Shown piece by piece: positions 1 to 53,651 of a stretch of 53,651 nucleotides of DNA. Numbering within the stretch: the stretch's first letter is position 1; every line of letters starts with the position of its first letter. The notes under the pieces are model-generated. The model did not search any database and was not told where the DNA came from. It saw nothing but the letters and a program-made list of their open reading frames with translations. The translations under genes were made by a program, and so were the position numbers. Where the stretch lies: positions 1 to 53,651 of the IMG/VR virus record IMGVR_UViG_3300050343_000116; one strand, written 5' to 3'. Source of the DNA: a virus.

Positions 1-251
1 AATGGGTATCCCGTCTCGAGGAGCTGGGAGAGTCGGCAGAGAAGGACGCCGACAAACTGAGGGCCATCGAGGGGCTGTTCAAGGCTGAAGGCTGGCTTGC
101 TCCGGAACAGAAAGAAATTACGACCTTTGAGTCTTCTTTTTTGGCGGATTTGGAGCTTGACGACGAGGAAAATGGGCCGGGCTTGCGGGCGGACAATTTG
201 CTGGTGGTCGACTTTGGTAGCGATAACAACGACTTAGGCGATCAGGACTGA
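1..251 (+). CDS. Small terminase subunit, C-terminal part (duplicate of the right-end gene)
   Basis: The reading frame enters the window in mid-codon (first full codon at position 3) and stops at 249-251. The product is identical to the last ~83 residues of the complete gene at 53072-53542, including the acidic tail. It is the same gene seen a second time because the window wraps round the circle, not a separate paralogue. Confidence 0.9.
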   Translation, partial: WVSRLEELGESAEKDADKLRAIEGLFKAEGWLAPEQKEITTFESSFLADLELDDEENGPGLRADNLLVVDFGSDNNDLGDQD

Positions 252-361
252 ACCTTTGCTAGGTTCGACTCCTTGAATCCATCAGATCCAGAGGTCGTGC
301 GGTCGGGTATGGGGGGGGGATAGGCGTCAGGCGGGGGCGCTGTCAAACACTTGGTACCATG
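1..361. repeat. Terminal direct repeat, left copy
   Basis: The first 361 bases recur at the right end of the window (53292-53651). The only difference I see is a G homopolymer: nine G at 312-320 here, eight in the right copy. The repeat covers the end of the small terminase gene and the following non-coding stretch. This means the sequence is a closed circle or a terminally redundant molecule. Because the repeat begins inside a gene, an assembly overlap of a circular or permuted genome is more likely than a physical phage end, but a true direct terminal repeat cannot be excluded. Confidence 0.95.
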
Positions 362-373
362 TAGGCCTATGCG

Positions 374-516
374 ATGAGTAGAACGACATTTTCTATTTTT
401 GCGGGTACCCCCCACCCATCATATTTAGGGGGGGCGGTGCTTATGAGAGTACCGACGCTAAAAAACTTGCAATATATGCACGAGAATTAGACGATCTGCA
501 CCATAACTTCATGTAG
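374..516 (+). CDS. Possible small protein interrupted in a G run
   Basis: An ATG at 374 opens a frame that reaches the seven-G run at 428-434. If that run held eight G, reading would continue to the TAG at 514-516 and give about 47 residues ending in a hydrophilic stretch with the motif AKKLAIYARELDDLHH, which looks like real coding sequence. The same run also pairs with a C6 run at 408-413 to make a hairpin. G runs are unreliable here, as the terminal repeat shows. No strong ribosome site is visible. The rest of 252-530 shows no other gene; its G/C runs could also belong to a packaging site. Confidence 0.35.
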
Positions 517-530
517 AGGTTGAAAAAACG

Positions 531-785
531 ATGGCTACACCACGTAAAGGCAAGGCAAAAGTGAAGGTCACGGCCTCTGGGAAGAAGGTTTCCTATGGGC
601 AGGCAGGCAAAGCCAAGGGTGGCGGTCCTCGTGTTAAGGCCGGAACTAAAAAAGGTGACAGTTATTGCGCCAGATCGCTCGGCATTAAGAAGGGATTGTC
701 TAAAGACAAGCAGAATGATCCCAATACCCCTAACAATCTATCTAGGAAGCGCTGGAAATGCTCTGGCGCCAAATCGAGGAAGTAG
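531..785 (+). CDS. Small basic protein, unknown function
   Basis: 84 residues, very rich in Lys/Arg and Gly, with two Cys (YCARS near residue 45 and WKCSG near the end). An AGAGG Shine-Dalgarno lies about 12 nt upstream. It heads a run of tightly packed small genes between the terminase subunits. Small basic proteins of this kind are common in the late region of marine podoviruses, where they may be virion or DNA-bound proteins, but the function is unknown and I do not assign one. Confidence 0.75.
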   Translation: MATPRKGKAKVKVTASGKKVSYGQAGKAKGGGPRVKAGTKKGDSYCARSLGIKKGLSKDKQNDPNTPNNLSRKRWKCSGAKSRK

Positions 786-787
786 TA

Positions 788-982
788 ATGGATAAGTTAC
801 GACAAGCATTTAAATCTCGCACAGTGCAGTACGGGGCGGCTCTCGCGTGTCTTTCGGTGTTACAGGGTTTCGTAGGCTTTCTGCCGGCTAATCCTGCAAT
901 CCAAGCGATGTTCGGCTGCGCTATAGCCACCGGCATTGTGGTGTTGCGATTTATGACTACTCAGCCGGTTGGTAGCAAGTGA
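788..982 (+). CDS. Putative holin-like small membrane protein
   Basis: 64 residues from the ATG at 788, chosen over an upstream in-frame ATG because a GGAAG site precedes it. A basic N-terminus (KLRQAFKSR) is followed by two hydrophobic segments, roughly residues 12-30 and 36-54, separated by a Pro/Asn turn. This two-helix hairpin layout is typical of small phage holins. It lies next to a lipoprotein and a DUF5675-type gene, a position consistent with a lysis cassette. The function is inferred from topology and context only. Confidence 0.6.
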   Translation: MDKLRQAFKSRTVQYGAALACLSVLQGFVGFLPANPAIQAMFGCAIATGIVVLRFMTTQPVGSK

Positions 983-1167
983 AAAAAGCTAAGCCCAAGT
1001 CGAAAGTAAATTCGGCGGGCAACTACACGAAGCCAACCATGAGGAAGCGTCTCTTTGAGAAGATCAAGGCCGGTAGTAAGGGTGGCAGCGCTGGGCAGTG
1101 GTCAGCAAGGAAGGCGCAGATGCTGGCTAAGGAGTACAAAGCTAACGGCGGAGGCTACAAAGACTGA
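979..1167 (+). CDS. Small basic protein resembling the N-terminal half of DUF5872-type proteins
   Basis: 62 residues starting at a GTG that overlaps the previous stop (GTGA). The segment around residues 33-60, with the motifs GGSAGQWSARKAQMLA and YKANGGGYKD, resembles what I recall of the front half of DUF5872-type proteins from viruses and large DNA viruses. A separate gene at 1424-1678 resembles the back half. The assignment is from memory and should be checked by profile search. Function unknown; probably a nucleic-acid-associated or virion protein because of its charge. Confidence 0.6.
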   Translation: MKKAKPKSKVNSAGNYTKPTMRKRLFEKIKAGSKGGSAGQWSARKAQMLAKEYKANGGGYKD

Positions 1168-1433
1168 TGAAGCGGATTCCTCTGGCTCTAATTCTGCTGG
1201 CTCAGGGTTGCACATGGTACGGAGAGTTTGAGCATATCTCGAGCATACCTAACGGCACTCCTTTTAATTCTCGGGGCGAAACTTCCACCGACCTTATTTG
1301 GACCGGCATAGAAGTTGAAAAGGATGGCTGGAGTGCGGACGTAGCTGTCGGATACGAGACTTCGTCAGAGCTAGATGGGCGCAATCCATACGGCAGGATC
1401 AAAGTGAAAAAGGATCTGAAGACATGGCCCTAA
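1167..1433 (+). CDS. Putative outer-membrane lipoprotein
   Basis: 88 residues. The N-terminus is a short signal peptide (MKRIPLALILLAQGC) with a lipobox LAQG|C, so Cys15 would be lipidated. The remainder is a small polar domain of about 73 residues, longer than most o-spanins and without their Pro-rich pattern. Its start overlaps the previous stop. Given the holin-like gene just upstream, a role in the last step of lysis (spanin-like) is possible, but a host-surface or exclusion lipoprotein fits equally well. Confidence 0.6.
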   Translation: MKRIPLALILLAQGCTWYGEFEHISSIPNGTPFNSRGETSTDLIWTGIEVEKDGWSADVAVGYETSSELDGRNPYGRIKVKKDLKTWP

Positions 1434-1678
1434 AAAAATCCCAGAAGAGCCTGAAGAAGTGGACTGCTCAAAAGTGGAAAACTAAATCGGGAAAGCCGTC
1501 GACGCAAGGCTCCAACGCGACAGGCGAGCGGTACCTGCCTGAGAAGGCCATAAAAAGCCTCTCAACAAAAGAGTATGCCGCGACTACCCGTAAGAAGCGG
1601 GAGGACACCAAAGCCGGCAAGCAGCATTCTAAGCAGCCCAAGCGGGTTGCAAACAAAACCAAACAGCATAGGAAATAG
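1424..1678 (+). CDS. Basic protein resembling the C-terminal half of DUF5872-type proteins
   Basis: 84 residues, strongly basic. Motifs KWKTKSGKPSTQG, ATGERYLPEKAIKSL and STKEYAATTRKKR, with a lysine-rich tail, resemble the back half of DUF5872-type proteins as I recall them. The front-half-like protein is encoded two genes upstream (979-1167), with the lipoprotein gene between. The start overlaps the lipoprotein stop by 10 nt. Biochemical function unknown. Confidence 0.6.
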   Translation: MALKKSQKSLKKWTAQKWKTKSGKPSTQGSNATGERYLPEKAIKSLSTKEYAATTRKKREDTKAGKQHSKQPKRVANKTKQHRK

Positions 1679-1683
1679 CGACC

Positions 1684-1806
1684 ATGATGAAAACATGCAG
1701 CAGTTGCTCTACTGAGGCTAAGTGCAAGAAGGCCGGCAAGTGTATGAAGAAGGGTTTACCTAAGCGTGGCCGACGTGCCGCAAAAAACAAGGCTTATAAA
1801 AAGTAA
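1684..1806 (+). CDS. 40-residue cysteine-rich basic peptide
   Basis: A short frame from the ATG at 1684 to TAA at 1804-1806. It encodes four Cys in the first 20 residues (C5, C8, C14, C20) followed by a Lys/Arg-rich tail. The tight fit between neighbours (stop at 1678, next start at 1808) supports its reality. The Cys spacing could hold a zinc ion. No family recognised. Confidence 0.55.
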   Translation: MMKTCSSCSTEAKCKKAGKCMKKGLPKRGRRAAKNKAYKK

Positions 1807-1807
1807 G

Positions 1808-2215
1808 ATGGATATAACGATCGAACGCTTTTGCTATCACCCTAAGGGCACTCTCGGCGTCTGTACTGTCGCTGGCGAGACGTTCTACACAATAGAACGC
1901 CCTTGGTTAGATAACGCACCAAACGTCTCCTGTGTCCCTACAGGCAGTTACAGCATGACGTGGAGAGAAAGCCCCCGCTTCGGCTGGACTTGGATGCTCG
2001 AAGATGTCCCGGGCCGAACTTATATTTTAATACACGCAGCCAATTACGCGTCAGACGTACAGGGTTGCATCGGTCTTGGTACTAGCTTAATGGGAGATCG
2101 AGTAGCCGTTAGCAATAGCCGAAAAGCGGTTGCAGCGTTTGACGAGCTTACTCAGGGGGAGTCGTGTCAGATACACATAAGCGATGCATTACATGCCGCA
2201 TTGAAAAACCACTAG
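1808..2215 (+). CDS. DUF5675-type protein, possible lysis-associated enzyme
   Basis: 135 residues from the ATG at 1808, one base after the previous stop; a longer in-frame start would overlap the Cys-rich peptide. The sequence has the pattern of the DUF5675 family: an N-terminal strand MDITIERF, the segment CVPTGSYSMTWRESPRFG, then ILIHAANYASDVQGCIGLG with a conserved-looking His, Asn and Cys. The IHAxN...GCI arrangement recalls L,D-transpeptidase-like or peptidoglycan-active folds. DUF5675 proteins often occur in phage lysis regions, and no other recognisable endolysin is present in this genome. Enzymatic role is inference. Confidence 0.7.
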   Translation: MDITIERFCYHPKGTLGVCTVAGETFYTIERPWLDNAPNVSCVPTGSYSMTWRESPRFGWTWMLEDVPGRTYILIHAANYASDVQGCIGLGTSLMGDRVAVSNSRKAVAAFDELTQGESCQIHISDALHAALKNH

Positions 2216-2655
2216 GCGAATTTGATGTCAGGAGAAATGCCTGTCAAAGCTGTCGAGTAATCCAAAGAAGAAGATCTGCGGTAAAGACGACGACGTCGTG
2301 GTTAAGGCAGAGGATCGTTGTTGCGAAGAAACGCGCCATAAAGCGCAGCATGGATTTTTCTGATGACGTGACAATAGATTATCTTATCAGCCTTCTCGCC
2401 CGTCAGGACGGATTGTGCGCGCTTACAGGGGTACATATGACTCACGGCGGAGGCATGGCGGACACGGCGATGAGCATTGACAGAATAGATAGCGGCATCG
2501 GCTACATACCCGGCAATTTACAGCTGGTATGCCACCGAGTAAACGTAATGAAAATGGATATGCCTGACGACCAGCTGTGGTGGTGGGCAAAAAATCTGGT
2601 GACCCATGACGAACGACGAGAAGATCATACAAGCAGCGAAGAAGCTGAAGACTAA
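2164..2655 (+). CDS. HNH-type endonuclease with zinc-binding cysteines
   Basis: 163 residues from a GTG at 2164 preceded by GGGGGAG. It overlaps the previous gene by 52 nt and the terminase gene by 50 nt. Two CxxC pairs (CITC near residue 8 and CQSC near residue 27) resemble a zinc knuckle. The C-terminal half carries an HNH/endonuclease VII-like core: LCALTGVHM, SIDRIDSGIGYIPGN and LQLVCHRVN. Free-standing HNH genes beside large terminases are common and some take part in packaging or cos cleavage; a homing endonuclease is the alternative. The long overlaps on both sides argue that it is settled in this operon. Confidence 0.75.
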   Translation: MSDTHKRCITCRIEKPLGEFDVRRNACQSCRVIQRRRSAVKTTTSWLRQRIVVAKKRAIKRSMDFSDDVTIDYLISLLARQDGLCALTGVHMTHGGGMADTAMSIDRIDSGIGYIPGNLQLVCHRVNVMKMDMPDDQLWWWAKNLVTHDERREDHTSSEEAED

Positions 2656-4198
2656 CTTCCCGTTATATGCGAAAAATATCCTGCGAATTGTCAACAAAGA
2701 GGGAGCGATAACCCCTTTTGAGTTGAATGCAGGCCAGCGATGGATGCACCAAACCCTCGATAATCAGTTAGAAAAGCAGGGAAACATCCGCGCATTGGTT
2801 TTGAAAGCGCGCCAAACAGGCATATCCACCTACACGCAGGGCAGAAACTTCTGGAAAGTGACGCAAAATCGAAACGCTAACGCGTTTGTACTGTCGCACC
2901 TCGCAGAATCAACTAACGCTATTTTTAATATGGTGCGCTACTTCTATGACAACGTCCCACATCCGGCATTCAAACCGCCGCTGGCTAGTCAGTCGGCGTC
3001 AACTCTCGTCTTCGATGAAATCAACTCGCGCTACAGGGTTGGTACGGCACGGTCTACACAGACAGGACGAGGACAAACAAACAGATTCGTCCATGGATCA
3101 GAGGTCGCCTTCTACCCCCAAGGATCAGACATAGTCGCTGGTCTACTTCAGACGGTGGGAGGCAAGAACACTGAAGTTATCTTAGAGAGCACAGCCAACG
3201 GTGCTGGGGGCTGGTTTTACGATCAGGTGATGAAGTCTCTTCGCGGTGAGTCAGAGTGGATTACCTGCTTCATACCTTGGTATTGGATGCCAGAGTATAG
3301 AAAGAAGCCCTCGCCATACTTCGTCGCGACCCCAGAAGAGTATGAGCTTGCGCAAAAATACAATCTCGATGATGCCCAGCTCTCTTTTAGGCGCGCCAAA
3401 TTAGACGAATTAGGCGGAACTGATTTGTTCGGCAGGAGTATCCCAGCACCCCGCTCGAAGCATTTTTGACCTCCGGAAGATGTTTCGTAGAAGAGAGCGC
3501 AATATCTCAATGCGAGACTAATTGCTACACCGCAGACTTCAAGGGAGACATCATCGATGGCAACCTGATTGAGCGAGAGCATGGCAACTATCAAGAGTGG
3601 TATCCGCCACTTCGAGAAGAGAACTACGTTATCGGGGTGGATGTTGCGGAAGGTCTCGCCTACGGCGACTACAGCTGCGCTCAAGTCCTAGACTCAATGG
3701 GAAATCAGGTGGCGTGCTGGCACGGACACATTGATCCTTTCGATTACGGCGCCTTAGTGGCAATGCTCGGGAAGCGATTTAACAGTGCATATGTAGTAGT
3801 AGAGCGGAACAACCACGGTTTAGGCTACCTTGAGAAAGATGCAAGACTTAGGCTACTCCAATCTATTCGTAGAAAGCTCTGTCGATGGCGCTTATGGCGA
3901 CAGGCTGACTAAGCGGGGCGGATTCTTAACTACCAGCAAGACTAAACCTCTGATCGTTGACAACCTCGCAACCCTTTTAAGACAGGGCGAAAGTGGCGTT
4001 GCTGACATTGAATTGTTAAATGAGTTGCGTACTTACATCATTGATGATAAAGGAAGTTACAATTCTCAGAATGGATGTTATGATGACAGGGTGATGGCTT
4101 ATGCTATTGCCTTGCATGGACTTGCTTCTATGCCGAGACCTCGGCACCGGACTATACAGAAACGTTTTAAATCGTTAGATCCTGTGACGGGTTATTAA
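2606..4198 (+). CDS. terL: Large terminase subunit (two frameshifts)
   Basis: ATP-driven packaging motor and nuclease. The first frame (2606-3469) carries the ATPase: LVLKARQTGIST is a Walker A variant, and VHGSEVAF is the Walker B region. The second (to ~3836) and third parts carry the RNase H-like nuclease: VIGVDVAEGLAYGDYS, YVVVERNNHG and CYDDRVMAYAIAL supply the acidic residues. A T is missing at the TT of 3428-3429, and an extra A is present in the AAA of 3835-3837. With these two corrected the protein reads through for about 530 residues, a normal TerL length. Both lie in homopolymers and cancel in phase, which indicates sequencing indels. Confidence 0.9.
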
Positions 4199-4201
4199 TC
4201 T

Positions 4202-6187
4202 ATGCATGAGCTAGAGTACGAAGGCGAAGAAGAGCAGCTTGAAAAGGAGCCAGACGGCTTGCAGGCGCAAAGCATGCAGAGTCTGGGGTCTCGGCTCGCC
4301 GGAACCTTTCAAGAATATAAAGACGCTCGTAAGGAAACTGAGAACGAGTGGCTGAAAGACTTGCGCCAGTATCAAGGGATCTATGAGCCTGAGGTTCTTG
4401 CGCGACTAAACGAAGCGTCTGGTGCTCGATCTAAAGTTTTTGTCGGCTTAACCCGAACCAAGGTTATGGCTGCCTATTCGAGAATCATTGACCTCCTTTT
4501 TCAGCACGGCGATGTTTTCTTCTCTGTAGACCCTACCCCGATCCCGCAGATCGATCCTCTCAAGGCGATGCAAATGCGCCAGATGGCTATGGATCAGATC
4601 ATGATGGCTAGTGGACAAGACCCGATGATGAATCAGGACTTGGTCGAGCGCATGGAGGAGCTTGAAGAAGAGTTCTTAGAAGTTAGAGAAAGAGATAGCG
4701 AAGAAGCTGCTGAGTCTATGACTGTAGATCCAAGATCAGCTGATAGAGACAAACGCGGAGATGAAACTCAAGGAAGCATTCCTAGAGGCATGCATCTTTG
4801 GGTCGGGCGCAGTTAAAGCTGGGACAGTCCGGATAGATAGAAAGCAAAGCTACTCGAAGATGCTGGACCCTCAGACGGGTGAGCAGGCTTTTGGCACTTA
4901 GCTTGGTTGAGACGGTCGCTCCAGACGTAGAGAGCGTTAGCATTTTCGATCTGTATCCAGATCCATACTGCACTACGCTAGATGACTGCGATGGATTGTT
5001 CCGTCGTCACGTACTAACTCGCCGTCAGATGCGAGATCTAGCCGACTTACCGCAGTTTGATGCTGACATGGTCAAGTACCTGCTCAAGATTCACCGCAGT
5101 GGTAATCATACAGAAGAGGATCACGAGACAACTCGCCGCCGTATAGCTGGCATTCATGAGAACTCGGAGTCCAACCGCTTCGTTGTTATGGAGTACTGGG
5201 GCATGTAGATGGGTACGAGCTTGAAGAGCACGGAATAGAGCTAGAGGAAGATGCGGATTTATCTGACGACTACTCTGCCTGCGTTTGGATCTGCGACGGC
5301 AAAAGTGCTGAAGGTTATGCTAAACCCGATCACTGGCTACAAGATTCCATACCACATCTTCCCGTATGAGCGAGCACCACATCAATTCTGGGGTACTGGT
5401 GTGCCTCGAATGATGCGTGACTCTCAGGGAACCATGAATACCGCAACAAGAATCTGGCTAGACAACATGGCGTTGTCATCCGGTCCTATGGTTGAGGTAA
5501 ATACAGACTTGCTAGCAGCAGGAGAAGACCCGACAGACATCCACCCTTGGCGAGTATTTCTCCGAGAGGGTGGAGACGGATCTATGCCTGCTGTTCGATG
5601 GTATCAGCCGGTGGCGAATGCCAATGGCTTGAACCAGATTGTGGAGATATTCCGACGATTTGCAGATGAGACTACGTCTCTACCTAGCTACACGCACGGC
5701 GAGCAGACCCAAGGGCTTAACAAGACAGCCACAGGAATGTCGATGCTTATGGGCGCAGCAAATATCGCCCTAAAAAGCACGATAAAGAACATTGACGACT
5801 TCCTCATTGAGCCAATGATTGAGGCGCTGTTTCACTTCAACATGGAGTTCGGAACAAACGAGAAGTCTAAGGGTGACCTGCGGATTGTAGCGCGAGGAAG
5901 TACCGCTCTTAGTACAGAAGGAAGTGCAAAGTCAGCGCTTACTTCAGTTCTTGTCTCTTGTTGGCGAGGATCCCAATGGAGCAGTTAAGCGAACTCAATT
6001 ACTGCGTGACATCGCCCAAAGCATGGACATTGATCCCGACGAAATTATTAAGACTGAGGAGCAATTAGCTCTTGAACAGCAGCAACAACAACAGTTACTC
6101 CAAGCTCAAATGCAACAGGCAGCAATCGCAGGCGATCCTGCGGCTCAGGGCAACGCCGGAATGGGAACTCCTGCAGGATTTAATTAA
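4202..6187 (+). CDS. Portal protein (about five frameshifts)
   Basis: The head-tail connector that forms the DNA channel. After joining frames it is about 660 residues: acidic N-terminus, EYKDARKETENEWLKDLRQY, KVFVGLTRTKVMAAYSRI, a central block with PDPYCTTLDDCDGLFRRH, then FWGTGVPRMMRDSQG, a block ending in QTQGLNKTATGMSMLMGAAN, and a Gln-rich tail. The arrangement is that of podovirus portals. Frame breaks are near 4721-4728, 4898 (extra T), 5201 (missing C), 5301 (extra A in AAAA) and 5909. They sum to a whole number of codons, so the gene ends in the frame it began in. Confidence 0.85.
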
Positions 6188-6357
6188 AGCCCGCTATGAG
6201 AGTGCCCAAGCATTATTAGAGAGAGCAGACGAAACGACATTTTAGGTTTGAGCAAGGACGGCTCCTAGAGCTTAGATTCATGCTTGAACTTGAAGAAGCG
6301 GCAAAAGCCGTTCTAGACAAAGCGCGGACCCCTAAGAGGATATCCGCAATAGACTAA
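6161..6357 (+). CDS. Small helical protein between portal and scaffold (frameshifted)
   Basis: If one G is dropped from the GGG after the ATG at 6161, and a second shift is allowed near the TTTTAG at about 6240, the sequence encodes roughly 65 residues. Motifs include LLQDLIKARYESAQALLERAD and LELRFMLELEEAAKAVLDKA, then TAA at 6355-6357. A short helical protein at this place, just before the scaffold, is common in related phages. The broken state matches its neighbours. The start is uncertain because it lies inside the portal C-terminus. Confidence 0.45.
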
Positions 6358-6391
6358 CGAATATCCCCTTGTGGGACTCGAAGGAAAAACG

Positions 6392-7311
6392 ATGTCAAAG
6401 AGAAATGACCCAGCGCGACTGGAAGCTGAAGCGAAAGAACTGTACGAGCAAATGACTAAAAGCAGGACTGAAACCCCAGAGGTCGATCAACCTCAAGAGG
6501 ACACTTCAGAAGAGCCGGAAGCGTTGCAAGTAGAAGCCCCCGAGCCTACGGACACGGTTGAAGTTCAAGCGGATGAGGACGCAGTAGAAGAGTCAGAACG
6601 CAGCGAGGACTCGGAACTGAAGTTGGCTTTGGAAAAAGCCGAGAAAGCTATGAAGGGCGCACAGGCGAGAATGACCAAAGCGACTCAAGAAGCAGCTGAC
6701 TTGAAGCGTTAAATTCGGATTTGATGCAAGCTGTTGGCGATCTTAAAGGTCAACTGTAGAGAGACAAAAAGACAATGAGCAACTGGCAGAAAATCCGGGA
6801 GGATTATCCCGACATAGCTGGCCCGCTCCTTGACGAGTTAAGTCGAACCCAAGCAGAAGTTTCAAGCACCAAAGATGCCTTGGCAGCTGAAGAACGCAGA
6901 AGTACAGGAAGTTGCAACACAAGCGCAGGCCGAGCATTTCGACCGAATCCGAGCGATTCATCCCTGATGTAGATCAACTGATCGAAACCGCGGACTGGAT
7001 TAATTGGCTGGAGGTTCAAGATCCTCGAGACGCAAGACTTGGATGGAACGCGGATCTTCTAACGATGTGAACATGCGTTCTTGACGCGGTTTAAGGTTGA
7101 TATGGGCATCAACCACCCACGCCGCAAGAGCAGGCTCTCGAGAAAGCAAGGAAGGTTGCAGAACCTAAGATGCCAAAAGCTCGGAAGTCACTAATACTGG
7201 TGGAAAGAAATACTTGGACTGTGGAAGAGATTAAGCGGATGCCGAACGAGACTTCGAGAAGCATCAATGAGATACTTAAAAGCCATGGAACAAGGATCGA
7301 TCCGCCGTTAA
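6392..7311 (+). CDS. Scaffolding protein (many frameshifts)
   Basis: Start at the ATG at 6392, preceded by AAGGA. The N-terminal 105 residues are acidic and low in complexity (Glu, Asp, Pro, Thr), then a coiled-coil-like stretch begins. After joining frames the protein continues through KIREDYPDIAGPLLDELSR, DQLIETADWINWLEVQDPR, a Lys-rich block and the typical C-terminal motif KYWTVEEIKRMPNET...EILKAMEQGSIRR, total about 300 residues. This acidic-then-helical layout ending in EEI-K-MP is the familiar scaffold form just before the capsid gene. At least eight one-base shifts occur (for example near 6712, 6757, 6785, 6893, 7220 and 7275). Confidence 0.75.
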
Positions 7312-7336
7312 TTAATACTCTTGTGAGGAATTAAAA

Positions 7337-8192
7337 ATGTCTTTTTCACAATTTTCAGCACGGGTGCTACATCTGAAGTAAACTTTATCCCAGAGGTGTT
7401 TTCAAAACTCCTTCAGGCTAAGTTTTACAAGCAGTCTGTACTGCCCGCAATTTCAAACACTGACTACGAAGGCGAGATCTCTGGTCAAGGCGACAAGATC
7501 GTTGTAATCCGAACCGTACCCGCTGTAACGATCAACGACTACGCTGGTACTGTGTCACTACTCAAGAGCTGACTACTGCCAAGGTCGAGATGTTGATCGA
7601 TAAGGCTAAGTACTACAGCTTCAAGGTAGACGACGTATTGGCAGCTCAGGCTGACATCAACATGCTCGAAGCTGCATCTACTGATGCTGCTGAAGGTATG
7701 CGTATTGCAGTTGAGACTGACGTAATGTCTTCTGTAACTGGTGCTACTACTATCGGTGCTCAGACTACAATTACTGCGGGCAACATCTTGGCGACATCTT
7801 GGGCTGTCTAAGACTCTGGATGACCTGAACATCCCAGAAGAAGGTCGATTCATCGTTTTACCTCCTCGATGATCAGCTTGCTCAAGCAGTCTGAGCTGCG
7901 TCAAGCGTACTTGACTGGCGACTCTACTTCTCCTCTGCGTAACGGTTGGTTGGAATGGTTGACCGCTTCAAGGTTTTCCAGAGCAACATGGTCTACACCC
8001 CAGCAGGGCGCAGACGCTGGCTACACCCACGTTCTTGCTGGTCACCCAAAGCGATGTCATTCGCGTCACAGTTCACTAACACTGAAACTGTCCGCCTTGA
8101 AAGTCACTTTCGGCGATCAGGTTCGTGGCTTGAAGGTGTACGGCTCTAAGGTCATTACTCCTGACGCATTGTGCGTTGGTAAGTGGACTTAA
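7337..8192 (+). CDS. Major capsid protein (about eight frameshifts)
   Basis: Start ATG at 7337 with GAGGAATTAAAA upstream. Joined frames give about 284 residues of an HK97-fold-type coat protein: FSTGATSEVNFIPEVFSKLL, GDKIVVIRTVPAVTINDYAG, LTTAKVEMLIDKAKYYSFKV, EEGRFIVLPP, VYTPAGADAGYTHVLAG, and a C-terminus LKVYGSKVITPDALCVGKWT. Frame breaks fall near 7353, 7557, 7801, 7868, 7945, 8007, 8051 and 8109, nearly all at short homopolymers. Reading resumes with good coding sequence each time. A strong terminator follows. Confidence 0.85.
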
Positions 8193-8207
8193 GATCGACT
8201 AATGATT

Positions 8208-8232
8208 GGGGGAGGTTTTCCTCCCCCTTTTT
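8208..8232 (+). terminator. Rho-independent terminator after the capsid gene
   Basis: A perfect 8-bp GC-rich stem (GGGGGAGG / CCTCCCCC) with a TTTT loop is followed by five T. It lies 15 nt after the capsid stop and would end or attenuate head-gene transcription before the adaptor and tail genes. Confidence 0.9.
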
Positions 8233-8243
8233 AGCGAGACATT

Positions 8244-8564
8244 ATGAAAAAAGCTAACACGAAGAAAGACGAAGCTTTTTATTCAAGCCAAGGAGACTTT
8301 GGCGTGAAGCTGGATAGAAGGTTGACGTTGGCGCAGCTAGAAGAGCAGTTGCAGCAATTAGCTAAAAACAAGGCTAACCCACAGCCAGTCGAGAAAGAAC
8401 TAGTCCCAAAGCGGGTTAAGAATGTGATTACCGGCAATGAATTCGAGTACAACCCGATATTCAAAAACAACCCCGATTTACAAATAATTGAGTGGGAGAC
8501 TGACAATGGCGACAACAAAGGTAGTAGATATTTTAGATCGGGCTGCAATTATTCTTCAGGATAA
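8244..8564 (+). CDS. Hypothetical protein between capsid and adaptor genes
   Basis: 106 residues, Lys/Glu-rich N-terminal half with a predicted helix (RRLTLAQLEEQLQQLAKN), then a segment ITGNEFEYNPIFKNNPDLQIIEW. It is the first gene after the capsid terminator and its last 59 nt overlap the next gene. Position and size fit a small head-decoration or head-completion protein, but no family is recognised. Confidence 0.6.
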   Translation: MKKANTKKDEAFYSSQGDFGVKLDRRLTLAQLEEQLQQLAKNKANPQPVEKELVPKRVKNVITGNEFEYNPIFKNNPDLQIIEWETDNGDNKGSRYFRSGCNYSSG

Positions 8565-9183
8565 TACGAACGTCCGGTTTCCAAACGACGAGCTTTTAAA
8601 GTTCTTTAACGATGCACAAAAGGAAGTAGTACTTCACCGACCAGACGCGAAGATGGTTAACACCACTTATGCGTGTGTTGACGGCAGTAAGCAGACTCTC
8701 CCGAGCGCAGCGTTACGACTAATTGAAGTGGTAAGAAATGTGGGTGGTCGAGCCATCACGCAGGTACAGCGCCGCATCCTAGATGAGACTCTACCTAACT
8801 GGCACGAGACAACAGCAGGGACAAACAAGATCGAGCACTTTGTTTATGACCCCGCCGACCCCAAGAATTTTTACGTTTACCCTAAGGGTGCAAGCGGAAC
8901 GCATTCTCTCGAGATTGTTTATAGCTCCGCTCCTCCTGAAATTTCAGTATCTAACTTCGCTACTGATGTTCAAGTGATTAGTCTGGATGACGTATACGCA
9001 AACTGTATATTGGACTATGTGCTGTACCGTTCATATCAGAAGGATTCTGAGTTCGCAGGAAACGCACAGCGAGCAATGATGCACTATCAAAGCTTTGCTA
9101 ACGCTCTAGGGGTTAAGACTCAGGCTGATGGCGCTACAACGCCAGTGCCAAATACTCCTGATAGGAACGCTGGGAGAGCTTAA
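8506..9183 (+). CDS. Head-tail adaptor-like protein (phage adaptor, DUF6682-like)
   Basis: 225 residues from the ATG at 8506, placed 8 nt after GGAG. Motifs ILDRAAIILQDNTNVRFPNDELLKFFNDAQKEV, split here as the N-terminal helical part, then LPSAALRLIEVVRNVGG, HFVYDPADPKNFYVYPKG and a C-terminal helix CILDYVLYRSYQKDSEF. This order is that of phage adaptor proteins (DUF6682-like), which sit on the portal ring in short-tailed phages. It is followed directly by a second protein of similar plan. Confidence 0.7.
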   Translation: MATTKVVDILDRAAIILQDNTNVRFPNDELLKFFNDAQKEVVLHRPDAKMVNTTYACVDGSKQTLPSAALRLIEVVRNVGGRAITQVQRRILDETLPNWHETTAGTNKIEHFVYDPADPKNFYVYPKGASGTHSLEIVYSSAPPEISVSNFATDVQVISLDDVYANCILDYVLYRSYQKDSEFAGNAQRAMMHYQSFANALGVKTQADGATTPVPNTPDRNAGRA

Positions 9184-9806
9184 TGAAATACTCAGACCTC
9201 AATGTTCACATCCGAACCGAAGTTCAGGGTTGCCCTGACTTCATCATAGAGCGTGCAGTTCGTGATTCAGCGATTGAATTCTGTCGTAGGACAGACGTTT
9301 ACATCCCTGAGCCAGAGTTCGTTATTGTGATCGGCGGGGTCAACGAGTATTCCGTTACTATCCCAACCGGGACCGAGCTTAATCACATCATCGACATCTT
9401 TGATAACCATAGGGCGTTGCAGCCAATTAGTTATAACGAGCTGCTGCGCCGTCTTGGCGATGAAACAGAAAGGGGCAAGCCTGCATATTACTCACAGCGT
9501 GATAACGCAGAGTTTTTTGTGGCACCCATACCTAATGACAGCGACTCCATTCGAGTCGTTTATTCTGTAAAGCCGACTTCAACCAGTACCAGCATCCCCG
9601 ACACTATCGGTAAAGAGTATCGAGAGGCTCTCGTTCATGGTGCGTTGTTTAGGCTGCAAATGATGGCTGGGCATCCGTTCACAAATCCCAACATGGCGTC
9701 GGTTAACAAGAACCTCTTCGAGCGTGAAGTGGGTCGCACTACCCGTCAAGTTAAGTATGGATTTTCTGGCGGCACGCTCACATGTAAAGCGAGGGCGTTT
9801 ATCTAA
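9183..9806 (+). CDS. Second adaptor / tail-completion-like protein
   Basis: 207 residues; start overlaps the previous stop (TAATG). It has the same plan as its upstream neighbour: an N-terminal helix with IRTEVQGCPDFIIERAVRDSAIEFCRRT, quoted in parts, a beta domain with VNEYSVTIPTGTELNHI, FFVAPIPNDSDSIRVVYSVKP, and a C-terminal helix EYREALVHGALFRLQMM. Two consecutive adaptor-like genes after the capsid are typical of podoviruses, where they link portal and tail hub. Confidence 0.65.
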   Translation: MKYSDLNVHIRTEVQGCPDFIIERAVRDSAIEFCRRTDVYIPEPEFVIVIGGVNEYSVTIPTGTELNHIIDIFDNHRALQPISYNELLRRLGDETERGKPAYYSQRDNAEFFVAPIPNDSDSIRVVYSVKPTSTSTSIPDTIGKEYREALVHGALFRLQMMAGHPFTNPNMASVNKNLFEREVGRTTRQVKYGFSGGTLTCKARAFI

Positions 9807-10180
9807 TGGCTTACATAACGACTATCGATCTTGTTCAGGGCGACCAGTTGCCCGAGATAGAGCTGACCTTAAAAGACTCTAACCAAGCCGCTGCGGGTCT
9901 AACTTTAGACACAGACGACCCGTCAACATTTGCGGCGCTTACTCTTTCTGGTGGCTCTGTAAGAATGCGTCTACGCAAGGTTGGCCAGACCGCATTGATT
10001 GACACGCTTGTTGGAACTATTACTGACGGCTCCGCCGGCAAGGTCACTTTTGTTTTTGACAGCGACACTCTAGATACAACAGGCGTCTTGGAGGGTGAAA
10101 TAGAATTTACTGACTCCGGGAGCAGAACTCAAACTGTGGTTGATCTAATTAAGTTTAAAGTTAGATCACAATTCGGGTAA
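9806..10180 (+). CDS. Beta-sandwich baseplate/fibre protein (BppU N-terminal-like)
   Basis: 124 residues, almost all beta. Opening motif LVQGDQLPEIELTLKDSNQ and the closing LEGEIEFTDSGSRTQTVVDL-IKFKV are the pattern of BppU N-terminal or phage Ig-like domains that attach receptor-binding proteins. It overlaps the previous stop by one base and precedes a repeat-rich structural protein, so an attachment domain for the distal tail is the likely role. Confidence 0.6.
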   Translation: MAYITTIDLVQGDQLPEIELTLKDSNQAAAGLTLDTDDPSTFAALTLSGGSVRMRLRKVGQTALIDTLVGTITDGSAGKVTFVFDSDTLDTTGVLEGEIEFTDSGSRTQTVVDLIKFKVRSQFG

Positions 10181-10186
10181 AGACAT

Positions 10187-11572
10187 ATGGCGATCCATGC
10201 CGAGGTTAGATTCCGAAGGCTGGTCGCGAGTGCTACAAGTCGAAAGATATACGTTCAAGCGTCTAAACGTACCTTTGCGGCAGTTGTCTCAGAGCGAAAT
10301 CTATACTTAGATACCAGCTATCGAGCATTAGCCCCCGAAATCAGCTATAGAAGACTACATGCGGCGCCAAACTGGCGCAGCCTTTTCTTGCACGACGTTC
10401 ACGTCAATCCAGAAAGAACTATCTACTTTTTTGCTGACCAGTTTTCTTTTGCAGATACACCGTTACTGTCTATAGAGCCCTCTTACACTGACTCTTTCGT
10501 GTTTTCTGACGATACATTCTTTGATATCGGCCGCTCTTTAAATGACCTAGAAGTATTGACGGATGCCGTTGTAAAGGCGATAGATAAAAACCCTACAGAT
10601 GCATCTACCCTGACAGATGTTTTGTCGCATGTCATGGACTTCAGTCGACTCCATAGTGACGACGTCAGTGTTTTAGACAGTCAGGTTTTTGATGTCTCAA
10701 GCTTTGCAACTGATACATACACCACTATAGATGCCGCTGAATTTAGTATTGGCAGCTCTTTAATTGATAGTACGTCTCTATCTGAGACCTCCTTAATCAG
10801 CACGTCTAAAGTTTCTGAAGATACAGTCAGTGTTACTGAAAGTATCCAAACCAGTCCAAGCCTTAACAGACTTAACACTATAAGTGTTACCGAAGTACTC
10901 ACAGCAACTAGAGATCCTTTTTCATTCGAGTTTACATTCGGCGATGGGTTCACCAACGTCTCTGGGTCTCCAGATGATCAGGTATCTTTTTCAGAAACGC
11001 AGTCATTTGACGTTGGGTTTGGTCTTCAAGACTTCTTTACCCTTGATGATTTCAACCAGATAGACAAAGAGGCAGGTGCCAACAAATCCAATGTTTACTC
11101 ATTGCAAGACGAGCAAGCTCTGGCATTTGGAAAGCTTTCTGATGATTCCTTTGTTTTATCTGATTCGCCGGTCGCCTCAGTAAGCTCAGAAAAATCTGAT
11201 ACCTTTGCCATTGCTGAAGATGCGGACATTAGCGTTTCTAAAAGCAACACCGACTCCTATTCTTTGTCAGAATTCAGCCTAAGATCAGTTGGAAAGCTGT
11301 TACAAGACTCAACTAACCCCTTGACAGATAACGCGATTTTTGCATTTACCAAGAGCGCTTCTGAGAATATAATTGTAAATGAAGTGCAAGCTTTTTCTGT
11401 GTCCAAGCTTGCGCTAGATGGTTTAAACATATCGGACACACCCGTGCTGTCTCCACGGAAAGGTACTTCGGACAGTGTAACTATGGGTGACGTATTAGTT
11501 GCCCAAAGATTGGTAGCCAGCTCAGTCCTCAATAAAGGGGATTTGGGTTTCGTGCTACTAAACGCTGACTAA
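10187..11572 (+). CDS. Repeat-rich tail structural protein
   Basis: 461 residues. The first ~85 residues form a distinct basic domain (RKIYVQASKRTF, RYRRL-like motifs). From about residue 85 to 440 there are about 12 degenerate repeats of roughly 28-30 residues built on a core such as SDSFVLSDSPVASVSSEK: an aspartate-rich turn, a short strand with Phe/Val/Ser and a polar turn. The composition (Ser, Asp, Thr, Phe; almost no Cys) suggests an extended beta-structured shaft. Its role as part of the tail fibre or baseplate comes from position between a BppU-like protein and fibres. Confidence 0.65.
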   Translation: MAIHAEVRFRRLVASATSRKIYVQASKRTFAAVVSERNLYLDTSYRALAPEISYRRLHAAPNWRSLFLHDVHVNPERTIYFFADQFSFADTPLLSIEPSYTDSFVFSDDTFFDIGRSLNDLEVLTDAVVKAIDKNPTDASTLTDVLSHVMDFSRLHSDDVSVLDSQVFDVSSFATDTYTTIDAAEFSIGSSLIDSTSLSETSLISTSKVSEDTVSVTESIQTSPSLNRLNTISVTEVLTATRDPFSFEFTFGDGFTNVSGSPDDQVSFSETQSFDVGFGLQDFFTLDDFNQIDKEAGANKSNVYSLQDEQALAFGKLSDDSFVLSDSPVASVSSEKSDTFAIAEDADISVSKSNTDSYSLSEFSLRSVGKLLQDSTNPLTDNAIFAFTKSASENIIVNEVQAFSVSKLALDGLNISDTPVLSPRKGTSDSVTMGDVLVAQRLVASSVLNKGDLGFVLLNAD

Positions 11573-11586
11573 AGTGGAGACTCACA

Positions 11587-12033
11587 ATGATCCAAGACGA
11601 TCTTAAACTAAAGGGGCGGCTGGATATTGTCGTCACCTCTCAGGATGGTGTAATAAAGCAAAAAGAATCTGTTGAAAACTTAGTTGTTACAGCAGGTAAA
11701 AGCTTTGTCGCATCAAGAATGGCCGGAAGCTCTGCCAGTGTAATGAGCCACATGGCAATTGGAACCGACAATACAGCTGCCTCTGCAAGCGACACGGCCC
11801 TTGGGTCCGAATCCGCACGCTCCGCGCTAACCAGCACTACCGTAAATAATAACGACGTAGTCTACGTTGCCAGCTTTGCAGCTGGAGTTCCGTCGACCTC
11901 CGCAGTTATTACCGAGGCCGGAATATTTAACGCGAGCAGTAGCGGTACCATGCTTTGCCATACTGTATTTGGATCAATTTCAAAAGGTACTAGCGACAGT
12001 TTGACTATCACTTGGACGGTATCTGCCTCCTAA
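11587..12033 (+). CDS. Tail-fibre-associated protein
   Basis: 148 residues. N-terminal KLKGRLDIVVTSQDGVIKQ and NLVVTAGKSFVASRMAG, then MAIGTDNTAASASDTALGSE and a C-terminal Thr/Ser-rich strand region. This plan is frequent in small phage fibre or adhesin proteins, which place a GK(x)FVASR helix before a beta domain. GTGGAGA lies just upstream of the start. Role in host attachment inferred. Confidence 0.6.
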   Translation: MIQDDLKLKGRLDIVVTSQDGVIKQKESVENLVVTAGKSFVASRMAGSSASVMSHMAIGTDNTAASASDTALGSESARSALTSTTVNNNDVVYVASFAAGVPSTSAVITEAGIFNASSSGTMLCHTVFGSISKGTSDSLTITWTVSAS

Positions 12034-12058
12034 GTCATTGATCTAAAGAGGTTTATAT

Positions 12059-15000
12059 ATGGCTGTCAAGTTTGCCAACCTCGCCAGCACCACGCTCGCG
12101 AGTGCTACTACAAATTCTGCTACTTCAATAACGGTATCGGATGCTTCGTCGTTCCCCTCTCTTGGGGGGAGCGATTATTTCTACGCCTCTATTGGCGAAG
12201 GAGCTGCTTCGGAGATCGTTAAGGTAACAGGCGTTTCGTCTAATACACTTACTGCAACTAGGGGCCAAGATGGCACCACTGCGGTGGCGCATTCTTCCGG
12301 AACTGTAATAGCACTTCGTGTAGTCGCTGCGGCACTTGATGACATAGCCTCGCAAGCCCAAACAGCCGCCGACACCGAATCGGTCTCCATCGCTGGGGAT
12401 ACGATGACGGGTGGTCTGACTCTGGAGAGCACCTTGCTTTCCAAGGGACACAGTTCAGGCGACAACTGGATGCCGTACATAGACGGCAACTTCTACATCA
12501 GAGCGCCACTAACGACTTTTGACAATAACGTACGTTTTTCCGATGGGAGCGGGGTCTTAGAGGTTTCTGGTGATAACAGCGGCAATCATTATTTAGAGGC
12601 TGGCAGCGGGCAGATCCGCATTCGCCCAAATGGCACCACCACCAATAAGATTGTTCTAGATTCTGCGTACATTAACGCCCCCGCGTATCAGGTGGCTGGC
12701 ACAACCGTCATCGACTCTGATCGCGAAGGCTCTTTTGCAACGCGCGCTTCATTCGGAGGTATTGACTCCGATGGCAACAATGCTGCCTCAGCCAACGAGC
12801 TGGTAGCTAGCGGTTATGGGTTGATGGGTAACCGTGCCACTCTGTATATAACCAACGCCAACGCTGAAGGCGTCATAAAATTTGGTATTGGTGGCGTTCA
12901 CAACGCGACCGGTACTGTCGCATTAACAATCACAGACACTCAAATAGATGCAGGGTCAAGCACAATCAGTAGCGGACCCATAAACAGCGGCACAATCTCT
13001 AGTGGGGCTATTACAAGCACCGGTGCTATTACCGTTAATCAAAACGGGGACGCGCTAAATCTCAGATCAACGACTAACGCCCAGCCTGTACGAATCACAT
13101 TTAGCTCAGACGTTCCAGCGGCTCAAATTGGCTACGTTGAATACGTCCACTCCGATGCTGATTCTTATGGGTCAGGCGAAGCATTAATTATAGGCGGCAA
13201 CCAATCCAGCACAAGCATTCTTGCTGACGGCAAGCTGATGTTCCGAGATGGAATCTACAGCAAGCCAGCTTCGGGAACTGGCGCGGGAACATTGCTTATT
13301 AGCTCATCAGGCAATTTGACCAACATCGGCACAATCTCTAGCGGTTCCATTACTACCAGTGGCCTTTTAAATTTCACGGCGAACCCCGCCTACATTCGCA
13401 ATGACCAAGACAACGCCGCTCAAATTATTATTAGCGTCAAAAACTCATCTGGCGTAGCTCAACAGGTTAGATGGGATGCGGCCAATAATACTGATGGAGC
13501 ATTCCGTCCAGACGTTACTGATGCAAGCAACTTAGGTCTGACCAACCGTGTTTGGAAAACCCTGTACGTCAACAATATCCGCGTGGGTGCTGGCAATACT
13601 TTGTTTGCAGATGCGAGCCGCAATATTACAGCAGGCACTATCTCTAGTGGGGCTATCACTAGCACAGGCACCTCGACGTTTGGTGGGGTTCAAATTGGCG
13701 GCACTACTGTCATTAGCTCTAGCCGCAACCTAACCAACATCGGCACGATCACGTCATCTAGCGCAACTTTGGGCTCGGTAGCGGCAAGTGCAAACGTTGC
13801 ATTACAAGTAAGTCCTGCAACTGGAAGTAATCAAAGCGGACTAAAAGTAACCAACACTGATGGCGGTGCGCATACTTGGCTTGGCTATTATGATGGAAAC
13901 AACTACCTCACCGGAGATGCGGACGTATCTAATGGCGGTATAACTTATATTCGCTCTGAATCTGGAGGAGCGTACTCAAGTATTGCAAGCTTCTCTCCTA
14001 CTAGCATAGTTTTCAATAAATCCATTACGAGTGGGGCTATCACTAGCACAGGCACAGGTACTTTCGACGAACTAACGTTAACAGGCGGGTACCGACAATC
14101 TCACGTTTACTGAGGCGAGCGGAGACTGGTCAATAACCAATGCACAACAAGGCAATGGTTTAAAAATTTATGACGGTGCAAGTGGCGTTGAAATTAATTA
14201 TAACAACGCGCGGCTTGCTAGTTTTAGCGATACTGGTGTTCACATAGGCGACGCTGTGGCGGTAAATAGCTATGGCGAGCTTCAATTAAATCAAACTGCA
14301 AACAACGATGAGTCTGGAATAGCCGTTCTTGATTCAACGAACGCTCGGTCTATGCGGTTGTGGTGTGACACGACCACGGCCTATATCAATAGCGGTAACG
14401 GTGGCTCTGGCGACTTAAAATTTAATCAGGCGCTAACCGTTTCGGCTGCTGGTAATTTGTCAGGCGTGGGCACTGTTACCTCAAGCCACGCTCAAAACGA
14501 TGGCTTTAAAATAACAGCTACAGATAGCACTGCTAACGCCGCTTTCAGCGCAATGAAGCTTGATTACAATTTATCAGGGACTGATGCGTGTACTACAGAT
14601 AGAAATCATATTGGAATTCATCTAGACATTGACTCATCTGCAAGTGGCGGTCTGACAAATCACGAGCATAGAATTTATGGAATATTTGGCGATGTAAGGG
14701 CTAGCGGCGACTCTGATCTCGTTTGGGGGGCTCAATTTAATGCGCGCGTAGATGATTTTGGAGCTGGTAACCAAATTACCCAGATGGGAGGTGTATACGG
14801 GCAAAGTAACGCACACAATGCGGATGGCATAGTCGCCACGAACTATGGCTCGTATGGCTATGGTTTAAATAACAGCAGTGGCACAGGGCAAGTAAGTAAT
14901 ACTCGAGGCGCTACCAATCTTGCCTATGCTGCAAGCACCTCTACTTATAACGGCGCGACATATATTGGCAGCCATAATATGGCTCAAGTTAGCGCTGCTC

Positions 15001-17297
15001 AAACAGCTAATATAAGTCAAGTTGTCGGAGTTTGGGGTGAAGTACAGTTCGATAACGACGCAGCCGCAGACCACGACGTAACAGTCCTCAATGCGTTTGT
15101 TTTTCGTGCTGAGTACGATGAAAATGACAGTGACGATTCGTACACCGTAAACACTGGGTATTTGTACTACGGAAACTACGCAGGCACGCAACCCACTACC
15201 GCCTATGGCGTGTACATTGCTGACGGCGTTCGTAACTACTTTGGAGGCTCTTTGACCGCCGGTCTGGGGTCAACAACCACAGCGTCGTATGGTTTTAATG
15301 GCGACATCAATACAGGGATGTACGCGCCAGCAAACCACGAAGTAGCATTTCTGTCTAATGGGCAGCAGAAGCTAAGAGTTTCAGGATCAGGCGTTGACGT
15401 AACTGGCGCTATTACTACCAGTGGGCGAATAGACATAGTCACAAACGGAACTGTGAGCGAACCTTACGCAGCATTTGGAGTCACCCAAACCTCATCGACT
15501 AGTTCCGCAGGACTTTTTCTTGACGCCGCTGGTGGCAGAAAGTATGAAATACAGTCAAACGCTGGGAATGAATTAATTTTTTACGACAGAGACAGCTCTG
15601 CTTACCGCTTACGGATAATGGCGAACGGTAATTTGAAGATTGAAAGCGGTAATCTTCAGATGTCAGGAACTACCGTTATCGATTCTAGCCGCAACCTAAC
15701 GAACATTGGAACCATCTCTAGTGGTGCTATTACAGCAAGAGCCAATGGAGGAGCTTTAAAAGTATACTCCGCTACTACACAAGCAGGAGCAAGAGTTGAG
15801 TTTAGCGATTTATTGCCAAATGAAACTCAAAAAGGTTATCTAACTTATTACCATGCAGATTCCGCATCTTATGGAGCAGGGAATTCGTTTGTTTTTAGTG
15901 GCACAGAAAGCAGTTTAAGTGTATTTGTTGACGGGCAGGTGTTATCTAAAAATGGTTTTTATATAGGACCAGCAAGCGGCACCGGCGCAGGAACGCAGGT
16001 TATTGATAGCAGTCGCAACCTAACCAATATTGGCACAATCTCCTCCGGCGGTATTACAACTATCGGTGCAAGTGTATTCAACGGCACCAGCGCAACTGAC
16101 CCTGATGCAACTTCAAGAACGCGCTATCCTGCGGCAAATATGTTTACACATACAAGTCAAGCCAATGGCGTTTCTATTATTGGCGGTCAAGGTAGTTATA
16201 CAGGGTGTAGCTTAACCATAGGTGAAGAGACGGGTCGTTCAGCCAATTTTAAGTTTATCAAAGGAATATCTGATACCAATGGGGCGCAGGGTGAAGAGTT
16301 CTCTATAGATGGCTTAGGTAACGCAACCTTCGCAGGAACCATCTCTAGTGGGGCTATTACAAGCAGTGCTAAATCAACCTTTTCAGGTGGTCTTGATACA
16401 AACAACAGCCAATATCGCGTCAAAATCAGCCCGTGGACAGGAACGACTTACGGCTATGGCATGAAAAGCGGCATGACGTTTGGAGGTCTGGCGAACAACT
16501 ATGCACTGACGTTCCAAATGAACTCTTCTACAGGTCGCGGGTTCTGGTGGGGGCAGGATGCCCATAGCGATGCTCAAGGTGCTATGGCTCTTACCAATGA
16601 CGGCAAGCTAACAGTAAGTCACTCTTTGCGTCTTGGACATGGAGTCAGTGACACCACAACCCCCGGAGCGACTCATGCTTTAGATGTGAGCGGGTCTATT
16701 GCTAGCACTGGCGCTGTTCAAGGCAGTAGATTTGCCGATGCTTCAAACCCCACCAATTACTTTGTTCATCCAGCCTCGGTCAGTTATGTCCATGAAATAC
16801 GTGTGGATGACTATATTCGCCACAATGGCGACACGAACACACATATGTTGTTCACTGCCGATAGAATTAAGCTCACCGCTGGAAACATTCTCATGCTCGA
16901 CTGCGTTGAGGGTGGAACAGACTACATTGACATTATTAATCGGGTTCGTGTTACGGCTGGTGGTGATTTGGAGTGCGAAGGAAATATAACGGCCTACACA
17001 ACAACCAGTATTTCGGACATCAACCAAAAAGAAAATATCCAGCAAATTAGCGACCCCATTGAAAAGGTTAAGCAAATCTCTGGCTATACATTCGACTGGA
17101 AGAACTCAGGCGAGCATTCAGGCGGCGTAATAGCTCAAGAGGTCGAGCAAATCATGCCAGACGTGGTCAAAGAGGTAAGTATCCGCGACGGCGATGAAAT
17201 GAAGGCAGTGGATTACCAAGCCATAATCGGGCTATTGGTTGAGACTGTTAAAGACTTAAACAAACGGATAGAGGATTTAGAAAATGGCAATAACTAA
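12059..17297 (+). CDS. Long tail fibre with C-terminal S74 chaperone domain (one frameshift)
   Basis: Two long frames (12059-14113 and one open from about 14090 to 17297) join into a single fibre of about 1,745 residues if one G is removed from the GGG near 14088-14092, giving TGGTDNLTFTEASGDW. The shaft contains repeated phrases of the type NLTNIGTISSGAITSTG at 13310-13350, 13620-13680, 13730, 14030, 15700, 16020 and 16340. The last ~100 residues are a peptidase S74 intramolecular chaperone: SDINQKENIQQI, YTFDWKN, GVIAQEVEQIMPDVV and a terminal helix VETVKDLNKRIEDLEN. S74 domains trimerise the fibre and are then self-cleaved at the Ser-Asp at their start. Confidence 0.85.
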
Positions 17298-17553
17298 CAC
17301 ACGTACAGTCCAACGTTGCGAAGTGTACCCAGCAATGAGTGCCGACGATCATGCAACTATGATGGTGGTATACACGCATACCTTTGACGACACAGATGAC
17401 GCAGAGCTTCCAGTCACCACAGATAAGATTGCCAACTTGACGCGCTACGTTGTGACTATGGCTGACGATGGTACAGAAACTTCTACGGCTACAGACATGA
17501 CCAGTCACGACCAGATGGTTCAAGACATTGCGGCGGCTGTTTGGACTGACTAA
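17284..17553 (+). CDS. Hypothetical small protein after the fibre gene
   Basis: 89 residues; the start overlaps the fibre C-terminus by 14 nt. Beta-rich, acidic (FDDTDDAELPV), with Thr-rich C-terminal part and a final helix QDIAAAVWTD. No family recognised. Its place inside the fibre cluster suggests a small structural or fibre-assembly partner. Confidence 0.6.
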   Translation: MAITNTRTVQRCEVYPAMSADDHATMMVVYTHTFDDTDDAELPVTTDKIANLTRYVVTMADDGTETSTATDMTSHDQMVQDIAAAVWTD

Positions 17554-18365
17554 TGGCTCTTCAAACCTCGGGTGCTATTAGTCTCAACCAGATTCACATC
17601 GAAGCCGGTGGGACTAGTGGCACCACAGTTTCTTTGAATGATGCTGACATCAGAGGTTTGACCCCCGCTAGCGGAAAAACGATTAGCACTGTGTCGGGTT
17701 CGGCGATTGACTTTGCTGACTTTTATGGCGCGTCAGATGTTCTTAATCTGTTTAACTCCTTCAGCTATGCTGCGGAACGAGCGGATCAAACAGACAGGTC
17801 ACTTACTCAAGTTTCGGCTGCCTCTAGTAGCTATTTCGCAAGCGTCATCGGCACACTAGGTTTTAGACTCAGGTTAGACAGTAATGTTTTACATTTTGAG
17901 GTCAAGAGAATAGCTGGCTCAAGTGCCGTTCGATATGACGGGAATACATCTGGAGTGCAAGACGGGACGACTACATTAGTCAGCACCTCTTATGTGTCCC
18001 TCGGCACCCTTTCGGTTCCTTCTCCTGTAGATGTAAAGGTTGATTGGGCTTACTTTATATCAGGGACAGGGGGTACAGGGTCTATCAATGGCAACACCGC
18101 TGGTACGGGCGCAACATATTCGCTGTCAGATAACACTTTTCAAACCTTAACGAACGGTCAATCTGCTGGATTTATGACAACCGCCAGTAACTCACGTGGT
18201 TATTCTGGAAGCCAGTCAAGATATTTAACGATCACTCAGATGAAACTGTCGCTACAAAAAACAGGGTACACAACAGCCGAGGTCGCAGATTTTGACGCCT
18301 TCATCACAGCTATTGCTCAAGTTACTAGCGGCGGCGGCGGTGGCGGTGGCGGGTTTGAACCATGA
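17553..18365 (+). CDS. Structural/adhesin-like protein with polyglycine tail
   Basis: 270 residues. The N-terminal module SGAISLNQIHIEAGGTSGT...SLNDADIRGL...AIDFADFYGAS is a common repeat unit at the front of phage fibre and adhesin proteins. The middle is a beta-rich domain of about 150 residues. The C-terminus ends in a run of eight Gly (codons near 18330-18355) before FEP. Start overlaps the previous stop. Probably an accessory fibre or receptor-binding protein. Confidence 0.65.
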   Translation: MALQTSGAISLNQIHIEAGGTSGTTVSLNDADIRGLTPASGKTISTVSGSAIDFADFYGASDVLNLFNSFSYAAERADQTDRSLTQVSAASSSYFASVIGTLGFRLRLDSNVLHFEVKRIAGSSAVRYDGNTSGVQDGTTTLVSTSYVSLGTLSVPSPVDVKVDWAYFISGTGGTGSINGNTAGTGATYSLSDNTFQTLTNGQSAGFMTTASNSRGYSGSQSRYLTITQMKLSLQKTGYTTAEVADFDAFITAIAQVTSGGGGGGGGFEP

Positions 18366-18676
18366 TCATCAATATTTTTAATACGGAACTAACAGCCGTT
18401 CGTGACGACAGCGGTATTACGGTAGCGGTTGAGGTAGTCACTAGCCGCTATTCTCAAGAACCGACACCAGCTGGTGATCCCGTTGAGACTACTGATGAGC
18501 ATGGAATTACAAGTCTAGTTCAGCCTGTTGAATACCTTGATGAACACATAATTGAGTCTGATGCGTTTACATATAGCGTGCCGTCAGAAGATCAAGCGGA
18601 GGGGAAGATAGCCAGTGATTACTGGGCTGATATAGAGAGCCAAAGCTCGTACACAAGATTTATCGGAAATGATTGA
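18362..18676 (+). CDS. Hypothetical protein
   Basis: 104 residues, overlapping both neighbours by 4-8 nt. An N-terminal strand (MIINIFNTELTAVRDD) is followed by an acidic, Thr-rich region and a C-terminal segment with SDYWADIESQSSYTRF. No recognised domain. Expressed from the same operon as the fibre genes. Confidence 0.55.
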   Translation: MIINIFNTELTAVRDDSGITVAVEVVTSRYSQEPTPAGDPVETTDEHGITSLVQPVEYLDEHIIESDAFTYSVPSEDQAEGKIASDYWADIESQSSYTRFIGND

Positions 18677-19124
18677 CCCTATCACCGCCATCGCTGGAGC
18701 CACCAAGGCTTTCACGCTCGTAAAAGCTATGGTGGAAGTGGGGAAGTCTGCTGAAGATACTATGATGCAGATCGGAGTATGGTACGGGCACGCCTCAGAT
18801 GTGCTTTATGCTGACAAAAAAGCTAAGAACATCAGCCCGTTCAGGCGAGTGGTGTTTAGAAGAAGCGCGCAGCAAGAGGCTATTCAAGCTTTTGCAGCTA
18901 AGAAAAAACTGGAGAGTCAGCAGCGTGAGCTGATATCTATGATTAATCTTGTTTACGGAGCACAAGGGTTACAGGAGTTCCGTGAGATACGAAAGCAAAT
19001 AATTCAAGAGCGGGAAGATACGGTGTATCGGCAGCAAGAAATGAAGGAGGCTATGGTTAACAGCTTTTCAATAATGGTTCTTGTCGCCGTTCTATCTGGT
19101 CTGCTGATGTTTATGTTCTCATAA
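18669..19124 (+). CDS. Helical protein with C-terminal transmembrane segment
   Basis: 151 residues. The N-terminal 60 residues are amphipathic with ITAIAGATKAFTLVKAMVEV; a long charged helix follows (QQEAIQAFAAKKKLESQQREL). The last ~20 residues form one hydrophobic segment (FSIMVLVAVLSGLLMFMFS). A single-anchor, coiled-coil membrane protein next to a holin suggests a lysis accessory or spanin-like role, though a virion protein is possible. Confidence 0.6.
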   Translation: MIDPITAIAGATKAFTLVKAMVEVGKSAEDTMMQIGVWYGHASDVLYADKKAKNISPFRRVVFRRSAQQEAIQAFAAKKKLESQQRELISMINLVYGAQGLQEFREIRKQIIQEREDTVYRQQEMKEAMVNSFSIMVLVAVLSGLLMFMFS

Positions 19125-19200
19125 TTAGTGAACAAACCTTGCCAGTGATATATTGGCACTACAAATCAACTGCACGGACAGCATAACTACGGAGAGGATC

Positions 19201-19584
19201 ATGAGTATTCTCGGTTCTGTGCTGGGCAGTCTGGGCGGAAAAGTTGTTGAGGCAATTGATAGCCGCGGCCAACGAAAGCACGAGCAATCAGTTCAAAAGA
19301 TTGAGCTAGAAAAGCTACGACACACAAAGCAAATCGAAATGATCCAGCAGGGTCAGCAGATGGACAATGCGTGGGAGCTTCAGCAAATCAAAAACTCAGG
19401 ATGGAAGGACGAATTTGTTCTTCTACTTCTCAGCATACCTCTCGTTATGTCTTTCATTCCCCAGATGCAGCCTTATGTTGTCGATGGCTTTGTGGCCCTA
19501 TCAACAACGCCCGATTGGTATCAGTGGCTGATTTTATCTGTATTTGCTGCGATCTATGGAATCCGTATCTGGAGGCGCAAATGA
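19201..19584 (+). CDS. Holin, 3-TM gene-transfer-agent type
   Basis: 127 residues from the ATG at 19201, directly after GGAGAGGATC. The N-terminal 65 residues are a charged helix (QSVQKIELEKLRHTKQIEM). They are followed by hydrophobic segments at about residues 73-91 (FVLLLLSIPLVMSFIP), 92-103 (weaker) and 107-123 (WLILSVFAAIYGI), and a basic end RIWRRK. This matches the GTA-type three-helix holin pattern (Pfam GTA_holin_3TM). The upstream 19125-19200 gap holds a hairpin-forming stretch (TGCCA...TGGCA) but no gene. Confidence 0.7.
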   Translation: MSILGSVLGSLGGKVVEAIDSRGQRKHEQSVQKIELEKLRHTKQIEMIQQGQQMDNAWELQQIKNSGWKDEFVLLLLSIPLVMSFIPQMQPYVVDGFVALSTTPDWYQWLILSVFAAIYGIRIWRRK

Positions 19585-21227
19585 CAGGTTTTAGACTCAG
19601 GACGTTTGGCGGTAAAGCACCAAAGGTTTTTGCTAGATTGCTACCGGAGGACATGGCGCAAACAGCAACTAATGTACGTTTAGACTCTGGCCGATTAGAG
19701 CCTTGGAAAGGTAATGCGTCTGCGACAATCACCCCTGTTGGTTCTTATGGTATTACTGGTTCAACTAAGACGCTATTTAAATTCAACTCTTCCATATGGA
19801 TTGGCAGCCATTCTGTCTTGGACATTGTCCGCTCTCCTCTGGCTGAAGATTCTCATGAGCGCATTTATATTTCTGGTATAGGTGGGAGTACTGGCTATCC
19901 AAGGATGACAACCAGCGCAATTATTGGGAACAACACTTACTATCGCTTAGGTATACCAAAACCAAATAACATAACCACTGTTGCAACTGATGTTGCGACC
20001 GCGAAAACAGACGAAGAAATACCTCAGTCTAGAGCATACGTTTTCACGTACGTTTCTGCGTACGGAGAAGAAGGTCAGCCTTGCGATGCTTTAGCGAGTC
20101 AAGTAATCGCCGTTTACAGTGACCAGAATGTGGTTGTAACTTTCCCTACAAACATCACCGGTAATCACAATCTAACAAAGAAGCGCCTTTACCGCACCGA
20201 CGCCAGCGGCACGCTTCGATTTGTTGCTGACGTCACACTAGCGACAGCTTCTTACACCGATTCAAAAACAGACTCGCAACTAGGCGAGGCAATCACCTCT
20301 TCAAACTTTGATCCTCCGCCAGATGATATTTCAGCGGACCATCCTGACGGCCCTCTTCTCGGTCTCACTGCTATGCCTAATGGCGTTTTTGCAGGATTCT
20401 CTGGACGAACAGTCTGCTTTAGTGAAGCTTACTTGCCTCATGCTTTCCCAGATGAGTATAAGCTGGGTGTGAAGTCTGACATCGTGGCGCTTGCTCCTAT
20501 GCAGACAGGCTTGTTGATCTTAACAGCAGAAAAGCCTTACATGGCCTCAGGCTTAGACCCTGCATCTGTTGCTCTTACGGAAATAGACTCGACGCTATCA
20601 TGCGTTGCAGGCCGCTCAGTTGTAGACATGGGGTCGTCTATTATGTATGCCAGTCCTGACGGATTAGTGATGGCTACAGACAACGGGTTACGACTAGTCA
20701 CTGAGGATCTGCTTACTAGGGATCAGTGGCAGGCACTTGTCCCCTCTTCTATTGTGGGGTTTATGTGGGAAGGCCATTACATTGGGTTCTACAACACCGG
20801 CTCTGATCAGAAAGGATTTATTTTTGATCCGCGGGGAGAAAAAAATTCCCTCACCGACCTAGACTTTTATGCTACCGCAGGCTTCAACGACCTAGAAGAA
20901 GATGAGTTATACCTAGTAGTAGGTGGAGCGGTTAAGAAGTTTGCGGCTGGAAGTGCTCTTGCCTATACGTGGAAGTCCAAAAAGTTTTATAACAGCAGGC
21001 CCATAAACCCCGGCGTCGCTAAGGTACAGGCAGACAGCTATGGGTCTGGCATTACCTTTAAGCTCTATGCGGATGGGACATTGCAGCACACTCAAGTGGT
21101 GACCAGCGACGAACTGTTCCGACTTCCTTCAGGATACAAAGCAAAAGAGTTTGAGGTAGAGCTGACTGGATCTGATGCCATCAACGAGGTTTGTGTGTAC
21201 GAATCGGCTGGAGAAATAAATGGCTAA
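19581..21227 (+). CDS. Large tail/hub structural protein
   Basis: 548 residues from the ATG at 19581, which overlaps the holin stop (ATGA). Opening motif FGGKAPKVFARLLPEDMAQ followed by TNVRLDSGRLEPWKG is shared with a group of podovirus structural proteins. Later segments include RAYVFTYVSAYGEEG and a repeated beta pattern (LLGLTAMPNGVFAGFSGRT, YKLGVKSDIVALAPMQTG) that could form a propeller- or hub-like fold. Likely a tail hub or nozzle component; no enzymatic motif seen. Confidence 0.6.
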   Translation: MTGFRLRTFGGKAPKVFARLLPEDMAQTATNVRLDSGRLEPWKGNASATITPVGSYGITGSTKTLFKFNSSIWIGSHSVLDIVRSPLAEDSHERIYISGIGGSTGYPRMTTSAIIGNNTYYRLGIPKPNNITTVATDVATAKTDEEIPQSRAYVFTYVSAYGEEGQPCDALASQVIAVYSDQNVVVTFPTNITGNHNLTKKRLYRTDASGTLRFVADVTLATASYTDSKTDSQLGEAITSSNFDPPPDDISADHPDGPLLGLTAMPNGVFAGFSGRTVCFSEAYLPHAFPDEYKLGVKSDIVALAPMQTGLLILTAEKPYMASGLDPASVALTEIDSTLSCVAGRSVVDMGSSIMYASPDGLVMATDNGLRLVTEDLLTRDQWQALVPSSIVGFMWEGHYIGFYNTGSDQKGFIFDPRGEKNSLTDLDFYATAGFNDLEEDELYLVVGGAVKKFAAGSALAYTWKSKKFYNSRPINPGVAKVQADSYGSGITFKLYADGTLQHTQVVTSDELFRLPSGYKAKEFEVELTGSDAINEVCVYESAGEING

Positions 21228-24200
21228 AAAGAAGGCCGTGATGGCCGTCCCTCCGAGCTGGGGGGCACAAGATAAGCGCTTTGGCGAGACTGTAAAGGAA
21301 GGTCTTGACGTGTTACTTGGTCATCGAGGACGGCCTCTTGAGCGGGCGGTTACTTTTCAGGATTTGCTAGACACCAACGTCCTAAAGCTTGCCGGCAACA
21401 TCTCGCTTTCTACAGTCATCGATTCACCATCAAGCTTTGAGCCTGTAAGTGATGACACTGGAGTACAGCAGCCCCCTGCTCCGACAAGCCTCGTGGCTTC
21501 CGGTGCCTTCCAAAACATCATCTTGACGTGGGATTTGAGATACTACGTAGGACATGCCTTTGTTGAGGTGTTCCGTCACACAAGCGACAGCATTTCTGAT
21601 GCAACGCTCTTGGCGCGTGTATCTGGGTTTACTGGCATCTTTTCGGACCCGGTTGGAACCGGTGCGAGCTTTTACTATTGGGTAAGAGCTGTAAACATTC
21701 TGGATGATATCGGCCCGTTCAATAGCTCCATAGGTGTTAACGGAACTACGCAGCCAGACGTTGAATTAATCCTAGAACTCCTTGAGGAGCAGATCACTTC
21801 GAGCGAGCTAGCTCTGAGTTTGGCAACTCCGATTGGGCAAATCGACACAATTAACGCTCTGACCACGTCACTCGAAACATATACTGGCTTCATAGAATCC
21901 TATACCGGTGACAACCTAGTTACTCGGATAGGTAGCATCGACACTTCGGTGGGCACAATTAATACCGCCATTGCAACGATCAATACCTCTCTCGGCACTC
22001 TAAATACAGCGACGAGCAATCTGCAAACGTCGCTATCAGATCTGTCAGCAAATACGGCAGACGTCTACATATCACAGACTCAGCCAGTCGGCACTGCTAA
22101 CGATCCAATCGCGGATAACTCGCGTTGGTATGACACGTCAGATAACAACACCTTACACATTTACTTTGATGGAGACGGTGACGGAGATAAAGAGTGGGTT
22201 AGCATTGAAGACCCCCGGATCGGTGACAGCGAAAGCGCAATAAGCACTTTAAATTCCGCTGTTTTTAACGCTGACAACTCCTTAAAGCTTGCAACCTCTA
22301 CCGCACTAGGTGCAACAAATACTACGGTTACTAACATCAACGGGACTGTGAGCAGTCTTTCAAGCGCGGTCACATCTCTACAGGGCGTTGTTTTTAATAG
22401 CGAAGATCAAGTGGTAGTTGCGACGACGGAAGCCCTCACTGCTCTTACTAATGATGTTACTGCGATCTATGACGGGGACGGGGAGCCCAGCTTAATAACA
22501 ACAGTGCAATCGTCTGTCACAGACCTTAATGCTGCCGTCTTTGACGGTAATAATGTCAAGCTCGCTGAGACGAGTGTTACCGACACGCTAACTAGCTCAG
22601 TTACAACTCAAGGTGAGTCCATAGGAACTCTTCAGGGGCAAGTTACATCACTTAACGCGCAAGTATTTGATGATGAAAGTCAGCTTGCACTCGCAACAAC
22701 TTCAACCGTGTCTGGTCTGACAGACAGGATAGAAGTAAATGAAGACGATATCGGAACCGCTCAAGGTCAGATTACGACCCTTAATTCTGCCGTCTTTGAC
22801 GGTAACGGTCTAAAGCTCGCCGAGACATCTGCGGTTGATACGCTGACTCAGGAAGTTGAGGCTATCTATAACGGAACAGAAAACCCAAGCCTTGTAAAAA
22901 CAATACAAACAAGTGTTACCGACCTTAACGCTGCTGTCTTTGATGGTGATGATGTAAAGCTCGCCGAGACATCTGCGCTTGATGCGCTGACTCAAGAAGT
23001 TGAGGCTATCTATGACGGAACAGAAAACCCAAGCCTTGTAAAAACGATACAGACGAGCGTTACCAGTCTTAATTCTGCTGTCTTTGACGAAAACGGCCCA
23101 AAGCTCGCCGAGACATCTGTGCTTAATGCGCTGACTCAGGAAGTTGAGGCTATCTATGACGGAACAGAAAACCCAAGCCTTGTAAAAACGATACAGGCGA
23201 GCGTTACCAGTCTTAATTCTGCCGTCTTTGACGGTAATAATGTCAAGCTCGCCGAGACGAGTGTTACCGACGGAATAAGCAGCACGGTAGAGACTCAAGG
23301 TGAGTCCATAGAAACGATACAGGGGCTTGTTACCAGCCTTAATTCCGAGGTGTTTGATGAGCAAGACCAACTTAAGCTTGCTCAGGGATCAGCTCTAGAA
23401 ACCCTGACCAATCAGGTCTCCGCCATTTATGACCCGAATTCGAATACCACTGTGATTGGCACTGTTCAGGCCGACATAACGACTCTTAACGGCGCGATAT
23501 TTGATTCAAGTAACCAAGTTAAGTTAGCAAGCTCGACCGCAGTTTCGGCTCTAACCAATGAGGTTTGGGGTGACGGAGTAAACCCTACCAGCGCAACGTC
23601 GTCTCGGATTGACGTGCTTAACTCAAGCCTCTTTGACAATGACACGGGATTAGAGGCTGTTGGTAATGCAGTTGACTTTGTAACAACAGAGGTTTTTCCA
23701 AATGGCGTCGCTAGCAGTAGCGCAATCACAAATCTTAACGCGGCAGTATTTGACGATAATAATAACGTAAAACTTGCTTCGTCCGATGCTATAGCTGTTC
23801 TGAACACTGAAGTATTTGGTCCAAACAGTGCTTCAGCAAGCCGAATAGATGCGTTGTTTACCGAGGTGTTTGTTCCGGGCGGTAGTCGACTAGCGACAGC
23901 TAGTGCATTGGAAACACTAGATGCCACTGTCAATGGTGACGGGGCAATAGCCGATAAGGTTTCTAACATTGCCGCGTCGATGTTTGTTAATGGAGACACC
24001 GAGGGAGATCTTAATTTAGCTTCGGCCGCAGCCATGGAAACGGTCACAGCCGAGGTGTTCCCTGACGGTACAAGCAATGCGTCTAGCATTGAGCAAATAT
24101 CATCGGCAGTATTTGACGATCAAGGAGATTTAAAACTTGCTTCGGCCGATGTTTTGAGGACCATTCAAACTGAGGTGTTCCCTAACGGAACTGCAAGCGC

Positions 24201-25494
24201 CTCTTCGGTTGACACGGTTCAGGCTACAGTTGACGGGCAAGCGTCTTCTATTGAAACATTGCAAACGGTAGTCGGTGATGAAAACGGCGGCCTCTCTAGC
24301 CAGTACACAGTAAAGCTGGACAATGCCGGTCACGTATCTGGGTTTGGCCTGTCAAATACAGTCAATAACGGAACGCCAACGTCTGCATTCATTATTCGGG
24401 CAGATAGGTTTGCAATCGTAAATCCGAGCGCAAGCAGTCAACAAACAAACAGCCCCGGCAACACCAGCAGCCTAATCGTTCCCTTTGTGGTTCAGTCTAA
24501 CGCTACAGAAATTAACGGTGAGCAAGTCCCTGCCGGCGTCTACATGGACACCGGGTTCCTTAAGAATGGCTCGATTACAAATGCGTTTATAGGTGAAGCA
24601 GCGATCGACGACGCGAAGATCGCTAACATTGACGCTGGAAAAATCAATGCGGGAACAATAAGCACCTCTCGTCTAAATATCGATTCCACTACCTTGACGT
24701 CTGGGCCGAACGGAGAGTTGCAAGTAGGCAGCATTAATGCCAACGCGATTACAGCCGGGGCAATAGGCGCCAACGTAATGGTTGGTACAGAGGTTTATGC
24801 TGATAATTTGATTGGCGACGTTGCTGTTCTGCTGCCTTTTAGGTCAACGCAAACTATTGCGTTTAGGGGTAACACTGCCACAGGTGGCGGCACGAAACAG
24901 GTGATCACGCAGCAGCTATCAAGCACGACACACCAAACCAACGGCCACAAGCCTTTTGCGTCAATCACTGGTTGGTATGACTCGACGGCAAACAAGACCT
25001 ATAGATTTCGGCTGTACATGCAAGATCTGGATGCCGGAAACGAATCCTTGGGAGGAGTGGTCAGCGTCTTTAATCAGTACGGAACATACGTTGCAAGCTT
25101 TTATGGCAACAAAACCAACTTGGTTACAGTTGGTCAGACAATCATTGCGACAGGGAAATCTCACACAGTAACAAGTGTGAATTATCAGTCATCCAGCAAC
25201 AAGACTAATGTTCAGTACACGCTAGTTTCAGGATCTGCGTTTATTGTAAGCAATACCGTTACAGCTACATCTACCAGCGCATATCAATTAGTCGGTGAAA
25301 CTCGATTCAAGGCCAACACGAATCTTTACGCTCAATTTGCAGTGAGCGGTTCTTTATCAAGCAAAACACTAGGCGCAGTAAACATGAAGCTGGAGGTAAC
25401 GCGAACAGGATCATCCGGCATTAATGACAGTGATAATTCAACTGCAAGCGACTATATCCACGAAGTCTCCGGTTTTATTATGGGAGCAAGATAA
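21220..25494 (+). CDS. Giant J-like tail tip / host-specificity protein
   Basis: 1,424 residues, uninterrupted. Residues ~85-175 form a fibronectin type III-like domain (PPAPTSLVASGAF...ILTWDL...YYWVRAVN). From about residue 200 to 1000 there are long helical repeats with the phrase LNAAVFDGNNVKLAETS and LTQEVEAIYDGTENPSLVKT, the latter as a 48-residue tandem repeat. Beyond residue 1020 lies a domain with VSGFGLSNTVNNGTPTSAFIIRADRFAIVNP, shown in parts, which is the DUF1983/lambda J-like C-terminal signature, followed by beta-rich receptor-binding sequence. It overlaps its upstream gene by 8 nt. Confidence 0.75.
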   Translation: MAKKKAVMAVPPSWGAQDKRFGETVKEGLDVLLGHRGRPLERAVTFQDLLDTNVLKLAGNISLSTVIDSPSSFEPVSDDTGVQQPPAPTSLVASGAFQNIILTWDLRYYVGHAFVEVFRHTSDSISDATLLARVSGFTGIFSDPVGTGASFYYWVRAVNILDDIGPFNSSIGVNGTTQPDVELILELLEEQITSSELALSLATPIGQIDTINALTTSLETYTGFIESYTGDNLVTRIGSIDTSVGTINTAIATINTSLGTLNTATSNLQTSLSDLSANTADVYISQTQPVGTANDPIADNSRWYDTSDNNTLHIYFDGDGDGDKEWVSIEDPRIGDSESAISTLNSAVFNADNSLKLATSTALGATNTTVTNINGTVSSLSSAVTSLQGVVFNSEDQVVVATTEALTALTNDVTAIYDGDGEPSLITTVQSSVTDLNAAVFDGNNVKLAETSVTDTLTSSVTTQGESIGTLQGQVTSLNAQVFDDESQLALATTSTVSGLTDRIEVNEDDIGTAQGQITTLNSAVFDGNGLKLAETSAVDTLTQEVEAIYNGTENPSLVKTIQTSVTDLNAAVFDGDDVKLAETSALDALTQEVEAIYDGTENPSLVKTIQTSVTSLNSAVFDENGPKLAETSVLNALTQEVEAIYDGTENPSLVKTIQASVTSLNSAVFDGNNVKLAETSVTDGISSTVETQGESIETIQGLVTSLNSEVFDEQDQLKLAQGSALETLTNQVSAIYDPNSNTTVIGTVQADITTLNGAIFDSSNQVKLASSTAVSALTNEVWGDGVNPTSATSSRIDVLNSSLFDNDTGLEAVGNAVDFVTTEVFPNGVASSSAITNLNAAVFDDNNNVKLASSDAIAVLNTEVFGPNSASASRIDALFTEVFVPGGSRLATASALETLDATVNGDGAIADKVSNIAASMFVNGDTEGDLNLASAAAMETVTAEVFPDGTSNASSIEQISSAVFDDQGDLKLASADVLRTIQTEVFPNGTASASSVDTVQATVDGQASSIETLQTVVGDENGGLSSQYTVKLDNAGHVSGFGLSNTVNNGTPTSAFIIRADRFAIVNPSASSQQTNSPGNTSSLIVPFVVQSNATEINGEQVPAGVYMDTGFLKNGSITNAFIGEAAIDDAKIANIDAGKINAGTISTSRLNIDSTTLTSGPNGELQVGSINANAITAGAIGANVMVGTEVYADNLIGDVAVLLPFRSTQTIAFRGNTATGGGTKQVITQQLSSTTHQTNGHKPFASITGWYDSTANKTYRFRLYMQDLDAGNESLGGVVSVFNQYGTYVASFYGNKTNLVTVGQTIIATGKSHTVTSVNYQSSSNKTNVQYTLVSGSAFIVSNTVTATSTSAYQLVGETRFKANTNLYAQFAVSGSLSSKTLGAVNMKLEVTRTGSSGINDSDNSTASDYIHEVSGFIMGAR
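22810..23280 (+). repeat. 144-bp tandem repeats inside the J-like gene
   Basis: The phrase starting GAGGCTATCTAT occurs at 22858, 23002 and 23146, an exact spacing of 144 bp (48 codons). Neighbouring units share long near-identical stretches, e.g. GGAACAGAAAACCCAAGCCT. Further, more diverged units lie on both sides (22440-22560 and 23210-23340). The near identity at nucleotide level points to recent unit duplication and offers a route for length variation of the fibre by recombination. Confidence 0.9.
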
Positions 25495-25853
25495 TGCAGA
25501 TGTATGTTCAGTGGGATCAAGAAAATGAAACCATTTTATTTGGACCGCAAGGAATTAAAGGCGAAGGCGATAACTGGTATCCGTACAATGAAATCGGTGA
25601 GATCGAAAATCCTAGAACTCAATTCCGACGCTACGTTTACGCAGAAGAGGTAGAGACTGTTTTTGGGATAGCTGAAGGATCTACAGATCAAACGTGGTTT
25701 CAGTCTCGGCACTCTGGTTATGGCGGCTTAGAAGATCAGCTCGATATGCTGTGGCATGACATACATTCGGGAACTCTCGACAAAACAGGCACCTTTTACA
25801 ACTTCATCAAGGCGGTTAAGGACGCCAATCCAAAGCCGGAAGATTTGCTTTAG
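25494..25853 (+). CDS. Hypothetical protein following the J-like gene
   Basis: 119 residues; start overlaps the J-like stop (TAATG). N-terminal strand MQMYVQWDQENETILFGPQ with GEGDNWYPYNEIGE, then a helical C-terminus with GLEDQLDMLWHDIHSGTLD. The sequence WHDIHSGTLD is reminiscent of small proteins downstream of fibre genes that may assist fibre assembly. No family assigned. Confidence 0.6.
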   Translation: MQMYVQWDQENETILFGPQGIKGEGDNWYPYNEIGEIENPRTQFRRYVYAEEVETVFGIAEGSTDQTWFQSRHSGYGGLEDQLDMLWHDIHSGTLDKTGTFYNFIKAVKDANPKPEDLL

Positions 25854-25903
25854 AACACCTTAATAGTTGATTTCTTTAGATTTTTATGTATTGGTGATAT
25901 AAA

Positions 25904-26308
25904 ATGGCGTTAGAGTTTGCTGACATCCGAGAGCATTGGGATGTTGTTCAAACTGGTCTGCTGGCTATCCACGAAGATGTGGCCCCAGATTGGAGACCAG
26001 AAGACGTTTACGCTTCATGTGTAAACGGTGATAGCTACCTTATGGTAGACCCCGCACGGACGACTACTGGGTTTTGCGTACTTCAAAGCGTTCCGATTCC
26101 ATTTCGGAAAGCTAACAAGTTGCTGATCTGGATAGCATACGACCCTATTCCAGAAAGCGCAGCTGTTTACGCTGAAGAACTTGAAACCTTAGCCCGCAAC
26201 ACAGGGCATCAATCGATTGAGATTTGGACTCCCCATGAGGGGTTGGTCAACCTAGCAAAAGGCTTTGGTTACCAGTGCAAATACAGTGTAGTTAATAAAC
26301 GATTATAG
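25904..26308 (+). CDS. GNAT-fold-like protein of unknown function
   Basis: 134 residues. The alternation EFADIREHWDVVQTGLLAI, GDSYLMVDPA, GFCVLQSVPIPF, LLIWIAYDP and EELETLARNTGHQSIEIW, ending with GFGYQCKYSVVNKRL, resembles the GNAT acyltransferase fold, including the final strand pair. A clear acetyl-CoA Q/RxxGxG/A loop is not visible, so activity is uncertain. Similar proteins occur among podovirus internal-virion genes. The 25854-25903 gap is AT-rich with GTGATATAAA just before the start. Confidence 0.5.
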   Translation: MALEFADIREHWDVVQTGLLAIHEDVAPDWRPEDVYASCVNGDSYLMVDPARTTTGFCVLQSVPIPFRKANKLLIWIAYDPIPESAAVYAEELETLARNTGHQSIEIWTPHEGLVNLAKGFGYQCKYSVVNKRL

Positions 26309-26315
26309 GTGAGAT

Positions 26316-26897
26316 ATGAGCGGCGGCGGAAGCGGAAAGATAGATGAGATGGAGAGCAAGAAGGCGCTCGCAGAACAGGCGGCGATATCACTTCAGCGCT
26401 ACGGAGAAGTCTTTGTTCCCTTAGAAAACTCTTACATCCAAAGCACTCTAAATCAATTTGGCGATCAAGCATATCAGGGCAGCATGGGCCGTGCGGCCAC
26501 TCAAGCAACCGGTGTTTACGAAGCCGGTATTGGTGACATGCAGAACGCTGCCGTAATGAATCGCGGTTTAGATCCTTCGATGGGTGCGTTCCAAGAAGAG
26601 TCAGCGGCATTGAGAACGGCTCAAGCTAGAGGTGTTGGTCAGGCTATGAGTGATGCGGGTCTAACCAACACTGATCAGGCTTATCAAGGGCTATCCAACA
26701 TCGTAAAGATGGGCCAAGGACTTGCCACTGACAGTATGGCCGGACAGATGGATCTTGCTCAAAATCAGGCCGATAGAGTAAGCGCTCAAGCTCAGCAAGA
26801 CTTTGGCGCATCTAGCAGTCTTCGCAACTTGGCTGGAACAGTTACGGGCGCAGGCGCTGGTACTGCATTTGGTCTTAGAAATAATTACGGAGGTTAG
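26316..26897 (+). CDS. Internal virion protein candidate A
   Basis: 193 residues, mostly helical and Ala/Gln-rich: LAEQAAISLQRYGEVFVPLE, FGDQAYQGSMGRAATQA and NQADRVSAQAQQDFGAS, ending with a Gly-rich segment GTVTGAGAGTAFG. It opens a cluster of five consecutive Ala/Gln/Gly-rich genes ending in the 2,348-residue protein. Such clusters encode proteins ejected with DNA in short-tailed phages. Role inferred from composition and place. Confidence 0.6.
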   Translation: MSGGGSGKIDEMESKKALAEQAAISLQRYGEVFVPLENSYIQSTLNQFGDQAYQGSMGRAATQATGVYEAGIGDMQNAAVMNRGLDPSMGAFQEESAALRTAQARGVGQAMSDAGLTNTDQAYQGLSNIVKMGQGLATDSMAGQMDLAQNQADRVSAQAQQDFGASSSLRNLAGTVTGAGAGTAFGLRNNYGG

Positions 26898-26899
26898 TT

Positions 26900-27445
26900 A
26901 TGTTTCGAGATTATTTAGATCAGTTGTATCAGTCTGGCAACCCTAGCTTCCAGAATGTTCAGGACTTCTTTTTCCCCAATCCGGATTCTGCCTACCGTGG
27001 CGCTCCAACGTATGCCGGTGGAACAAGCAACCCGTATGCGCAAATCAACCCATACCAATACTCAGGAATGGACCCTAAAGAAAATCCCGGCGACAAGCTT
27101 TTTGCTGACCTTATTAGAGCGCAAACACAAGACTATATGACGCGCTTTGCCCCGATTGAGAATTTTTTAGCAAGTGAGATTACTGCGACTGGAACAAAAG
27201 CCTTAGAGGGAGACCTCCAGCGGACGAGGGACGCAGTGGCAACCTCCTCTGCCAATGTTCAGGGAACAATGAACAGAGATGCAGCGCGTTACGGCGTGGA
27301 TGCACAGCAACTAGATAACAATGCAATGACTTCAGCTTTGGTTGGCGGTCTCAATGCAACGAGGTTGCGTGACTCTGATCGCAGGCTGGCGCTTTTAAGT
27401 GGTATGGGTGGAATTACATCTAAAGCACAACAGGTGGGTAGATAA
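26900..27445 (+). CDS. Internal virion protein candidate B
   Basis: 181 residues. A Pro/Asn/Tyr-rich N-terminal third (NPYAQINPYQYSGMDP) precedes a helical region with ADLIRAQTQDYMTRFAPIE and ATGTKALEGDLQRTRDAVAT. The middle resembles its upstream neighbour in composition and in the 'drop-out helix' pattern of ejected virion proteins. GGAGG lies 9 nt before the start. Confidence 0.6.
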   Translation: MFRDYLDQLYQSGNPSFQNVQDFFFPNPDSAYRGAPTYAGGTSNPYAQINPYQYSGMDPKENPGDKLFADLIRAQTQDYMTRFAPIENFLASEITATGTKALEGDLQRTRDAVATSSANVQGTMNRDAARYGVDAQQLDNNAMTSALVGGLNATRLRDSDRRLALLSGMGGITSKAQQVGR

Positions 27446-28167
27446 ATGAGCATTATTGGCACCGGATTTGGCTTGCGTCGCCGAGCGCAAGAAGGCATGT
27501 CGGCAGTTGCAAAGCTTGAGGCGCAGGAAAATCAGCAGCGCATGGGCCTCGATCAGGCCAGACAGGCTCAGAAGATGCAAATGTACGGAAGCTTTGCGGT
27601 ATCGGCGCATCAGTCGGGACTCCAAAAGCTATTGCTGCATATAACGCTGCAAAACCCGCAGGAGCAGAAGCTGTTAAGACACTTGCAACCCAGCAAGCAA
27701 GCAACAACGCGATTGTTCAGCAAGGGCTACAAACTCAAATTGACAATGTGATTGGTGAGCAGCTGGGTCAAAAAATTGCCGAACAGACGGCCGGGCAAGT
27801 TGGCGGAGCGGCAGGAGGTGCAGCAGGCGGAGCGGCAGGTGGTGCAGCAGGCGGAGCGGCAGGTGGTGCAGCAGGTGGCGCAGCAGGCGGAGCGGCAGGT
27901 GGTGCAGCAGGTGGCGCAGCAGGAGGTGCAGCCGCAGGCGGAGCAGCTGGCGGAGCAGCAGGAGCTGGAGCTGGAGCAGCCGCAGGCGGAGCAGCAGGCG
28001 GAGCAGCTGGCGGAGCAGCAGGTGGCGCAGCTGGAGCTGGAGCAGCAGGAGCAGCAGGAGCAGGAGCAAGTGGCGGATCAGCTCTTATGGCTGGTGTCGG
28101 TGCGCTTGCCGCACCAGTGGCGATAGGTCTTGGCGTTGCGTTCTTGCTCAACAAGTTATTCGATTAA
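27446..28167 (+). CDS. Glycine-zipper internal virion protein (one frameshift)
   Basis: Frames 27446-27600 and ~27598-28167 join into one product of about 240 residues if one G is added to the GCGG near 27597, giving YGSFAGIGASVGTPKAIAAYN. The N-terminal third is helical and Gln-rich. Then about 85 residues are a run of GGAA units, and the C-terminus is a hydrophobic hairpin (LMAGVGALAAPVAIGLGVAFLL) ending KLFD. GxxxG spacing on this scale is a glycine zipper, a membrane-packing motif. A membrane-inserting role in DNA ejection is a reasonable inference. Confidence 0.7.
27803..28066 (+). repeat. 12-bp GGAA-coding tandem repeat
   Basis: About 22 imperfect copies of a 12-bp unit of the type GGAGCGGCAGGT/GGTGCAGCAGGC encode Gly-Gly-Ala-Ala. 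Third positions vary (GCG, GCA, GGT, GGC), so the coding pattern is kept while the DNA drifts, with a few units replaced by GAGAGA-type alanine/glycine variants. The reverse strand of this block gives long but spurious Ala/Pro or Leu-rich frames. Confidence 0.9.
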
Positions 28168-28176
28168 GGGGGAAGC

Positions 28177-29863
28177 ATGGCAGTTAATTACGATGGGTTC
28201 GCACAGGGCTTCCAAGGTGGTTTTGGTCTCATGCAAGGCGCAATCAATGATCAGCGCCAAACTGAATTAGAGCAAAGCAGGCTAGATGAGACTAAGCGCC
28301 AGAACAATCTTAGCTATGACCTAAAGCAAAGACAGCTTGGCATTGAACAGCAGCTCGCTGATGTAAGAAAACTGCTTGGAACATCTCAAGCGGCAAACGT
28401 TGACGCGGACACGCTAGAAATTGCAGATAACGCTGCGGCAACCCGGGAGTTACAAGGATCCCAAGCCGATAACCTTGACGGAAGAACGGCCGAGATACCG
28501 GCGGACTCTCTCTCCAAACGAACCTTACAAGGGGCGCAAGCCGATCAGATCGTCGCAGAAACTAAAGAGATCCCAGCGAACGCTAAATCGAAACGAGACT
28601 TACAGGGCTCTCAAGCCGATAACATTGACGCAGATACAGAAGTAACAACAGAAACGGGCGTCGCCGATGCCCAGTCGCAAATTGCCCTCAGAGAATCTCA
28701 AGGGGGAAAACTTGATGCGGACGCTGCATCAGTCACCCAAGCCACTGAGATTGCAGGAAGAATAGATACACAGGTTCAGGGTGCCGAAGCAATGACCCAG
28801 ATGATGGGCATGGCTGAAGACGTTATTAATGGAAACGCAACTCCGGACCAGTTTTCACAGCTTCTTGAACTCAACAAAGACACAATCACAGAAGCTGGTC
28901 TTGTTTTTAATCCGTCGTTTGATATCAGCCTTGAGAGCTTTAAATCAGATTTAGATAACGGGAATTATGAGGGATCTTCCGGCGTTGACCTTCTTAATGC
29001 CGTGGCCAAGTCATCAAATCAATTCAACATCGGCGCAATGGTTGACGAGACGTTTGTGAATGCGCCAGAAGAAATGAGATCCGGGGGTTACAAGGTTGTC
29101 TCCTCTGAGTTTATCGACTTTAGAGAGGTTGAGGGAGGAGTTACAGGGACAGTGTTAAACGTCGTTGAGGATACTCAAGGCAATCAGTTCATGTATACCT
29201 CTCCCAACACGGCGGGCAGAAATACCTCTGACGGAGCCCCTTTAGTACTTGCTGTTGATGATCTTATGGCGGGCTTGGGTGCTGTAACTAAAATGCGAAA
29301 TGATATGGGGGGTATGAAAGCTCAGATGAAAGAAGCGGCCCAGATCGCTAAGTATGGGAAAGGACCGGAAGGTCAAAATAAATTCATGGCTGAAGTGCAA
29401 GACGAAGTTAATCGTTACGATGCAATTGCGACGGCAGACGGTACCCCGCCCTTCTCCCATTCCCAACATGACCATGCAGCAGTTTGTAGACAACCCAACA
29501 ATCATGAATGACTTTATTGAAGTTGAAATCTTATTTGACTACGAGTCTCAGACCTTCGGTAAAGACAACTACATGATGCTTATGGAGGCCACTCGACAAA
29601 CCAAAGAGGCAAAAGAAATTCAGACCGCCTTGGGACAAACGGTGCCTTTAACTCCAAAAGAGCTACAAGAAATACAGGTCATTAGAAGCGACTCCAGACC
29701 CAAAGCAGAAGCTATGCGTCTGCAACGTAAGGTATTAGAAAGAATTGCGAATAGGCGAAGAGAAAACGATATCGATATTGACTCGACCTCGAGAAGAGGA
29801 TCACCAGTTGTAGTCACGCCTAAAGGCGGAATTGTCGCAGCGCCATACGTTTATGGCAACTAG
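28177..29863 (+). CDS. Internal virion protein candidate D (one frameshift)
   Basis: Frame 28177-29511 and the frame ending at 29863 join after removal of one C from the CCCC near 29444, giving a product of about 561 residues (DGTRPSPIPNMTMQQF). An N-terminal helix-rich region contains three degenerate 28-residue repeats around residues 70-160 (phrases LQGSQADNLDGRTAEIPA, LQGAQADQIVAETKEIPA, LQGSQADNIDADTEV). A globular middle follows, and the C-terminus is charged (RRRENDIDIDSTSRRG). Start preceded by GGGGGAAGC. Probably ejected or internal. Confidence 0.65.
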
Positions 29864-29874
29864 GAGCGAAATAA

Positions 29875-32800
29875 ATGCCAAGTTTACAAGAGGCACTAGG
29901 CTATTCTCCAATTTCATCTCGCCGGAAAAGACAATCAGACAAGCGGGATGATTTAAACCCGCTTCAGAACTTCACCGCTGGAGTCTCCGCTGGTATTGAT
30001 CAAACACTGGGGCTGGCTGGTGGCCTTAAAGCTTGGTATGGAGAGACCATTGGTGACGACGATATGGTCACTGAAGGTCTTGCCTACTATCAAGAAAAAA
30101 TGCAGGAGGCATCAGAGAGTCGTGGCGACGTAATGTCCTACGAGGACATTGAAGGCATTGGTGACTTCGCTGACTATGCCGCTTATATGGTTGGAAACCT
30201 TCTTCCAACTATAGGATCTGTTGTCGGAACAGGTGGCCTTGCTGGAGCCGCTGGCCAGATTGGTGGGCGCTCTGCGGTAAATTATCAGGTTAAAAAGAAA
30301 GCAAAAGAAGCTGTAGATAAGAGAGTCAAGAACACCGCTCAAAAGCTCGATAAAGATGCAATGGTTAAAAACTACGCGTCCAATCTAAAAGGTAGGTCGG
30401 CAGTCAAAGGACTGTCAGACAAAGCCGCCTCTCGTGCTGGCTCTCTTGGTCAGACTATTGGCGGCGTTGGTGGAAGTATTGGTCTGTCGACAGGAGATAC
30501 CTTTGCCGCCATCTATCAAGAGACCGGAGAGCTGCAAGCTGGAACGGCTTTAGGTGCTGGAATTATTTCTGGTAGCTTGGATGCCTTAACAGGAATGAGA
30601 GCCCTGAAGCGTGTTCTTCCGGCTGACAAGTTTAAAAAAGCTCGAGATGAGGTAGGCGAAAAGGTTATTAAGCAGCGCAAGATTGGCCAAAGAATGCTGG
30701 AGGAGGGATTAAAAAGCTCCGGCATCGAAGGTGTTACTGAGGCGATGCAGGAATTTGTTCAGGAAACAGCAGTTAAGTTAGTGGACAATGATTACTCTTC
30801 GCTGTCTGACGCAATGTACGAGGCCGTGGCACAAGAAGGCGCCAAGTCACTATATATAAATTCAGCATTGGCTGGAGCGTTAGGCGGCTTTGTTATTGGT
30901 GGCGCCAGTGGCATTAAGTCAGACCCGGCCCCGACAAAAGTGCAAGAACCTCCATCAGAAGATGGCCCGGAAATAGCTCCGGTATCTGACGAGCCAAGCG
31001 GCCCGATCATTCCGCAAGATCTACAGATCGAGCGCAATCTAAGAGCGCGAGAAGAAGCTCGCAGAATTATGATGGAAGCTCAGCAAGAGTTGGATCTTGG
31101 CGAGCCCGTGGTTGCTAACGAACCACGAGAGACGGTCACGGACTTGATCGGACAAGAAGTAAGTTATGGCGATGCAACTGGAATACTGACTGAAAGAGAT
31201 GAGGGCGTTTTTGTCGTTACTCCAGACGAAGATGTCTTTGTAGAGTCAGGACAAAACAGAGGCCTAGCCGCTGATAGCCTAGGAATAACAAGGTCTAACG
31301 CGCCACAAGATCTTGAGTTTGAGAACGAGGTGGAGTTTGACACTGCCACCTCTGAATTTTTTGTGCGCGGGAAAAAATATCAATACACCAAATCCAACAC
31401 CAACGATCAAGGTGAGGTTATCTCTGTTACTGCTATAGGGGATAACGGTCAAGAGGTTACCTTCCGTAACAGGGAGATCATAGACAGGATCGTTAGGGGT
31501 GTAGAGCAAGGCGAAAGACGGTTCGATTCTGAGCAGATGGTTCTTATGGACGAGCTGCCTATGTCTGTTCAGCGTCAGATAATGACCGATCAGATGGAGG
31601 CTGGTGAAACATCCATGCCGGATCAGCTGACGGAAGCTCAGGCTATGGATATAGCTCAGAGGCTTCCTGATCAGGATCAAGACCAGCTGACCATGGAGAT
31701 CGGTGAAGCAGTCAGAAGATCAGCTACATTCTTCTCAGCGAATGCTGAGTCTGCTCCCGCGGTCCAAGGTATGCAGAGCCGGGTCGACGAGACTTGGAGT
31801 TCAATGGATCGCACTAATGACAACGTCGATTCAAGCGTGGCTATGGAGCGTCATAACCGTTTGGTAGGTTTAAACATACCTATCAAGGGGACCAACGACA
31901 CATACGTTGTTGAGGAAATGAACCCGGAAGTACTTAGTGGAGCTGAGTCAGGCCTCTCATACAGTAGGAATCAGGGCGGCGTTCAGTACGAAGCCCAGCC
32001 TTTAAGCTCGCGAGAAGAGTTAGAGCCATTTAAGTTAGCTCTTATGGACATTGCTAGCTCAGGTTTCCCTCAAAGCATCATTGATTCGATCGCGGGATTT
32101 GGCATTCATAACGATAGCCGGGGGGAAATGCTTGAGGGTGTAGGGGGTTTTCATGACTTTGTACAGCAGTACATTAGCGTTGGGGAAAACACCGCAAAGA
32201 ATCCAAAACTACTCCGCAACACGCTTGCTCATGAGCTTAGTCATCGTCTTGACCGGGCAGAGGGCGTTACTGAAAGAGAAGAGTTTCGCGCCGTTGTTTC
32301 GGAAGGAACAGAAGGCACTACATCAATTGGAAGCATTAAAGCTCCTATCGAAATCGATATGGGCGATGTCTTGTTTGAGATATACGAAGCGTACAGAACT
32401 GACACACCCATAGGTAACTACTTCAATTACCCTTTCGCTTCTCTCTGGTCGGAGTTTGACAAGATTAGTAAGGCGTTTGATGCCGGCGAAATATCAAAGC
32501 CAAAGCGTGACAAGCAACACAGAGCAGTTTTGAAAGAGCTTAAGAGTGAGGCTTTTGCTCAAAGCTCTGCTCTCTACTTTGCTGAGCCTGAAATGCTGGC
32601 CAAACACGCTCCTCAGATGTATCAATTTATGCGAGACTTAACGTCTCCTGCACAGGACGTAGAGAATGAAAGTTCAATTAGAGAAGAAGGCGATCAGCCC
32701 CAATCTGGACAAGTATCTGGAGAAATTCAGCCACCTGCCCCCGTCGCACCTGTTCAGGTCGAAGACGGTTCAGGAGCTGGACGAGATGGCGGAGTTAGCA

Positions 32801-35800
32801 GTGTTCAAGAACAAGCCGATCAAAGAATGGGAGGCGTGGAAGGACAAGACACTGATCAACTTCCTCTAAACCTCAAAGAAGTATCGACCCTATTCCCGAC
32901 CGCTGTCAGTCGAGAGGTAGACCCAGTTGAAAATGTCATCGTTAGCAACTACGAGGGCTACCAAAACAACAGCAAGTTCGAGCAGAACTCTGAGCTGATA
33001 GCGGGCTATAACAACCTGACTAGAAACGAGCGTCGTCGCGCACCTAAAGCGAGGACAGAGTCTCTTATCGGCCATGTCGTTGATAACCTGCTTCACATTT
33101 ACGATCAGGTTCCTCAAGAAATCAGAGACGTTTCAAAGCTTTGGTATGTTGGGGCAAACAAAATAGCCAATCAATTTTCCAACGAGTACGGGATATCCCT
33201 ATCTCAAGCTTCCGGCGTCATAGCCAACCTGTCTCCACAAAAAGACTGGTACATGAATGCAAGTCTGGCCGAACGTGCCATTGACGTTTACACAAACCAT
33301 CGCACAGATCCTTGGACCGACGCGATGCAGGCTAAAGCAGAAAAGCTATTCATGGAAAACAAAGACCTGAGCAAAAGTGCGGTCGAGAAAAACAAGGTGA
33401 TGCTTGAGAACGTAAAGAACAAGAGCCTTCAGCAGTTAATAGATGAAGGAGCCTCTAATCCTGAGCTTGGCATGTGGACTCGAACTTGGGATCAAACCTT
33501 CAACAACAGTAAGTATCGACTGGTTTCTCCTGATGGAACTTTGCTTGGTTTTGTTAAGACCAAAAAAGGTGAAGATGCCTCAATGGCTTGGGGCAGTAAC
33601 ATAGAAATTGGCAAGGCGTTGTCAGTCTTAGTTGATGGTAGCGATGCCAATATTTCTAAATCACTTGGTCAAGCAAACAAGGTACGAAACTTCTACAACA
33701 ATATCTTTGGTCCGATGAGTGACAAGGGCTTTGTAACCATCGACACTCATGCGGTAGCGGCAGGCTTAATGAAGCCTCTTTCAGGAACATCGAAAGAGGT
33801 CAATCACAACTTTGGTACTGGTAAGGGCGTAGGAAACTCCAGCGTTACCGGATATCGTGGAACGTATGCGGTGTTTGAAGAGGCGTATCGTCGTGCCGGA
33901 AGAGAACGCGGTATTCTTCCTCGTGAGATGCAGTCCATAACATGGGAAGCAGTTCGCGGTCTGTTTACAGACACCTACAAAAACAATGCTCAGAACACGC
34001 TTTTCGCAGAAGGCGTGTGGAACCAATACAGTAGTGGTAAACTCACATTAGACGAGGCTAGACAAAAGGTAAGTAATCATGCAGGAGGATTCAACAGACC
34101 CGACTGGTCTGAATCAGGACGCTCTAAAGATGTTCAGCCGGCTGGGACTTCAACCTTCGAGAGAGGCGTATCTGGAACTGATATATCCAGAAAGGAACTT
34201 GAAGACGGACCCACTGACGGGGGAAGAGGAGTCGATGCTCCCACCGATGTTCAGCGAAAACGAGTAGACTCTCGCTTTGAACCGCCACCCCCATCAGATA
34301 ATCAAGATCTAAACAGAGCTATAAGAGAAGAGGACAAGACCCTTCTCGATTCTGTTAAGACTCAGCTCCGTCGTTATTTGCTTCCGCAGGGTCTGCTCCC
34401 TGATTCCGTGTTCAAGCTAAAGATCGAGCGAGACTCAGAGCTGGGCGCCGTTGAAATTGACATCGGTCAGCTTGTTACAGCCTATGATCGAGCGGTTGAG
34501 AAGCATCACACACAGCTTACTGACGAGCAGAAAAAGCTACATCACGAAGCGCTTGGTGAGAAGTTTAGTGAGATTGAATCTTTAGGTCTTGAACCCGAGA
34601 TAAAAGATGCCATCGTCACGATGCGTAGATATATCGATAAGATGTCGGCAGACTACGCAATCGTTGTGGCTAAAGATGCTCAGCGCATTGCTCTTGACGG
34701 AGACCCCGACAAAGCAGAAGCCAAAATAGATCTAATAAATACGCTCGTGGAGAACATAGGAAGCTATGTCCATAGATCATATCGTGCGTTTGATGACCCT
34801 AACTGGCCAAAGAATGTCCCGGATGCCGTCTTGGATCGGGCTAGAAGTTACCTTGAGGAATCAGGGGCGACAAACGTAGAGAACGTAATCAATACCATTC
34901 TTAAGGACGGTACTGCATACGACTCTATGGAGGCTATGATTCGAGAGTCTAATCTAGGCGCAAAAGATCTGTCGATCTTAAAGGCAAGAAAAGACATTGC
35001 TCCACAAATCAGAGAACTATTAGGCGAGTATCAAGAGCCCCGGATTAACTTTGGTAAAACCGTTACCAAGATGTCTCGGCTTCTGTTTAACGACAGATTC
35101 CTGACCAAGGTTATGCAGGACGGTATGGGCGTCTACCTTTTTGAGGCTGATGATGCCCCGCCACAGGCATTCACTACTCTGGCAGCAGAGAGTTCTGACG
35201 CCATGGCTCCGCTAAACGGCCTGAAGACTACGCCTGAGATATCTCAAGCATTCCAAGATGCGCTTGGAAAAGAGCAGATGGCCGACTGGTACCGCATGAT
35301 TGTTCAGGCAAACGGCTTGGTAAAGTACGGCAAGACTGTCTTGTCTCCAACTACCGTTGCAAGAAACTACATGTCCGCATACTTCTTCACGCTGGCTAAC
35401 GGTCACTTCAACATCAGCAAAGCATCAGAGGCTTGGGCTACCAAGCAGGCTTTCTTTACTCGTGAAGGCGATCGAGTCGCTTACATGAGAAGGCTTAAAG
35501 AGCTTGGTGTTGTTTATGACTCTCCGTACACCGGAGAGATGATGAAATTACTTGAGGAATCGCGTCTGGAGTTTACTTACCAGAACCGGTTCGAAGGTAA
35601 TAACATTGCAGACAACACGAAGAAGCTTGCTGATCGGGCGACTAAGTTTTATCAGTACGGCGATGACTTCTGGAAGATCATTGGTTTTGAGAATGAGATC
35701 GACATCCTCATGGAAGCCAAGTCCTTAACTCGAGAAGAGGCTGAGCCACTAGCAGCCGAAAGGATCAGAAACACTTACCCAACCTATTCGATGGTAGGCA

Positions 35801-36921
35801 AAGGCGGACAGTGGCTAAGACGATTCCCTCTTGCTGGTACGTTTGTTTCTTTCCCGGCAGAAATCATTAGAACGTCATTCAACATGCTTCGATACCTTAA
35901 GCAGGATATGAATGACCCAGACATGTCGAGTGTTGTGCCAAAGAGAGTAGCCGGGTTGGCAATGGCCTCTGGTGGAGCGTTCGGATTGTCTGAGTTCTTA
36001 AAGTCATCTCTTGATATCGATGATGACGAAGAGGAAGCAATCAAGCTGTTAGCCCCACCTTGGTCTAAAAACTCAGACCTTGCATACGTTTCACGTAAAG
36101 ACGGGAACATCCAGTACATAGATCTTTCATCTCTTGATCCGTATTCATACTGGAAGCGTCCGATCAACGCCTTACTTCGTGACCAGCCCATGGATGATGC
36201 AATTGTTCAGGCTGCTGCTGAGCTACTGACGCCATTCTTTGGTAAGGATATTGGTGCTGGAGCGGTTGAAGAAGTCTGGTTCAATAAGAAAGAAACCGGC
36301 TCTCAAGTTTATAACCCGACAGAGCCTGCGGTTGACCAGCTTGCAGATATTACAGGTCACTTGTTCAAGCAACTCTCACCGGGCCTAGTTAACAACGCAA
36401 ATAGAATGATGAAAGCTATCGACGATGATGTCAGTGCTACAGGCAGACGTTATAAAGTAGGAGATGAGATTGCAGCTTTGGCTGGATTCCGAGTAAGCAC
36501 CTTAGACCCGAAGGTCTCTTTGTATTACAAGTCCTTTGAGTTTAACGAGAGCAAGCGCAACGCGACCAAGACTCTGACAGACGCATTCCGCAGTGTGAAT
36601 GACGTTTCTAATTCTGATCTTGAGGGTGCCTTCCGAAGCTCTTCTCGGGCAAGACGTAGAGCCTTTGATGACATGATCAAAATGGTTGGTGCTGCCAGAA
36701 GCTCAGGGCTCAATGAGGCAATGATACTTCGAGTTCTTAAGAATGGCGGTGTCAGCACTAAGGACGCAAAAGCTATTGCGAAGGGTGACTTTTCTTCCTA
36801 TCAGATCTCAGACAGCTCTCTAAAGCGTTACATAAGACGCGCCGAGTTCTTAACTGGTGAGGCCAAAGGGTCAGAGTACGAGCGCAGATTTAGGTTCCTA
36901 CAGTCGCTGGAGGAAGAGTAA
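29875..36921 (+). CDS. Giant polyvalent internal virion protein with zincin motif
   Basis: 2,348 residues, uninterrupted. Near residues 100-135 and 325-345 there are Gly/Ala-rich hydrophobic segments (VGNLLPTIGSVVGTGGLAGA; INSALAGALGGFVIGG). At about residue 786 the sequence LAHELSHRLD holds a metallopeptidase HExxH motif. Residues ~1030-1390 form a block with ASGVIANLSPQKDWYMNAS and FVTIDTHAVAAGL, like domains I recall from large phage polyvalent proteins (DUF7178-like). Residues ~1700-2240 carry the helical, membrane-proximal C-terminal section (VARNYMSAYFFTLANGHFN, RRFPLAGTFVSFPAEIIRT). Such proteins are packaged, ejected and act in the host envelope or cytoplasm. The metallopeptidase function is inferred from the motif alone. 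Confidence 0.75.
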   Translation: MPSLQEALGYSPISSRRKRQSDKRDDLNPLQNFTAGVSAGIDQTLGLAGGLKAWYGETIGDDDMVTEGLAYYQEKMQEASESRGDVMSYEDIEGIGDFADYAAYMVGNLLPTIGSVVGTGGLAGAAGQIGGRSAVNYQVKKKAKEAVDKRVKNTAQKLDKDAMVKNYASNLKGRSAVKGLSDKAASRAGSLGQTIGGVGGSIGLSTGDTFAAIYQETGELQAGTALGAGIISGSLDALTGMRALKRVLPADKFKKARDEVGEKVIKQRKIGQRMLEEGLKSSGIEGVTEAMQEFVQETAVKLVDNDYSSLSDAMYEAVAQEGAKSLYINSALAGALGGFVIGGASGIKSDPAPTKVQEPPSEDGPEIAPVSDEPSGPIIPQDLQIERNLRAREEARRIMMEAQQELDLGEPVVANEPRETVTDLIGQEVSYGDATGILTERDEGVFVVTPDEDVFVESGQNRGLAADSLGITRSNAPQDLEFENEVEFDTATSEFFVRGKKYQYTKSNTNDQGEVISVTAIGDNGQEVTFRNREIIDRIVRGVEQGERRFDSEQMVLMDELPMSVQRQIMTDQMEAGETSMPDQLTEAQAMDIAQRLPDQDQDQLTMEIGEAVRRSATFFSANAESAPAVQGMQSRVDETWSSMDRTNDNVDSSVAMERHNRLVGLNIPIKGTNDTYVVEEMNPEVLSGAESGLSYSRNQGGVQYEAQPLSSREELEPFKLALMDIASSGFPQSIIDSIAGFGIHNDSRGEMLEGVGGFHDFVQQYISVGENTAKNPKLLRNTLAHELSHRLDRAEGVTEREEFRAVVSEGTEGTTSIGSIKAPIEIDMGDVLFEIYEAYRTDTPIGNYFNYPFASLWSEFDKISKAFDAGEISKPKRDKQHRAVLKELKSEAFAQSSALYFAEPEMLAKHAPQMYQFMRDLTSPAQDVENESSIREEGDQPQSGQVSGEIQPPAPVAPVQVEDGSGAGRDGGVSSVQEQADQRMGGVEGQDTDQLPLNLKEVSTLFPTAVSREVDPVENVIVSNYEGYQNNSKFEQNSELIAGYNNLTRNERRRAPKARTESLIGHVVDNLLHIYDQVPQEIRDVSKLWYVGANKIANQFSNEYGISLSQASGVIANLSPQKDWYMNASLAERAIDVYTNHRTDPWTDAMQAKAEKLFMENKDLSKSAVEKNKVMLENVKNKSLQQLIDEGASNPELGMWTRTWDQTFNNSKYRLVSPDGTLLGFVKTKKGEDASMAWGSNIEIGKALSVLVDGSDANISKSLGQANKVRNFYNNIFGPMSDKGFVTIDTHAVAAGLMKPLSGTSKEVNHNFGTGKGVGNSSVTGYRGTYAVFEEAYRRAGRERGILPREMQSITWEAVRGLFTDTYKNNAQNTLFAEGVWNQYSSGKLTLDEARQKVSNHAGGFNRPDWSESGRSKDVQPAGTSTFERGVSGTDISRKELEDGPTDGGRGVDAPTDVQRKRVDSRFEPPPPSDNQDLNRAIREEDKTLLDSVKTQLRRYLLPQGLLPDSVFKLKIERDSELGAVEIDIGQLVTAYDRAVEKHHTQLTDEQKKLHHEALGEKFSEIESLGLEPEIKDAIVTMRRYIDKMSADYAIVVAKDAQRIALDGDPDKAEAKIDLINTLVENIGSYVHRSYRAFDDPNWPKNVPDAVLDRARSYLEESGATNVENVINTILKDGTAYDSMEAMIRESNLGAKDLSILKARKDIAPQIRELLGEYQEPRINFGKTVTKMSRLLFNDRFLTKVMQDGMGVYLFEADDAPPQAFTTLAAESSDAMAPLNGLKTTPEISQAFQDALGKEQMADWYRMIVQANGLVKYGKTVLSPTTVARNYMSAYFFTLANGHFNISKASEAWATKQAFFTREGDRVAYMRRLKELGVVYDSPYTGEMMKLLEESRLEFTYQNRFEGNNIADNTKKLADRATKFYQYGDDFWKIIGFENEIDILMEAKSLTREEAEPLAAERIRNTYPTYSMVGKGGQWLRRFPLAGTFVSFPAEIIRTSFNMLRYLKQDMNDPDMSSVVPKRVAGLAMASGGAFGLSEFLKSSLDIDDDEEEAIKLLAPPWSKNSDLAYVSRKDGNIQYIDLSSLDPYSYWKRPINALLRDQPMDDAIVQAAAELLTPFFGKDIGAGAVEEVWFNKKETGSQVYNPTEPAVDQLADITGHLFKQLSPGLVNNANRMMKAIDDDVSATGRRYKVGDEIAALAGFRVSTLDPKVSLYYKSFEFNESKRNATKTLTDAFRSVNDVSNSDLEGAFRSSSRARRRAFDDMIKMVGAARSSGLNEAMILRVLKNGGVSTKDAKAIAKGDFSSYQISDSSLKRYIRRAEFLTGEAKGSEYERRFRFLQSLEEE

Positions 36922-36997
36922 GGTTCAACTCATTAGAGAAATCGTTGCGGCACGAGGCTTCTCTAAGCTATTGATTTATAAGGAAACCCGTAGGTTT

Positions 36998-37045
36998 ACC
37001 TTGCCAAGGTACAGGTCGCCAGTTCGAATCTGGTTTCCCGCTCCA
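36998..37045 (+). other. attP: attP candidate: 3' half of tRNA-Gly(GCC)
   Basis: The bases from ACCTTGCCAAGGT (anticodon stem-loop with GCC) through the T arm (GCCAG TTCGAAT CTGGT) to TTCCCGCTCCA equal the 3' half of a bacterial tRNA-Gly(GCC), including CCA. The 5' half is absent: upstream bases do not form the D arm or acceptor strand. A hairpin AAACC-CGTA-GGTTT lies at 36984-36997. With the integrase 113 nt away, this is the phage attachment core; integration would rebuild an intact host tRNA gene. Confidence 0.9.
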
Positions 37046-37056
37046 TTCACTCTAAG

Positions 37057-37080
37057 CCCCTGATTTATCAGGGGTTTTTT
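37057..37080 (+). terminator. Rho-independent terminator after attP
   Basis: Stem CCCCTGA / TCAGGGG with a TTTA loop, followed by six T. It would stop rightward late transcription from the virion genes before it runs through the attachment site into the antisense of the integrase. After integration it would also lie next to the restored tRNA gene. Confidence 0.85.
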
Positions 37081-37157
37081 GTTTCTGAATGGCTTGAACC
37101 CATCCAGTGTACAGCTTTGGCTTTTTTAGTTTTGAACGACGTACCCAAAATCAAGGT

Positions 37158-38045
37158 TCAGTCCGCTCTCAACTTGCCCTCAATTCGACTTGCAGCGTCC
37201 AACTTATGAAAGTTGTTCATGTGAGTATAGCGCTGTAACGAATTAAGCGAACGCCATCCACCAATCTCCATCAGCTCACGAGTGTCAGTCTGAGCTTGGA
37301 AGTGCCATGTCGCAAACGTGTGTCGCATTGTATGAAAGCTTGTGCCCTTAGGTAGTCCGGCTAAGTCCACAGCCTTCCGCCAAGTCTTATTACAGACCGC
37401 GCTACGACTGAACGGCTTGCCGTTATTCTGAACAAAGACGCCATCAATCTTGCCTCGCAAAAATGGCCTGCGCTTTACCAATTCCTCTTGAGCACGCTCA
37501 CGTCTTTTTAAGATGTCGCGTGCATCACCATTCAGAGGAATGAGTGCCGGCTTACCATTCTTTGTTTCGGTCGACTCAATCGACATGTACCTACCGTCCT
37601 TGCTTATCTGAGACCAGCGTAGTGTCCGTACGTTGTTGTTGCGTTGTCCGCAACTCAAAGCAAACTCCACCATGTCTGCTCTCAGCGGGTCTAGCCATCT
37701 CAGTAAAGATCTAACTTGACCCGGGTCTAAGTGCAACTCTCTCATCGCTTCCGGCAATGTCTCGATTTTTGGCACACCCTCAATGACTTCAAGCTTGTCC
37801 CGTGCGTAGCACAGTGTCAGCCGTAAGTACTTGAGGTACGTGTTCACAGTCGAGTTACTAAGGCCGTGCTCGTAAAGCAGCTCCTCTTGCAGATCGTTAA
37901 TGTCTTTAGCCCGGATAGTAGAAATGTTTCTATTACCCCAGCGCTTGACCATCTGCTTGATCGCTAGTTTTGCCGCACGACTCTTATCATTACCTCTGCG
38001 TGTTTTTATTTTTAAATACCGCTCTGCTACATCTTTGAACTTCAT
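37158..38045 (-). CDS. int: Tyrosine-recombinase integrase
   Basis: 295 residues from the ATG at 38045, chosen because CACGGAG lies 6 nt upstream; a longer frame adds ten residues but has no ribosome site. N-terminal SAM-like core-binding domain (FKDVAERYLKIKTRRG, NDLQEELLYEHGLSNSTVNT). The catalytic domain has Arg in GQRNNNVRTLRW, the HTMRHTFATW box (HxxR), GGW, and the nucleophile Tyr in LQRYTHM. It catalyses site-specific integration and excision at the adjacent tRNA-Gly attP. It is the last gene of the leftward recombination operon, separated from it by a terminator. Confidence 0.95.
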   Translation of the reverse strand: MKFKDVAERYLKIKTRRGNDKSRAAKLAIKQMVKRWGNRNISTIRAKDINDLQEELLYEHGLSNSTVNTYLKYLRLTLCYARDKLEVIEGVPKIETLPEAMRELHLDPGQVRSLLRWLDPLRADMVEFALSCGQRNNNVRTLRWSQISKDGRYMSIESTETKNGKPALIPLNGDARDILKRRERAQEELVKRRPFLRGKIDGVFVQNNGKPFSRSAVCNKTWRKAVDLAGLPKGTSFHTMRHTFATWHFQAQTDTRELMEIGGWRSLNSLQRYTHMNNFHKLDAASRIEGKLRAD

Positions 38046-38092
38046 ATGACTCTCCGTGTGTATGAAGCCCCGCACCGCAGCTATACCTTATC

Positions 38093-38118
38093 AAAAAAAG
38101 GGGGGCGTTTCCGCCCCC
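38093..38118 (-). terminator. Rho-independent terminator upstream of the integrase gene
   Basis: On the leftward strand the 7-bp stem GGGGGCG / CGCCCCC with a GAAA tetraloop is followed by a run of seven or more T. It closes the recombination operon (38211-41588) about 50 nt before the integrase start, so the integrase would need its own promoter or antitermination. Confidence 0.9.
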
Positions 38119-38154
38119 AATCACAAGGAGCCACCTTTCGGGGCGGCACGTTTT

Positions 38155-38214
38155 TTAGTCACTGGTGTGCCAAGCCAGTCAGGAACTCGGGTACCTATCA
38201 GACCCGAGGACTAA
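38155..38214 (-). ncRNA. Candidate three-way-junction RNA element
   Basis: On the leftward strand, TTAGTC (38214-38209) pairs with GACTAA (38160-38155). These enclose two perfect hairpins: CTCGGGT/ACCCGAG with a 9-nt loop and ACTGG/CCAGT with a 9-nt loop, joined by TTCCTG. All three helices are exact. The closing helix includes the stop codon TAG of the gene at 38211-38450. A strong terminator follows about 40 nt downstream. No known family is recognised; it may be a 3' mRNA element, a small RNA or a regulatory switch ahead of int. Confidence 0.45.
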
Positions 38215-38450
38215 TTAACAACCTCGCCTTCTGCCACTTCCTCTGCCTCTTGGGGGAGGGGTTCCGGCAGAAGCTTTTTAGCATCAGCCAAGGTTGCATC
38301 TGCGCCAGCTCGAGCTGCCTCGAGTAGGGGTGCAAGGATTTGTATTGCTTGGTTAGCTTGTTGAACGAGTGCCAGCATCTGGCGTGGTCGCTCTCCAATC
38401 TCTTGAAAGTTGTACGACTTACCGTCGATACTAATTGTTTGATCACTCAT
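38211..38450 (-). CDS. Small DUF6447-like protein
   Basis: 79 residues. N-terminal TISIDGKSYNFQEIGE and following helix PRQMLALVQQANQAIQIL, with an acidic C-terminus. The opening TISIDGK-Y and the helical continuation recall DUF6447 proteins. Translationally coupled to the gene above it (ATGA overlap). Function unknown. Confidence 0.6.
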   Translation of the reverse strand: MSDQTISIDGKSYNFQEIGERPRQMLALVQQANQAIQILAPLLEAARAGADATLADAKKLLPEPLPQEAEEVAEGEVVN

Positions 38451-38845
38451 CTTTTATGCTTACTCCTAGCGTTGTTTCGTAAAAGTTCATATGACCTTGG
38501 CGCTTGCACCAAGATCCTTGCTTGTGGGACAACCCTATTCTTGCTGAGGTCACCTCGCCCACATATCTCACAGAAGTCATCAGGCGTGTACCAGTACTCC
38601 TGAATTCCTACGAGGGCTATTGAGACTGTGGGGCTGACCTCTAGGATCTCACCACCAACAGTCATAAGTTGTTCAACACAGCCGTCTTTGGAATACACAT
38701 TTAAGAGACAATCTTGCTTGCCCTTATGGTCCCTGACCCGTCGAACCCATATTTTGTGCTCGAACGTAGTCTCTGGACTTTGGGGGTCCATGTTCTTTCC
38801 CCCGTATAAGACACTATCGACAGCTCGTGTTAGCCGTAAACCCAT
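38447..38845 (-). CDS. CsrA-like RNA-binding protein with a large insertion
   Basis: 132 residues. The N-terminus MGLRLTRAVDSVLYGG aligns with the first strand of CsrA/RsmA (LxLTRxxGxxxxIG). The C-terminal ARILVQAPRSYELLRNNA aligns with the last CsrA strands and the RNA-contacting segment (VRIGVxAPxxxxVxRxE). Between them lie about 80 residues absent from CsrA, including a CEICG zinc-knuckle-like motif near residue 95. CsrA binds GGA in hairpin loops of mRNA leaders. If this protein keeps that ability it could control phage or host mRNAs. Family placement comes from motif comparison by eye. Confidence 0.5.
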   Translation of the reverse strand: MGLRLTRAVDSVLYGGKNMDPQSPETTFEHKIWVRRVRDHKGKQDCLLNVYSKDGCVEQLMTVGGEILEVSPTVSIALVGIQEYWYTPDDFCEICGRGDLSKNRVVPQARILVQAPRSYELLRNNARSKHKR

Positions 38846-38855
38846 ATCAATACCT

Positions 38856-39260
38856 TTAAAACGGAATGTCTTCCTCGGGAAAGTCAGCTTGCTGTGGTGC
38901 AGGCTGTGGTGCAGGCTGTGGGGCTGGCTTGTTTGCAGGTTTAGTAGGTAACCAGTACTCGACGTTCAGCTGAGAGACTGCGCCATCGCGCTTCTGTTCA
39001 GCAACATCTAGATTGTATTTAATGGCCTCACCGCCATTTATATCGAGTGCTCCCTGCATCTCATCGATCACGTCCTGATCGATCTTCAGCCAACCGTTGA
39101 AGCTTGGAATCTTCAGCGCTTGCTGCTCTTTACTAAGATCTGTAAACCAGCTGTACTGCTTGAGATGGTTGTACTTCTCAAGTTTTTTCTCTCGATCTAG
39201 CGGGTAAAGGCGCCCCTTACCAGCCTTAATTGCCTCGAAGGCAGTAGGTTTATTTTGCAT
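38856..39260 (-). CDS. ssb: Single-stranded DNA-binding protein
   Basis: 134 residues; start overlaps the exonuclease stop (TAATG) with GGAG upstream. The C-terminus FPEEDIPF is the acidic SSB tip that in bacterial SSB recruits partner proteins, preceded by a Pro/Gln-rich linker made of repeated PAPQ units (residues ~110-126). The N-terminal ~100 residues would be the OB-fold part, but their sequence is divergent. Gene order exonuclease-SSB beside an annealing protein supports a recombination role. Confidence 0.75.
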   Translation of the reverse strand: MQNKPTAFEAIKAGKGRLYPLDREKKLEKYNHLKQYSWFTDLSKEQQALKIPSFNGWLKIDQDVIDEMQGALDINGGEAIKYNLDVAEQKRDGAVSQLNVEYWLPTKPANKPAPQPAPQPAPQQADFPEEDIPF

Positions 39261-40282
39261 TAGTCATCTCCGATTGATTTGATTGATGATTGCAGTGAAT
39301 TACTCTGCCGACGCCATTCGTCGATAGAGCTATCTTTCTCTAGCAGGGCTTGTTCCCCGCCAAGAAATTCAAATGCCCCGCGGAAATCCACCGGAGGAGT
39401 TTTCTTGATGACCTGTATAGACACGAATCCGTTGGTGATTGACCGCTCGTACTTTTTAACTAGCTCTTTCTTGAGTGCGTCACGGCTAGCCTTGAGGTGG
39501 TCTAGGTCTTGAAGTGCTTGATAGTTCATGACCTCAATCTCATTGATCTTGCCTTGAATGTCGGCAAGCTCAGACATCTGGTCATCTTGGATTTCATCGT
39601 AGTCAGGCTTCAGCGGATCAAGGTGCTTTTGAGCCCGTTCAGGATCGGCAGCCTCAGCTTGAATGAAGTCATACCAAGCCTTGAACAAATCAAGTCTAGT
39701 GACGGACCCCTTTTTTGGTGTTGGCAACAGCCTTCCTTCAAGCTCCTCGTCCAACCAATCCCAGTTGCGCTCTACTCTATCGATGTGCCATTGGCCTTCA
39801 GCCTGTGGATCGGTCGCTAAGTAGCACATGAAGTCACACCAATCTAGGTCACAGACCTCCATGACCATGTGGCACTGCCATAAATACATGATTCGCTTTT
39901 CGTCAAAGACAGAGTAAGGCGCCTTGGTCCACTTAGGATAGGGGCACTTGAACTCGGCACAGCCTTCAATACCAATCAGACCATCAGGCGATGCGGCTAG
40001 GAACGAGTGCTTTGAATGTACGACCAAGCCAGTCTCATCAACTTTGTACCGTTGAATTTGCTCAAGCTTGACGCGGGCATAGTCCTCCATCATGGAGCCA
40101 TGCTCTACTGCCGCGTTGGTTTGAAACTCAGACTCGGCACCAAGGATAGCCCTTACCTCTTGGCGGACAACTTCCTCGACCTTCATGTAAGGGTGCTTGT
40201 TCTCATAAGCAGCGCAGATACTTGCTTTGATCAGGCCAGCTCTGGCTTTTAGCCACCCCTCAGAACCTTGGGGGTGCATCAT
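39260..40282 (-). CDS. YqaJ/lambda-Exo-type recombination exonuclease
   Basis: 340 residues from the ATG at 40282, which overlaps the preceding stop and lies 8 nt after AAGGGG; a GTG three codons earlier is less well placed. N-terminal GSEGWLKARAGLIKAS is the typical YqaJ opening. The PD-(D/E)XK core is visible as SPDGLIG, then CAEFKCPYP (E-x-K), followed by QCHMVMEVCDLDWCDFM. The C-terminal ~150 residues are helical with an ATP-independent lambda-Exo-like plan. It would resect duplex ends to give 3' single strands for the annealing protein encoded just upstream. Confidence 0.85.
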   Translation of the reverse strand: MMHPQGSEGWLKARAGLIKASICAAYENKHPYMKVEEVVRQEVRAILGAESEFQTNAAVEHGSMMEDYARVKLEQIQRYKVDETGLVVHSKHSFLAASPDGLIGIEGCAEFKCPYPKWTKAPYSVFDEKRIMYLWQCHMVMEVCDLDWCDFMCYLATDPQAEGQWHIDRVERNWDWLDEELEGRLLPTPKKGSVTRLDLFKAWYDFIQAEAADPERAQKHLDPLKPDYDEIQDDQMSELADIQGKINEIEVMNYQALQDLDHLKASRDALKKELVKKYERSITNGFVSIQVIKKTPPVDFRGAFEFLGGEQALLEKDSSIDEWRRQSNSLQSSIKSIGDD

Positions 40283-40950
40283 GCTGACCACCCCTTCTTG
40301 CTACAGACCTCTTCCCACCGATTGAGACGGTAGTCTTCCAGACCGCGAGACTTCAGAGCCTTAACATATCGATCAAACATTTTTTGACCGGCAGTTTTTG
40401 TTCGCGCCTTTTGGATTTCTTCGAGGCTGGTCATCCAAAGCCTATCAATGCTGTTCCTGACTTTTGAGTCCGCTTCTGTGTCGTCCGTGGGTAAAACATC
40501 CCCAGAGGACTGGTCAGTGACTTCTTCTACAACTTCCGGCTCTTCTGCCGTTGGCTTCTTGAGCCACAGTTGATGGCCAAGGCCGAACTCAGCCATCGCC
40601 TTAACGCGACACCTTTGCTTGGCGGTGTTTATTTGAAAGCTGTTAGGGTTGCGTACAACATCACCGCCGTCTCTCACCATGTAAGAGGTGATCTGGGTGT
40701 GCCCTAAAACCGTCATGCGACACCTAACCTCGCAGGTACCGTCATTGAAGTAATGAACTTCCCGGCTTTCGGGGTCTTCGGTAAATTCCCATGTGTATTC
40801 TGGGAAGTTGTCCATCATGAGTACGTGCGCGTTCATCCAAGACACAGCGGGAAACTTTTCCCCGCTTATCGTTTCGGACTCAGTGCAGTGTGGTTTTATG
40901 TTTACAGCAGAAAGGGTTGCCCATATGTGGGCTTTAGAAGTCTTGTCCAT
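40279..40950 (-). CDS. Single-strand annealing protein (DUF1071/Sak3-like)
   Basis: 223 residues. The motif NSFQINTAKQRCRVKAMAEFGLG near residues 100-125, quoted here in abbreviated form as INTAKQRCRVKAMAEFGLG, corresponds to the signature of DUF1071, now regarded as a Rad52-like single-strand annealing family. Upstream are FPAVSWMNAHVLM and a beta region with VRCRMTVLGHTQITSYM. The C-terminus is acidic then helical. Partner genes for exonuclease and SSB follow at once, so this is a complete annealing-recombination module. A TACACGGAT leader lies before the start. Confidence 0.75.
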   Translation of the reverse strand: MDKTSKAHIWATLSAVNIKPHCTESETISGEKFPAVSWMNAHVLMMDNFPEYTWEFTEDPESREVHYFNDGTCEVRCRMTVLGHTQITSYMVRDGGDVVRNPNSFQINTAKQRCRVKAMAEFGLGHQLWLKKPTAEEPEVVEEVTDQSSGDVLPTDDTEADSKVRNSIDRLWMTSLEEIQKARTKTAGQKMFDRYVKALKSRGLEDYRLNRWEEVCSKKGWSA

Positions 40951-41013
40951 GTCGCATATCCGTGTAGTAAATCAATAGATTCACCACGAAGTTTACGCTT
41001 GCAAATGAGTTTG

Positions 41014-41160
41014 TCAATTACTAGATGGATTTGGACTGTCTTTTCCTATTAATTTTGCGACCACATCGTCACATTCTTTTACATGTATCGATGGATTATC
41101 TTCAATAAATTTCCGGATTAGTTTGAATAAAGCCTCGTCCGTGAGTTTCTCTTTTCCCAT
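41014..41160 (-). CDS. 48-residue hypothetical protein
   Basis: Short frame MGKEKLTDEALFKLIRKF... ending SSN, from the ATG at 41160 to TGA at 41014-41016. AAGGAT and GGAAG lie within 13 nt upstream. Predicted as one helix with a polar tail. It sits between the repressor and the annealing protein on the same strand, where lambdoid-like phages place small regulatory genes. Confidence 0.5.
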   Translation of the reverse strand: MGKEKLTDEALFKLIRKFIEDNPSIHVKECDDVVAKLIGKDSPNPSSN

Positions 41161-41180
41161 TCTTCCGATCCTTGGTCTGG

Positions 41181-41588
41181 TTATTTAGCCAAAAAAGTCT
41201 TTAGATTTTCCATAAACGACTCAAGCGATTGCTCGTCAGACTCGCCCATTAGGACGAGAGCGGCCATCTGCTTAGCGCTCAAATCGATATTGTATTTATT
41301 TTCAAAGTTTTTACATCTGTGAATGAGTTCAGATAGTCTAGATTCTGAGATGAAAGCGCCTCTTGATTTTCCGGTCGACCATTCGTAGAAGTCTAAACCG
41401 AATTCATCTGCGAATTTTATTCCCGTTTGGATATTTTTTGGAAGGCTACCCTTCAGCCAAGCATCCGCGGTTGCGTTGCTACAGCCGGTCTTTCTAGCAA
41501 TTTCAGAGGCTCGCCCCCAAGCTGCGACTCCGCGTTTTGTTAGTTGTTCGTTTAGGTATTCCGATCGCTTCTGATTGTCATAGTGCAT
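41181..41588 (-). CDS. HTH (XRE-type) transcriptional repressor
   Basis: 135 residues. A helix-turn-helix occupies about residues 24-55: GRASEIARKTGCSNATADAWLKG, which has the XRE spacing with a recognition helix ATADAW. The C-terminal ~70 residues are helical with no S24-type autopeptidase motif, so induction by RecA-driven self-cleavage is not expected from the sequence. It faces the rightward replication operon across a 158-bp control region, the position of a CI- or Cro-like regulator. Confidence 0.75.
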   Translation of the reverse strand: MHYDNQKRSEYLNEQLTKRGVAAWGRASEIARKTGCSNATADAWLKGSLPKNIQTGIKFADEFGLDFYEWSTGKSRGAFISESRLSELIHRCKNFENKYNIDLSAKQMAALVLMGESDEQSLESFMENLKTFLAK

Positions 41589-41746
41589 TTAGCTCATCCG
41601 TGTGAAGTTTTTTTAGTCTACTCGAAAAACTCTGTTAAATGCGAATTATTCTCATAAACTCGGTTATGATAATTAAATTTGCACTATCAAAAGAATTTTC
41701 TTATCTTTACATGCGCTTTACGGCGAACCACCACACGGAGTAGTTA
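41589..41746. promoter_or_regulatory. Immunity/early control region between repressor and replication genes
   Basis: The 158-bp divergent spacer is AT-rich. AATTATTCTCATAA (about 41645-41658) and TTATGATAATT (about 41664-41674) form an imperfect inverted repeat, a likely operator. Candidate rightward elements are TTGCAC, 17 nt, TATCTT near 41682-41710, and GATAAT inside the inverted repeat. Both ends carry the ACACGG leader motif (41596-41604 leftward, 41731-41740 rightward). No gene fits in this stretch. Confidence 0.6.
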
Positions 41747-42415
41747 ATGATTTTCAAACCTGCGGCTCACAAATCTCGGCACTACACCAAGCTGCCAAAC
41801 GATTTGCTGCGTGACCCAGACCTAACCCCGGAAGCCATAGGCATCCTAGCTTACCTTCTTACGCACGTTGACAACTGGCGTGTCACTCAGCGTCAGCTTA
41901 GTAACCACTTCAATTGCAGCCCCGGCCGGATTAAGAATATCGCCGATACCCTAGAGGCCTGCGGATACATACGAAGAGTTAGGTATATCGATCAGGGCAA
42001 GCATGTATTTGATTGGGAGGTATATGACGAAAAGCAAGATGTCGAAAATCGACATGTCGAAAATCAAGATGTCGAAAATCAGCACCTAAGAATAAACATA
42101 GTTACAGAAGAAACATCTACTAAGAAGAAACATTGGAAAGAAGAACTATCTGACTCCTGCCCTGAAGGCATTCCTAAACTGACGTGGCGTGAGTGGTGGG
42201 AGTACAAGGCTGGCACTCGCAAGCCGGGTAAGTCGACGATCACTAGGCAGACCCATGACTTCGAGACAATGGCCAAACACGGATTCGATTTATCAGAGCT
42301 AATCCCCTTCGCTATCAGTCGAGGATGGCAACGTATTGGGAGTCCAGACTGGGACTCGCTCAATCGATTTAAAAATAAACAAAGAACAGATGATTATCTT
42401 GCTGAGGTTAAGTAA
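41747..42415 (+). CDS. Replication initiator-like protein with winged helix
   Basis: 222 residues. The N-terminal ~95 residues hold a winged-helix domain: LTPEAIGILAYLLTHVDNW, VTQRQLSNHFNCSPGRIKN and LEACGYIRRVRYIDQGKHV. This is the pattern of phage O-like and primosomal replication proteins. A Gln/Asn/Val-rich linker (DVENRHVENQDVENQ, three copies of a short VEN unit) joins a C-terminal domain with WREWWEYKAG and GWQRIGSPDWDSLNRFKNKQ, resembling the helicase-loader type end. It is the first gene after the control region and is followed at once by the primase-helicase. Start preceded by ACACGGAG. Confidence 0.7.
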   Translation: MIFKPAAHKSRHYTKLPNDLLRDPDLTPEAIGILAYLLTHVDNWRVTQRQLSNHFNCSPGRIKNIADTLEACGYIRRVRYIDQGKHVFDWEVYDEKQDVENRHVENQDVENQHLRINIVTEETSTKKKHWKEELSDSCPEGIPKLTWREWWEYKAGTRKPGKSTITRQTHDFETMAKHGFDLSELIPFAISRGWQRIGSPDWDSLNRFKNKQRTDDYLAEVK

Positions 42416-44256
42416 TGGATATACGTGTGCTCAAATCAGAGCTTGGGAGGTATGCCCATCAAATATGCCAAGAGTTGTTTCCCGAAGGGATCATAGAGTC
42501 GGGGTGTTACAAGGTAGGCAGCATCGAGGGGGACAAGGGACGGAGTTTTTCGTGCTACCTGCATGGCGATAAGGCTGGGAAGTGGATTGACTTTGCAACT
42601 GGCGATGGTGGCGACATGCTTGATCTCATCCAACATGGTCGAGGCATGTCACTTACTGAGGCCATGGAGTGGTCAGCTAAGCGCTACGGTATACGGGATT
42701 ACAGCCCCGCCCCAAAAATTTCGCAGTCGGCAAAGAAAAAATACTCCACCCCTGCCCCACCATCTAGAACCAGTAACAGCCTGATACATGAGTACATGCA
42801 GAAGCGTGGGTTCAGGGAGATGGGTGAGGTGTGCTTCCGGTACAAGATCTATGAGACGGAGACCCGTGGTGGGCTTGATGTCGTGTTCCCGTTCCATGAC
42901 GTCTCGGGTGACCTTGTATTCCTGAAGACAAAGCCGATGAATCATGATGGCAATCCGTCTACTCAGAAAGACCTCCGGCCGATACTGTTTGGTTGGCAGG
43001 CTATGCCGGCAAGTGCTCGCAAGGTGTGGATCACTGAGGGCGAGTGGGACGCGATTGCATGTGGTGAGCTTGGATTTCCAGCGTTGAGCGTGCCAATGGG
43101 CGGGGGGAAAGGCGCCAAGCAAACCAATTGGATCGCCAACGAATACGAGAACCTTGCCCGGTTTGAAGAGATCATCATTGCCACTGACATGGATGAGCAA
43201 GGAGATCTAGCGGCCCAAGAGATCATGAAGCGTTTAGGCGACCGGTGCTACCGGGTGAAGCTCCCAACAAAAGACATCAACGAGCTACTTCAAAAGCAGG
43301 GTTACGAGCAGTCTCGGCTGGTTCTCGAGGCGGCGTATGAAGAGGCCCGATGGCAAGATCCTGACACACTGCGCTCTGTCATGGAGTTTGAAAAAGACAT
43401 CGATGATTACTTCGATAAGTCGATCAATGACACGCAGGGGTTTGGCTCGGGGTGGAACAAAATAGACGAGGAAGACATACGGTTTCGGCCGGGCGAGATG
43501 TGGGGTATTACCGGCATCAACGGTCATGGCAAGAGCATGTGGCTAGGTCAGCTATGCCTGAATGCTGTTGAACAAGGGCAGAAGGTATTAATCGCTTCAT
43601 TCGAGATGAACCCAAAACAGACTCTTGGTCGCATGATGAAGCAGGCGGGAGGCAGCTCCGAGCCACCGAAGGACTACCGCCAAAAGCTGATGGAATGGAT
43701 GGGTGCAAACCTTTGGCTGTACGTCGACAACATAACGCCTAAGCCTGAAGACCTGATGAAGTGTTTCGAGTATGCGTACCGCCGCTACGGTGTTTCGGTG
43801 TTCGTCATTGACTCACTGACAAACATGGTTAGGCAGGACGACTTCGAGGGTCAGCAGAAATTTGTCGAGAAGGTCGTGAACTTCAAGATGACTACCGGCG
43901 CCACTGTGTTTTTGGTCACGCACTCCCGGAAGGGTGAGGACGAGCACAAAGCCCCGAACAAGTACGACGTCAAAGGTAGCGGATCGATTACCGATCTTGC
44001 CGATGGGTTTATGTCGTTGTGGAAAAACAAGCGAAAGGTCGAGCACCTCGAGCAGTGCCGAGTGTTAGGTGAAGAGCCAGACGAAAAGTTTACCAAGCAG
44101 TGGGACGTCTACCTCGAGATTCTGAAGAACCGTAACGGTGGATACGAGGGCAAGGTCGGTTTCGAGTTTGACAACCGCACCTGTCAGTACCTCGAGCGTC
44201 GATCAGGCCGGCCAAAGTATTACATCAAGTACTCCAAGGAGAATTCAAATGGATAA
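42415..44256 (+). CDS. Primase-helicase (TOPRIM plus DnaB-type)
   Basis: 613 residues; start overlaps the previous stop (TAATG). Residues ~30-90 resemble a primase zinc-region scaffold (SCYLHGDKAGKWIDFATGDG) but lack an obvious Cys4 cluster. TOPRIM motifs follow at ~203 (WITEGEWDAIAC) and ~255 (IIIATDMDEQGD). The RecA-type helicase domain has Walker A GINGHGKS at ~366-373, Walker B VFVIDSLTN at ~462 and the DnaB-like VTHSRKGEDEHK and SGSITDLADGF motifs. It is a T7 gp4-like fork enzyme. No DNA polymerase gene is present in the genome, so host polymerase would be used. Confidence 0.85.
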   Translation: MDIRVLKSELGRYAHQICQELFPEGIIESGCYKVGSIEGDKGRSFSCYLHGDKAGKWIDFATGDGGDMLDLIQHGRGMSLTEAMEWSAKRYGIRDYSPAPKISQSAKKKYSTPAPPSRTSNSLIHEYMQKRGFREMGEVCFRYKIYETETRGGLDVVFPFHDVSGDLVFLKTKPMNHDGNPSTQKDLRPILFGWQAMPASARKVWITEGEWDAIACGELGFPALSVPMGGGKGAKQTNWIANEYENLARFEEIIIATDMDEQGDLAAQEIMKRLGDRCYRVKLPTKDINELLQKQGYEQSRLVLEAAYEEARWQDPDTLRSVMEFEKDIDDYFDKSINDTQGFGSGWNKIDEEDIRFRPGEMWGITGINGHGKSMWLGQLCLNAVEQGQKVLIASFEMNPKQTLGRMMKQAGGSSEPPKDYRQKLMEWMGANLWLYVDNITPKPEDLMKCFEYAYRRYGVSVFVIDSLTNMVRQDDFEGQQKFVEKVVNFKMTTGATVFLVTHSRKGEDEHKAPNKYDVKGSGSITDLADGFMSLWKNKRKVEHLEQCRVLGEEPDEKFTKQWDVYLEILKNRNGGYEGKVGFEFDNRTCQYLERRSGRPKYYIKYSKENSNG

Positions 44257-44584
44257 CGAAAGGTTTGCAAAAGCCATCCGCGATGCAGGTGCAACTGTGC
44301 AAAAAGCAGAGAGGGATCTGGGCCATGCCGAAGCTACTGAGAAAAGGGTTGCGGCTCAGCTAATGATGATGGCAGAGCATGCTCACGGGCAAAAGACCGT
44401 AGCGGCTCAGGCCAAGTGGGCCGACGAGCAGGACGAAATGTTCAATGCCCGCGTCAATCGGGGCACCGCCAAGGGCGCCCTCGCCTCCGCAAAAGCTAAC
44501 CTTCTTGCAGCCGAAGTCTCGTTTAAAACGTGGCAAACAGAGATGGCCACCAACCGAGCAGAAATGCGGACGTTGATGGGATGA
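44249..44584 (+). CDS. Small helical protein, unknown
   Basis: 111 residues from the ATG at 44249, set by AAGGAG 8 nt upstream; it overlaps the helicase end by 8 nt. Almost wholly helical, Ala-rich with Gln/Lys/Glu (AIRDAGATVQKAERDLGHAE, AQAKWADEQDEMFNARVN). Coiled-coil in character. Could be a replisome accessory or recombination partner because of its position, but no family is recognised. Confidence 0.6.
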   Translation: MDNERFAKAIRDAGATVQKAERDLGHAEATEKRVAAQLMMMAEHAHGQKTVAAQAKWADEQDEMFNARVNRGTAKGALASAKANLLAAEVSFKTWQTEMATNRAEMRTLMG

Positions 44585-44931
44585 AGTCTCACTCTGCCAC
44601 CAAGGAAGAGAAAGAATGGATGGATGCCATCGTTCAGCTGGGGTGCATTGTTTGTCGCTTGCATCTTGGCGTGAAGTCGCCGGCCGAGGTCCATCATATT
44701 TCAGGAAAGGTAAAACCGGGGGCGCACTTAAACACAATACCACTATGCCCCAACCACCACCGGGCCGGCTTAGCTACGCCAATGTGCGTGTCTCGCCACC
44801 CTTACAAAGCTCAGTTCATTGAGCGTTACGGATCAGAGGAATATCTACATGAGCAAACATCATCACTTATCGTTGAACGACGCGACACCGGAAGACTGGG
44901 ACCGAGTCTCGAAGCCGAAGCACTACTCTAG
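44581..44931 (+). CDS. HNH nuclease, Ref-like (recombination enhancement) family
   Basis: 116 residues; ATGA overlap with the previous stop. CIVCRLHLG near residue 18, VHHISG near 35 and NTIPLCPNHHR near 53 make a zinc-bound HNH core; the double His (HH) precedes ISG and the final H is followed by RAGLATP. This is the pattern of P1 Ref and DUF968-like nucleases, which cut DNA in RecA filaments. Fits with the adjacent recombination and resolvase genes. Confidence 0.65.
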   Translation: MKSHSATKEEKEWMDAIVQLGCIVCRLHLGVKSPAEVHHISGKVKPGAHLNTIPLCPNHHRAGLATPMCVSRHPYKAQFIERYGSEEYLHEQTSSLIVERRDTGRLGPSLEAEALL

Positions 44932-45130
44932 TCAGAACGACAAGTTCCCTGACCTCGAGTGCATCGACTCCACCAAAGCGAGCATGTCTCCCGAAGGCTT
45001 TAAAGGCTACTTGAAGGGTTGTGTCCTCAAGTACATGTGGCGTTACGAGGACAAGGACGATCCGAAGCAAGATCTAGAAAAAGCGCAGGAGTATCTGCAA
45101 CGGTTACTGGAAGAAGTTTCCAATGGTTAA
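44849..45130 (+). CDS. DUF3310 family protein
   Basis: 93 residues from the ATG at 44849, placed 9 nt after AGAGGA and preferred over an upstream GTG/ATG. The motif KPKHYS...DLECIDSTKASMS...FKGYLKGCVLKYMWRYEDKDD-PKQDLEKAQEYLQRLL, given here in pieces, is the DUF3310 signature (H-Y, C/I-D, G-N/KY-WR, K-D-LEKA). DUF3310 proteins are common in phage nucleotide or replication regions; their function is unsettled. It overlaps both neighbours. Confidence 0.75.
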   Translation: MSKHHHLSLNDATPEDWDRVSKPKHYSSQNDKFPDLECIDSTKASMSPEGFKGYLKGCVLKYMWRYEDKDDPKQDLEKAQEYLQRLLEEVSNG

Positions 45131-45527
45131 TTCAAGGACCAAGGGCGCCCAGTTTGAGCGTGAGATCGTGAACCTCATGCGTGATTGGCTGGGTGATGAG
45201 GCCACTCATGGCCTGCGTCGAAACCTGACGCAGTATCAGGTTGCAGATGAGGGAGACCTGAAGCTGGGCCCGTTCCTGATCGAGTGCAAGCGCTACGCAA
45301 AAGGCGATATCCACCAAGGCTGGTGGTGGGATCAAATTTTGAAGGCCGCGGGAAAAGAATATATCCCCCTCCTGATATATCGATTCGATAGACGCCCAAC
45401 CAGAATGGTCTTCCCTTTACATATAGTCGGAGACTACCCCGAGAACCTCGATTACACCTGCACGGTAGGTGTGGAGGAAGGAATTATGATCATCAGAGAG
45501 AAGCTCTGTGAGAGTTCCAGAGTTTAG
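45123..45527 (+). CDS. Holliday-junction-resolvase-like PD-(D/E)XK nuclease
   Basis: 134 residues. GAQFEREIVNLMRDWLG has the N-terminal Glu, DLKLGPFLIECKRYAKGD the D...E-x-K catalytic core, and GIMIIREK the C-terminal strand. Size and motif order fit small phage resolvases that process recombination junctions before packaging. It overlaps the DUF3310 stop and the next start. Confidence 0.7.
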   Translation: MVNSRTKGAQFEREIVNLMRDWLGDEATHGLRRNLTQYQVADEGDLKLGPFLIECKRYAKGDIHQGWWWDQILKAAGKEYIPLLIYRFDRRPTRMVFPLHIVGDYPENLDYTCTVGVEEGIMIIREKLCESSRV

Positions 45528-45783
45528 GCGCCACTTAGAGCTAGCCGCAGTAAGGCTAGAGTACCCACTGGTTGCGGAATACGTGCGCGAGAATGTCCCG
45601 GAGGATTTCCACGACATGATGTACGCTTCGCTGTACCTCGAACTACCCCAGCACTACGCCAAGCAGGACGTGGACCGAATCAAGGAGCTGTTAGCCATGC
45701 TCCCGGAGGAAGAGCCAGTCCGAGACTTCAATGAGATCGTGACCTATTGGACGCGTCGGATATGGGCCAAGAATCATGGCTAG
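45508..45783 (+). CDS. Hypothetical helical protein
   Basis: 91 residues from a GTG at 45508 that overlaps the nuclease end by 20 nt. Helical with LELAAVRLEYPLVAEYVREN, FHDMMYASLYLEL and an acidic region MLPEEEPVRDFNEIV. No family recognised. Its stop overlaps the next gene's start. Confidence 0.55.
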   Translation: MRVPEFRRHLELAAVRLEYPLVAEYVRENVPEDFHDMMYASLYLELPQHYAKQDVDRIKELLAMLPEEEPVRDFNEIVTYWTRRIWAKNHG

Positions 45784-46196
45784 ACCTATTTACGAAACAG
45801 CGAAGGACAGAACCAACGAGGAAGATATCGCCAATCAGATCGCTGAGCGATACAACGCAAAAGCTGTCAAGGCAAAACGCCTGTATGGGCTTGACTGGTT
45901 CTTTGAGCGCGATGGGTACGTTGTGGGGATGGTTGAGATCAAGGCTCGTAGGTGTGCTAGCTCGGACTACAAGTACTTACATGATCAGCGCTGACAAGAT
46001 TGCGCGCATCAGGATGCTGTCCAACGTCTCAGGCATTCCCTCGTTTCTGTTTGTGTCGTGGACCGATTGTATTGGCTACATCAATCTAGCTGATCAGCCG
46101 GACTTCACGGCTGTTGGTGGTCGCAGGGACCGGGGGGATGATCAGGACGTGGAAGCTGTGTTGCACTATCAGATCGATAGGTTCATTCGGGTATAA
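45776..46196 (+). CDS. Second PD-(D/E)XK-like nuclease (one frameshift)
   Basis: The frame from 45776 stops at 45994, but the coding sequence continues in the next frame to 46194-46196. Removing one T from CTTA near 45978 gives DYKYYMISADKIARI and a product of about 139 residues. Motifs: IANQIAERYNAKAV, DWFFERDGYVVGMVEIKARR (E-x-K core), then SNVSGIPSFLFVSWTDCIGYINL. This VEIK...MISxxK...GIPSFLFV plan is a small phage nuclease or helper type. It closes the rightward early operon, and a leftward terminator lies right behind it. Confidence 0.65.
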
Positions 46197-46218
46197 AAAA
46201 ACCCTACGGTTGTAGGGT
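46195..46218 (-). terminator. Terminator of the long leftward operon
   Basis: On the leftward strand the stem ACCCTAC / GTAGGGT with an AACC loop is followed by TTTTTT. The last coding codons and the stop of the gene at 46204-46389 lie inside the hairpin. It ends the 52534-46204 operon just where it meets the rightward operon, preventing read-through of convergent transcripts. Confidence 0.9.
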
Positions 46219-46389
46219 CATCACAAGTAGTTTCATGGCTGGCTCTGGCATCTTCCGGTAGCCTCTGGTTCCGGGTGATCGGGTCCAGTTGTAAACGCCC
46301 TCAACCTTCATCCCCAGCAGTTCAGCTATTTCTTTTGCTGACAACCCGCGCCTACGCATTATGAGCTTCAGTGCTTCGTTGTTATCCAT
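46204..46389 (-). CDS. Small HTH DNA-binding protein
   Basis: 61 residues from the ATG at 46389 (GGGGGA five nt upstream). An HTH is visible as RRRGLSAKEIAELLGMKVEGVYNWTRS, shown here shortened to GLSAKEIAELLGMKVEGVY: short first helix, turn, recognition helix. A basic end follows. It is the last gene of the leftward operon and may feed back on early transcription. Confidence 0.65.
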   Translation of the reverse strand: MDNNEALKLIMRRRGLSAKEIAELLGMKVEGVYNWTRSPGTRGYRKMPEPAMKLLVMTLQP

Positions 46390-46576
46390 ACTTCCCCCGC
46401 TTGAAAAACTCAGGGTAGACAATCTCTAGGGCCGGCTCATCGTTGAGCCTTAGCAATACAGTCGAGTAGTCAAACAGAATGCAGACGGGCTCTTGAAAGC
46501 GTTTTGCCATTTGCTCAGCCGCCTGCATCGCCAGTACGGCGTCTTCACTGTCATTGCTCGCGAAGTTAAATTTCAC
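46382..46576 (-). CDS. Hypothetical small protein
   Basis: 64 residues from a GTG at 46576 that overlaps the previous stop (GTGA). MKFNFASNDSEDAVLAMQAA and LFDYSTVLLRLNDEPALEI suggest a small alpha/beta protein. The tail overlaps the HTH gene start. No family recognised. Confidence 0.5.
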   Translation of the reverse strand: MKFNFASNDSEDAVLAMQAAEQMAKRFQEPVCILFDYSTVLLRLNDEPALEIVYPEFFKRGKYG

Positions 46577-46794
46577 GGGTAGACGACCTCGCTCAAATAG
46601 TTCTCAAGCTTTTTCTCGTCGTCTTCGTTCAGCTCGATGATTGTCCCTTGCCACTCCAGCCAATCCCACTCAACCTCGCAGAAAGGCGTCGACTCAATGA
46701 CCCCCCATGCCTCAGTGTCCTCTTTCCAGCGGTGGACCTTGGCATTGATGACGTCAATGTCCGCCAGCTTAATTTCAATATGCGCTGTGACCAT
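46573..46794 (-). CDS. Hypothetical acidic protein
   Basis: 73 residues from the ATG at 46794, which overlaps the previous stop (TAATG); five extra N-terminal residues upstream are unlikely. Acidic and Trp-rich: VHRWKEDTEAWGVIESTPF, EVEWDWLEWQGTIIEL. The high Trp and acid content recalls small inhibitors of host proteins or DNA mimics, but this is only a compositional impression. Confidence 0.5.
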   Translation of the reverse strand: MVTAHIEIKLADIDVINAKVHRWKEDTEAWGVIESTPFCEVEWDWLEWQGTIIELNEDDEKKLENYLSEVVYP

Positions 46795-47231
46795 TACTGA
46801 AGCTCCCACTTATAAGCGATGTAGTCATTGTGCGACTGCTCTTTAAAGCCACACTCCCGGTGCAGTCGTACCGTGTAGCTTCCGTTGCTGAATCTAGCGC
46901 CAGCAATGTACGCGGGCTCAGCAAAGTAGCCGCTGACCGACAACTTGGTCTCAGGAAAGACTGAGTCGCAGATCTTGTGCAGGGTTTCTTCCTCGTCACC
47001 ATGAAACCCGTGCTCGTCGATGACTAGGTTTATCTCCAGAACCTCGTACCACTGGTCCTTTGCACCTTCCATGTTTTCCATATAGAACAGCCACTTGTGC
47101 GGTCCCAATGCTGACTGCTTCATGGTTCCGGAAATATCAATCAACCGGGGGTGATGTGGGTTGGAGATAAAGTGTTTTTCTCCCTCCAAAATGTCGATAT
47201 CCGCTTTGTCGCCAATCTCAAATCTGCTCAT
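46794..47231 (-). CDS. Hypothetical protein
   Basis: 145 residues. Mixed alpha/beta sequence with GDKADIDILEGEKHFISN, KWLFYMENMEGAKDQWYEVL and FSNGSYTVRLHREC. The start and stop overlap its neighbours. No recognised domain; the fairly even composition suggests a folded globular protein. Confidence 0.55.
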   Translation of the reverse strand: MSRFEIGDKADIDILEGEKHFISNPHHPRLIDISGTMKQSALGPHKWLFYMENMEGAKDQWYEVLEINLVIDEHGFHGDEEETLHKICDSVFPETKLSVSGYFAEPAYIAGARFSNGSYTVRLHRECGFKEQSHNDYIAYKWELQ

Positions 47232-47445
47232 GGTTTAACTCCCTAGCGAGTAGGCTTTTGAGTGCTGTCAGGTCTGCCTTGTCGATGATGACCTCGCCAA
47301 GCGTTCGCTCGAGCGCAGTCATTAATTTGCGTCGCTTCAGCAGCTCCACAGCCATTGATTTCTGATAGTCTGCGCGGAGCTTCACTCCACTTCCGGCTGG
47401 AGACACCATCGTCTCCAAAATGTGCGTTGGTAGTTCATAGTGCAT
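47218..47445 (-). CDS. Hypothetical helical protein
   Basis: 75 residues from the ATG at 47445, preferred because it overlaps the previous stop in the manner of its neighbours. MHYELPTHILETMVSPAG is followed by a helical region (SMAVELLKRRKLMTALERTL, DLTALKSLLAREL). No family recognised. Confidence 0.5.
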   Translation of the reverse strand: MHYELPTHILETMVSPAGSGVKLRADYQKSMAVELLKRRKLMTALERTLGEVIIDKADLTALKSLLARELNHEQI

Positions 47446-47623
47446 TTGCTTTTTGCCTCTTCTCGTTAAGCTTTCGGACCAGCTTGGGCAAGTCCTCAAC
47501 TTGGAACTCGTCGAACGTAAACTCGACGCATAGGATGGTGACTACCTCGTGCATCAGGTAGCCACCGTTTAACAGGTCAGTAGCCCTGTCGATCACTGTG
47601 TATCGGTAAGCTGGGCTGATCAC
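47435..47623 (-). CDS. Hypothetical small protein
   Basis: 62 residues from a GTG at 47623 (GTGA overlap with the previous stop, GGAGG five nt upstream); another GTG three bases before is possible. YRYTVIDRATDLLNGGYLMH and FDEFQVEDLPKLVRKLNEKR indicate a helical protein with a basic end. No family recognised. Confidence 0.5.
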   Translation of the reverse strand: MISPAYRYTVIDRATDLLNGGYLMHEVVTILCVEFTFDEFQVEDLPKLVRKLNEKRQKANAL

Positions 47624-48060
47624 CACTGCCTCCCGGTTACAACTTTCTCAAAATTAATCCGATCCCAGCCCGTGAACTCAGAGTCGTCCTCGTCAGTTTC
47701 GAAGTGGTCGCTTACACGGTCATAGATATTGTTGATGATCGACTCACCTTGATCACTCCAAAAGTAATCAGAAATGCACACCATCGGATCGTGCTCTGAT
47801 CCATTGGCGTAGATCAGCCAGAAGCCACCCAGACGTTGCCATGTGCCATCGCTCCACTGCTCGTGGACAATGAGGTAGTCCTCTTCCGTAGCCGCCATAG
47901 ACTCCAGCACAGAGGCCATGTCGGTTGATTTGTGGAGCGTGTCCTCTTCTCCGTCGTTGACGGTGATTGCTAGCCGCATCAATTCCTGCGGCGCTAAGAT
48001 TTCCAGAACCAACTGGGCCACGCAGGCCCGGTCGGAGAAAGGTAAGGTGTTGAGATTCAT
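47620..48060 (-). CDS. Hypothetical acidic protein
   Basis: 146 residues from the ATG at 48060 (ATGA overlap). Alternating helix and strand with RACVAQLVLEILAPQELMRL, YLIVHEQWSDGTWQRLGGFW and an acidic stretch DHFETDEDDSEFTG. Net negative charge. No known family; probably a host-modulating early protein given its operon. Confidence 0.55.
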   Translation of the reverse strand: MNLNTLPFSDRACVAQLVLEILAPQELMRLAITVNDGEEDTLHKSTDMASVLESMAATEEDYLIVHEQWSDGTWQRLGGFWLIYANGSEHDPMVCISDYFWSDQGESIINNIYDRVSDHFETDEDDSEFTGWDRINFEKVVTGRQW

Positions 48061-48362
48061 GACTGCACCTCCATGCTTTGCGTGTCGTTGTTCCAAGCAA
48101 GCTTGTGCTTTGACGTTGACTCGATGGTTTTGAGTAGATGCTTCAGCGCTGTAAGCTTCTCGTAGGCGGCAACCTGCGCGGAATCAATCGAGCTTGTGCA
48201 GATTGACACCCATTCGCGTTCGGCGTTGTTTCCCCAGTCACTCGCCAAAAGAACATCGATTGTGTCATCGACCCCCTCGAGCCTATCGATCTCGCGACTG
48301 AGTTGCGTGGTTAGTAAGTGCATTTGTGCATGATTGAGCTTGATGGTTAATACGTTCTTCAT
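48057..48362 (-). CDS. Hypothetical protein opening the distal operon part
   Basis: 101 residues. GGAGG lies 10 nt before the ATG at 48362, just after a strong terminator (48380-48417), so this gene and those below need read-through or another promoter. Helical with IKLNHAQMHLLTTQLSREID and EKLTALKHLLKTIESTSKHK. No family recognised. Confidence 0.55.
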   Translation of the reverse strand: MKNVLTIKLNHAQMHLLTTQLSREIDRLEGVDDTIDVLLASDWGNNAEREWVSICTSSIDSAQVAAYEKLTALKHLLKTIESTSKHKLAWNNDTQSMEVQS

Positions 48363-48379
48363 GACTGTGCCTCCATGTC

Positions 48380-48417
48380 AAAAAAAATCGGGGCGGGGAA
48401 AGAAAACCCACCACCCC
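48380..48417 (-). terminator. Internal terminator in the leftward operon
   Basis: On the leftward strand GGGGTGG pairs with CCGCCCC (seven pairs, one G-T) and is followed by GATTTTTTTT. It lies right after the gene at 48426-48695. With the hammerhead at 48730-48785 upstream it would define a short RNA of about 355 nt that carries a single gene. Confidence 0.8.
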
Positions 48418-48425
48418 AGTGCCTG

Positions 48426-48695
48426 TTATTCGTAAGGGGTAAGACCACGGGGTAGAGAGCGACCCTGCTTGAGTAGACGCAAGAACTCCTTAACGGTGCC
48501 GGGGAATCCTGAGCCCTGCTCGTTGAACTTGGAGATGTCTCCAAACCAGCAGTGGTCGGGGTCGAGGATACCTCGCTGGAATGCCATGCCCTGCACCTCA
48601 GCCCAGTCTGCATCGTTTTGGTAAACCGATCGGCAGATACGGTCACCGATTGGTTGCTTCTTGAAGCCCTGAAGCTTCACGACTTTGTTGTTCAT
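48426..48695 (-). CDS. Hypothetical protein, paralogue 1
   Basis: 89 residues starting after CAGGAGG at the ATG 48695. Sequence blocks KLQGFKKQPIGDRICRSVYQ, WAEVQGMAFQRGILDPDHCW and FNEQGSGFPGTVKEFLRLL are nearly the same as in the protein at 49034-49294; the first ~75 residues agree at about four in five positions. The C-terminal 12 residues differ. The function is unknown. A hammerhead ribozyme lies directly in its 5' leader and a terminator behind it, so it may be expressed as a single-gene RNA. Confidence 0.65.
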   Translation of the reverse strand: MNNKVVKLQGFKKQPIGDRICRSVYQNDADWAEVQGMAFQRGILDPDHCWFGDISKFNEQGSGFPGTVKEFLRLLKQGRSLPRGLTPYE

Positions 48696-48719
48696 ACAGT
48701 CCTCCTGTTGGACGGTAGA

Positions 48720-48733
48720 GTGGTGAATTCCAC
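48720..48733 (-). promoter_or_regulatory. Covarying 5' hairpin after ribozyme A
   Basis: GTGG-AATTCA-CCAC on the leftward strand. It starts one base after the ribozyme cleavage point and uses the 3' strand of stem I. It cannot coexist with stem I, so it would form after cleavage. The same layout, with different paired bases, follows the other two ribozymes. CAGGAGG of the next gene lies about 15 nt downstream. Confidence 0.6.
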
Positions 48734-48785
48734 AGACGCCTCACGGCGTTTCGGTCGGTATTCCTCCGACAGCTCGTCAGTGCGG
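48730..48785 (-). ncRNA. Type I hammerhead ribozyme A
   Basis: Leftward strand. Stem I CCGCA/TGTGG (one G-U); core CTGACGA; stem II GTCGG/CCGAC capped by the 7-nt loop AGGAATA, with a two-base bulge near its base; GAAA; stem III ACGCC/GGCGT with a GTGA (GNRA) loop; cleavage triplet GTC, predicted cut between 48735 and 48734. Stems II and III are closed and stem I is open, which defines type I. All invariant core residues are present. It lies in the leader of the paralogue 1 gene, ~40 nt before its start. Confidence 0.85.
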
Positions 48786-48828
48786 GGTTAGTACAGCGGC
48801 GCATAAAGCGCCATGATGAAAACGAAAT

Positions 48829-48867
48829 TTAGCGATACAGGATGAACACTTTCTGAATGTCGCTCAT
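48829..48867 (-). CDS. 12-residue peptide MSDIQKVFILYR (candidate)
   Basis: The ATG at 48867 overlaps the stop of the HTH gene (ATGA) and the frame ends at TAA 48829-48831. GGAG lies ten nt upstream. The coupling makes translation likely even though the peptide is very short. It could act as a leader peptide whose translation affects folding of the hammerhead that starts 44 nt later. An 8-residue frame that follows (48814-48788) has no ribosome site. Confidence 0.35.
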   Translation of the reverse strand: MSDIQKVFILYR

Positions 48868-49037
48868 GATTTTTTCTCCTTAACGACTTCCGCGAACTCA
48901 CGCAGTCGGTTGTCGGTTGCCAACTTCTTGATGGCTTGCTTGTACACATGCTGTGCGCCCATGCGGCTGAGACCGATCTCTTTGCCGATGTCCGCAAAGG
49001 TCATCTCGATGCCTTCGGGCAGATTGTTCTTGCTCAT
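48864..49037 (-). CDS. 57-residue HTH protein (sigma region 4-like)
   Basis: From the ATG at 49037 (ATGA overlap with paralogue 2, GGAGG upstream) to TGA at 48864-48866. IEMTFADIGKEIGLSRMGAQ and HVYKQAIKKLATD have the form of the sigma-70 region 4 helix-turn-helix: 'TFADIG' first helix, turn, and a recognition helix with SRMGAQHVYKQAI. It has no region 2, so it is not a whole sigma factor; an anti-sigma, activator or DNA-binding regulator are options. Confidence 0.65.
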   Translation of the reverse strand: MSKNNLPEGIEMTFADIGKEIGLSRMGAQHVYKQAIKKLATDNRLREFAEVVKEKKS

Positions 49038-49294
49038 GACTGGCTCCTCCTTTTGCCACTGCGCAGGATGGACAGGAACTCGGAGACTGTTCCGGCGAAA
49101 CCAGAACCTTGCTCGTTGAATTTTGCGATCTCACCGAACCAGCAGTGATCGGGGTCTAGGATTCCACTCTCGAACGCCATCCCCTGCACGACTGCCCAGT
49201 CGCGGTCATTTTGATAAACGGACCGGCATATGCGGTCACCGATAGGTTGCTTTTTGAAACCCGTGAGTTTCACGACATTGTTTTTCGTGCTCAT
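49034..49294 (-). CDS. Hypothetical protein, paralogue 2
   Basis: 86 residues. Nearly the same core as the protein at 48426-48695: KLTGFKKQPIGDRICRSVYQ, WAVVQGMAFESGILDPDHCW, FNEQGSGFAGTVSEFLSIL. The C-terminus is basic (RSGKRRSQS). This copy sits inside the coupled operon (ATGA with both neighbours), whereas copy 1 is isolated between a ribozyme and a terminator. The duplication suggests one copy was captured or kept for separate control. Confidence 0.65.
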   Translation of the reverse strand: MSTKNNVVKLTGFKKQPIGDRICRSVYQNDRDWAVVQGMAFESGILDPDHCWFGEIAKFNEQGSGFAGTVSEFLSILRSGKRRSQS

Positions 49295-49521
49295 GACTCA
49301 TTCCTCATTGTTGAAGCGTTAAGCTCGTCGACCTCGCGCTGGTGACTGTCCGGCATCTCGTCCTCGTCTGCCCCACACAGACCACAAGACAGCTGAGTGG
49401 CTTTGTGTTTGATGTATTTATCTGGACCTCCCTCACACTCGCAGTCCCAGAAATTTGGATTAAGCTTGGGGCTGTACCAATCCTCCTCGCTGATATGTTC
49501 TGGTCTTGTATTCGAGTTCAT
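49291..49521 (-). CDS. Small zinc-ribbon-like protein
   Basis: 76 residues. The CEC motif (residues ~26-28) and CGLC (residues ~46-49) could bind zinc. The flanks are acidic (DEDEMPDSHQREVDEL). ATGA overlap on both sides. No family recognised. Confidence 0.5.
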   Translation of the reverse strand: MNSNTRPEHISEEDWYSPKLNPNFWDCECEGGPDKYIKHKATQLSCGLCGADEDEMPDSHQREVDELNASTMRNES

Positions 49522-50348
49522 GCGGCTTTCTCCTCGTGGGTAAATGAGGCCTTTGATGGCCTCTTGAAAAATGCAAATTTAGGGTCGTCTTGAGACACCG
49601 TGAGCGTTGCGGTAAAGGTGACGTGTGATCCTTTGCCTGCCTCGTTGAGGCTGTCCGGCTTGGTGCCCCAGACCTTGAACCCCCGGTCATCGAGAACAAG
49701 CATTTTGACGACCACTGAGTGGTATGAGTAATACCCGTCCTCGGCTCGGGTTCGGAGTATCTCGCCAGAGATCTCTACGCGGCCCTCAGGGGCATCCTCC
49801 GCCGCCTCGTACTCTGCCTGCTCGATTGCAATTCGCTGAGCTTCAGCGGCACGTTTGGGCGCTTCAATGTAGTCCTCGATCATGGTCACTACATCCTTGC
49901 AGACCGTGTCCAGATACAGATGACAGACCTGCCCATCGCGGCCGTCAAACACACTGCCGTGCCCGACAGGTAGCTCCTGCTGAAGCCCGCCCACAATTTC
50001 CTGAGCCAGATCAGCTGGGACGTAGGTGATGCGGCTGGTGTTGGACCCGCCGGAGCTTGGCTTGGGCTCGCCCGTCGGCAAGTACTCGCCACCCATCGCG
50101 ACCTTGTGGTGCTCGACAACGCCGGCCCCCGTTGGGTCTTCCACATACCAGACCCAGTCGTAATGATCGCAAGGTGCGTGGAGGCGCCAATCAGCCCCAA
50201 GAGTGGGCTCGATGCCATCATTAAGATCAGCGGCATTAGAGATCAGCCGGGTCATCCGACCTTTGCGGCCGGACTCCGACTTTGCGAGGTACGCGCGGTA
50301 CCGGTTGAGCACGTCAGTAATGAGTGCCTGAGTGTCTGAATGGATCAT
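49518..50348 (-). CDS. Hypothetical protein with OB-like C-terminal domain
   Basis: 276 residues from the ATG at 50348 (ATGA overlap). The N-terminal ~190 residues contain WRLHAPCDHYDWVWYVEDP and a helical section. The last ~85 residues, with EGRVEISGEILRTRAEDGYY, VVVKMLVLDDRGFKVWGT and FTATLTVSQDDPKFAFFKRP, resemble a beta-barrel/OB-type domain I recall from other phage early proteins of similar size. Such domains often bind single-stranded nucleic acid. Assignment tentative. Confidence 0.55.
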   Translation of the reverse strand: MIHSDTQALITDVLNRYRAYLAKSESGRKGRMTRLISNAADLNDGIEPTLGADWRLHAPCDHYDWVWYVEDPTGAGVVEHHKVAMGGEYLPTGEPKPSSGGSNTSRITYVPADLAQEIVGGLQQELPVGHGSVFDGRDGQVCHLYLDTVCKDVVTMIEDYIEAPKRAAEAQRIAIEQAEYEAAEDAPEGRVEISGEILRTRAEDGYYSYHSVVVKMLVLDDRGFKVWGTKPDSLNEAGKGSHVTFTATLTVSQDDPKFAFFKRPSKASFTHEEKAA

Positions 50349-50551
50349 GCCGCCACCTCCTCGCGTCGTCGCAATTCGCCTCTGCAATACCAGAACTCAT
50401 CCCAGTACTGCCCGGACTTCGGCCCATGCGGCATCGCCTCAAGTGCCCGCCAGCAGTCCATGGCGACGTACTCCAGAGAGTCGCTGGAGCGCTTCTTGCA
50501 GAGCGCCTGATACTCGCTGTGCCATTGGTGTTGCCCGTATGAGTAATTCAT
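50345..50551 (-). CDS. Hypothetical small protein
   Basis: 68 residues; ATGA coupling on both sides. Aromatic-rich (YSYGQHQWHSEYQAL, DCWRALEAMPHGPKSGQYWD) with a basic, Glu-Arg-rich end (GELRRREEVAA). The same REEVAA-type ending occurs in the upstream neighbour (KQEVAA), which reflects shared Shine-Dalgarno-bearing codons (GAGG) before the ATGA junction. Confidence 0.5.
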   Translation of the reverse strand: MNYSYGQHQWHSEYQALCKKRSSDSLEYVAMDCWRALEAMPHGPKSGQYWDEFWYCRGELRRREEVAA

Positions 50552-50829
50552 GCCGCCACCTCCTGCTTCGCCTTGAGACGGTTGTGCGCTTCCTGCACGT
50601 CAATGCCGATAGATGCCAGCTTGCGCTCTACGGTAAAGACTCGCTGTGCGGCGGTGTCGACCCACTCATCGATGAACTCAGGCACAAAGCCGTCGAGCGT
50701 GTTGCTGTAATGTCGCTTGCGATCGAGCGCGTAACCACAGTCTCGACGGGCGTCTACAAGCTCTGCGATGTCGTCAGCGATAAGGCTGGCCAGAACAAGG
50801 CAAATTGGATTGTTGGTGATGTCGCTCAT
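50548..50829 (-). CDS. Hypothetical helical protein
   Basis: 93 residues, ATGA-coupled. Helical with CLVLASLIADDIAELVDARR and AAQRVFTVERKLASIGIDVQ. No family recognised. Its position in the middle of the third transcriptional segment, between ribozymes B and A, gives no further clue. Confidence 0.5.
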   Translation of the reverse strand: MSDITNNPICLVLASLIADDIAELVDARRDCGYALDRKRHYSNTLDGFVPEFIDEWVDTAAQRVFTVERKLASIGIDVQEAHNRLKAKQEVAA

Positions 50830-51068
50830 GCCGTCACCTCCCGGTACTCGTTGCCAGTGACCTGCACGTAGCGCTCAGTGGCGCCCATGTGGTGGCCGGT
50901 GAAGTCGTAGATTGGTGCACTGAGCTGAACCACCCCAGCGGCCCGGTCGTGCCACTTGGTGCTGAAGCTGGCCATGTTCTGGCCGAAGAACCGCAGGGTG
51001 TCCGCGGTGAAGAAATACGGACCAAGAACGCCGGCCTGTTTAATTTGTGCGGGTGTTGGTTTTCTCAT
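50826..51068 (-). CDS. Hypothetical protein directly after ribozyme B
   Basis: 80 residues from the ATG at 51068, set by CAGGAGATCAAC. KPTPAQIKQAGVLGPYFFTA and RFFGQNMASFSTKWHDRAAG precede a C-terminal strand region (RYVQVTGNEYREVTA). A longer frame would run through the ribozyme and is rejected. No family recognised. Confidence 0.6.
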   Translation of the reverse strand: MRKPTPAQIKQAGVLGPYFFTADTLRFFGQNMASFSTKWHDRAAGVVQLSAPIYDFTGHHMGATERYVQVTGNEYREVTA

Positions 51069-51092
51069 GTTGATCTCCTGTTGATCAGCAGT

Positions 51093-51106
51093 CGGGTGGA
51101 TTCCCG
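51093..51106 (-). promoter_or_regulatory. Covarying 5' hairpin after ribozyme B
   Basis: CGGG-AATCCA-CCCG on the leftward strand, starting one base after the cleavage point. It takes up the 3' strand of stem I and so is exclusive with the folded ribozyme. Its loop contains TCCA, complementary to TGGA in the stem II loop CTGGACA. Confidence 0.65.
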
Positions 51107-51159
51107 TGACGCCCCGGAGGACGTTTCGGCTCGTGTCCAGCGAGCCATCATCAGACGGG
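51103..51159 (-). ncRNA. Type I hammerhead ribozyme B
   Basis: Leftward strand. Stem I CCCGT/ACGGG (5 perfect pairs); core CTGATGA; one extra T, then stem II GGCTCG/CGAGCC with the 7-nt loop CTGGACA; GAAA; stem III ACGTCC/GGGCGT with a TCCG loop; cleavage triplet GTC, predicted cut between 51108 and 51107. It begins right after the TAG stop of the gene at 51160-51375 and ends 35 nt before the next start. The extra base between the core and stem II may lower activity. Confidence 0.85.
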
Positions 51160-51375
51160 CTAAAAAATGAGATTGCTGACATCGGTCTTGCAGAGCTTGC
51201 CTCCCTCAACCCGGTACACATCAATCGAGTCGAGTGCCCTGATTTTTGCCCGAGTCCGAACCATCCACTCAGAACCCTCAACTGCGTTGAGATCTGTTCG
51301 GGTGAAGTCGGAGAGGCGCTTGCACTTGCGTGCCAAGCCGAGCCCGTTGGGATTGTTAGCTGAGATGTAATACAT
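51160..51375 (-). CDS. Hypothetical protein between two ribozymes
   Basis: 71 residues from the ATG at 51375 after CAGGAGGTCACC. YYISANNPNGLGLARKCKRL, RTDLNAVEGSEWMVRTRAKI and VYRVEGGKLCKTDVSNLIF suggest a small beta-rich protein, possibly OB- or SH3-like. It is the sole gene on the 306-nt RNA that ribozymes C and B would release. No family recognised. Confidence 0.6.
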   Translation of the reverse strand: MYYISANNPNGLGLARKCKRLSDFTRTDLNAVEGSEWMVRTRAKIRALDSIDVYRVEGGKLCKTDVSNLIF

Positions 51376-51397
51376 GGTGACCTCCTGTTGGTCGTAA

Positions 51398-51412
51398 GCG
51401 GTGGATTTCCGC
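51398..51412 (-). promoter_or_regulatory. Covarying 5' hairpin after ribozyme C
   Basis: GCGG-AAATCCA-CCGC on the leftward strand, one base downstream of the cleavage point, again using the stem I 3' strand. Loop TCC is complementary to GGA in the stem II loop AGGGAAA. CAGGAGG follows about 10 nt later. Confidence 0.6.
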
Positions 51413-51465
51413 AGACACCCCGAAGGGTGTTTCGGCCGGTTTCCCTCCGGCTCTCGTCAGTGCGG
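51409..51465 (-). ncRNA. Type I hammerhead ribozyme C
   Basis: Leftward strand. Stem I CCGCA/TGCGG (5 perfect pairs); core CTGACGA; stem II GCCGG/CCGGC with the 7-nt loop AGGGAAA and a bulged A near the base; GAAA; stem III ACACCC/GGGTGT with a stable TTCG loop; cleavage triplet GTC, predicted cut between 51414 and 51413. The stop codon TGA of the upstream gene is the TGA of the core CTGACGA, so a terminating ribosome would sit on the ribozyme. Confidence 0.9.
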
Positions 51466-51660
51466 TGCCTTGCTCAGGCAGGCCTTGCAGTCGGTCATGT
51501 GGGGAGACTCTCCCTCGACCTCGAACCCGTCCCCATAGCTGGGGATGGCTCGACCGCAAAGCGTCGTTGTCTCGTCGTCGGTCAAGTGGACCTTGGACAC
51601 GGGACCAAGTCGGTCCCGATAAATCCCAATCCACTGACTCCACCTCACTGCCTCCCTCAT
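51457..51660 (-). CDS. Hypothetical protein whose stop lies in ribozyme C
   Basis: 67 residues from the ATG at 51660 (ATGA coupling). IGIYRDRLGPVSKVHLTDDE, TTTLCGRAIPS and a C-terminal MTDCKACLSKAPH; the three Cys (C-x(n)-CxxC) could hold zinc. The last three codons and the stop run into stem I and the catalytic core of ribozyme C. Confidence 0.6.
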   Translation of the reverse strand: MREAVRWSQWIGIYRDRLGPVSKVHLTDDETTTLCGRAIPSYGDGFEVEGESPHMTDCKACLSKAPH

Positions 51661-52220
51661 GCTGTCAGCTCCTGTTGATCGCGAAGCTCCATGACGCACT
51701 GGCAAACCATCTCTCGATCGCAAGTGTCACCGTCGAATGGAAAGTCTGGCCTACTTACCAGACGCATCAGGTAGCCTTGATAGGCCTCGTCCCAAGTCAT
51801 GGGCTCATGTCTCCCGTCGTCGTAAATTCCGCCGGGTCCGTAGAAATCCATGCAGTAGTCAATAAACTCGTTCACGTCCGCGGGGAGATAACTCTTCATG
51901 CTGTCACCCCCCCAAGCGGCTGAGCCGTCCTCGATGGCCAGCTCCTCGCGCCAGACCTCAAGCTGGACCTCTGACCCGCTTTTCTTGAGTAGCGCATGAG
52001 CCTCGTCATGAATCTGGTCGAGCTGATCAGCGGTCCAAGTGATGGATTCGCAGTGCGCGTGCTGGCCTGCCTTGGATAGCTCAGCCTCAGCCTGCTCGAG
52101 CGCGATCAGGGATTTGCGTAATGCGGCAAATTCGGTCTGTCGGCCTACATGCACTTGGACGGCCTGACGGGTCCACTCTGAGTACTGCTCGATGTCGTGC
52201 TTCATTGTTAGGTCAAACAT
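51657..52220 (-). CDS. Hypothetical protein
   Basis: 187 residues with ACACGGAGAGATAACT before the ATG. The N-terminal half is one long helix with IEQYSEWTRQAVQVHVGRQT, SLIALEQAEAELSKAGQHAH and LDQIHDEAHALLKKSG. The C-terminal half is mixed, with INDYCMDFYGPGGIYDDGRH-like acidic/aromatic sequence (visible as FIDYCMDFYGPGGIYDDGRH). No family recognised. ATGA coupling to the next gene. Confidence 0.6.
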   Translation of the reverse strand: MFDLTMKHDIEQYSEWTRQAVQVHVGRQTEFAALRKSLIALEQAEAELSKAGQHAHCESITWTADQLDQIHDEAHALLKKSGSEVQLEVWREELAIEDGSAAWGGDSMKSYLPADVNEFIDYCMDFYGPGGIYDDGRHEPMTWDEAYQGYLMRLVSRPDFPFDGDTCDREMVCQCVMELRDQQELTA

Positions 52221-52249
52221 AGTTATCTCTCCGTGTGGTTTGGTCTGGG

Positions 52250-52534
52250 TTAGACGAGGTAAGGCGTGTAGCCGTGGAATGACTTGTAGGCCTTGCCGAA
52301 TGCGTCCAGCTCACGCTGGGGCAGATCCCAGACGTAGGCATCCTGATACCGGTCGTACAGCTCACTCTCCTTGTCCTCCTGCCGCATGGCGACGTCGTGG
52401 TACCGGTCGCTGTCGGGATCGAGTGCGTCCAGCTTGAGCTGGTGCTTATCGACCACGGCGCAGTAGCGGCGGTCTGCCTCGTACAGGTGGTTGAGTGCTC
52501 GCTGGTGCTTGGCGTTGATTGCTGTGTGGTTCAT
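52250..52534 (-). CDS. Hypothetical protein, first gene of the leftward operon
   Basis: 94 residues with ACCACACGGAGAGCTAG before the ATG. Helical and charged: HQRALNHLYEADRRYCAVVD, SDRYHDVAMRQEDKESELYD and QRELDAFGKAYKSF. As first gene after a strong-looking promoter it should be the most expressed of the operon. Function unknown. Confidence 0.6.
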   Translation of the reverse strand: MNHTAINAKHQRALNHLYEADRRYCAVVDKHQLKLDALDPDSDRYHDVAMRQEDKESELYDRYQDAYVWDLPQRELDAFGKAYKSFHGYTPYLV

Positions 52535-52724
52535 GTCTAGCTCTCCGTGTGGTTTGTCACAATTGACACATGCCGGTCAGCGACCGGGCACGTAATTATA
52601 AAACACAAGAGATTTTGCATGTCCACATGTTTTTATAAAAAGATTCGAAATAAGTCTTTTAAAAGGTTAAAATTGAGAGACAGATCAGCAACTTAGGCCT
52701 TACACAGTGGAGAGCGCACAAGCA
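52535..52724. promoter_or_regulatory. Divergent promoter/operator region
   Basis: 190 bp between the leftward operon and rightward packaging genes. Leftward: TATAAT (about 52596-52601) with TGGACA about 19 nt upstream. Rightward: AT-rich stretch ending TTAAAAT near 52665-52671 as a possible -10. Two inverted repeats look like operators: TGTCA-CAAT-TGACA at 52555-52568 and CATGT-CC-ACATG at 52618-52629. The leftward transcript leader carries ACCACACGGAGAG. No gene is seen in this stretch. Confidence 0.65.
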
Positions 52725-53012
52725 ATGGATTTACAGCAGACCTTGTCAAGTATTGACGGCAAGCTCGACCGCTTGTCTGCGGACGTTGCGGCCCTCTCAA
52801 ATCAGGCCAGTAGGATAGATGAGCGAATGATTGGACAGGATGCGCGGCTCAAGCGGCACGAGATGAGACTCGACCAAATGGAGTTCGATCAGCGTGAGAT
52901 CCAGCTGGCAGTAGCGAAGGCTCACGGCCGTGGCGCGATGATGGAACGAGCGGCTTGGATAGTGTTTGCGGCGGCCCTTACCCTAGGCCAAAAATTTATT
53001 GCCGCGGGATAA
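52725..53012 (+). CDS. Coiled-coil membrane protein (XhlA-like)
   Basis: 95 residues from the ATG at 52725; a GTG 18 nt upstream is an alternative. Residues 1-70 form a coiled coil (LQQTLSSIDGKLDRLSADVA, SNQASRIDERMIGQDARLKR), and residues ~72-92 one membrane segment (AWIVFAAALTLGQKFIAAG). The layout resembles hemolysin XhlA-type phage proteins that help holins. It is the first gene of the rightward unit, just before the small terminase. Confidence 0.65.
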   Translation: MDLQQTLSSIDGKLDRLSADVAALSNQASRIDERMIGQDARLKRHEMRLDQMEFDQREIQLAVAKAHGRGAMMERAAWIVFAAALTLGQKFIAAG

Positions 53013-53071
53013 AAAACAACCCACCCCACTGCCGGTCTCTCCTGTATGTGAGTAAGGCAAGGACGTATGTA

Positions 53072-53542
53072 ATGACAGAACGAAAGCTGACCATCAAACA
53101 AGAACGATTCATTGACGAGTATCTGCTCACCGGCAACGGAACAGACGCCTGTCGTCGGGCTGGGTACAGTCAGAAGAGCCAGAACTGCCTCAGGGTGCAG
53201 TCAACTGAGAACCTAGCCAAACCTAACGTAAAAGCAGAGATCGAGCGCAGGAGGGCCGTTATGGCTGAAGAAACACAGGACAGACGTGCGAAATGGGTAT
53301 CCCGTCTCGAGGAGCTGGGAGAGTCGGCAGAGAAGGACGCCGACAAACTGAGGGCCATCGAGGGGCTGTTCAAGGCTGAAGGCTGGCTTGCTCCGGAACA
53401 GAAAGAAATTACGACCTTTGAGTCTTCTTTTTTGGCGGATTTGGAGCTTGACGACGAGGAAAATGGGCCGGGCTTGCGGGCGGACAATTTGCTGGTGGTC
53501 GACTTTGGTAGCGATAACAACGACTTAGGCGATCAGGACTGA
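53072..53542 (+). CDS. terS: Small terminase subunit
   Basis: 156 residues. The opening LTIKQERFIDEYLLTGNGTDACRRAGYS is the N-terminal HTH of Terminase_2-type small subunits (here seen as KQERFIDEYL and ACRRAGYS), followed by LAKPNVKAEIERRRAVMAEE. The middle is helical for oligomerisation and the C-terminus is acidic. It recognises the packaging site and loads the large subunit encoded from 2606. Start chosen at the ATG 53072 with AAGGA nine nt upstream; the longer frame has no site. Confidence 0.85.
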   Translation: MTERKLTIKQERFIDEYLLTGNGTDACRRAGYSQKSQNCLRVQSTENLAKPNVKAEIERRRAVMAEETQDRRAKWVSRLEELGESAEKDADKLRAIEGLFKAEGWLAPEQKEITTFESSFLADLELDDEENGPGLRADNLLVVDFGSDNNDLGDQD

Positions 53543-53651
53543 ACCTTTGCTAGGTTCGACTCCTTGAATCCATCAGATCCAGAGGTCGTGCGGTCGGGTA
53601 TGGGGGGGGATAGGCGTCAGGCGGGGGCGCTGTCAAACACTTGGTACCATG
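53292..53651. repeat. Terminal direct repeat, right copy
   Basis: 360 bases equal to positions 1-361 except for one G fewer in the G run (eight instead of nine, near 53602-53609). It contains the end of the small terminase gene and the downstream G-rich stretch. Confidence 0.95.

Follow-up and report, generated by a model that had tools for sequence, protein, structure and literature searches.

A divergent CsrA-like protein in the recombination operon of an environmental phage lineage, probably a single-chain pseudo-dimer

Introduction

How can a protein about twice the length of CsrA, which resembles it only at its two ends, belong to the CsrA superfamily, and what would such a protein do in a phage? 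The question is raised by a 132-amino acid protein encoded in the window, the whole 53,651-nucleotide stretch of DNA analysed here, which was taken from a virus record. An earlier note read this protein as a CsrA-like RNA-binding protein with an 80-residue insertion and linked it to hammerhead ribozymes on the same DNA.

CsrA is the textbook example of a dimer formed by domain swapping, and it has two RNA sites. Each site is composed of b1 of one chain and b5 of the other, and avidity bridging of two GGA motifs is central to the mechanism. Each chain contains five strands; b1 and b5 pair with the other chain and not with their own, giving the sheets b5A-b2B-b3B-b4B-b1A and the reverse (PMC3791407).

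The gene and its operon

The CsrA-like open reading frame (ORF) is a real, conserved gene with an ATG start. It is located in a minus-strand operon in the order Sak, RecE-type exonuclease, SSB-tail protein, CsrA-like protein, 79-amino acid protein, integrase.

40279..40950, minus strand: Sak-type single-strand annealing protein, same operon as the CsrA-like gene
39260..40291, minus strand: RecE/YqaJ-type recombination exonuclease, same operon as the CsrA-like gene
38856..39260, minus strand: 134-amino acid protein with the SSB-like acidic tail DFPEEDIPF at its end; upstream neighbour, whose adjacency to the CsrA-like gene is conserved
38447..38845, minus strand: CsrA-like gene, 132 amino acids; its stop overlaps the next ATG (ATGA)
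38211..38450, minus strand: 79-amino acid protein, the downstream partner
37158..38075, minus strand: tyrosine integrase, which closes the conserved neighbourhood

Across 38 loci, the exonuclease adjoins the CsrA-like gene in every one, and Sak and the integrase are present in nearly all loci where the contig is long enough. The CsrA-like gene and the 79-amino acid gene overlap, stop with start, and are likely to be translationally coupled. This partner, with its ATGA overlap, is usual in relatives and absent from a few (e.g., L064 and L166). The 79-amino acid protein is small, conserved, and acidic, and could be a partner or an antagonist of the CsrA-like protein. On the opposite strand, beside the operon, lies a single ORF of 2348 amino acids (29875-36921, plus strand).

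Homologues and distribution

Direct sequence searches recovered only copies that are 83-100% identical; near-identical copies of the protein (100% and 83% identity) are carried by 8 IMG/VR contigs. Homologues at 37-55% identity came from searching with the SSB-tail neighbour and examining the gene that follows it. Profile searches then widened the set to 55 distinct proteins, or 38 after clustering at 95% identity, and these 38 were aligned. The family thus has at least 38 distinct members (below 95% mutual identity) on IMG/VR contigs, nearly all with the same neighbours.

One homologue sits in a Porticoccaceae metagenome-assembled genome. The 368 other genomes of the Porticoccaceae class that were searched yielded no homologue save one degenerate partial match broken by stops, and the plasmids and annotated phages searched yielded no relative. 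Matches to MT836611.1 (tblastn, inside an unrelated 401-amino acid ORF), Mycobacterium phage HarryOW, and Rhizobium phage RHph_N3_2 (whose protein has no CsrA profile match) were rejected as chance. The family belongs to an environmental phage lineage seen almost only in metagenomes.

Relationship to CsrA

The window protein alone matches no CsrA model and nothing convincing in Pfam or PHROGs, so only its relatives reveal the link. Pfam CsrA is matched individually by 17 of the 38 members (best E 2.1e-5). The matches are partial where listed, and the members' listed scores of 15.9-22.1 bits do not reach the curated PF02599 cut-off of 27 bits. NCBIfam CsrA models are matched by 8 and 7 members (best E 0.001), and PHROG 9500, "CsrA-like regulator", is the commonest PHROG match (4 members). 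The profile-profile score against CsrA is 37.6, and the maximum among 300 column-shuffled alignments is 22.2. Searched against the PDB, the family profile raised RsmF/RsmN as the sole RNA-binding proteins (E about 2). At E<1, the CsrA HMM found among 19,803 ORFs from 246 loci only CsrA genes, family members, and CsrA-like phage proteins, namely those of vsMR, Pondi, BcepMigl, and one faecal contig.

Both end segments named in the earlier note are present: the N-terminal one at residues 3-16 (LRLTRAVDSVLYGG) and the C-terminal one at residues 109-123 (ARILVQAPRSYELLR), with CEICG at residues 92-96. In the co-terminal CsrA register, the first 15 residues score a mean of 17.9 against -15.4 +/- 8.1 for shuffles, and none of 2000 shuffles reaches that value. 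Residues 65-123 line up with CsrA positions 9-44, the CxxC loop falling in a gap of the alignment. Homology above chance is established for CsrA b2-b5 and b1-b2.

The 80-residue insertion needs correcting. The C-terminal CsrA part starts near residue 65, not at 109, so that the extra material comprises about 50 residues after the first strands and about 20 (the CxxC knuckle) between strands 3 and 4. The middle of the protein is probably not an arbitrary insertion and is better read as part of a tandem, pseudo-dimeric CsrA.

The family is very probably homologous to CsrA, as judged from profile matches, shuffle controls, invariant RNA-contact residues, and the fold search described below. Within the CsrA superfamily, the 132-amino acid protein stands apart as a divergent form and is not a canonical CsrA.

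Predicted structure

The structure prediction and comparison with CsrA proposed in the earlier note came out in favour of a CsrA-like protein. The AlphaFold (AF2) monomer built from the 38-sequence alignment is a confident model (pLDDT 88.4, pTM 0.76) with nine strands, versus ten in the CsrA dimer. From just two distinct sequences, AlphaFold gave a pLDDT of 38.5. The predicted elements are as follows.

38825..38842, minus strand: strand b1, residues 2-7 (GLRLTR), equivalent of CsrA b1; R7, the counterpart of CsrA R6, is invariant in 38 sequences
38660..38812, minus strand: residues 12-62, strands 12-16, 30-40, 43-52, and 55-62; contains the invariant H30
38588..38644, minus strand: residues 68-86, strands 68-71 and 74-86, equivalents of CsrA b2 and b3
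38561..38572, minus strand: CxxC knuckle, C92 and C95, in the loop between CsrA b3 and b4; putative metal site
38459..38536, minus strand: residues 104-129, strands 104-114 and 120-123 and helix 124-129, equivalents of CsrA b4, b5, and C-terminal helix; P116 and R123 are invariant

A fold search of BFVD finds phage CsrA-like models. The best match is a 114-amino acid phage "carbon storage regulator", aligned at full length (TM 0.55/0.63, probability 1.00), and the leading matches include phage proteins of 106-114 amino acids that are about 12-13% identical to the window protein. The best 50 Foldseek matches in the PDB are all meaningless, mostly lipocalins with TM <0.3.

In the AF2 monomer, b1 (2-7) and b5 (120-123) are assigned as strands within one chain. 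The CsrA/RsmA chains that form swapped homodimers are short, at 65-75 amino acids; this protein has 132, and its monomer is predicted to be closed.

A single-chain pseudo-dimer

These features suggest that the protein is probably a single-chain CsrA pseudo-dimer. An ancestral csrA would have been duplicated in tandem and then fused, and one polypeptide would build the two-sheet sandwich that otherwise needs two CsrA chains. One RNA site would survive, to which the first strand contributes L3-R7 and the last strand Y119-R123. The other site, made from b5 of copy 1 and b1 of copy 2, would have collapsed into the single connecting strand 55-62. Residues 12-62 are accordingly proposed to be the degenerate rest of copy 1, i.e., b2-b3-b4 and the joined b5/b1 strand. 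The loop between b3 and b4 of copy 2 would have acquired the CxxC knuckle (C92, C95, perhaps with H30). On this proposal, only the chain ends still look like CsrA because the surviving site consists of the two ends and the other site has collapsed.

The duplication is suggested by the predicted model, by weak repeated segments, and by one bridge protein. In family member L147, the CsrA strand-2 sequence is matched twice (HMM 2-17 and 6-26), both as weak segments. In the bridge protein, a 92-amino acid protein of phage vsMR, a match to CsrA HMM positions 1-24 is followed by one to positions 9-47. The duplication is put forward as a proposal because the N-terminal half alone is not significant against the CsrA profile, 28 of 300 shuffles scoring as well.

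The middle could instead be a true inserted beta domain in a CsrA core. Such a protein would be a swapped homodimer with two RNA sites, and residues 12-62 would be an unrelated insertion between b1/b2 and b2/b3, placed comparably to the helix of RsmN. The CsrA match is indeed strong only for b1-b2 and b2-b5, hhalign reads the vsMR protein as CsrA with an insertion after b2, and the example of RsmN makes clear that a CsrA protein can accommodate extra sequence between b2 and b3 (PMC3791407). However, the confident monomer model is closed and has b1 and b5 as predicted paired strands, the strand-2 sequence is matched twice, and the match to the 106-114-amino acid phage CsrA-like models is full-length. 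The inserted-domain reading is unlikely, and the pseudo-dimer is preferred.

Conserved residues and RNA binding

Twelve columns are invariant in the 38 sequences: M1, L3, R7, G15, G16, H30, R35, C92, C95, P116, Y119, and R123. Among them, R7, P116, and R123 are the equivalents of CsrA R6, P37, and R44; L5, the counterpart of CsrA L4, is L, I, or V throughout. RsmA requires R44 to bind RNA; in RsmN, the GG bases are contacted by the leucines of b1 and by the counterpart of R44 (PMC3791407). The phage protein is rather likely to bind GGA RNA.

The CsrA fold might also have been kept while RNA binding was lost or changed, with the protein acting in a recombination complex, e.g., on single-stranded DNA or the SSB-tail protein. 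The gene always lies among those for the annealing protein, exonuclease, and SSB-tail protein, as such a role would predict. Nevertheless, nucleic-acid binding at the site appears to be kept because R7, P116, and R123, the equivalents of CsrA RNA-contact residues, stay invariant, and a purely recombinational role is rather improbable.

Within the knuckle, C92 and C95 are invariant, as is H30, and the 38 sequences hold no fourth invariant Cys or His. Zinc-ribbon profile matches are weak and occur in single relatives. The knuckle is a putative metal site.

That the whole resemblance is chance, in an unrelated small beta protein, would fit the lack of a profile match for the window sequence alone, but is very unlikely: three independent libraries, the fold search, and the controls with shuffled and background sequences agree on CsrA.

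Hammerhead ribozymes

The window contains three hammerheads, identified by motif search.

48748-48780, minus strand: hammerhead 1
51123-51154, minus strand: hammerhead 2
51429-51460, minus strand: hammerhead 3

Rfam at gathering score reports no hammerhead and misses all three. Pattern matches occur in 16 of 29 relatives' contigs, with up to six each and on one strand per contig, and reversed-pattern controls on the 29 contigs gave few. Two of the 16 matching contigs (G390 and G391) have no plausible stem II. Hammerheads are multicopy across the gene-bearing phage lineage (relatives G384, G387, G385, G400, and G381).

The stem-II loops of the window are AGGAAUA, CUGGACA, and AGGGAAA. All three contain GGA, as the earlier note had observed, and so do all six when the closest relative, G002, is included (three each); one of the loops is markedly different in the two phages. 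Of the three window loops, only one fits ANGGA, the fuller CsrA/RsmN motif. None of the 26 stem-II loops of other phages encoding the family contains GGA. GGA in the Shine-Dalgarno sites had also been offered in support of a link between the protein and the ribozymes; it is expected of any ribosome-binding site and lends none.

The proposed link is thus not supported. The loop GGA is not the reason for the conservation of the protein because other phages keep the protein and its RNA-contact residues without GGA loops. Modulation of hammerhead folding through stem-II GGA, which the six loops of the window and G002 would favour, is extremely unlikely given the 0/26 count elsewhere and the single ANGGA match; an interaction specific to the window clade is conceivable.

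Candidate RNA targets

Near the gene starts of the operon, GGA hairpins occur at about the frequency seen in shuffled sequences, with no general excess. The exception is upstream of the SSB-tail gene, where a GGA hairpin is found in 8 of 27 loci against 2.8 expected from single-base shuffles. In one subclade (L032, L033, L060, L073, L087, and L093), this leader hairpin is ACAC-GGAGA(A/U)-GUGU. Its loop carries the ribosome-binding site for the SSB-tail protein, and the hairpin resembles a CsrA site. It is not claimed as a target: the same sequence encodes the C-terminus of the exonuclease, and it is absent from the window. A GGA terminator loop before the integrase was also set aside, being present in the window clade only.

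The protein would likely act on early mRNAs of the phage as a monovalent translational regulator that reads GGA. Transcripts of its own recombination-integration operon are a plausible target, and autoregulation of the operon is the natural first candidate.

Comparison with known systems

CsrA/RsmA (PF02599) shares with the phage protein the order b1...b2-b3-b4-b5-helix, the L4, R6, P37, and R44 equivalents, and the co-terminal ends. The phage protein differs in being about twice as long, with four extra strands, a CxxC knuckle, and sub-threshold profile matches. It is predicted to be a closed monomer with one RNA site, whereas CsrA is a swapped dimer with two.

Phages are known to carry csrA (PMC7366521); 85 of 50,697 phage records contain it. 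The positions of ordinary phage csrA genes vary; in the Burkholderia phage BcepMigl (L223), the gene lies directly before the major capsid gene.

RsmN/RsmF of Pseudomonas aeruginosa is similar in that an insertion changed the chain path while the RNA-reading strands were kept (PMC3791407). It differs in that an alpha helix is inserted between b2 and b3, whereas the extra region of the phage protein is predicted to be mostly beta strands. RsmN/RsmF also has 71-79 amino acids and is still a homodimer.

The vsMR protein of a Pseudomonas phage (OR687460.1, L225:1354-1632) resembles CsrA in the first and last strands of its single chain, and the middle is degenerate. It differs in its shorter loops and in having no CxxC knuckle. 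This unannotated 92-amino acid protein is likely a minimal single-chain CsrA, and a search of IMG/VR for other proteins like it found none.

The YqeH C-terminal domain is a CsrA-like two-sheet sandwich made from two repeats in one chain (PMC2954204). It differs in its segment-swapped topology relative to CsrA and its GTPase context, and it has no sequence match to the phage protein.

Significance

Taken as a whole, the best explanation, and a reasonably likely one, is a derived CsrA that arose as a fused tandem duplicate, with one RNA site and a CxxC knuckle, and that serves as a GGA-reading regulator. More tentatively, a widespread environmental phage family may possess a fused CsrA dimer whose single GGA site and metal knuckle allow it to block single sites without bridging and to time the expression of recombination and integration genes.

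If true, a natural single-chain, one-site CsrA would be a ready-made test of the purpose of bivalency. It would also be an interlocked dimer turned monomer, the sort of intermediate that has been considered in connection with CsrA and the YqeH domain (PMC2954204). A conserved gene of previously unknown role in an environmental phage lineage also gains a name and a testable function.
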